Source: a virus
Virus record (IMG/VR): IMGVR_UViG_3300042561_000228
Span: 1 to 33,710 of that record
Strand: one strand, 5' to 3'
Length of the DNA: 33,710 nucleotides
Below the pieces are notes generated by a model. That model did no database searches and was not told where the DNA came from. It saw nothing but the letters and a program-made list of their open reading frames with translations. Numbering within the stretch: position 1 is the stretch's first letter; each line of letters opens with the position of its first letter. Of this stretch, positions 1 through 33,710 are shown piece by piece. A program made the translations under genes and the position numbers.

Positions 1-15
1 CGTATATAACTAGAA

Positions 16-45
16 AGCCGGTGGGGTATAAAAACTCCACCGGCT
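16..45. terminator. Strong hairpin terminator after the gp32-like gene
   Basis: An 11-bp stem (AGCCGGTGG core, with one G-U pair on one strand) closes an 8-base A/T loop. It begins about 12 bases past the gp32 stop codon. On the plus strand the stem is followed by a long T-rich tract, the canonical intrinsic-terminator layout. On the minus strand it is followed only by a weaker TTCTAGTTATAT tract. It therefore probably ends gp32 transcription and may also serve a converging plus-strand gene beyond the left edge, which cannot be seen. Confidence 0.8.
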
Positions 46-57
46 TATTTTTATTTT

Positions 58-906
58 TTAGGAGTTAAACAAGTCATCAAATGCTTGTTCTACACTGTCT
101 TTACCTTTAGCTTTAACCGTACTTGGCGACTGTACTGCTTTAACTGAGGGTGTAACCATTGATGGAGTGGTTGGTGCTGTGAATGGAACGTCGTCATCAT
201 CTGTGGGTGATGTAGCTGATGTAGTTGGTACAACAGTTTCAGCTGATTCTGCATCAGGATTCAACCACTTATCCATAACTTCTTTGAGCTCTTCATAAGA
301 AAATTCCGGGAAAAGATCCAAGATGTTAACTTGTGACTTTAGAGCGTCAAGCAACTGTGCGTTTTTTGGATCAATCGCTACACTAACATTTGGCTTAACA
401 CGAATACTTGTTTCTGGGAAACTAGCTCCTCCTTCAGCAGTCTTAAATTCCACGACAATATCACGTCCACCGGTTAGATCAGTAATATCACCAAAGTCAG
501 GATCACTAATGATTGATAGAAGTTCTTGATAAACTTGCTTACCAAATCCCCAGAACTTAACTCCTTCACCTTCTTCGCCACGGACAATTACGGGAGCAAA
601 TGTACGCATCTTGGGTTCCATCTTACGACCCATCTGCCAATCTTCTTTAGAACCAGTCTTCTTCAAGCGGTTACTAAACTCAACAATCGGATCTGGACGA
701 CCAAAACTATCAGGAGATAGATACGTCTTGTTGTTGATGTTGTAATGAAACTTTAGTTCGATAAACGGATTATCAGGTTCATACTTGTATGGAACAATAC
801 GAACTACTTGTTTACCTGGCTTTGGTTTCCAAATCAAGTTGGATTTTTGATTTGTGTTTGAAAGGGAGTTCAAACGACTCTTTAGTTTACTTAGATCTAA
901 TGCCAT
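58..906 (-). CDS. 32: gp32-like single-stranded DNA-binding protein
   Basis: The 282-residue product resembles the T4 gp32 family, which coats single-stranded DNA during replication, recombination and repair. The N-terminus (MALDLSKLKSRLN, then a WKPKPGKQVVRIVPY segment around residues 26-40) matches the start of divergent T4-like gp32 proteins. An OB-fold-like core follows to about residue 200. The C-terminal 65 residues are Ser/Thr/Pro-rich with an acidic DDDDVPF at 236-242 and a terminal AFDDLFNS. The protein has no cysteine, so the Cys/His zinc site of T4 gp32 is absent. It is the last gene before the terminator at 16-45 and the only certain replication gene here apart from the polymerase-like one. 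No Shine-Dalgarno sequence precedes the ATG. The family call is firm. Loss of zinc binding is read directly from the missing cysteines. Confidence 0.9.
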   Translation of the reverse strand: MALDLSKLKSRLNSLSNTNQKSNLIWKPKPGKQVVRIVPYKYEPDNPFIELKFHYNINNKTYLSPDSFGRPDPIVEFSNRLKKTGSKEDWQMGRKMEPKMRTFAPVIVRGEEGEGVKFWGFGKQVYQELLSIISDPDFGDITDLTGGRDIVVEFKTAEGGASFPETSIRVKPNVSVAIDPKNAQLLDALKSQVNILDLFPEFSYEELKEVMDKWLNPDAESAETVVPTTSATSPTDDDDVPFTAPTTPSMVTPSVKAVQSPSTVKAKGKDSVEQAFDDLFNS

Positions 907-1027
907 AATTATTTAATGTTTAATTGTTAATTAGTTAATTACTTCAACGGATCACTCGACCCGTCATATAACCAACCTAAAATCAGTCTACACTATGTAT
1001 AGATTGAAATCAAGTCTAAAATATATA
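907..1027 (-). promoter_or_regulatory. Intergenic leader of gp32 with a weak promoter-like pair
   Basis: This is a 121-base gap upstream of gp32. In the minus sense it holds TTGATT, 17 bases, then TAGACT, each matching four of six sigma70 box positions, followed by an AT-rich leader of roughly 75 bases. The segment AGTGTAGACTG resembles GGTGTAAACAG in front of the polymerase-like gene. T4 gp32 is translationally autoregulated through its leader. No pseudoknot could be established here by eye. Confidence 0.3.
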
Positions 1028-1423
1028 TCAAATTTCTTGGATAGAAAACAATTTTAATGGAACTATTTTTACACCAATTTCGTTGGTTAGTATAATACTG
1101 TTTTTATATAGTTCCCAATTTAATTGGAAGTTCTTATCAAATACACCATTGTTTTCGTCAGCAATCAACTTATTCATTGCGTTGAGTGTATATAGTGTAT
1201 TTGTTTGTTTCTTACGATGAATACTTATAGTGCCTTTGTAACGATTATTACGTTCGGTTTTTTCCACATTAAACGTTAAGTACAATTCCCGAAGATTATT
1301 CTCATTTGCAAATATAAAAATCTTATTATCGATCAATGTATATTGTTGAGTTATCTCTTTAATCGTTTCAGTATAATTTATACTATTTGCAAATGTGCAA
1401 AGTAGTTGTTTTTGGGTTATCAT
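1028..1423 (-). CDS. Conserved-looking phage protein of unknown function
   Basis: The 131-residue soluble product has no signal peptide or membrane segment. It contains a basic stretch, GTISIHRKKQTNTLYTLNAMN, around residues 84-104, which looks like a structured beta-hairpin followed by a helix. Its ATG overlaps the stop of the upstream 773-residue gene by four bases (ATGA type), so translation of the two is probably coupled. It is followed by the gap leading to gp32, which suggests a role near replication or late assembly, but the sequence does not decide this. I do not recognise a catalytic motif and assign no function. Confidence 0.75.
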   Translation of the reverse strand: MITQKQLLCTFANSINYTETIKEITQQYTLIDNKIFIFANENNLRELYLTFNVEKTERNNRYKGTISIHRKKQTNTLYTLNAMNKLIADENNGVFDKNFQLNWELYKNSIILTNEIGVKIVPLKLFSIQEI

Positions 1424-3741
1424 ATTTTATCAACGACTTCTTTTCCTTCTACACTAAACGTAAACGAACTACCACTACTACTATCTAAACTAAAAACAGA
1501 ATATGTTGGTGTAGCAATATCATCTTTCATAACAATTCCAGCGAATAAATAAAGAGTTACCGTTAAATATCCTTCGTCAACCACCATATTGATTCGGATC
1601 TTACCCAATTTTACATCTTCGAACTCTTTTGGAATTTCTAATTTAAAATTACCTTTATATCTCAACCTTTCAATCTTTTTACCAGTGTATTTGATTAGAG
1701 GTAAACTAACGTTTTTGCCAAATACAGCTTCGGTTGAAAGAAGACTAGATAATTTTATAAATTCTTCACGTATTAAATTAGGATCTGATGTATTTACATC
1801 TTTTAATACATTGTTTAAGATTAAATCTATATACTTAAGTGACAAAACATTAGCTCTGTATTTAAAAATGGGTCTGAGTGTATATCGTTCTAAACAATCT
1901 CCAATTTTAAAATCTCCGTCAATTTGATTTATTACATATATTAGATTTTTTTTCAAATTTTCAATTTGTTGCAATTGTACCGTTTTTATTTCAATTGGAA
2001 AAAATTCAATTAGAAATTTATTGTTTGATAATTCGGAAATTTTGTTAATAAGAGTTATGTCCTCTGTACTTGATTTCAAAATGTTTTTAAATAAATTCAA
2101 ATTTTTATTAATGGTCTCCGTATATTCTGTATGTTTATTATCACATTTCTTACTAGATTTTTCTGAAATAGTACCTATTTCTCTTTCAAGTTGACGCTCT
2201 AAATTTTCTAGATTTTTTAATTCCGAAGATTGTAAAATTTTTACATCCGTATTTAATTTTTTGAAAAAAAAGTTATTTATTTTTGTAGTAAATGGATTTA
2301 TTGCTTTTATGAATGATTGAAAATAATTTTTAGCAATATCTGGTATACTTTTAATTTTATCTATAGCATATTTTATGCTACTTGATATTTTATCAATTAT
2401 TCCTTCACTAAGTGGCACTGGTTCATCCGATGGAGTAGGTGCCAAAGATTGACCAACGTATTGTGCCAATTGAGTTAAAACTCTTCCCAATTTTCCACCA
2501 CCTGCTTTTAAACTAATTAAAGCAAATTTAATATTTTTATCTTTTATTTTAGCCATCGAATCGACATCTTGTTCATCAATATTGCCATCTTTTAAAGCGT
2601 TTAATACATCTGCCTTTGTGCCACCATAAATCAAAACAATGTCTGCGGTATTTGATTTTGTTTCTTGTTCACCTTTTAAAAATTTTCTGTTATAATCATC
2701 GGCTGCTTTATAAAAACTATCTATTGATTTATGAATAAAATCAGTAGGCGTTCCTAATTCCGCTAAAGAAACTCCGTCAAATCCACCAATTTGTTTTAAA
2801 TCTTTATCGACTAAATCGTATAATTTAAGATTTTCTATACGACTGGTTTCGTTTGGTATATTCTCTAATTTTTCTCTTAAATTGCCCCAAGCAGATAAAA
2901 ATCCAATCGCAAAATCGTTGTAATCTTGTCCGGTTTTAGCATTTTTAAAATCAGTAATTCCGTAAGCAAACAAAATAGGTATAGTTTCAAATAATTTAGT
3001 CCGTGTATTATTATCTGCATTTTTTAAGAACTCCAACTTAACCAAAAGTTCTTTGTTTATAATGTCTTTTATTTTTTTTGATTTATCAATATATTTAGCA
3101 GGCGCAATTGCATCAGCTACAATTACGTTTTTAGAAATAGTTTCATCGTATATCTGTTCACCTATTAAATCTCCATTAGTATCAAACCATTTGAATCCTT
3201 TGTTGTAAAATCCATAACTTTTAGCTTCATCTACACTATAATTAACAAGTGGCGTTTGACCTGTTAATATAGCTTCCACTCCCCAAGCATCTTGCTTTTT
3301 CTCAGCTGGTGTTCTTTTGTCTACACCACTATCACCTTCGATATCTTTATCTAATGTTTGATCTAACGTGGCAGGTTGTTTCTTAGATGGTTCTGAATCT
3401 GTTTGTGTATCGACTCCTTGTTCACCATCAGCTTTAAAAATATTAGCTTGAGCCTTTTTGGGATTTTCAGCGAAGTGAGTGCCTTTATTAACAGCTCTAT
3501 CTCTGTATTGTTTATTAGGAAATGTTACAAGTATACCATCTTTATTATATGCTTGTCGATCTGGAAATCTACCCGCTTCAAATAACCTAGCGGTCTTTTC
3601 TACTATCTCATCGATATTATATCCAGCTTTCTCTAGATATTCCTGCAATATAAAAACGTGATCTTCGTTCTTAAGATCCAATACACCGTTCTTAATACGA
3701 TTGTCACAACAAATTTCGTTTACTAATGATTTAAAGTTCAT
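1420..3741 (-). CDS. Large protein of unknown function, possible virion-internal protein
   Basis: The 773-residue product starts MNFKSLVNEI, a short amphipathic leader ending in a V-x-E site, similar to two other proteins in the window and reminiscent of T4 capsid-targeting sequences. Residues about 100-155 are charged, Gln/Thr/Lys-rich and probably disordered. A segment with NTADIVLIYGG at 364-374 and FALISLKAGGG at 407-417 weakly recalls the beta-hairpin of PD-(D/E)XK nucleases, with D367 and K412, but a normal ExK is not visible. A Lys/Asn-rich helical part follows, then a beta-rich C-terminus. The gene starts 5 bases after a TATTTAT element and has a second one further upstream. It overlaps the next gene by four bases. 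I do not recognise the family. A structural or internal virion role is inferred only from its place behind the baseplate genes and from its leader. Confidence 0.8.
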   Translation of the reverse strand: MNFKSLVNEICCDNRIKNGVLDLKNEDHVFILQEYLEKAGYNIDEIVEKTARLFEAGRFPDRQAYNKDGILVTFPNKQYRDRAVNKGTHFAENPKKAQANIFKADGEQGVDTQTDSEPSKKQPATLDQTLDKDIEGDSGVDKRTPAEKKQDAWGVEAILTGQTPLVNYSVDEAKSYGFYNKGFKWFDTNGDLIGEQIYDETISKNVIVADAIAPAKYIDKSKKIKDIINKELLVKLEFLKNADNNTRTKLFETIPILFAYGITDFKNAKTGQDYNDFAIGFLSAWGNLREKLENIPNETSRIENLKLYDLVDKDLKQIGGFDGVSLAELGTPTDFIHKSIDSFYKAADDYNRKFLKGEQETKSNTADIVLIYGGTKADVLNALKDGNIDEQDVDSMAKIKDKNIKFALISLKAGGGKLGRVLTQLAQYVGQSLAPTPSDEPVPLSEGIIDKISSSIKYAIDKIKSIPDIAKNYFQSFIKAINPFTTKINNFFFKKLNTDVKILQSSELKNLENLERQLEREIGTISEKSSKKCDNKHTEYTETINKNLNLFKNILKSSTEDITLINKISELSNNKFLIEFFPIEIKTVQLQQIENLKKNLIYVINQIDGDFKIGDCLERYTLRPIFKYRANVLSLKYIDLILNNVLKDVNTSDPNLIREEFIKLSSLLSTEAVFGKNVSLPLIKYTGKKIERLRYKGNFKLEIPKEFEDVKLGKIRINMVVDEGYLTVTLYLFAGIVMKDDIATPTYSVFSLDSSSGSSFTFSVEGKEVVDKI

Positions 3742-3745
3742 CTAT

Positions 3746-3765
3746 TATAAATATAGATATAAATA
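3746..3765 (-). promoter_or_regulatory. Two tandem TATTTATA elements before the 773-residue gene
   Basis: In the minus sense two copies of TATTTATA lie within 20 bases (3746-3753 and 3758-3765). The nearer TATTTAT ends 5 bases before the ATG. The same element recurs before other genes at about this spacing. It may be a promoter -10 box or an AT-rich translation-start element. Confidence 0.45.
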
Positions 3766-3768
3766 TAT

Positions 3769-5067
3769 TTACAATTGGACTAATTTCAAATCATTATAAT
3801 TATTTCCCGTGTAAGTCTTTACCTTAAATCGCTTGTTTTTAAAGATCTCAATCAAATCAGTAATATCTTGTCTATCCACATCATTGTGAATATCAAACAC
3901 TATCGAATCATATACATACAGAATAGGTACGATCTTTTTGTTACTAACAAACTTAATACACTTACTTAAGCTGTCAATTCCATATTCAGTTTCAGCAGCT
4001 TGAATAATATAAGCAAACAACTTGTTTTTGTTGGCATCAACTATATGTTTATTTGTTATCTTTCGTTTATATATCGGAGTTGTTATATACCCATTCTTCT
4101 CAAACTTTTTCCAATATTTATCCTTTAACTGTTCAACTTTGTGAAAATAAGGAATATCACAATATTGATTGGAAATCTGACCATATAGATTTACCATCGT
4201 TAATTTCTTTGATTTGCCAATATCATCAGCTGTTACATTGACAATGTTAAAGTAATATTTAGCTAAATGTTCATATATTGTTTCTTCTTCGGGTACTTTG
4301 TACTCCACAAGATTTGCTACAATGTAAGGATGGAATCCTGTAAAATCAATCATCATCAAATGACCGTCTTGTCCATATCGTGAAACAAAACTAGCTCTCG
4401 ACCCATCATCTTTTTTAAGAGCTACATAATTGATGGTATCATATGAATTACTTGGTCTTCCCGTTGGATTGTATATGTTGTAGTTGGTATATACAAATTT
4501 ATTATAAGTTTTGCTCTTGAAATATTTTGAAAAAACATCAACGTCTACTTTGATTCCGTTCTTTTCTACTTCAAACAATGTATCAGATATAACATTGTTA
4601 AAAAATTTAAAACAATAACTCTCAGTTTCCTTTGAATCCAAGTGTTTGATTTGTTCTACCTCTTTATCAAAGATCTGTTGATGTATAACATATGGTAATA
4701 TCAAATTAAAGTTATTGATATTGTAGTAACTATGCTGTAGAAAATTTCTGCTAAGGTTTTCCACTTCATCCAATGTTTCATTGTTGTCTATAAACCCAAA
4801 TAGATTAACATCAATTAATTTACAGTTTAACCAATACTTATATGTCTTTTTATTGTTAACGTATACCGTAATATCTTTTGATTCGATATCTAGTTTAAAT
4901 TGATCAAACGAACAATCCACAGGCAAATCACCGTGGGAAAAATTTAAGTAATGTTTCTTACCATCTTTAAAATCATAAATAAAAGCTGCAATAATATCAT
5001 TACAAGCATTATGATAATTATTGTGCTTTGTTACTAATTTTAGATAGATTTTAGACGAATACTCCAC
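3769..5067 (-). CDS. Short divergent family A DNA polymerase
   Basis: The 432-residue product carries the family A (Pol I/T7-type) palm and fingers motifs: TGRPSN at 202-207 followed by an N-x-VAL segment, motif A MIDFTGFHPYIVA with the metal-binding Asp at 241, a motif B-like helix with K285, K287, K288 and LYG at 294-296, and motif C VYDSIVFD with the Asp at 387. The usual HDE of motif C is YDS, so the Glu is replaced by Ser. The first 170 residues could be a degenerate 3'-5' exonuclease fold, but no intact set of catalytic acids is evident. At 432 residues it is far shorter than Pol I or T7 polymerase. The only plausible start is GTG at 5065-5067, because an in-frame stop lies just upstream. 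It sits between baseplate and unknown genes, away from any visible replisome. A gap-filling or specialised polymerase is an inference. Confidence 0.8.
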   Translation of the reverse strand: MEYSSKIYLKLVTKHNNYHNACNDIIAAFIYDFKDGKKHYLNFSHGDLPVDCSFDQFKLDIESKDITVYVNNKKTYKYWLNCKLIDVNLFGFIDNNETLDEVENLSRNFLQHSYYNINNFNLILPYVIHQQIFDKEVEQIKHLDSKETESYCFKFFNNVISDTLFEVEKNGIKVDVDVFSKYFKSKTYNKFVYTNYNIYNPTGRPSNSYDTINYVALKKDDGSRASFVSRYGQDGHLMMIDFTGFHPYIVANLVEYKVPEEETIYEHLAKYYFNIVNVTADDIGKSKKLTMVNLYGQISNQYCDIPYFHKVEQLKDKYWKKFEKNGYITTPIYKRKITNKHIVDANKNKLFAYIIQAAETEYGIDSLSKCIKFVSNKKIVPILYVYDSIVFDIHNDVDRQDITDLIEIFKNKRFKVKTYTGNNYNDLKLVQL

Positions 5068-5073
5068 ATCTTT

Positions 5074-5101
5074 AGTGTATACTGTTTACACCAAATGTCA
5101 A
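5074..5101 (-). promoter_or_regulatory. Sigma70-like promoter of the polymerase-like gene
   Basis: In the minus sense there is a perfect -35 box TTGACA (5096-5101), a 16-base spacer, and a -10-like TACACT (5074-5079, four of six matches). The GTG start follows six bases after the -10 box, so a transcript would begin at or very near the start codon and be leaderless. Confidence 0.5.
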
Positions 5102-5106
5102 TTGAT

Positions 5107-5490
5107 TTATTTGTAGAACTGAGTAAGATTGGTTAGAACTTCGTTGGTTCCGTTAATCACTGTATTTATTTGTTCCACTTGCTTCTTGTTGTACTCAATT
5201 ACTCCTTGTTCCAGTAGCATCTTACCATCATACTTACTGTTTAACGGACCTGTTATTTTCCATTTCAATTTGGCTTTTCTGAAAAAGTTTGAGTCTATTT
5301 TGTTGTAAACGTCGCCTGATACTTCTGTTATTTCCGAGTAGTTGATCTTGGAAACTAGATATCTTTCTATATAACCCACCTTGTAATCTTTTTCTTGTGG
5401 TTTTGGCAAAAACGTATTTGGTAAATTAATGTTAAAATTACCCAGATTTAATTTTGTTTTGGTTGCAACATCAACATCTTTTATAATCAT
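5107..5490 (-). CDS. Small tail/baseplate-associated protein of unknown function
   Basis: The 127-residue product follows the hub gene with a four-base ATGA overlap, so the two are probably translated together and are likely to act in the same assembly. It has a short Lys/Asn-rich N-terminus, a segment around residues 72-85 reading FRKAKLKWKITGP, and a C-terminal helix rich in Gln, Asn and Thr. No membrane segment, signal or catalytic motif is visible. The context makes a baseplate component or accessory factor the best guess. I cannot match it confidently to a T4 protein. gp25 was considered, but its motifs are missing. Confidence 0.75.
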   Translation of the reverse strand: MIIKDVDVATKTKLNLGNFNINLPNTFLPKPQEKDYKVGYIERYLVSKINYSEITEVSGDVYNKIDSNFFRKAKLKWKITGPLNSKYDGKMLLEQGVIEYNKKQVEQINTVINGTNEVLTNLTQFYK

Positions 5491-8351
5491 ACAGGTATTA
5501 GTTCAATGTTTTGATCTGCTACACATCTTGCCAAACATCCAACAACAGTTTCCCATTTGCCATTGCCAGCTGTAACATAATGTGTAACATCTGTTATCAT
5601 AAATATCACGTTCTCAGGAATATAAGGTTTTGGAAAATTTGAAATGCCAAAGTGTTGAAACATTCTAAATCCAAATATACCATCAAATGTTACTGTCAAC
5701 GAAAAGTTAGGAGAGATTCCACTATATAAAGATAAATTGTTTTCTATATCTTGATCGTCTATTATTTGTCCCAACTTGTCTTTTAAATCGGTAGATAAAT
5801 TCAACTGCTTGTAATTCTTAGCGGCATCATTTGGGTTTTCACCATCTACAATATAAGCACTTGTTAATGTTAATACCTTGTCTATTGTTCCGTGCGTTTG
5901 TATTGCAGATATTAATGGGTTTTGGTCTACTGTAATTTCTTCTTGCGAAGGCACTGTATTACTTTCACCAGTGCCTGTTTCTTCTTCATTGAAAACATCC
6001 AATCTATCTATAAAACTGGTAGCAGGCACACTTGAATTCTTAGCACTCATCGATGTGTCAGAAGAATCTGGTTTGTTGATGCCCGCTTGAAATAATGTCA
6101 ACGTAGCTTGTTCGCTCGTCAAAGAAGTATCTAAACTAATGTTTTTTATACAGGAATCAGTGCCACCAGCATCAAAGACATATACTTTTTTTAGACTAGG
6201 CGATTTGTCACCTAAATCAATATAATTGTTATCCAATATAGATAATCCGCCCAAATCATCTTGTGATATTTGGAATTTCCAAAATCCATTAGAAGCTTCA
6301 TTAATAACATTCAATATTGCGTTTGCAAACTGTTGCCAAGTTTGGACTTCTTTATTTTCTACAATTTCCAAGACTTTGGTTTTGCTTATGTATATGTTTT
6401 TTAAATTACCATATCTAAACTTCTTGTATGTTCTTTTAATTGACTGCGATCTTGTTTTTTGAGGATCGGATAATACAAGTTCTTCACCTGTCAATACAAC
6501 TTCTTTGTCATAAATAAACGGAAATGATATATTGTCACTTGGACTATTTTCACTTATACCACCAATATCATAGTACAATCTATTGATAACAGTATCTAAA
6601 TTATCTCTATAAGCACCCGCTGTTTTAAATACAGTTTCGACTTTTTTAGCAGCTCTATAAAGTTCGTCGTTTACATTAGTTACCTCGACATCATATTTTG
6701 ATTTTAAAAACGCATTTTGATTTGGATCACCATTTTTCAAATATCCACCAGACTTGATTTCATTTTCAACTCGACTTTGTGCAGTTGGATCCAATTTATT
6801 ATTTTTTATAGTATTTAAGTAACTTTCATCTGGAAGTTTTTTGCCAATATTAAATTTAGGAGCAATTCCATTTGGTATTAATACGTGTGGGTCACAACTT
6901 ATTAAATTTGGATGTGCATTTATTATCTTATCTACATTAATAGTAAATGTTTTATTTGATACGACGGAACAGAATTTGTTAGCAACTTCAAAAAGAAAAT
7001 CCAATTGCATCCACACTTCATCGTCGCCTTTGGTATCAAAATCACAACGATCATCTTTATATGATACAGCTTTGTAATTTACTCCACCAATATTAGTTGA
7101 TTTATATGATATATTTTCTTCTCCAACTGGTACAGCTGGTTTTTTATATACATTAGGCGCATCTGTTCTTCCTATAAAAATTCTGTTTTCAATTTTTCCA
7201 TCATAAAAAGTTTGTTGTTTTAAAAACTCTTGTGTTTTAGAATTGTCATAATCTTCCGAATTGGATATACCGTTTGTAGCAATATATTCCATAAAATTTT
7301 TACGATCAATAACAACTTGCTTTAACTTGGGTAAAGCGGTTTTCAAAAACGTTTTTAATCCTGTATATTCTTTTGTTTCTGTTGGTATTTTTTTGCCATT
7401 GGAATCGGTCTTTGAATTTGTTGTGGTACTTACATTGTTTTCCGCAGGCATACCAGCAAATAATGCTTGTCGAGAAGTTAGTTCCACATTGCAATCATAT
7501 ATAGTACCGTCTTGTGTTGAAAAATTATACTTGGTTACAATTCCAGTAATACCACCATAATTACCATACGATTGGTACCATTTATCCATTATTTTTTGTG
7601 GAGATTGTATTATTGACCAACATTCATTTTTGCTGGATAAATCAATCAGTGAATTGATATTAAACAAATTCCATCCTATTTCAACAAACACATTTATTCT
7701 GGGTGTCAAAAAGAATGGTGCTAGATATTCCAACTGAGCCAATCCATAACATTTGAATTTTATGGTAGCAAACGACAACATATCTTTGCTAGTTTTTATT
7801 TCTATGCTATCTAAATTAGGTGGTGGTAACACAGAAGACACTTCAGATTTCTGTACGCTTTCTATAATCTTGCCGTTTTTGTTAAATGTACTTGGCCACT
7901 TGTAAGAAAATTGATTTCTATATCTAGAATCTATATAATGTGGATTTCCATTAGCTTCATATCCAATAACAGACTTGTCTTGTTTTAATACATTGCCATC
8001 TTGTTTAAAACCATACATTTCATAAAATCCACTGCCAGGCATAAACAAGAATCCATCATAACTCTTTTCTTCTCCGTTTTTATTTAGTATCGTACTACGA
8101 GGTACCAATCCATTTCCAGCTATACCAGTGCCATTTGAAAAAACTCGTACCCACGGAGTCATTGGTCCTTTGTACTGACCATGTTTATTGTAGAAATCAT
8201 ATACAACACCACTTGGGTCACCTGGGGTTGGATAGTTAAAACCAACGTTATTTGAGTTTTTTCTGCGTCTTAATTCACGAATTAATGCAACAGGAATGTT
8301 TTGTACTTCCCACCATCTAGGTTCTTCTGCAATTTCATCCTCGTATGCCAT
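5487..8351 (-). CDS. Baseplate hub-like structural protein
   Basis: The 954-residue product has features expected of a hub barrel protein of the T4 gp27 / tail-protein-D type. Near residue 200 a beta-rich segment (about LDSIEIKTSKDMLSFATIKF, then APFFLTPRINVFVEIGWN) is followed by YDCNVELTSRQALFAG. The C-terminus returns to a barrel-like segment (SLTVTFDGIFGFRMFQHFG, then VIFMITDVTHYV and WETVVGCLARC), as seen where hub proteins fold back. The protein is much longer than T4 gp27 (about 390 residues), so extra domains are inserted, mainly a charged middle part around residues 300-750. It lies directly after the gp53-like LysM gene and overlaps the next gene by four bases. The hub role is inferred from pattern and place; a lysozyme domain like that of gp5 was not seen. 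Confidence 0.6.
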   Translation of the reverse strand: MAYEDEIAEEPRWWEVQNIPVALIRELRRRKNSNNVGFNYPTPGDPSGVVYDFYNKHGQYKGPMTPWVRVFSNGTGIAGNGLVPRSTILNKNGEEKSYDGFLFMPGSGFYEMYGFKQDGNVLKQDKSVIGYEANGNPHYIDSRYRNQFSYKWPSTFNKNGKIIESVQKSEVSSVLPPPNLDSIEIKTSKDMLSFATIKFKCYGLAQLEYLAPFFLTPRINVFVEIGWNLFNINSLIDLSSKNECWSIIQSPQKIMDKWYQSYGNYGGITGIVTKYNFSTQDGTIYDCNVELTSRQALFAGMPAENNVSTTTNSKTDSNGKKIPTETKEYTGLKTFLKTALPKLKQVVIDRKNFMEYIATNGISNSEDYDNSKTQEFLKQQTFYDGKIENRIFIGRTDAPNVYKKPAVPVGEENISYKSTNIGGVNYKAVSYKDDRCDFDTKGDDEVWMQLDFLFEVANKFCSVVSNKTFTINVDKIINAHPNLISCDPHVLIPNGIAPKFNIGKKLPDESYLNTIKNNKLDPTAQSRVENEIKSGGYLKNGDPNQNAFLKSKYDVEVTNVNDELYRAAKKVETVFKTAGAYRDNLDTVINRLYYDIGGISENSPSDNISFPFIYDKEVVLTGEELVLSDPQKTRSQSIKRTYKKFRYGNLKNIYISKTKVLEIVENKEVQTWQQFANAILNVINEASNGFWKFQISQDDLGGLSILDNNYIDLGDKSPSLKKVYVFDAGGTDSCIKNISLDTSLTSEQATLTLFQAGINKPDSSDTSMSAKNSSVPATSFIDRLDVFNEEETGTGESNTVPSQEEITVDQNPLISAIQTHGTIDKVLTLTSAYIVDGENPNDAAKNYKQLNLSTDLKDKLGQIIDDQDIENNLSLYSGISPNFSLTVTFDGIFGFRMFQHFGISNFPKPYIPENVIFMITDVTHYVTAGNGKWETVVGCLARCVADQNIELIPV

Positions 8352-8356
8352 ATAAC

Positions 8357-8650
8357 TTAACTATTAATCTGTTTGAGATTCTGTAATATATTTGGTAAAT
8401 TGCCTGGAATTCTTAATTGTTTATTTGCATTAACGGACAATTTGCCATCAGATATGTTGTTAGCCAAAGCAATTATCCACCAGTACATTTCATCACCATA
8501 ATACTTTTTGGCTAAAGCATCCAAATAATCTTCATTGGATGCGGTAATGTATATATCGTCCTCGGTTTCCGGTATATTGGGATAATACGTGGTCTTAAAT
8601 ACCAATTTCCCATCATATCTTTTTTCAGTTGGCGTAAATTGATATCTCAT
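8357..8650 (-). CDS. 53: gp53-like baseplate wedge protein with LysM-type domain
   Basis: The 97-residue product has the T4 gp53 / phage LysM baseplate pattern. Residues 42-62 (YLDALAKKYYGDEMYWWIIAL) form the LysM helix pair, followed by a Gly/Asn turn and a closing LRIPG at 79-83. In T4, gp53 joins wedges during baseplate assembly, and its LysM-like fold is not expected to act on peptidoglycan. The ATG overlaps the stop of the upstream 870-residue gene by four bases, and the next gene starts six bases after its stop. The short length fits a minimal gp53. A general LysM-type baseplate protein is the only alternative. Confidence 0.8.
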   Translation of the reverse strand: MRYQFTPTEKRYDGKLVFKTTYYPNIPETEDDIYITASNEDYLDALAKKYYGDEMYWWIIALANNISDGKLSVNANKQLRIPGNLPNILQNLKQINS

Positions 8651-11259
8651 TTATTTCCTTGTCTGTCAACATCATATCGCATATTCATAGAGAAATCATT
8701 ATTAGCTACATCATTATAATCTTTATCGCCATAAAGATCGGTTGTACCAAATGTAGATACAGTAGCAGTTTCTCCAGCATCCGCCTGAGTCATAGTTGCA
8801 ACAGGAGCATTTCCCCACAAAGCTCTTCCTGTTTTTGGTCTGTCTTTTTCCATCAATGACATATTGATAGTAATTTCCGCTTCTCTTGGAAATTGCGCAA
8901 CTTTACCTTTCATACTGGTTTTGTCAAATGTAAATATATTTCCTAAATTATAACTCCAGTCTTGTTGTTGTACAGTACTCTCGTTAATTAATTCCCAAGA
9001 TGCATCTTCAGGTATGCTAACATTGCACGAATTTAAAACCACAAAGTGATTTTTGTAAAAATCTCCAAGTGTAAATTGCACCATCGGTGGTATCATAAAT
9101 CCACCATTTACAGTGGAAGTATAATTAGAAGGTCTGGTTAAACCCACCAAATAGTTTACACGTTGCCACATAGGTAATAATTCTTTAACAGAATGTGCAA
9201 CCACTTTAAAATTGAAACTAACGTCTCTGGTAAATCCTTTGTAATAGTATAACTTGTCAGGTCTACCCAAGTATTCAATTGGTTCCCAAGTAGATGTATT
9301 GTTTTCTTGTAACCCTTTTACAGTAGCATTAAACGGTATAAATCTGTTGTTAACTATATCATAGAAGTAAAACTTAACCAAGTCAGGACCCAATCCGTTA
9401 AATTGATCATTATATTTTTCAGCAAATTCATCAGCATTTAATACACCCAAGCTGTTAACATAGTCAACATTGTTGGTGGGTCTTATAAATCTGTCTCTAC
9501 CTTCTTTTTTACCCAATAGAGTTGGAAACTTTTCTTTTCTTTCATATCTGATTCGACCAGTATAGGTGTATTGATTTGCACTATCAGATCCGTCAGTATT
9601 GGTTCTGTCTGATTTTACTTTCGCTAAATAATTAAAACCAACATCATCTGTGGCATACTGTTGTGTTTTTCCAAATATAGGATCTACACCATACTTTAAA
9701 TTGTCGTTTCCAGCAATTTTGGTTTTTAAAATTCTGCTTAAATCTTGAATATATTCTACAGTTTTATCTGTTTTATCTGAAAGTGTACGTTGATAGTTTA
9801 CAGATAATTTAGGATCGGTATATTGTTTATAATTTAACAATTGATCACTATATTCTACATCACCATCTATTTTAACTAAATCACCGTATCTATTTGTATT
9901 AGCGCCGTCTACAGAACTAATTTCAACATTACTAATTGTATACGAATCTGTTAATTTACCAACGCCAGGTGTAGTTGAATATGTAACAGATAAAAAGCTG
10001 TTGTTTCTTAAATTTTTATTGCTTTGAACATATAGTCTCAATCGTTTAGAAACTATGTTTGTCAGAGGAGTGGCAAAAAATCTCATTCCACTTGTACCAC
10101 TGCTGTTGCCTCCTGTTATTTGTTGTAATCCAACTGCTTTTAACAACCCACCAATAAAACCACCTTTTGATTTTGGTTGTGTGCCTGTATATAACAAATT
10201 GTTACCCTGATTTAAATTAACATTTAGATTAGCACTCTTCTTACCACTTGTTCTGTCGTGTGTAATAGAATTACTCCATCTATTGGTATTCAACATCAGA
10301 TCATATGTATCTTCGTCAGCTCTGTAATTTAATCCTGCTATTGGTTGAGTAGGTGGCAACAATCCACCTAGAATCGTATTATTCTTTAAAAATGACCCAG
10401 CTGATTTTAGTAGATTACTAAAGAATCCGCCTTTGCCTGTAGAATTACTCATCAAACTCTTATATCGTTTGTTGTTGTAACCAGCAGTAGCTGTATTACC
10501 TCTTAGTAATCCTTTAACACCATCTCGACCTGTAATAGGCATTACTTGATCTGCTTTATCGCCACCACCAAGTAATCCTGTAAAATTGAAAAATCCACCC
10601 AATCCACTCTTTGGCTCACTAGCTGCACTAGCCACACTACTACGTGGCGGAGATGGATTGCCTTCAGTTGCACCAAACAATCCACCAATAGCTTTTGTAA
10701 TACCACCTATACCGGCAGCACCCATTAAACCACCGACGATATTGCTACTATCTATAAATCTGGTGGGTCTTTCTATAGCACCAAATGTTGATAATCTAAC
10801 CGCAGCCAAAAGAGGGCTTGCTGGATTATAAATCTTGGTTTCGTCAAATGGAGCAAATCCTTGTAATAGTATTTGTTTTGTTAAAAAAGTACCACCTTTA
10901 CCAGATCCTAGAAATCTTCTGATTCTGGTACCGTCTCTCAATGCGGATTGTATAGGAAACGATCTGCTAACATTTATCTTCTGACGTTGACCTTGATTTG
11001 GATTTGCGTAAAATGGAGGTGCTAATTCGCTGCTAATTAATCCTCTTGCGTATAAATCAGTTGGTTTATTCTTGCTATATAATACTTCGTTGTTATTATT
11101 AGTATTGAATAATGTTTCTAATTTACCAGGCGCTCTTAGATTTATATATTGTTCGGCATTTGGCGGCAAAGATAAACCCGCACCTTGTATATTAGAAAGT
11201 GTGGTAACTTGCGCACCATCATTACCTATTGCGCTAGAATATGTATTACTATTTGCCAT
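8647..11259 (-). CDS. Baseplate / tail-tube initiator-like structural protein (gp48/gp54 position)
   Basis: The 870-residue product follows the tape measure gene, where T4 has genes 48 and 54, whose products cap the baseplate and start tube polymerisation. Residues about 180-390 are Gly-rich, with several GGLLG/GGF runs that look flexible or tape-like. The C-terminal third has a beta-rich tube-like segment (around residues 665-770: EYLGRPDKLYYYKGFTRDVS, then MWQRVNYLVGLTRPS and VQFTLGDFYKNHFVVL). This pattern of a grid-like beta domain followed by a description of boundary strands is typical of tube-initiator proteins. It is longer than gp48 (364) or gp54 (320), so it may combine functions. 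The start ATG lies five bases after a TATTTAT element. A baseplate role is likely. The exact T4 counterpart is inferred from order. Confidence 0.6.
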   Translation of the reverse strand: MANSNTYSSAIGNDGAQVTTLSNIQGAGLSLPPNAEQYINLRAPGKLETLFNTNNNNEVLYSKNKPTDLYARGLISSELAPPFYANPNQGQRQKINVSRSFPIQSALRDGTRIRRFLGSGKGGTFLTKQILLQGFAPFDETKIYNPASPLLAAVRLSTFGAIERPTRFIDSSNIVGGLMGAAGIGGITKAIGGLFGATEGNPSPPRSSVASAASEPKSGLGGFFNFTGLLGGGDKADQVMPITGRDGVKGLLRGNTATAGYNNKRYKSLMSNSTGKGGFFSNLLKSAGSFLKNNTILGGLLPPTQPIAGLNYRADEDTYDLMLNTNRWSNSITHDRTSGKKSANLNVNLNQGNNLLYTGTQPKSKGGFIGGLLKAVGLQQITGGNSSGTSGMRFFATPLTNIVSKRLRLYVQSNKNLRNNSFLSVTYSTTPGVGKLTDSYTISNVEISSVDGANTNRYGDLVKIDGDVEYSDQLLNYKQYTDPKLSVNYQRTLSDKTDKTVEYIQDLSRILKTKIAGNDNLKYGVDPIFGKTQQYATDDVGFNYLAKVKSDRTNTDGSDSANQYTYTGRIRYERKEKFPTLLGKKEGRDRFIRPTNNVDYVNSLGVLNADEFAEKYNDQFNGLGPDLVKFYFYDIVNNRFIPFNATVKGLQENNTSTWEPIEYLGRPDKLYYYKGFTRDVSFNFKVVAHSVKELLPMWQRVNYLVGLTRPSNYTSTVNGGFMIPPMVQFTLGDFYKNHFVVLNSCNVSIPEDASWELINESTVQQQDWSYNLGNIFTFDKTSMKGKVAQFPREAEITINMSLMEKDRPKTGRALWGNAPVATMTQADAGETATVSTFGTTDLYGDKDYNDVANNDFSMNMRYDVDRQGNK

Positions 11260-11263
11260 TAAT

Positions 11264-11271
11264 TATAAATA
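11264..11271 (-). promoter_or_regulatory. TATTTATA element before the 870-residue baseplate gene
   Basis: The sense-strand element ends close to the ATG: TATTTAT, five bases, ATG. No Shine-Dalgarno sequence is present in this short gap of 17 bases between the tape measure stop and this start. Confidence 0.45.
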
Positions 11272-11276
11272 TCAGA

Positions 11277-14200
11277 TTAATTGGTTGTTGCTTGACCAAA
11301 TGAACCAAATTTTGAGTTACTTGTTGCTAATAATTGATTTGCACGTTGACCATCAATATACACAGCAATTTGACCAGATGCCATCATAGAAGTCAATTTA
11401 TCAAGTTTTTCTGCTAAAACTCTATTGGAATTTACAATTGTATTGATCAATAAATCATCAGTTTTTACACTTGTTTTTGATTCAGTCGCAGTTTTTGATG
11501 GAGTTTCTTCTGATGTTCCGACTATTCTACCAACAAAACTAAAAGTTTTTCCTATTGTATCAGATATAAATGAACCAATACCTTTCATTTTTTCCCATAC
11601 TTTTTCAAGAGCACCAATAATAAAAGTAAAAGCTCCACTGAATGTGTCTTTGAGAAAAGTACCAACTTCAGATACAGCAGACTTTATTAGTTCAAATCCT
11701 TTTTTAAATGGATATGTAATCAAATCAAACATCACATCCATTACGGATTTGAAAGCATCAACAAATGTTGTTTTTAAAATATTTATAATCTCTGGTATAA
11801 TTTGAGCGGCTTTTTTAAATGGATATGTAAGTACATCAAATAACATATCTACTACAGATTTAATACCATCAACAATCGCTAAACCGATTTCGGATGGAGA
11901 TTTACCACCCAATTTATCCATTACCCAATTATATACCAATTCAAATGGCCATTTAAGTATAGTATATAAAGTGTCTGCTACAGATGCAATACCGTCAGCG
12001 ATTGCGTTCAGTCCAAAAGCTTTCAAAATTAACAATCCTAATTTTCCCACTGTTTTAGCTATAGCTATAGGCAATTTAACAAAGTGAAATACAATAATTT
12101 CAATTGCTAATCTTCCAATATTTGCAAAAATTTTACCCCATTCAATTCCCCCACCGCCACCACTAAATAACTCTTCTATTTTATCAGGCAAACTCGTTAG
12201 TGCGTCTAATAAAAAGTTGGTTACGTCTTTAAATATTCCCGCAAAATCTATATCGGCTAAAAACGACGGTATCTTTTTAAGAAAATCCCAAACCATTTTT
12301 AATGGTTCTACAACCAAAGCATTAACTACAGCTTTTAATCCAGCTACTGCTTTTTGACTCACGGTACCTGTCGTTTCATTAAATGCTTTAAAAAACGCTA
12401 TGCCACCTTGAATCACAGATACAACTAGTCCTATTGGTCCTAAAAATTTAGCTACTGCTCCAAAAATCGGAGCGAGTTTTGAAAAAAACCCAATGCCAGT
12501 ACCAAGTTTGCCAAATATTCCACCCACAAAACTTCCAATTCCTTTTACCGAACTACCTAGTCCACTAAATACGTTTGAGATAATATTTCCAATTTTTGAA
12601 ATTGCTGGAAATTTTGTAAATACTTTTTCAATATTCATTCCGATATTAAAAACGCTATTTGAAAGTTTTGTTAATTGTGTAGATCCTTTTCCGATAAAAT
12701 TAGATATGGATTGAAATCCCGTACCAAATCCTTTTAATGTATCTGATGCTGATTTTAGTCCACTTGCGATCTTTTCTATTTTTAACGAAATATTTACTAT
12801 CGTGTTTATGATACCCGATGTACTCGTTGACCACCCAATAAAAATACTTGATATTTTTAGCGCCGATGATAAAAATTGTGAAGAATAAGTAATTAATTTT
12901 CCAAATCCACTTGTCATTTTTCCTATCCCACCCAATATATTTGATACTATAGATAAACTTTTAAACATCATATATAGTTTACCCACTTCTTGTGCAAATT
13001 TTTTGATTTCTTCTCGGTTATCTTTTATATATTTTAATAACTGTGTAAATATTGGTCCAATTTCTTCCAATATAGGCCCAATAAATTCCATAAAAATTGC
13101 ATTAATTTCATTTTGCAACTGTTTCATTCTGGTTTGATTTTTTTCTTGAATCAACCCTTTTTCATATTCGGCTTGAGCAGCTTTTTTAGCAGCAATAGGA
13201 TCGTTCTTCATCATTTCCGCCATTTGCTTTTTCTTCTCTGCTTCGGCTCTTACCAATGGATCTTTTGATTTTAATGCTTCTTTCAGATTTTCTTCAGCAT
13301 TTAACATTTCTTGCAATTCTTTTACAGTCTTACCAGCAGCTTTTGCAAACGCGTCTTGTGCAATTGGATTTAACTGATTGAACTTAATTTTCTTAGCTTG
13401 ATCCAATATTAATTTATTTGCCCCAATAATATCGCCTTGAAATGCCAATCTGCGAGCTTCATTAAAATTAATATTTTTACCAATCAATGCACTAGCTTTT
13501 AATTCTGATTGAATACTACTTTCAAAGTCAAGCAAACCCTTTGCAGTTTTTGCCATATTGTCAAGAGTAGTACCCATTTGTCTAGCTTGAGCTGCAGCTC
13601 TAACCATTTCATCTGCATTTTTACCAGCAAACATTCTAGCTTCTTCAGATGCATTTGCGACATCGTTCATTACATCGTCCAACCCAACTCCATAAGCATT
13701 TGCAGCAAATTTTGCCAATCCCAACATATTTTGTTTGGCTATTGCACTTTTTCCAGATACGCCACCTAACGTTTGTAGAAACTTAACACTTGTTTCAGAA
13801 GCTACTCCAAATTGAGCAGACATTATTGAAACATCTTTAACCAATCCTTTTTCCATAGATTGCAAACTTGTAAAAGTTGAACCTATTTGTTTCATTGTTC
13901 CGCCAAGTTGTTCAGCGTTTATACCAAACTCAGCTAACTCAATAGAAGCTTCTCGTATGTTTTTTTCAAAAATTGCACCCTGACTTGGTAATAGTCCAAA
14001 TTTTTGTCTAACATTTGTAGCAGCGGTGTCAATTTGATTAAAAACGTCTAATATTCTTTCAAAAGTACCAGCTAATGTGGTGGGTATATTTAGTTTAGTT
14101 GCTAAACCCGAAGCCAAATCACCCATCTTGTTTAACAACTTTACACCCATCTCCAATGCTTTGTTATATAAATCTATTAACTCGTTTGCTGCTTTTAGTA

Positions 14201-14684
14201 AAAAATTATGTAGTTTTAACGATTCTAACTTGGAAGCACTGTTTTTCAATAAATGTTCTTCCAAATTCAACTCGGTTGATTTTTTATTAATTAAATCTTG
14301 TAAAGCTATAACAGTATCGCTGGTAGGATCTTTACTTTGCTCTACTAGAAGTTCAGCTGCGTTTGTCAATAATTCATTTTGTAAACTCTCTATTTTTATG
14401 TAACTGTTGATACGTGCCTGTGCAAATTCATTTAACTTTTTTTCAGAATTTACAAATTTTGATGATAATTTTTCTTGTAAACTTTTTCCTTTTAACTGTT
14501 CATCAAGCTTATCTTTTTGTGTTTTATATGCCTGTCCTAACTGTTTGGCTATATCAACCATTCTTTTCTCGGTATCAACTATCTTGTCTAGATTAGACAG
14601 AGTATCTTTGATTTCAGCGTTTAAATTATTAAACGCCTCTACTAGTTTATCCGCTGTTGCTTTATCAAATGGTTGTGCTGCCAT
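11277..14684 (-). CDS. 29: Tail tape measure protein (gp29-like)
   Basis: The 1135-residue product has the layout of a tape measure protein, which sets tail length and is ejected ahead of DNA. The first 180 residues are a charged coiled coil (EAFNNLNAEIKDTLSNLDKI onward). A helical region with repeated Ala/Gln/Lys (about 230-560) follows. The remainder contains many hydrophobic and Gly/Phe-rich stretches with repeating FKKG/FKK and DVLTYPFKK / DLITYPFKK units around residues 965-1030. It is the longest non-repeat gene in the tail cluster and directly follows the gp26/gp51-like chaperone frames, as in most tailed phages. At roughly 0.15 nm per residue its length predicts a tail of about 170 nm, which is a rule-of-thumb inference. 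T4 gp29 is about half this length. Confidence 0.85.
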   Translation of the reverse strand: MAAQPFDKATADKLVEAFNNLNAEIKDTLSNLDKIVDTEKRMVDIAKQLGQAYKTQKDKLDEQLKGKSLQEKLSSKFVNSEKKLNEFAQARINSYIKIESLQNELLTNAAELLVEQSKDPTSDTVIALQDLINKKSTELNLEEHLLKNSASKLESLKLHNFLLKAANELIDLYNKALEMGVKLLNKMGDLASGLATKLNIPTTLAGTFERILDVFNQIDTAATNVRQKFGLLPSQGAIFEKNIREASIELAEFGINAEQLGGTMKQIGSTFTSLQSMEKGLVKDVSIMSAQFGVASETSVKFLQTLGGVSGKSAIAKQNMLGLAKFAANAYGVGLDDVMNDVANASEEARMFAGKNADEMVRAAAQARQMGTTLDNMAKTAKGLLDFESSIQSELKASALIGKNINFNEARRLAFQGDIIGANKLILDQAKKIKFNQLNPIAQDAFAKAAGKTVKELQEMLNAEENLKEALKSKDPLVRAEAEKKKQMAEMMKNDPIAAKKAAQAEYEKGLIQEKNQTRMKQLQNEINAIFMEFIGPILEEIGPIFTQLLKYIKDNREEIKKFAQEVGKLYMMFKSLSIVSNILGGIGKMTSGFGKLITYSSQFLSSALKISSIFIGWSTSTSGIINTIVNISLKIEKIASGLKSASDTLKGFGTGFQSISNFIGKGSTQLTKLSNSVFNIGMNIEKVFTKFPAISKIGNIISNVFSGLGSSVKGIGSFVGGIFGKLGTGIGFFSKLAPIFGAVAKFLGPIGLVVSVIQGGIAFFKAFNETTGTVSQKAVAGLKAVVNALVVEPLKMVWDFLKKIPSFLADIDFAGIFKDVTNFLLDALTSLPDKIEELFSGGGGGIEWGKIFANIGRLAIEIIVFHFVKLPIAIAKTVGKLGLLILKAFGLNAIADGIASVADTLYTILKWPFELVYNWVMDKLGGKSPSEIGLAIVDGIKSVVDMLFDVLTYPFKKAAQIIPEIINILKTTFVDAFKSVMDVMFDLITYPFKKGFELIKSAVSEVGTFLKDTFSGAFTFIIGALEKVWEKMKGIGSFISDTIGKTFSFVGRIVGTSEETPSKTATESKTSVKTDDLLINTIVNSNRVLAEKLDKLTSMMASGQIAVYIDGQRANQLLATSNSKFGSFGQATTN

Positions 14685-14690
14685 ATAATA

Positions 14691-14698
14691 TATAAATA
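14691..14698 (-). promoter_or_regulatory. TATTTATA element before the tape measure gene
   Basis: The sense-strand TATTTAT ends seven bases before the tape measure ATG. It lies in the 35-base gap after the end of the frameshift extension of the gp26-like gene. Confidence 0.4.
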
Positions 14699-14719
14699 TG
14701 ACAACTATATTATTTTACA

Positions 14720-14932
14720 CTAAAAAGGCTTATCTACTTTACCTGACTTTTTAGCAGGTTCTTTGTAACTATCACTTTCTTTATTCTTTATATTTGCTAA
14801 TTGAGCATAGTAAAAATTACGTAAAAATACAGGTAAATTATACGCAATTTGTACATTTACCGCTCCTTGCGAGAAATAACTCAATTCAAATATTTGACCG
14901 TGAACTTGTAACTTATATTCAGGACTCAGGCC
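14720..14932 (-). CDS. gp51-like second frame, probable frameshift extension of the gp26-like protein
   Basis: After the T7 run, the +1 frame stays open for 70 codons and stops with TAG at 14720-14722. The translation begins GLSPEYKLQVHGQIFELSYF, continues through NLPVFLRNFYYAQLAN, and ends in a Lys/Pro-rich tail (KKSGKVDKPF). This resembles the short helical protein that follows gp26 in T4-like phages (gp51, hub assembly). No ATG or GTG occurs in this frame between its upstream stop (a TGA about 17 bases before the T7 run) and its own stop, and only CTG and TTG codons could serve as starts. Synthesis as a fusion with the gp26-like protein, giving a product of 340 residues, is therefore the simplest reading. 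The gene ends 35 bases before the tape measure start. A homopolymer error in the assembly would give the same appearance. Confidence 0.75.
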   Translation of the reverse strand, partial: GLSPEYKLQVHGQIFELSYFSQGAVNVQIAYNLPVFLRNFYYAQLANIKNKESDSYKEPAKKSGKVDKPF

Positions 14933-15743
14933 AAAAAAACTGTACCGTCATCGGTACATCCATCCTTTCCACCTCACCACAGTGTTCACATACAAAGTCA
15001 AAACCCATATCCAATTCAGGCGCAATTGTTTTAATATAAGCTCTTAGTGCCATACTGTCTTTTGACAACAACTCATTGTCAACAAATTTATTGATAGATG
15101 CAATATCTGGTTTTCCATCTATACTTACAATCAGCTTTTTAAGTCTGGTAGTTACTTCTGTACTGGCTTGTTTTTTGATCTTGGTCATCGCTTTAATATC
15201 ACGATCAATGCTTTCTTGATCACCAGATGTAACAAGTTTAAATGTTATTCTACGTTTACAATATGGAAACTCAAATTCAAATTCATTACTACCCTTCTGA
15301 AACTTATTGAAGTCCACTTCTTTTTCATTTAATGTACTTAAATCAATATATGTTTTGTTTTCGGTATTACATTTTTTGCACTCAATTTTTACAGGCCCGT
15401 ATTTGTCACCATATGCCAAACGTCTAGCAGCAACAAACAGTGCATTTTTGTCTACCATCAACAAATCTTGTGTTCTTACGCCGGGCGTAACAATTAAAGA
15501 TTCAAGCAATTTATCCAATACAGTACCGTTTTTGATGAAGTTTTCATTGGTTAAAATGTCTTCTTCTCTAGCAGTCATCATCTTTAATTCCACACTACCT
15601 TTGCTTAGTGGACTAGACTCATCATAGAAATATCCTTTAGATGGCAATTCTATTGTTTCCGCAGGATAACTTGTAGGTGCAGCTGTTGTTGATGCAGTTG
15701 AATGTTGTTGCTTTAATTTTTGAATTATAATTTCGTCACTCAT
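14919..15743 (-). CDS. 26: gp26-like baseplate hub / tail assembly chaperone
   Basis: The 274-residue product matches the T4-like gp26 pattern: a conserved LPSKGYFYDESSPLSKGSVE at 33-52, MMTAREEDILTNENFIKNG at 55-73, then DKLLESLIV and KNALFVAARRLAYG at 99-112. Two CxxC pairs follow (C122/C125 and C252/C255), suggesting a bound metal. The reading frame ends VQFFWPES just after a run of seven T. The second frame, described separately, continues from there. By its place before the tape measure gene it corresponds to the G or gp41-type chaperones of other phages, of which a minority are made with a frameshift extension. The start ATG at 15743 has no Shine-Dalgarno sequence. The call as gp26-like is firm. 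Its exact activity in this phage is inferred. Confidence 0.85.
   Translation of the reverse strand: MSDEIIIQKLKQQHSTASTTAAPTSYPAETIELPSKGYFYDESSPLSKGSVELKMMTAREEDILTNENFIKNGTVLDKLLESLIVTPGVRTQDLLMVDKNALFVAARRLAYGDKYGPVKIECKKCNTENKTYIDLSTLNEKEVDFNKFQKGSNEFEFEFPYCKRRITFKLVTSGDQESIDRDIKAMTKIKKQASTEVTTRLKKLIVSIDGKPDIASINKFVDNELLSKDSMALRAYIKTIAPELDMGFDFVCEHCGEVERMDVPMTVQFFWPES
14933..14939 (-). promoter_or_regulatory. Candidate programmed frameshift slippery site (T7)
   Basis: In the coding sense the sequence is CAG TTT TTT TGG in the gp26 frame. A tRNA-Phe in the P site on the second TTT can slip one base forward and pair again with TTT, with the Trp codon TGG waiting in the A site. This leads straight into GGC and the second frame. 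A -2 shift or transcript slippage on the T run would have the same effect. No downstream stem was established by eye. Confidence 0.65.
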
Positions 15744-15792
15744 AACTTTATAACAATATATAGAACTTTATATAACTTTTATGTTATTATAT

Positions 15793-16695
15793 TTAGGTAT
15801 TTAATTGATGTTGAGCAGCATCACGAGCGGCTGTTTTACTGTCTACTGCATCTTTTTTGTTTTTTACACGTAGTTCAGCCGCAGCTTTTTCTTCGGGGGT
15901 AGTTGCAGCTTTTAAATCGTCATTTGCTTTTGTAAGTTCTTGTTGTGCCGCATCAAGTTCAACGGTACGAAGAACCAATCCAGCTTGATTATACTTTTTT
16001 CTTGCAGAATTTATTTTAGCTTCGTCTTCTTTCATTATACCCACAATCAATTTCTTTAATAACTTCTTTTGTTTTTCGGTTAATTTACCAGTAATTTTAC
16101 CCAATTTATTGTTTAATATATTATGAACATTTGTATTGTAATTACCAAACAAATCGATAATAAAAGCCTTTTGTTGTTCTGGGGTTAATGTAGCATATTG
16201 AGATCTTAATTGACTTGCACTTCTAGCCGGTAACCCTAGTACTGTAAAATCTACAGTTGGTACTGTTATCAAGTATCCGTGTTTTATGGCTGGGTCTAAT
16301 TTGGATTGATTTTTTGGCAATGGCTGTAAATAAGAAGGAGATCCATCTTTTTTTACAAAGTTTTTGAATCTTGGATCTTCAATCATATCCTTTTCACTAA
16401 CTGCAAAAATAATAATATCACGTTCTATATTGATTGGTATTTGATTAGCTACACTTTTCAAGTTGTAGTTGTTTTTGACGTTTAGTATTTTGTTTGCCGG
16501 TATACCTGTGGTAATCATCATTTGCATTTTTTCATTGAAAGTAAATGGTGATTTTGGCAATTTTGTAACACCTGTGGTTGTTATGTATACATCATTACCA
16601 CCAAATTTAGTGGTTAGGTAGTTGTATACACTTTTGTGACCTTTGTGAAAGGGATGAAATCTACCAGGATAAATTACGAATATTTTCTTGCCCAT
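15793..16695 (-). CDS. HxGH-type nucleotidyl/cytidylyltransferase-like protein with coiled C-terminus
   Basis: Near the N-terminus the product has YPGRFHPFHKGHKSVYNYL, the nucleotide-binding HxGH motif of the nicotinamide/pantetheine/glycerol-3-phosphate cytidylyltransferase superfamily. A later SASQLRSQY resembles the second superfamily motif (ISSTxxR) that contacts triphosphate. The catalytic domain spans about residues 1-190. The rest (about 110 residues) is highly charged, Ala/Lys/Glu-rich, and likely a coiled coil. The open frame extends upstream to a GTG at 16725, but that GTG lies within the terminator stem, so I use ATG at 16693-16695. ATG at 16699-16701 is equally possible. The substrate is not identifiable from sequence. 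It sits between the tail tube and the gp26-like gene, an odd place for a nucleotide enzyme, and might be carried in the virion or act on a virion part; that is speculation. Confidence 0.8.
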   Translation of the reverse strand: MGKKIFVIYPGRFHPFHKGHKSVYNYLTTKFGGNDVYITTTGVTKLPKSPFTFNEKMQMMITTGIPANKILNVKNNYNLKSVANQIPINIERDIIIFAVSEKDMIEDPRFKNFVKKDGSPSYLQPLPKNQSKLDPAIKHGYLITVPTVDFTVLGLPARSASQLRSQYATLTPEQQKAFIIDLFGNYNTNVHNILNNKLGKITGKLTEKQKKLLKKLIVGIMKEDEAKINSARKKYNQAGLVLRTVELDAAQQELTKANDDLKAATTPEEKAAAELRVKNKKDAVDSKTAARDAAQHQLNT

Positions 16696-16707
16696 TTGCA
16701 TATAGTA

Positions 16708-16714
16708 ATAAATA
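16708..16714 (-). promoter_or_regulatory. TATTTAT element after the tube terminator
   Basis: In the minus sense TATTTAT directly follows the T-rich exit of the terminator at 16718-16741 and ends six bases before ATG at 16701. Its position, where transcription would need to restart, supports a promoter role for this element. Confidence 0.45.
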
Positions 16715-16717
16715 GAA

Positions 16718-16741
16718 AACCCCACAAATAAATGTGGGGTT
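16718..16741. terminator. Intrinsic terminator after the tail tube gene
   Basis: A perfect 9-bp stem (AACCCCACA with TGTGGGGTT) closes a 6-base A/T loop. The minus sense continues TTCTATTTATT and the plus sense continues CTTTTTGAT, so the hairpin could work in both directions. It begins about 20 bases after the tube stop codon and probably ends a short tail tube transcript. Confidence 0.8.
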
Positions 16742-16760
16742 CTTTTTGATACAATAAATA

Positions 16761-17252
16761 TTAATATTGGAGAATTGCGTAATCGTATGCTACAGATAAA
16801 CTGATCATCTGAGCAGCACCGTCATCGCTCCAATCCATTTCTTGGAAATCAGCGCTTACGATAAATGAACCTACCAACTTCCATTCTTCTACTTTGTCAC
16901 CTACTGGACCCAAGACGTTAATTGTTAGATCCTTCTTATAGAAGTCTTGGTAACCATCACGACCAGTAACTGATTCGTGGTGCAAACGTACCCATTCCAT
17001 TACTGCTTGAGCACCGGATGGTACAATTGGATCATAAAGTTCCATACTGATTTCATCCCATACACTTTTACCCTTGTAGTAGGTTTTTACGTTAATATGG
17101 TCAAGTTCCTTCTTGGCTTGTGTTAGTTTAGGACGATTGACCTTTTTGATGATGAATGATGGAATACCATCAACATAAAGAATAAAACGATTCTTTACTT
17201 TTGGTTCGAATGCCGTAGCGAATATTTCACTTGGATTTAGTAGTTCTGCCAT
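16761..17252 (-). CDS. 19: Tail tube protein (gp19-like)
   Basis: The 163-residue product is close to the length of T4 gp19 (163) and carries the family pattern: an N-terminal FEPKVKNRFILYVDGIPSFI at 16-35, then VNRPKL, a charged VKTYYKGKSVWDEISMELYDP segment, MEWVRLHHESVTGRDGY, KDLTINVLGP, and VSADFQEMDWSDDGAA before the final strand. Stacked hexamers of this protein form the inner tube through which DNA passes. The gene has an AAGG Shine-Dalgarno-like site seven bases before the ATG, the best such site in the window, with a TATTTAT element 24 bases upstream and a strong terminator behind the stop. It is flanked by two enzyme genes rather than by the sheath gene gp18, which is outside the window. 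Confidence in the family is high. Confidence 0.95.
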   Translation of the reverse strand: MAELLNPSEIFATAFEPKVKNRFILYVDGIPSFIIKKVNRPKLTQAKKELDHINVKTYYKGKSVWDEISMELYDPIVPSGAQAVMEWVRLHHESVTGRDGYQDFYKKDLTINVLGPVGDKVEEWKLVGSFIVSADFQEMDWSDDGAAQMISLSVAYDYAILQY

Positions 17253-17275
17253 ATTTTTACCTTATTGTTCTTGAA

Positions 17276-17283
17276 TATAAATA
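17276..17283 (-). promoter_or_regulatory. TATTTATA element upstream of the tail tube gene
   Basis: This copy of the recurring sense-strand element lies 24 bases before the tube ATG, leaving room for a short leader that contains the AAGG ribosome site. This is the one copy with a conventional leader length if the element is a -10 box. Confidence 0.5.
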
Positions 17284-17315
17284 TTAAACGATTTAGTTTT
17301 ATATAAAGTTTTTTA

Positions 17316-18479
17316 TCATTTACTCAAATTTTTATCTGTAATATTTGTGATAGCATTTTTTAGTTGATTGACGTAACCTGTGGATCTTAAAAGTTTAAAC
17401 ACCAAATTTTCTGTACTATACTCGCCGCTCTTACTTAATCCAGCTTCTCTCATTTCATACAAACGTTTAACTAAACGCTTTAATTTATCTAAATTTTGTT
17501 CTTTTATAGCTGTGGAAATAAACGAAACATATTGTTTGTATTTCTTTGTAATAGCATCTTTATCAATCTGAATGTCTTCTATTTTTGGCTTTTTTACCCA
17601 TTCATTTTTCATCAAACTATATACAGCTTGACTTCTATTGACCTCTTTAATATCTTGAATGTAAACTTCCACTGGATGATTGCCAATTCTAATGTTGTGG
17701 TTTTCATTCCATTTGCTTTTTAAGCCATCCACATAATTCTTAACCAGTTCTTCATTTGGATCAATTTTGGAAAAATCTACAACCAAATGTAAGTCAATAT
17801 CACTTGTTGGTGTCCAATTATATCCGGCAGTACTACCAAGAAAGTATATATTTTCAAGAGGTACATTCAAATCAGTATCTTTGTAAAAAGTATTTGCAAT
17901 AGTTAATAACTTGTTTAATACATCAGGTTTAATAGCATTTTCAGTAGCCCATATCTCAGGATTTAAAATGCTATTATAAATTCTATGAGATTCTTTGATA
18001 CCCAACATTTCTTTTAGTTTATTAATTGTATCTATTGCGCTTTTATGCAATATTGCTTTACCACCAGCTTTGATAAAATCATTTACATTATCTTCACGGT
18101 CATCTATCAAAATACTATCAGGAGTTGCAAACTTTGCTTTTAAATTTCTATGCGGTACCAAATTAGCTTTAATATCAATATTGTTATTGGCTAACCACTG
18201 CTTTTTACCAACATATGCCAAATTGGTAGGCGCATGACTCAATATCTCTACAGGCAAATTTGATACAAAATTATAAAGCAATCTGCCATCTTTCATCCAA
18301 GGCATACTAGAATAGTATTCAGGACAATTCTTATCTACAAACTTAAATCTATTCTTTTTACCGTGTTCAGCATCATAAGTTTCAACAGGTACACCACCAC
18401 TATATCGCTTGAATTGCAATTCCCAATCACTTATCACACCATCCATATCCAAATATATTTTATGTTTATTAGTAATCAT
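17316..18479 (-). CDS. HAD-type phosphatase fused to a Pol-beta-type nucleotidyltransferase
   Basis: The 387-residue product joins two domains. Residues 8-165 form an HAD-type phosphatase: motif I YLDMDGVISDW with D11 and D13, then SHAPT near 81-85 as a motif II-like site, and ILIDDREDN at 123-131 with D126/D127 as motif IV. This arrangement resembles 5'(3')-deoxyribonucleotidases. Residues 170-300 form a Pol-beta-superfamily nucleotidyltransferase: LGSTAGYNWTPTSDIDLHLVVD at 214-235, with the G-S and D-x-D (D227, D229) signature, and a likely third acid at VEVYIQD (E271). A helical C-terminus completes the protein. The combination could pair removal of a terminal phosphate with nucleotide transfer, but the substrate is unknown. 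A sigma70-like promoter and a leader of about 100 bases lie upstream, and a TATTTAT element ends five bases before the ATG. Confidence 0.8.
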   Translation of the reverse strand: MITNKHKIYLDMDGVISDWELQFKRYSGGVPVETYDAEHGKKNRFKFVDKNCPEYYSSMPWMKDGRLLYNFVSNLPVEILSHAPTNLAYVGKKQWLANNNIDIKANLVPHRNLKAKFATPDSILIDDREDNVNDFIKAGGKAILHKSAIDTINKLKEMLGIKESHRIYNSILNPEIWATENAIKPDVLNKLLTIANTFYKDTDLNVPLENIYFLGSTAGYNWTPTSDIDLHLVVDFSKIDPNEELVKNYVDGLKSKWNENHNIRIGNHPVEVYIQDIKEVNRSQAVYSLMKNEWVKKPKIEDIQIDKDAITKKYKQYVSFISTAIKEQNLDKLKRLVKRLYEMREAGLSKSGEYSTENLVFKLLRSTGYVNQLKNAITNITDKNLSK

Positions 18480-18484
18480 TTATA

Positions 18485-18491
18485 ATAAATA
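18485..18491 (-). promoter_or_regulatory. TATTTAT element before the HAD-nucleotidyltransferase gene
   Basis: The sense-strand element ends five bases before the ATG, the same spacing as at four other genes. This gene also has the stronger sigma70-like promoter about 105 bases further upstream, so it may be expressed in two phases. Confidence 0.45.
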
Positions 18492-18566
18492 GTAGCATAT
18501 TATGCGCTTACAGTTAATTTAACTATCAATATTTTAGTATTATTATTTAATAATTAACTTAACCAT

Positions 18567-18578
18567 TTAGTTAACTAA
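18567..18578. promoter_or_regulatory. Perfect 12-base palindrome in the leader
   Basis: TTAGTTAACTAA is a perfect palindrome located just downstream of the predicted sigma70-like start site in the 155-base intergenic region. Its position fits an operator or the base of a leader hairpin. No repressor gene is in the window. Confidence 0.35.
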
Positions 18579-18591
18579 GCGCTAGCTTTAG

Positions 18592-18620
18592 CTTATACTT
18601 TATATAAAAGCAAAAGTCAA
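18592..18620 (-). promoter_or_regulatory. Sigma70-like promoter for the HAD-nucleotidyltransferase gene
   Basis: In the minus sense TTGACT (18615-18620) and TATAAG (18592-18597) each match five of six consensus positions, with an ideal 17-base spacer. The predicted start near 18585 gives a leader of about 105 bases before the ATG at 18479. This is the best host-type promoter in the window. Confidence 0.7.
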
Positions 18621-18634
18621 GTGTTATATTAAAT

Positions 18635-21600
18635 TTAATTTGAAAATAATACTCTAACATAATCGCAATCGTATAATACGTTATCAGAACCAGGCGTAGA
18701 AATTCTACAACTACCAGCTAATTGTGCTGTAGGTCTTCTTGGTACTGCAATAAACATATTATTTATAGATTGACCGGGATTTTCATATTGATAAGTTGCT
18801 GTACCAGCTACCACATAATTTGCATTAGAAAATGCAGTGGTAAAGTTAATTGTATAATCGCCGGTACCATTATCAGTTATGGATGATACGTTATTAGACG
18901 CGTTAGATGATGGTGTGCCTGTTCCATTAAAGTGAATCCATGCTTTTATATTTGTGACACCGCTAGTACCACTGGTACCAGTAATACCACTAGACCCAGC
19001 ATTACCATTTGCGCCACTAGTGCCACTGGTACCTGGATTACCATTTGCGCCACTGGTGCCACTCGTTCCATTGGTACCACTGCTACCCGCACCACCTGGA
19101 CTGCCATTTGCGCCACTGGTGCCACTTGTTCCATTAGCACCACCGGTAGATTTGTATACAACGCCGGTTGTATTATCAACTGTTAGAAAATATCCAGTTG
19201 CGTTACTTGTCAATCCTTCCAATTTAAGTGGTAAATTTGTAGAAGATCCACTTATATGCAATTTATTAACAGGACTCGTTGTGCCTATACCAACATTACC
19301 ACCATTTTTTAGAGTTAATATTTCTACAGAACCACCATCAACAAAACCGAGTCTATCGATACTTGAGTTTTTATAGTAAAATATATTAAATTGATTCCAA
19401 GTACCAGAAGAATTTCCACTCTTCATTAGTATAGAACCCGTACCAAAACTACCTGCCAACCTACCATCTATTATGAATGAATCTTCAACTGTCAAAGATC
19501 CATTCATATATGTTGTGCTGTTTACGTAAAAAGTTCCGTTAACTTGAAGTGTATAATTAGGACTTGTTGTACCTATGCCAACACTGCCATTAGAAGCAAT
19601 ACGCATTCTTTCACTACCACCTGTTTTAAATGTTAGTGTATCAGCGGCTGCCCAATCCATACCAGTATTGGTATCTTGATTAAAAGCATAATATGGGTCA
19701 TGATTACCATAAGCAACTGCTCCTGTAGTATCACCCGCATAAACTACACCCGCACTATTTATCAATAATATAGTGTTGGTACTACCAGCTCTAATTCTAA
19801 ATGGATAGAAATTAGCTCCAACTGCAGCTGCATAATCATATCCAACACCAATTGCCCCACCACCAAAACTTGAATTTGTAGATCTTACAAACAAGAATGA
19901 ACCAGACGTAGTATTTGTTCCTTCTGTTTGTATTTGTAAACCTGAATTTGTAATTATCGTACCAATACCAACACATCCACCTGGAATTATGGTTGGTATA
20001 TATCCAACACTATTTTCGTATCCATATAGTTCTACTCTCTTATATGTACCACCATTAATTAGGAACTTACCAGAAATATAATTTACATCTCCTGTATTAA
20101 TTGACATTCCATAATAATAGTTATCAGCTTTTAGAAAGTTATTGGCGGTTAATTGTAATGGAAATGCGTTGCCATATGGATATGAAACAAACATGAAGTT
20201 GCTTGTATTTATAGAACCAACCACATCCAATTTATAAGCAGGAGTACTTGTGCCTATACCCACATTACCATCTGTAGCTATACGCATTTTTTCATCAACT
20301 GCCGTTCTGAATACAACAGGATAACTACCAATTGAACCTACATACAAAGCTGATGCACTTGAATCAAATCCACCAATTCTTGAACCACCAACCATCGTTT
20401 CAATAACCGCCGAATTGGTGCCGTTAACTTGTAAAAATCTATAGTTTGATTGTGCAGTTGGTGATGTTGTACCAATACCCACATCGCCATCTCCTGTTAT
20501 TACCATTCTAGTAACAACACTACCAAGTACATTTGTATCTGTAGTTTGTACACCAAATTCAAGTCTTGGATTTAAATATTGAGGATTGGCTTGAGTAGTA
20601 TATAGTCTTATATAAGCACCGTAATCATCATTTGCATCTCTTTGTATAAACAATAAACCAGTAGAGTCACCAACACTAGTCATTGTTCCTCCAGATAATC
20701 TAATTGGATATACTGCACCGGCTCCTGTTGAAGAACCATTATTTATAGTTAATTTTTGTGATGGACTTGTTGTACCTATACCAACATTACCATCGGCTGC
20801 AATTCTGAATCGTTCGGATGAATTTGTGTAGATAGTAAAGAAATTACTAGCACCAACACCATATAAATAATGTTGATTTCCAGCACTTCCAATTTCAAAA
20901 TTACCATTTGAATTTCTAATGCGTAAATATCTATCAGATGTATTATTTGCACCAATTGTTACGGATACTCCAGTTCCAGATGTATTTAATCCAACACCAC
21001 CTGTCACATCCAATGAAAATACAGGACTTGTTGTACCTATACCAACATTACCTGCTCCTGTTACAACCAATGAAGTTGCGGATGTACCACCTACTTCAAA
21101 ATAATCTGAAGTATCTACAACTTTTAGATCCCAATTTCTTACACCATTATCAGTTAATCTTAATGTAGAATTACCTGATGTGGCCAATACTCTAATTATT
21201 GGGCTAGACCCAGCTACTTCTAATAATTGACTTGGACTTGTTGTACCTATACCTACGTTACCGACTGATGTAATTCTAAATTTTTCTGTCAGTGTTGAAT
21301 TATCTGATCCGCCTGTAAATGTTCCCACTATAAAAGCACCTGCAGCGGTACCTCCATTTTCATTTAATGCTCTTAAAACCACGCTTGGTCTAGAAGTTCC
21401 TGATCCGCCAAATGTATTTGCTCCTGAACCGGCGCCACTCCATAATTGAAATGCAATTTCTGCGTAGTCATTTGTTGTAGATGTTTTATTTAATTTTAAA
21501 TTTAAAGTTTGTGGACTTGTTGTTGATTGTATATCCGTTAAATAATTAGGACTTGTTGTACCTATACCAACATTACCACCATTTTCTATAGTAAAGATAT

Positions 21601-22123
21601 CAGCCGCATCAGTATTATTAGTAATTCTTAAACTATTAGAATTTGAACCCAGTTTAATATAAGAATTGGATGCACCACTTGAATATCTACCAATTTCTAA
21701 TTTTGCATTATTATCATCTAATATACGAATACCGCCTGCTACACTTAACTTTCCATAAGTTCCCGTAGGACTTGTTGTACCTATACCAACATTACCATTG
21801 TTGTCAATACGAACTCTTTCACTACCAACTGTAACAAACTTTATAGTATTTGTTAATCCACCTGAACCAGTTGATCCAAACACTTGCATTGCCGCACTAT
21901 TATCACTTGGACCATATGTTGCTGCGGTTAATACTGAAAAATAATTAGAACTATACACAGAACCAACTACATCCAATTTATAAACAGGACTTGTTGTGCC
22001 TATACCAACCGATCCTTGTACATACAATCTAGAAGCAGTTAAACTGCCACTGAAACCACTAGCTTTAATAAAAGTTGTAGCTATAATTGATCCTGTAATT
22101 CGAGCACCTTGTAATATTGCCAT
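18635..22123 (-). CDS. Modular tail fibre with VGIGTTSP repeats and C-terminal receptor-binding-type domain
   Basis: The 1162-residue product is a fibre built from about eleven modules of roughly 80-120 residues, each closing with a GNVGIGTTSP-type turn (one is degenerate, GCVGIGTII). Such repeats occur in phage fibres and trimeric adhesin-like proteins. Near residues 993-1057 is a Gly-X-Y segment with GTS/GAN/GNP triplets, followed by a C-terminal domain of about 105 residues (KAWIHFNGTGTPSSNASNNV, then DNGTGDYTINFTTAFSNANY, ending DYVRVLFSN) of the kind found at the tips of many fibres and thought to bind receptors. The N-terminus (MAILQGARITGSIIATTFIK) may attach to the baseplate or to the neighbouring fibre. 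It starts nine bases after the giant fibre gene stops. It has no S74 chaperone of its own. The receptor is unknown. Confidence 0.85.
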   Translation of the reverse strand: MAILQGARITGSIIATTFIKASGFSGSLTASRLYVQGSVGIGTTSPVYKLDVVGSVYSSNYFSVLTAATYGPSDNSAAMQVFGSTGSGGLTNTIKFVTVGSERVRIDNNGNVGIGTTSPTGTYGKLSVAGGIRILDDNNAKLEIGRYSSGASNSYIKLGSNSNSLRITNNTDAADIFTIENGGNVGIGTTSPNYLTDIQSTTSPQTLNLKLNKTSTTNDYAEIAFQLWSGAGSGANTFGGSGTSRPSVVLRALNENGGTAAGAFIVGTFTGGSDNSTLTEKFRITSVGNVGIGTTSPSQLLEVAGSSPIIRVLATSGNSTLRLTDNGVRNWDLKVVDTSDYFEVGGTSATSLVVTGAGNVGIGTTSPVFSLDVTGGVGLNTSGTGVSVTIGANNTSDRYLRIRNSNGNFEIGSAGNQHYLYGVGASNFFTIYTNSSERFRIAADGNVGIGTTSPSQKLTINNGSSTGAGAVYPIRLSGGTMTSVGDSTGLLFIQRDANDDYGAYIRLYTTQANPQYLNPRLEFGVQTTDTNVLGSVVTRMVITGDGDVGIGTTSPTAQSNYRFLQVNGTNSAVIETMVGGSRIGGFDSSASALYVGSIGSYPVVFRTAVDEKMRIATDGNVGIGTSTPAYKLDVVGSINTSNFMFVSYPYGNAFPLQLTANNFLKADNYYYGMSINTGDVNYISGKFLINGGTYKRVELYGYENSVGYIPTIIPGGCVGIGTIITNSGLQIQTEGTNTTSGSFLFVRSTNSSFGGGAIGVGYDYAAAVGANFYPFRIRAGSTNTILLINSAGVVYAGDTTGAVAYGNHDPYYAFNQDTNTGMDWAAADTLTFKTGGSERMRIASNGSVGIGTTSPNYTLQVNGTFYVNSTTYMNGSLTVEDSFIIDGRLAGSFGTGSILMKSGNSSGTWNQFNIFYYKNSSIDRLGFVDGGSVEILTLKNGGNVGIGTTSPVNKLHISGSSTNLPLKLEGLTSNATGYFLTVDNTTGVVYKSTGGANGTSGTSGANGSPGGAGSSGTNGTSGTSGANGNPGTSGTSGANGNAGSSGITGTSGTSGVTNIKAWIHFNGTGTPSSNASNNVSSITDNGTGDYTINFTTAFSNANYVVAGTATYQYENPGQSINNMFIAVPRRPTAQLAGSCRISTPGSDNVLYDCDYVRVLFSN
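18953..19146 (-). repeat. Short collagen-like Gly-X-Y segment in the second fibre
   Basis: About 65 residues follow a Gly-X-Y pattern with GTS, GAN, GSP, GNP and GSS triplets. Unlike the giant fibre it contains proline (GSPGG, GNPG). It separates the VGIGTTSP modules from the C-terminal tip domain. Confidence 0.85.
19265..22015 (-). repeat. About eleven VGIGTTSP modules, with conserved DNA at the module joints
   Basis: The plus-strand string GGACTTGTTGTACCTATACC or a close variant recurs at the joints, for example near 20764, 21022, 21234, 21550, 21770 and 21988, usually followed by AACATTACC. Conservation at the DNA level exceeds what the protein turn requires and offers sites for recombination between modules. 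Confidence 0.8.
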
Positions 22124-22132
22124 ATAATATAA

Positions 22133-25100
22133 TTATTTATTTATCAATCGATTTATTGTTATTTGTTGTTCATCAACTATCTGCTTCAATTCTTTAACAC
22201 CCTGTATCAATACAGCTGTCAATTTACTATAATTTATACCAGATATATTACCCAACTCATCATAACTAACAAATTCAGGATATATCTTCACAACCTCTTC
22301 AGCTATCAAACCAATACTAAATTCATTGTTGTTCTTATACCTAAATGTCACCGGATTCAATAACACAATCTTGTCCAATTGCGGCGGCAATAAAGGCATA
22401 ATATCCGTTTTAGTATTTTCACTAGACGTTTCTATCAATGTAGTAGCACTAACAGTTCCAACAACTGTTAATGTAGTACCATCCACACTTAAAAAATTAA
22501 CACTCTGTAACGTAGTAAGACCAGTAGTTTTTACCAAATAATTAGGCTGATCAGTAAAACTACCACCACTAATTCCACTGGTACCACTAGGAGCACTAAT
22601 ACCACTAGTGCCACTCGTACCACTGCTACCACTAGTTCCACTTATACCACTACTTCCACTACTAGCACTAGCACCTCCACCAGCACTTACACCACTTGTT
22701 CCACTTGTACCAACAGTACCACTACTACCACTCGTTCCGCTTGTGCCACTCGTACCACTGCTACCACTTGTTCCACTGGTTCCATTTCGACCACTTGTGC
22801 CACTGCTACCACTTGTTCCGCTCGTTCCACTTGTGCCACTTGTTCCGTTTGTTCCACTTGTTCCGTTTTGACCGCTACTACCACTTGTGCCGCTCGTTCC
22901 ACTACTACCACTTGTACCACTACTACCACTTGTGGCACTATTACCGCTGCTACCACTATCACGACTAAATCCGCTTGTACCACTACTTCCACTTGTACCA
23001 CTGGTTCCGCTTGTACCACTTGTACCACTGGTTCCATTTCGACCACTCGTACCACTTGTACCACTTGTACCACTGCTACCACTACTACCACTACTACCAC
23101 TGGTTCCGCTTGTGCCACTAGTACCGCTTGTTCCGTTTTGACCGCTGCTACCACTTGTTCCACTTGTACCGCTACTACCACTTGTACCACTACTACCACT
23201 TGTGGCACTATTACCGCTGCTACCACTATCACGACTAAATCCGCTTGTACCACTGCTACCACTAGTACCACTTGTTCCGCTTGTTCCGCTTGTGCCACTT
23301 GTACCACTGGTTCCATTTCTACCACTGCTACCACTAATACCACTGCTACCACTGCTACCACTAGTTCCACTTGTTCCGCTAGTGCCACTCGTTCCATTTG
23401 TTCCGCTTGTTCCGTTTTGACCACTGCTACCACTTGTTCCACTTGTACCGCTACTACCACTTGTACCACTACTACCACTTGTGGCACTATTACCACTGCT
23501 ACCACTATCACGACTAAATCCGCTTGTACCACTGCTACCACTAGTACCACTGGTACCACTTGTTCCGCTTGTTCCACTGGTGCCATTTGATCCGCTTATA
23601 CCACTTGTACCACTAGTACCATTAGTACCACTGCTACCACTTGATCCACTTGTTCCACTTGTGCCACTAGTACCATTTGTACCATTTGACCCACTTATAC
23701 CACTTGTTCCACTCGTTCCACTGGTACCATTTGATCCACTCGTACCACTAGTGCCACTGGTACCACTGCTCCCACTTGATCCACTTGTTCCGCTTGTGCC
23801 ACTAGTACCATTTGACCCACTTGATCCACTTGTACCACTTGATCCACTTGACCCACTTGATCCACTTGACCCACTTGACCCACTTGATCCACTTGATCCA
23901 CTTACACCAGACGATCCGCTACTACCACTAGTACCGCTTGTGCCACTAGTACCATTTGACCCACTTATACCACTTGTGCCACTTGATCCATTACTGCCGC
24001 TTGTTCCACTTGTTCCGCTTGTGCCACTAGTACCACTTGATCCGCTTGTACCACTTGTGCCACTGCTACCACTGGTACCATTAGATCCACTTGTACCGCT
24101 TGTGCCACTAGTACCATTTGTACCACTTGTACCGTTAGATCCACTTGATCCGCTAGTACCAGACGATCCGCTACTACCACTTGTACCGTTTGATCCGCTT
24201 ATACCACTTGTGCCACTTGTACCACTGGTGCCGTTTGTTCCACTGCTACCACTTATACCAGACGATCCGCTACTACCACTTGTACCGTTGGATCCACTTG
24301 TGCCACTTGTACCGTTAGATCCGCTTGTACCGTTAGATCCGCTTGTACCACTTGATCCACTTGATCCGCTTGTGCCACTTGATCCACTTGATCCACTTGA
24401 CCCACTGGTGCCGTTCGATCCGCTTGTACCACTTGTGCCACTTGATCCACTTGACCCACTTATACCAGACGATCCGCTACTACCACTAGTACCGCTTGTA
24501 CCACTAGTACCACTAGTACCACTAGTACCACTTGTACCGTTAGATCCACTTGTGCCACTAGTACCACTGCTTCCACTTGTGCCACTGCTTCCATTTGATC
24601 CACTTGTACCACTACTACCACTTGTACCACTTGTACCACTACTGCCACTTGTACCGTTGGATCCACTTGTGCCACTAGTACCACTGCTTCCACTTGATCC
24701 ACTTGATTCACTTACGCCACTGGTGCCGCTTGTTCCATTTGTACCACTGCTGCCACTTATACCAGAAGATCCACTACTACCACTTGTGCCACTTGTGCCA
24801 TTAGATCCACTTGTACCGCTTGATCCATTTGACCCACTTGTACCGCTTGATCCACTTGACCCACTTGTACCATTTGATCCACTTGACCCACTTGTACCAC
24901 TTGTGCCGCTTGTACCACTTGTGCCATTAGATCCACTTGTTCCACTAGTACCGCTTGTGCCATTAGATCCGCTCGTACCACTAGTACCACTAGTGCCGCT
25001 TGTGCCGCTTGTGCCATTTGATCCACTAGTACCACTTGATCCACTACTACCACTTGTACCGCTTGTGCCACTAGTACCGCTTGTACCACTTGTGCCACTA

Positions 25101-28100
25101 GTACCGCTTGTACCACTTGTGCCGTTTGATCCGCTTGTACCACTTGTGCCGTTTGATCCGCTTGTTCCACTTATACCAGATGATCCACTAGTACCACTTG
25201 TGCCACTAGTACCACTTGTGCCACTAGTACCACTAGTACCGCTTGTTCCACTACTACCGCTTGTACCGTTTGACCCACTTGTTCCACTTGTACCATTAGA
25301 TCCGCTTGTTCCAGATGATCCACTTGTTCCACTAGTACCACTTGTTCCACTACTACCAGATGTACCACTTGTACCGTTAGTACCGTTAGTACCATTAGTA
25401 CCATTTGATCCGCTTGTGCCATTTGATCCACTACTACCACTTGTTCCACTACTACCGCTTGTGCCACTCGTTCCACTACTACCACTTATACCAGAAGATC
25501 CACTGCTACCACTTGTACCGCTTGTGCCATTAGATCCACTTGTTCCAGATGATCCACTACTACCGCTTGTGCCACTACTACCGCTTGTACCATTAGATCC
25601 ACTTGTACCACTTGTGCCACTTGTGCCACTGGTACCATTTGATCCACTACTACCGCTTGTACCATTAGATCCGCTTGTACCAGATGATCCACTACTACCG
25701 CTTGATCCGCTTGTACCAGATGATCCACTTGATCCACTTAATCCACTTGAACCACTTGAACCACTAGTACCGTTTGTACCGCTTGTACCACTAGTACCGT
25801 TTGATCCACTAGTACCACTACTGCCACTTGATCCGCTTGAACCACTTGAACCACTTGATCCACTTGATCCACTTGTACCGCTAGTACCACTTGATCCGCT
25901 TGTACCACTTGTGCCACTGCTACCACTGGTACCGTTAGATCCGCTAGTACCACTTGTTCCATTAGATCCACTTGTACCGGATGATCCACTTGATCCGCTA
26001 GTACCAGACGATCCACTTGATCCGCTAGTACCGGACGATCCACTTGTTCCATTCGTTCCATTGGATCCGCTGGTACCAGATGATCCACTTGATCCGCTAG
26101 TACCAGATGATCCACTTGAACCGCTTAATCCACTTGATCCACTTGATCCACTCGATCCACTAGTACCGCTTGTACCACTAGTACCGCTTGTACCACTAGT
26201 ACCACTTGTGCCATTAGATCCACTTGTGCCGTTTGATCCGCTAGTACCACTTGTGCCATTTGATCCACTTGTTCCACTACTACCACTTGTACCACTTGTT
26301 CCACTACTACCACTTGTACCGCTTGTACCACTCGTTCCACTTGTACCATTTGATCCACTTGTGCCATTTGTGCCGTTAGATCCGCTTGTACCATTTGATC
26401 CACTAGTACCACTTGATCCACTTGATCCACTTGTGCCGCTAGTACCACTTGTGCCGCTAGTACCACTTGTGCCGCTAGTACCACTTGTGCCGTTTGTGCC
26501 ATTAGATCCACTTGTTCCGCTACTGCCAGACGATCCGCTAGTACCAGATGAACCACTTGAACCACTTAACCCACTTGAACCACTTGAACCACTTGATCCG
26601 CTAGTACCGCTTGTACCACTTGTTCCGCTAGTACCACTGGTACCATTTGTACCACTGGTACCATTTGTTCCATTAGATCCACTTGATCCACTTGACCCAC
26701 TTGACCCACTTGACCCACTTGATCCACTTGTACCACTGGTACCACTTGTACCGCTAGTGCCGCTTGTACCACTAGTGCCATTTGTACCATTAGTGCCGTT
26801 TGTACCATTTGATCCACTTGACCCACTTGATCCACTTGATCCACTAGTACCGCTTGTACCGCTTGTACCACTTGTACCACTTGTTCCGCTTGTACCACTA
26901 GTACCGCTTGTACCACTTGTGCCGCTTGTACCACTGGTGCCATTTGTCCCATTACTACCGGATGATCCACTATTACCAGATGATCCACTTGTACCGCTTG
27001 TACCACTTGTACCACTTGTTCCACTAGTACCACTTGTGCCACTGGTGCCATTTGTGCCGCTTGTGCCGTTTGAACCACTGCTTCCACTTATACCAGATGT
27101 GCCACTTGTGCCACTAGATCCGCTCGATCCACTTGACCCACTGGTACCACTCGTACCACTAGTACCACTGGTGCCACTAGATCCGCTTGTACCACTTGTA
27201 CCACTTGATCCACTTGTACCACTTGATCCGCTGCTACCACTTGTACCACTTGATCCATTTGTACCACTTGTGCCACTAGATCCGCTTGTACCACTGGTGC
27301 CACTGCTACCACTAGTACCGTTTGTGCCACTTGTACCACTGGTACCACTTGTACCACTAGTACCACTTGTTCCGCTACTACCACTTGTTCCGCTGCTTCC
27401 ACTGGTGCCTGATCTACCGCTTGATCCTCTTGTGCCACTTGTGCCGGTTGTACCGCTTGTAGTACTTGTACCACTTGATCCGCTTGATCCATCTAATAAA
27501 CCACTACTACCGCTTGTACCACTGCTTCCATTTTCTCCACTAGTTCCACTGGTTCCTATATCGCCACTTTGACCGCTACTACCACCCTCACCATTTGTAC
27601 CGCTTGTGCCTTGACTACCACTGGTACCTGAAGATGTGCTTGTACCGCTTGTGCCGCTTGTATTGCTTGTTCCGCTTGATCCAGCTGATCCTTTTTCTCC
27701 GCTACTACCACTACTACCACTGGTGCCTGTGCCTGAAGTACCACTGGTGCTGATATTACCGCTTACACCTATGATGTATCCGCATGCATCAAACGAAAAA
27801 GTTATGGTTGCGGTATTATCATTATTGAGTACTATTGTTTCTGGTATTAATTGATTGAAATTCTCGTCGTATGTTTGAATTAATACTAGATCTGAGTTTA
27901 AATTATGATCAAATACCCAAGTTTTTGATTTTTGATCGCATGGTATTTGTTTAGTAGCAACATTGTTGAAAAACTGAGAACTGGTTCGACAATAAATAAT
28001 TTTACGTAATTCGTCGATTATTTTAAGAAACAGCTCTGTGGTAGGATCTTTAAAAGTCGCTGTTAATTTTTTATAATCATACAGAGCATTATCCAATTTT

Positions 28101-28141
28101 ATTGGAGAAACCTCGCATGGATCTTTCTTTAATGTTGACAT
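22133..28141 (-). CDS. Giant collagen-like fibre with C-terminal S74 chaperone domain
   Basis: The 2002-residue product has three parts. Residues 1-130 form a compact N-terminal domain (KTWVFDHNLNSDLVLIQTYD onward) probably used for attachment. Residues about 131-1860 are Gly-X-Y repeats, mainly GTS, GSS and GTN/GSN triplets with almost no proline. Residues 1861-2002 carry a peptidase S74 intramolecular chaperone: SSENTKTDI, where the first Ser and the Lys five positions later fit the catalytic pair, then FSIGLIAEEVVKIYPEFV, and a final coiled coil (LIQGVKELKQIVDEQQITIN). S74 domains trimerise the fibre and then cut themselves off. If fully triple-helical, the repeat would span about 0.5 micrometres at 0.29 nm per residue. 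It begins five bases after a TATTTAT element, and the next fibre gene follows at once. Confidence 0.85.
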   Translation of the reverse strand: MSTLKKDPCEVSPIKLDNALYDYKKLTATFKDPTTELFLKIIDELRKIIYCRTSSQFFNNVATKQIPCDQKSKTWVFDHNLNSDLVLIQTYDENFNQLIPETIVLNNDNTATITFSFDACGYIIGVSGNISTSGTSGTGTSGSSGSSGEKGSAGSSGTSNTSGTSGTSTSSGTSGSQGTSGTNGEGGSSGQSGDIGTSGTSGENGSSGTSGSSGLLDGSSGSSGTSTTSGTTGTSGTRGSSGRSGTSGSSGTSGSSGTSGTSGTSGTSGTSGTNGTSGSSGTSGTSGSSGTSGTNGSSGTSGSSGSSGTSGSSGTSGTSGSSGTSGTSGTSGTSGSSGSSGSSGTSGTSGISGSSGSNGTSGTNGTSGTSGTSGTSGTSGTSGTSGSSGNSGSSGSNGTNGTSGTSGTSGTSGTSGTSGTSGTSGTSGTSGTSGSSGSSGSSGSNGTNGTNGTNGTSGTSGTSGTSGTSGTSGSSGSSGSSGSSGSSGSNGTNGTSGTNGTSGTSGTSGTSGTSGSSGSSGSSGLSGSSGSSGTSGSSGSSGTSGSNGTNGTSGTSGTSGTSGTSGTSGTSGSSGSSGTSGSNGTSGSNGTNGTSGSNGTSGTSGTSGTSGSSGTSGTSGSSGTSGSNGTSGTSGSNGTSGSNGTSGTSGTSGTSGTSGTSGSSGSSGSSGLSGSSGSSGTSGSSGSSGTSGSNGTNGTSGSSGTSGSSGSSGTSGSSGSSGTSGSNGTSGTSGSNGTSGSSGTSGTSGSSGTSGTSGSSGSSGSSGSSGSSGSSGTSGSNGTSGTSGTNGTSGSSGSSGLSGSSGSSGTSGSSGSSGSSGTSGSNGTSGSSGSNGTSGTSGTSGTSGSNGTSGSSGTSGSSGSSGTSGSNGTSGTSGSSGSSGISGSSGTSGTSGSSGTSGSSGSNGTSGSNGTNGTNGTNGTSGTSGSSGTSGTSGTSGSSGTSGSNGTSGTSGSNGTSGSSGTSGTSGTSGTSGTSGTSGTSGSSGISGTSGSNGTSGTSGSNGTSGTSGTSGTSGTSGTSGTSGTSGSSGSSGTSGSNGTSGTSGTSGTSGTSGSNGTSGTSGTSGSNGTSGTSGTSGTSGSSGSNGTSGSSGSSGTSGSNGSSGTSGSNGTSGTSGSSGSSGISGSSGTNGTSGTSGVSESSGSSGSSGTSGTSGSNGTSGSSGTSGTSGSSGTSGSNGSSGTSGSSGTSGTSGSNGTSGTSGTSGTSGTSGTSGSSGSSGISGSSGSSGTSGTSGSNGTSGSSGSSGSSGTSGSSGSSGTSGSNGTSGSNGTSGTSGSNGTSGSSGSSGISGSSGTNGTSGTSGTSGISGSNGTSGSSGSSGTSGSSGSNGTSGTNGTSGTSGTSGSNGTSGSSGTSGTSGSSGTSGTSGTSGTSGSNGSSGTSGISGSNGTSGTSGTSGSSGSSGVSGSSGSSGSSGSSGSSGSSGSSGTSGSSGSNGTSGTSGTSGSSGSSGTSGTSGTSGSNGTSGTSGTSGISGSNGTNGTSGTSGTSGSSGSSGTNGTSGTSGISGSNGTSGTSGTSGTSGTSGSSGTSGFSRDSGSSGNSATSGSSGTSGSSGTSGTSGSSGQNGTSGTNGTSGTSGTSGTSGSSGSSGISGSSGRNGTSGTSGTSGTSGTSGTSGSSGTSGFSRDSGSSGNSATSGSSGTSGSSGTSGTSGSSGQNGTSGTSGTSGTSGSSGSSGSSGTSGTSGTSGRNGTSGTSGTSGTSGTSGSSGTSGFSRDSGSSGNSATSGSSGTSGSSGTSGTSGSSGQNGTSGTNGTSGTSGTSGTSGSSGTSGRNGTSGTSGSSGTSGTSGTSGSSGTVGTSGTSGVSAGGGASASSGSSGISGTSGSSGTSGTSGISAPSGTSGISGGSFTDQPNYLVKTTGLTTLQSVNFLSVDGTTLTVVGTVSATTLIETSSENTKTDIMPLLPPQLDKIVLLNPVTFRYKNNNEFSIGLIAEEVVKIYPEFVSYDELGNISGINYSKLTAVLIQGVKELKQIVDEQQITINRLINK
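22562..27750 (-). repeat. 5.2-kb block of 9-base Gly-X-Y codon repeats
   Basis: The block consists of near-continuous repeats of 9 bases, or of nearly equivalent triplet pairs, on the plus strand of the type CCACTTGTA, CCGCTTGTA and CCACTTGAT. It encodes about 1730 residues of (Gly-X-Y). Because the period is a multiple of three and the units lack stops, several other frames stay open over kilobases. One interruption is visible near 24707, where GVSESSG replaces a Gly with Glu. Confidence 0.95.
22863..23541 (-). repeat. Higher-order repeat of 270-279 bp within the collagen-like block
   Basis: The rare string CCGTTTTGACC recurs at about 22863, 23133 and 23412, and the string TACCACTATCACGACTAAATCCG recurs at about 22951, 23221 and 23500. 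The spacings are 270 and 279 bases, both multiples of nine. In the protein this is three copies of a unit containing GFSRDSGSSGNSATSG. It indicates recent duplication of a 30-31-triplet unit. Confidence 0.9.
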
Positions 28142-28145
28142 TTCT

Positions 28146-28153
28146 TATAAATA
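28146..28153 (-). promoter_or_regulatory. TATTTATA element before the giant fibre gene
   Basis: The sense-strand TATTTAT ends five bases before the ATG at 28139-28141. No Shine-Dalgarno sequence is present. Confidence 0.45.
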
Positions 28154-28160
28154 TAACGAT

Positions 28161-28188
28161 ACGGTTAAGTAACACCGTGTAAGTGTTA
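28161..28188. promoter_or_regulatory. Two overlapping, mutually exclusive inverted repeats
   Basis: TAACAC (28170-28175) pairs with GTGTTA (28183-28188), and ACGGT (28161-28165) pairs with ACCGT (28174-28178). The two hairpins share bases, so only one can form at a time. They lie in the 69-base gap between the gp15-like and giant fibre genes. Neither has a clear T-tract in the minus sense, so a plain terminator is doubtful. Confidence 0.35.
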
Positions 28189-28210
28189 AAAACATAAATA
28201 TTAATTATAT

Positions 28211-29599
28211 TTAATTAAATAGAGAAATTGGTATTCTTCTCCACTGTCCTGCGCTGTATATATAAAAATAATTACCGTCGTAGCTTACCCAACCATCTTC
28301 ACCATAATCTGATGATTGATATGGTACTTGATGATAGAATTTGTCAGGAAATCTTTGAAATACTCTAAAAGCGGTATTTATTGGTCTTTTATTTGCAGTT
28401 GTGTAAATAGGATTGCCATTGCAATCGTATCCACTGATATAGGTTTGACTATTATAGTCATAATCAAATGTAGCAATTTCTCTTTTTAACCACCCCGCTG
28501 GATATTGATAAACATAGATATATTTAGAATCATATGCTAACCAACCATTTTCTCCATAATCGGTGATAGATTTTGGAGCTGGATGAAATGGTGTTTTGGT
28601 AACACCTTCAAAACTGGGTTGTATTTTATTATATCCGTCTAAATTTGTTACTTTATTTACGTTTAGTGCCATTGTACCTTGACCTGTTACATCTGTGTAA
28701 TCCAATGGACTATCTTTTAAATTGTTGCTATTCTTAATAATATTGTTTGAAATGTTTTCCATTTCACCTGCACTAGCAATTGCATTTTCTTGCAACATTA
28801 CTTTTCTTACTGTAAATAGCTTTTGAGTGGTATTTTTTACCCCGTCTAAATTTGTTATGTAATTTTCATTTAACAAATATGCATTGACATTTATATCAAA
28901 TGATGTTTTGATATTACGATCTTCACCTTCATTGATTTCTTGTTCGATGCTATAACTGTCTATTCTGGCTCTGAACTTAAATCTTTCTGCGTCTCCCCAG
29001 TAATCTTTAGCTGCATAATTGATTTGTTCCAACAGCTTATTGTTTTGATCTACATAATCAGTCCAAATGATACATTCGTATGTAATATTTACTTGAACTG
29101 GTAAACTTACACTGTAAATTTGTTTGGTTGGCTTGCTTGCAAACGCACCTTTGTTCATCAAATCAAATCTGTCATATTTGTTTTTCTCGCTATAATTCAT
29201 TATGGTTTCATAACTCAAATAACGATTAAATGTTGCAAGATCTTTGTTATTTTCTACACTTTTTCTACGAATCATAACAGCTGGCAACAATATTTTGCCT
29301 TGATTGTCTCTGATATGACCAAACTTTTTCATAGCAAACCATCTTTCTGGATTGCCATATATAATTGGCACCTTGACAACTTCACCATTATCGTTTACTT
29401 GTAGTCTTAAAGTACTATCTAATGTGTTGATAATAGCTGTATCAACGTCCAATAACGTTACAGTAAAATTCTTTTGTTTATCTGTATCACGACGAGTTGC
29501 GTTGGCTCTATTATAGAACTTTTTAACATCTGATTGCGCAGATGCGTTTTCAATAGGATTTGGTGGCGGATTTGTATTAGTATTTGGACCCCAAGACAT
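28211..29599 (-). CDS. 15: gp15-like tail completion / sheath terminator protein with C-terminal repeats
   Basis: The N-terminal 250 residues follow the T4 gp15 pattern. VKVPIIYGNPERWFAM at 75-90 parallels the FIRVPITYASKEHF of gp15. KILLPAVMIRRKSV at 102-115 comes next. The SVSLPVQVNITYECIIWTDY strand with a helix to about 200 follows, then an acidic EINEGEDRNIKTSFDINVNAYL. gp15 caps the tail and joins it to the head. T4 gp15 is 272 residues; this protein is 462. The extra C-terminus has two similar units at 348-375 and 431-459 (DYGENGWLAYDSKYIYVY and DYGEDGWVSYDGNYFYIY, each ending in W-x-R/K-R-x-I), 83 residues apart. They look like decoration domains exposed on the tail, perhaps binding surfaces. 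The gene follows the gp14-like gene by three bases. Family assignment is fairly sure; the repeat function is not. Confidence 0.8.
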   Translation of the reverse strand: MSWGPNTNTNPPPNPIENASAQSDVKKFYNRANATRRDTDKQKNFTVTLLDVDTAIINTLDSTLRLQVNDNGEVVKVPIIYGNPERWFAMKKFGHIRDNQGKILLPAVMIRRKSVENNKDLATFNRYLSYETIMNYSEKNKYDRFDLMNKGAFASKPTKQIYSVSLPVQVNITYECIIWTDYVDQNNKLLEQINYAAKDYWGDAERFKFRARIDSYSIEQEINEGEDRNIKTSFDINVNAYLLNENYITNLDGVKNTTQKLFTVRKVMLQENAIASAGEMENISNNIIKNSNNLKDSPLDYTDVTGQGTMALNVNKVTNLDGYNKIQPSFEGVTKTPFHPAPKSITDYGENGWLAYDSKYIYVYQYPAGWLKREIATFDYDYNSQTYISGYDCNGNPIYTTANKRPINTAFRVFQRFPDKFYHQVPYQSSDYGEDGWVSYDGNYFYIYSAGQWRRIPISLFN

Positions 29600-29602
29600 A
29601 AA

Positions 29603-30172
29603 TTATGTTTGTCTTTCTACTAGGTTAATTTTGCTTAGTCTTGTGTAATGAGTATTAACAATCAAACTCCAAGACTTATCAGGATGACCACCCAAGAATT
29701 GTTCTTGAACTACGTTATCAATTTCATAATAACGTTCATTGTAAAGCACCAAATCGCCAATTTCTGGGAAATAGTTCGTGGTAATACAATCACGTTCTCT
29801 AAATCTGTAAACAATATCTTGTTTTCTATCAGGTCCATATCCTTGATTTTCTGTGTTAATGTCTTCACGTTGCACCAAACAACTCAAGTCTATACCAGAG
29901 TAAAAAACCTTACCCTTGTCACTACTGCTTTCACCGTAGATATTGGTATTGGTTTCATAAGCTGCAATTTTAAATACTTGTACAACGCATTCGATTATAT
30001 CACCGATTAATTCAGAATTAACACTTCCCAAAAAATTTATATCTCTTGGAGAAAAGTATCTACCGGGAGAATAATTATTGTTATAAATACCCACATCTTT
30101 ACGTGTAGATGTCCAGTATTGCTTAAAAGCTGGATTTTGTTTAGGGTATTGTGGTGATACAGGTGCTGCCAT
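29603..30172 (-). CDS. 14: gp14-like neck protein
   Basis: The 189-residue product sits between gp13- and gp15-like genes, the T4 order. Its C-terminal half carries the gp14 pattern: NYFPEIGDLVLYNERYYEIDNV at 133-154, then a VVQEQF segment and SWSLIVNTHYTRLSKINL. T4 gp14 (256 residues) belongs to the neck that closes the head and connects to the tail. This version is shorter. An AGGA Shine-Dalgarno-like site lies six bases before the ATG, and the upstream gp13-like gene stops three bases before the start, which argues for co-translation. No cysteine cluster, membrane segment or signal is present beyond two isolated cysteines. The call rests on order plus the EIGDL segment and is likely. Confidence 0.75.
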   Translation of the reverse strand: MAAPVSPQYPKQNPAFKQYWTSTRKDVGIYNNNYSPGRYFSPRDINFLGSVNSELIGDIIECVVQVFKIAAYETNTNIYGESSSDKGKVFYSGIDLSCLVQREDINTENQGYGPDRKQDIVYRFRERDCITTNYFPEIGDLVLYNERYYEIDNVVQEQFLGGHPDKSWSLIVNTHYTRLSKINLVERQT

Positions 30173-30175
30173 AAA

Positions 30176-31405
30176 TTATCCTATATAAATGTGTAGTGGT
30201 ACTCTGGAAAGCATCTTATTCATTTCTTCGCTTTCCTTACCTTTATTTTCCAATTGATTGACTCGCAAGGTTTTTTCCAACATATCTCTCAATTTATCAA
30301 GCAATGTGTCTTTTTCCTCCTTGGCTTCAGAACGTAACTCCGCACCGTCAAGAGTTACTTCGCCACCTGGAATTGGTACTGTACTATATTTTTGTAATAT
30401 ACGTCCCAATGTTTCTTTGCACAAAGCCAAGAAATATTTCTTGATCCACTGTTTGCCTGGTTGATTTATCTTACAATATGTACAGTATTCGTATGGTATA
30501 TCACTTGGATCGCTAATGTATTCATAACGAGATCCACTATAAAAGTTGGTAATATCACGTTCACTTTCAACTATATAATCTATATAAACTTTGAAATTGT
30601 CGGTTGGAATTGGAAATATTCTCAACTTATTATTACCTAGAATTTCAAAACTATATGCGCTTTTACGAACCATATCATTAAACTCAATAGCTTGTACACG
30701 TTCCAAGTCTTCAAAGATCGGAGTCATTAAGAATTGTGTAGCAGGACTGTATGCGCTAAATCCCATTTCTGTTAGTACGTTACTATAACTCATACCAGTC
30801 ATACTAAACGGATCATAAATACGAGCAATTGCTGGCGGTCTTTGGTGAAATACACGTTTAACTTCGATACGAGAGCCTGTCAAGTGTTCAATATCTTTAC
30901 CAATCAATTGATTTAAGTCATAAACTTGTTGTGTGCTGCTTGGATTAACACTGCCACTGACAGTAATATAATTGCGTTTAACTTCATATTCGCCACCAAC
31001 AAGTGCTTCTGCACCATATTGTTTGCTCAATTGAATTATAAAAGGCAATCCTGTACTTTTTACTCCTAGACCTGTTAAATTTTTGTATTGGTTTTGTGGT
31101 AATCCTTGTAAATTTACCATATTATTAACGATGTTGAATTCGTTAACTACACGGTTATATTCCAATACAGATTCTTCAAAACAGGCATAAAAATTAACAT
31201 CGATCATTTCAATATCGACAATAGGATAACCCAAACGTTTTGCTGCCCACATAGCACTACTACTACAATCATTTTCAAAAGTAGTTTCGCCAGATCCTGT
31301 GTTACAACTTTCGCTTAAGTAATAACCAAATGGCACAGTGTTTTGAGTAACACTACTACCACTCCCAGGCCATCTTACCCTATCTTGATCTAAATTAGCA
31401 CTCAT
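30176..31405 (-). CDS. 13: gp13-like neck protein
   Basis: The 409-residue product shows the gp13 pattern of T4-like neck proteins. MWAAKRLGYPIVDIEMIDVNFYACFEESVLEYNRVVNE lies in the N-terminal third (shown here as adjoining pieces MWAAKRLGYPIVDIEM and NFYACFEESVLEYN). The C-terminal third has KKYFLALCKETLGRILQKYS and IPGGEVTLDGAELRSEAKEE, both strongly characteristic. gp13 forms part of the connector ring between portal and tail. The start ATG follows a TATTTAT element by five bases. The next gene begins three bases after its stop. Length is somewhat greater than T4 gp13 (309), mostly through a longer N-terminus. Confidence in the family is high. Confidence 0.85.
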   Translation of the reverse strand: MSANLDQDRVRWPGSGSSVTQNTVPFGYYLSESCNTGSGETTFENDCSSSAMWAAKRLGYPIVDIEMIDVNFYACFEESVLEYNRVVNEFNIVNNMVNLQGLPQNQYKNLTGLGVKSTGLPFIIQLSKQYGAEALVGGEYEVKRNYITVSGSVNPSSTQQVYDLNQLIGKDIEHLTGSRIEVKRVFHQRPPAIARIYDPFSMTGMSYSNVLTEMGFSAYSPATQFLMTPIFEDLERVQAIEFNDMVRKSAYSFEILGNNKLRIFPIPTDNFKVYIDYIVESERDITNFYSGSRYEYISDPSDIPYEYCTYCKINQPGKQWIKKYFLALCKETLGRILQKYSTVPIPGGEVTLDGAELRSEAKEEKDTLLDKLRDMLEKTLRVNQLENKGKESEEMNKMLSRVPLHIYIG

Positions 31406-31409
31406 TAAT

Positions 31410-31417
31410 TATAAATA
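31410..31417 (-). promoter_or_regulatory. TATTTATA element before the gp13-like gene
   Basis: The sense-strand TATTTAT ends five bases before the ATG, in a 57-base gap after the Gp88-like gene. It marks the start of the neck gene group. Confidence 0.45.
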
Positions 31418-31462
31418 TCTAAACAACAAAAATATACAGTTTATAATTTGTTAATTCACATA

Positions 31463-32782
31463 TCATATTTTTTCATCCGTTTTATCAGCTGTACCTTTCA
31501 ATTTACTTGATATTTTATTTAAATAATTCTTGATTTTATCTTTATAGATCTGTTTAGCAGTAATATTGTTTGGCTCTGTTGGTGCGCGATCACCCCAATG
31601 AATTTTTTGTGTAAAATACTTATCTCCAAATCTTTTCCTCAATTCCTTGGTTCTTATTACGAATGTATCTTCTGGTCCCTTATTTTGTATTATACCCAAG
31701 GCAAATGCGTCTTTTAATCTAAATCCCTTCATCTTTAATCCGGCGATTACACCCACGGGTTTACCTGTATCAGGATCAATTGGTCGATCACTATCGTCTA
31801 AAAATCTCAAATCGGTTCTATCTGCATCAATTACTTTATAACCACGATAATATTCTGGTAATTCATCAAATATTGCGGAAATATTACCACCAGCCTTCAA
31901 ATATTTTTCACATTCTATATTGTTTTGTAAAGTTTCTTTTCTTGAAAAAGTCATATGTGGTTTTGAAGGATCTTCAAGACTTTGCATTGCCCATTTAAAC
32001 ACGGCTGTATAGTCATAAAATTTAACATCTGGATTTGCAGATTTCCAACTTTCCAATTTTTTATGAAAATCAAGATCGCTCGTACCGTTTAATCTAACCG
32101 ATAACTTTAAATTGTATTTAGCAGCCACTTTTTTCAAAAACTCCATTTCAATTTGCAATCTTTCAATGAAGTCTTCAGGACGCATTGGATTCAATATTCT
32201 ACCACGTTTACCTTCGGGTCCGGGTCTACCTTTGCCATAAAATCTATCTATAATTTTTGGATCTGTAGGAATATTTTTCATCTCATCAGATGTCAATTTG
32301 TCACCAAACAACCAACGAGTTTTTCTAGCTCTTGCTGCTAATTTTGCTTTTAGATATGCAGGGTTACCAGCAAAATTCAAACAACCAGCGTTACATTCCG
32401 GACTTTTCTTTGGACACACTTCGTGACCTGATGAATCAGAGGGAGCCAAATATAAAATTGCAGTCAAATATCCTTTGTCATCTAAGAAAGACTTCAGTGT
32501 TTTTGGATCGTTTAATACACTCAACAGTTTTAATCTTCCTTGAGTGTCTCGGGCAATATTCTTCATTAATTCGGCCAACTCAAAACTAATAGGCTCCTTT
32601 TTGTTCGCTTCAGTCAAACATATCTTTAAATTGTTATCGGTATCATTTATAGCTTCATATAGAGATTGATTTACGCAATTTTTACATTCACATACAAACG
32701 TATCTAGTGGGATAATACTGTCATCAGGTAACCCAAGTGTTTCGTACATTTTAACTTCTGTTAATAAATCAATAAATTTCAT
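31463..32782 (-). CDS. Gp88/DUF7227-like protein with conserved cysteine motif and capsid-targeting-like leader
   Basis: The 439-residue product has the signature of the phage Gp88/DUF7227 family: CPKKSPECNAGCLNFAG at 123-139 (C123, C130, C134), RARKTRWLF at 151-159, SVRLNGTSDLDFHK at 228-241, KFYDYTAVFKWAM at 254-266, HMTFSRKE at 276-283, VIDADRTDLRFLDD at 317-330, and a GVIAGLKMKG near 344-353. The family function is not established. The three conserved cysteines suggest metal or iron-sulfur binding. An additional CECKNC lies at 31-36. The N-terminus MKFIDLLTEV resembles the capsid-targeting sequence of T4 internal proteins (MKTYQEFIAE, cut after the Glu by gp21). If the likeness is real, the protein travels in the head. 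It overlaps the cupin gene by four bases. Confidence 0.75.
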   Translation of the reverse strand: MKFIDLLTEVKMYETLGLPDDSIIPLDTFVCECKNCVNQSLYEAINDTDNNLKICLTEANKKEPISFELAELMKNIARDTQGRLKLLSVLNDPKTLKSFLDDKGYLTAILYLAPSDSSGHEVCPKKSPECNAGCLNFAGNPAYLKAKLAARARKTRWLFGDKLTSDEMKNIPTDPKIIDRFYGKGRPGPEGKRGRILNPMRPEDFIERLQIEMEFLKKVAAKYNLKLSVRLNGTSDLDFHKKLESWKSANPDVKFYDYTAVFKWAMQSLEDPSKPHMTFSRKETLQNNIECEKYLKAGGNISAIFDELPEYYRGYKVIDADRTDLRFLDDSDRPIDPDTGKPVGVIAGLKMKGFRLKDAFALGIIQNKGPEDTFVIRTKELRKRFGDKYFTQKIHWGDRAPTEPNNITAKQIYKDKIKNYLNKISSKLKGTADKTDEKI

Positions 32783-33045
32783 ATGTGTTTTGTTATTCTT
32801 ACTTTTAGATTACCTGTGCCTTTTATTACACGGTGGTATGTTTCTTTAGGTATAAATATTGTTTCTTTAAGTAATTGTGGTAAATTATTATCTAATTGAA
32901 AGTGCCAATTGTTATTTTCTATAACTTCAACGGTTCTGTCTTCACGATCTATATGCCATTCCAGTTCGTGAGTAGCTACATCGGAACTAAATTCTCTTAT
33001 ATACTGACTGTTACCCAGTGGGTTTTCTATAAACGGTAGACTCAT
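32779..33045 (-). CDS. Small single-domain cupin
   Basis: The 88-residue product has a compact cupin pattern: ELEWHIDREDRTVEVIEN at 27-44, NWHFQLDN, then ETIFIPKETYHRVIKGTGNLKVRI at 61-84 (shown as the adjacent parts ETIFIPKETYHRV and GTGNLKVRI). Candidate metal ligands are H31 and H71 with nearby acids. Proteins of this short type are frequent in aquatic T4-like phages. The ATG overlaps the upstream stop by one base (TAATG), and its own stop overlaps the Gp88-like ATG by four bases. The three genes are therefore tightly coupled. Substrate and ligand are unknown. Confidence 0.7.
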   Translation of the reverse strand: MSLPFIENPLGNSQYIREFSSDVATHELEWHIDREDRTVEVIENNNWHFQLDNNLPQLLKETIFIPKETYHRVIKGTGNLKVRITKHI

Positions 33046-33653
33046 TACCAGTATTTACCTTTACCTTTATTACCCAACGATTTCATTCTATGACTTCTGC
33101 AACTCCAATATCCAGCCGTTGTTCTATCTTTCTTTTGACTACATCTGTGTCTAGCTGCAAAACTCTTACGACGAGCCTTGCTACTAGCTCTGCTTCTCAT
33201 ATTTGGATCTCCAAATGTTACTTTTTTAACTTTGCCATTCTTAGATTTAACATATACAGCATATTTTTTAGGACCGCCGGGTGTTCTAAATGGTCTACTT
33301 AAATTAACAGTGCGTCCTCTATGCTTAAGTTCCATCAATAAATCTTCTTCGTCTTCGATAGGCGCATCCAAATACACTTCTCTACCTTCAAATATAGCCT
33401 TTTTACCCAAATCACTTTCAACCAATTCAGCGTCAGCGTCACACAATTCTATTAAATTTTGAAAATACAAAGTACGAACTTCTTCGATTAAATCAAAATA
33501 AGACTCACTATAGGTTCTAAAAATGTTTTCGCTAAGTGGAATTTTATTGTCAATATGATAACGTAAATAAGAACTCATCACTGGTTCTATGTTCTTAGGA
33601 TGTGCCATCGGACACAACGAATCGTTCTCTATTAAGTCATTAAGTTTGATCAT
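33045..33653 (-). CDS. DUF5872-like protein with capsid-targeting-like leader
   Basis: The 202-residue product ends in a basic domain typical of the DUF5872 type: PGGPKKYAVYVKSKNGKVKK near 124-143, VTFGDPNMRSRASSKARRKSFAARHRC (adjoining pieces, around 144-170), and TTAGYWSCRSHRMKS near 177-191. Two cysteines and a His near this end may bind a metal. Residues about 1-110 are unrelated, acidic and helical. The N-terminus MIKLNDLIEN fits an L-x-E cut site similar to T4 capsid-targeting sequences. The gene is the first of a coupled trio followed by the neck genes. Both a late-promoter-like TATAAATA and a TATTTAT element lie upstream. Function is unknown. A DNA- or capsid-associated role is inferred from the basic tail. 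Confidence 0.75.
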   Translation of the reverse strand: MIKLNDLIENDSLCPMAHPKNIEPVMSSYLRYHIDNKIPLSENIFRTYSESYFDLIEEVRTLYFQNLIELCDADAELVESDLGKKAIFEGREVYLDAPIEDEEDLLMELKHRGRTVNLSRPFRTPGGPKKYAVYVKSKNGKVKKVTFGDPNMRSRASSKARRKSFAARHRCSQKKDRTTAGYWSCRSHRMKSLGNKGKGKYW

Positions 33654-33656
33654 ATT

Positions 33657-33694
33657 GATAAATATTAGTTTTATTATAAAAAATAATATTTATA
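33657..33694 (-). promoter_or_regulatory. Late-promoter-like TATAAATA with downstream TATTTAT element
   Basis: In the minus sense an exact match to the T4 late promoter core TATAAATA lies at 33687-33694, about 33 bases before the ATG. A TATTTAT element lies closer in and ends four bases before the ATG. The 57 bases from the ATG to the window edge hold nothing else recognisable. Confidence 0.5.
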
Positions 33695-33710
33695 TTATAT
33701 GAACTTTAAA

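Follow-up and report, generated by a model that had tools for sequence, protein, structure and literature searches.

In phage lambda, the tail assembly chaperone gpG is accompanied by a longer form, gpGT, which arises through a -1 frameshift, and the pair is characterized by the fixed ratio of its two products, by binding of the tape measure and tube proteins, and by absence from the virion. Phage Mu uses a -2 shift at its tail chaperone gene. Frameshifting is reportedly conserved in several T4-like groups in the account of Vladimirov and colleagues, with T4 itself said to use genes 26 and 51.

The direction of the shift is not the same in all described systems. The T4-like chaperones (gp26 short, gp51 long) belong to the family PF12322, and the excerpts of two papers that discuss them ascribe them to -1 polyT signals, or to two separate genes in some phages (Vladimirov, Gautam and Davidson, 2022, via PMC10885494 and PMC12846349). 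A passage of PMC5009743 describes the G-T frameshift as widely conserved "except T4" and calls that of HSTV-2 very likely +1, while a passage of PMC7230728 predicts a +1 shift with TTT-CGC in HF1-group haloviruses and cites a UUU_CGN +1 motif in some eukaryotic RNA viruses. Outside of tails, the release factor gene prfB (RF2) shifts by +1 at CUU_UGA, and an excerpt of PMC10885494 names CUU as the RF2 slip codon, with CCC and UUU the next most slippery in that context.

The locus described here lies in a window of 33,710 nucleotides (the whole of virus record IMGVR_UViG_3300042561_000228). Judged from sequence, it very probably encodes two tail assembly chaperones of the lambda G/GT type in a T4-like phage, with the long form produced by programmed +1 ribosomal frameshifting. 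It shares with the T4-like chaperones of the cited excerpts the PF12322 family, the place before the tape measure gene and the logic of two products, but those shift by -1, whereas a +1 shift is needed in the window and in 143 scored loci. Lambda likewise differs in direction (-1 against +1); the lambda pair is defined by the behavior of its proteins, and the pair in the window is predicted from its genes. In the passages on the HF1-group and HSTV-2 haloarchaeal myoviruses, the predicted chaperone shift is +1, the direction proposed for the window, but these are archaeal viruses and the window site is TTT TGG.

The locus on the minus strand

An earlier reading of this DNA, referred to below as the preliminary description, had the 0 frame ending soon after CAG TTT TTT TGG and a +1 frame continuing for 70 codons without ATG or GTG; its coordinates and counts are correct. 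The features are as follows.

16761-17252, minus strand: tail tube gene, upstream context of the tail module (phrog_4542 tail tube, E 2.8e-25)
14919-15743, minus strand: gp26-like 0-frame gene, the putative short tail assembly chaperone (TAC-N, G-like), 274 aa, ending VQFFWPES before the stop
14948-14950, minus strand: upstream TGA closing the +1 frame, which limits the position of the shift
14931-14942, minus strand: shift site CAG TTT TTT TGG, followed by CCT GAG TCC TGA (three sense codons and a stop)
14936-14934, minus strand: proposed P-site TTT, which would re-pair one base further along (14935-14933), so that GGC (14932-14930) is read next
14919-14921, minus strand: 0-frame stop TGA, end of the short form
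14720-14932, minus strand: +1-frame C-terminal domain (TAC-C, T-like), 70 codons (14932-14723) with its stop at 14722-14720
11277-14684, minus strand: gene for the tape measure protein (1135 aa), matching phrog_5493 (tail length tape measure) at E 4.8e-7

The 0-frame gene, whose C-terminal end reads VPMTVQFFWPES before the stop, matches the family profile of the short form, PF12322 (T4_baseplate), with an E-value of 9.3e-12 and 45.5 bits (cut-off 24.5). It also matches the baseplate hub family phrog_150 (E 8.7e-14), with the profile matched up to position 233 of 282. Downstream, a gap of 35 bases separates the +1-frame stop from the start of the tape measure reading frame, which follows directly. 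Since the TGA at 14950-14948 closes the +1 frame, the shift is confined to a short overlap and earlier +1-frame starts are excluded. Within the +1 frame of the window there is no ATG or GTG, and its single TTG is the 17th codon.

Several neighboring genes were characterized in passing. Between the tail tube and chaperone genes, 15793-16725 (minus strand) encodes a protein whose N-terminal domain is cytidylyltransferase-like (PF01467, E 8.9e-6), an odd location for an enzyme, and 17316-18479 (minus strand), adjoining the tail tube gene, encodes a 5'-3' deoxyribonucleotidase-like protein (phrog_2643). At one end of the window, 58-906 (minus strand) encodes a single-strand DNA binding protein resembling gp32 (PF08804). 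The collagen-like tail fibre gene at 22133-28141 (minus strand, 2002 aa) has about 5 kb of its coding sequence in repeats of 9 or 18 bases, and its repeat keeps open an antisense frame of 1363 aa (23481-27572) that is probably a by-product of codon bias.

Composition of the proposed slip site

According to the proposed mechanism, most ribosomes would end at the 0-frame stop to give TAC-N (274 aa), and we infer that in a minority the Phe-tRNA on the second TTT slips one base forward to the TTT that overlaps it, with TGG in the A site awaiting decoding. Reading would then resume at GGC, so that VQFF is followed by GLSPEYK, and skipping this one base gives a fused product, TAC-NC, of 340 aa with a C-terminal domain of 70 residues. 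The predicted +1 junction peptide of the window is MDVPMTVQFFGLSPEYK, and the corresponding tryptic peptide in Flavobacterium phage immuto is FFPEDGPDGGVDIPIGVSFLGLTPEYR. Other outcomes in the window would instead yield MDVPMTVQFFFGLSPEYK (a -2 shift), MDVPMTVQFFWPESEYK (a shift at UCC_UGA) or MDVPMTVQFFWPES (the unshifted end).

The site was compared across 98 distinct +1 junctions, of which 96 were tabulated for the A site and 85 form the main class. Because a separate site finder admitted no second codon other than TTT or CTT, the site figures were counted from the unrestricted junction listing; probabilities computed with that finder were set aside for the same reason, and because related loci do not count as independent. 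The proposed P-site codon is near-invariant: TTT in 86 of the 98, CTT in 9, and TTA, CTA and TTC in one each. The other Phe codons of the same genes comprise 779 TTT and 229 TTC. Looking at the two codons before the A site together, 80 of 98 junctions have TTT TTT, while the second is CTT in 9 and the first is TTC in 5. TGG occupies the A site in 72 of the 96, TAC in 13, CGN in 8, and some other sense codon in 3. The window, with its TTT TTT TGG, has a YUU_U site; TTT or CTT followed by T is present in 84 of 98 junctions, and a further 8 have TTT followed by CGN (CGT, CGA, CGC or CGG), an arrangement seen again in several loci that were read by eye. This is the TTT CGN of the eukaryotic RNA viruses in the cited excerpt, but in another kind of virus and gene, which speaks for convergence only. 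Overall, a P-site slip at the second codon (UUU to UUU or UUC, CUU to UUU) fits 93 of the 98 junctions. The 0-frame stop lies 3 to 7 codons past the A-site codon in the 85 main junctions, and in 9 junctions the overlap of the two frames measures just 20 bases with the T run inside.

The landing frame of a +1 shift could also be reached by a ribosomal shift of -2, with the second Phe-tRNA re-pairing two bases back to give VQFFFGLSPEYK rather than VQFFGLSPEYK. The seven T of the window would allow perfect re-pairing in this direction too, and Mu provides the precedent at this gene. The test comes from the 5 of 98 junctions that have TTC ahead of TTT, with loci L237, L243, L252 and L253 alike. 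On TTC TTT, a -2 shift puts the Phe-tRNA on TCT with a mismatch at the middle base, whereas a +1 shift puts it on TTT or TTC, so that the -2 shift is disfavored and we consider it unlikely.

Less likely again is transcriptional slippage, in which RNA polymerase would drop one U on the T7 run in some transcripts. Such a run of seven T is indeed present in the window and in many relatives, but the +1 offset is kept in junctions where it is broken to three or four T, including those of immuto and Streptococcus phage GXN1. These interrupted runs are TTT CTT TGG (9 of 98), TTC TTT TGG (2 of 98) and TTC TTT CGN (3 of 98), and the existence of TTT CTT TGG, TTC TTT TGG and TTC TTT CGT argues against transcriptional slippage because a run of seven T is not needed.

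A programmed +1 slip of the P-site tRNA, the preferred reading, has a close mechanistic counterpart in RF2. There too a single P-site tRNA slips on YUU_U, and CTT_TGG is found in 9 of the 98 junctions. However, RF2 has a stop codon in the A site, whereas junctions of the window type have a sense codon there and the stop later. RF2 also has an upstream Shine-Dalgarno stimulator, and in this case no enrichment was found, with a Shine-Dalgarno core within 24 bases upstream in 9 of the 85 main junctions as against 49 of 340 control stretches. Downstream folding, scored at 40 junctions (every second of the 85), was no stronger than in control stretches made by simple base shuffles. With no stimulator found, the efficiency of the shift could be low.

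The ideal YUU_Y site is not kept in the divergent members L246, L255, L052, L222 and L249-L251. In L246, L255 and L249-L251 the +1 offset occurs without it, at TTA TTT AAT CCC AGT, CTA TTC AAT CCC AGT or TTA TTC AAT CCC AGT, and CCC_A may be the slippery codon in these loci.

Selection on the second frame and conservation of the offset

Information content across the 85 aligned main-class junctions keeps to the 0-frame phase until the T run is reached and has the +1-frame phase beyond it. Past the 0-frame stop, pN/pS is 0.146 in the +1 frame (51 pairs) versus 1.36 and 2.70 in the other two (53 and 53 pairs), and the first, second and third positions of +1-frame codons carry 241, 100 and 563 substitutions (45 pairs), all of these figures being descriptive, as the pairs among relatives are not independent. 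On these patterns, the +1 frame is under strong protein selection.

A protein under selection could still be the product of a separate small gene, translated by reinitiation, as it is annotated in some relatives. Microcystis phage Mel-JY01 has an annotated coding sequence in the +1 frame with a TTG start, KVP40 and Synechococcus phage Bellamy have separate annotated ORFs with ATG, and 44 of 96 junctions contain some ATG, GTG or TTG in the +1 frame, which would make initiation possible in some phages. The window, though, has neither ATG nor GTG in this frame, and 50 of 98 junctions have no ATG, GTG or TTG at all from the upstream stop to a point 30 bases beyond the end of the 0 frame. Only 4 of 96 have a start, each time TTG, that is preceded by a Shine-Dalgarno core. 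Moreover, it is the T run, rather than a start codon, that marks where selection in the +1 frame sets in. The preliminary description had given homologues with an ATG and ribosome site of their own in the second frame as grounds for rejecting its proposal; no conserved start was found in the relatives, and a separate gene is a decidedly improbable explanation.

A shift within the overlap could also take place a few codons later. Antizyme genes shift at UCC_UGA, and the window and its close relatives end in GAG TCC TGA, as this would require. However, the T run persists even though the codon that precedes the stop is variable and a stop is missing at this place in several relatives (GCC GGA AGA TAA). 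The GGC CTN codons ahead of it already evolve as codons of the +1 frame: the dipeptide after the shift is GL in 71 of the 85 main junctions, TL in 13 and GQ in one (GL or TL in 84 of 85), whereas the 0-frame residue after Pro is of ten kinds. This constancy indicates that the frame has already changed by that point, and a later shift at UCC_UGA carries very little probability.

With the +1 slip at the T run retained as the preferred reading, the offset was followed through related viruses. A protein search of IMG/VR gave 48 loci with 47-100% identity and matches reaching the end of the gene; 2 of them lack the 3' end, and L024 ends at a contig edge shortly past the junction. The same +1 offset, which the preliminary description had proposed to look for in homologues, was found in 46 of the 46 loci containing the junction, down to 47% identity. 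A DNA scan for CAG and GGCCTGA separated by six, seven or eight T gave at least 120 stretches, some on contigs shared with the 48-locus set. A C-domain profile identified 98 of these as homologues, and 22 unrelated ones were dropped. Among the matches listed, all 98 homologues have exactly seven T and none has the six that would give a single continuous frame.

A wider set of 298 loci was scored with a C-domain profile built from ten +1-class sequences. The domain was found in 177 of them, in the +1 frame in 143, in the -1 frame in 34 and in frame in none. The 121 loci without a profile match comprise the window itself, T4, KVP40, 82 loci of cyanophage or KVP40 type and 36 others. When these 36 were read by eye, 25 were readable, with 14 in +1, 11 in -1 and none in frame; the remainder are 6 in which no 0-frame ORF was found, 4 cut at the junction, and RM378, for which the wrong ORF had been picked and which was separately read as +1. 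Six isolates have the +1 offset, at these sites.

Flavobacterium phage immuto: TTT CTT TGG
Microcystis phage Mel-JY01: TTT TTT TGG
Streptococcus phage GXN1: TTC TTT CGT
Listeria phage LIS04: TTT TTT AGT
Bacillus phage SP-15: TTT TTT CAC
Rhodothermus phage RM378: TTT TTT TGG

A surplus T, hiding one continuous frame, had been named in the preliminary description as the main alternative. Homopolymers are error-prone, and the window is a virus record that by its neighbors comes from metagenomes, but such an error is scarcely credible given the same offset in 46 of 46 loci, seven T in all 98 homologues among the matches listed, and isolate genomes that show the offset with interrupted T runs. The +1 skip site recurs in well over a hundred sequences of related viruses and is, to all appearances, genuine rather than a sequencing artifact. 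The proposal that a programmed +1 shift precedes the tape measure gene gains strength from this conservation, from the change of coding phase that occurs at the T run, and from isolates in which the frames are arranged alike.

One locus, L240, is irregular (about 2229-2400): its C-terminal frame starts in +1 after TTT TTT CGT, is then interrupted, and homologous reading resumes in another frame, which reflects either a sequencing error or a broken copy.

Relation to T4 gp26 and gp51 and the direction of the shift

T4 gp26 matches phrog_150 to position 235 of 282, while T4 gp51 matches it to 280 and also matches phrog_634, so that gp51 looks like gp26 with a C-terminal domain added. The link from the window to this domain is a chain of profile matches. 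A domain of the window type aligns with that of the -1 class with an hhalign probability of 94.9% (E 4.4e-8), and the cyanophage domain in turn matches phrog_634 (1.5e-28) and positions 231-281 of phrog_150 (1.9e-5). Through this chain the downstream frame is linked to the C-terminal domain of T4 gp51. Directly, no PHROG was matched by the C-terminal domain of the window or by that of one relative, a search of solved structures gave no match (best E 0.13), and a profile of the fused family aligned with T4 gp51 in the zinc-ribbon part alone (11.7%), with nothing aligned beyond that part in either gp26 or gp51. The two forms would act on the tape measure protein as lambda gpG and gpGT do, by analogy with that pair.

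The order of a gp51-like frame after gp26, which the preliminary description had attributed to T4-type phages, holds in KVP40 and cyanophage Bellamy but not in T4, where genes 26 and 51 lie on opposite strands. For KVP40, Bellamy and four jumbo phages, the heptamer is T TTT TTC or T TTT TTT and the C-terminal domain follows in the -1 frame. Among the 82 loci of cyanophage or KVP40 type (L065-L146), 85 ORFs end in FF followed by 1 to 12 residues; 82 of these 85 carry T TTT TTC, with a -1 frame that stays open for at least 43 codons. In the cyanophage and KVP40 loci (L065-L144, L059 and L064) the heptamer T TTT TTC is kept, although in those listed the downstream frame also has a nearby ATG, and frameshift fusion and a separate small protein are therefore both possible there.

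A tree of the 0-frame proteins (82 rows) places all +1 members on one branch, with support of 92/55 only and with the RM378, T4 and KVP40 proteins on long branches, and the sole -1 member inside it is L054. This locus (LR756511, about 3695-3715) has the -1 heptamer T TTT TTC among +1 relatives, a possible reversal of shift direction. At least two changes of direction are needed on this tree.

Taken together, we think it likely that a large T4-like lineage, with members that infect Bacteroidota, cyanobacteria and Firmicutes, uses a +1 shift at YUU_U or UUU_CGN to produce its long tail chaperone, with neither an upstream Shine-Dalgarno sequence nor a downstream hairpin. In the same homologous gene and at the same Phe-Phe codon pair, the direction would have changed at least twice between +1 and -1, and the T4 group would have given up frameshifting in favor of two paralogous genes. 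The preliminary description considered a +1 shift or T-run slippage in a T4-like phage to be notable. This stands for the +1 form; a run of seven T is not needed, and frameshifting of T4-like chaperones had already been published in the work cited above, which leaves only the +1 form as candidate novelty. The portions of the open-access literature consulted contain no statement of a +1 tail chaperone frameshift in T4-like phages, and from the sequences compared here the +1 form, as well as a change of direction within one gene family, look new.

A long chaperone of this kind is easily misannotated. In immuto (L050, 4827-4937) and SP-15 (L057, 3321-3440), the annotation presents the last part of the C-terminal domain as a separate, tiny hypothetical protein whose end is the +1-frame stop, and in GXN1 the region of the domain carries no annotation. 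In the gp26/gp51 homologues a single short site comes in many natural forms (TTT TTT TGG, TTT CTT TGG and TTC TTT CGT), which offers a means to learn what drives a forward slip in bacteria without a stop codon or a Shine-Dalgarno stimulator, and the homologues suggest that the direction of a shift can change while the logic of the protein is kept.
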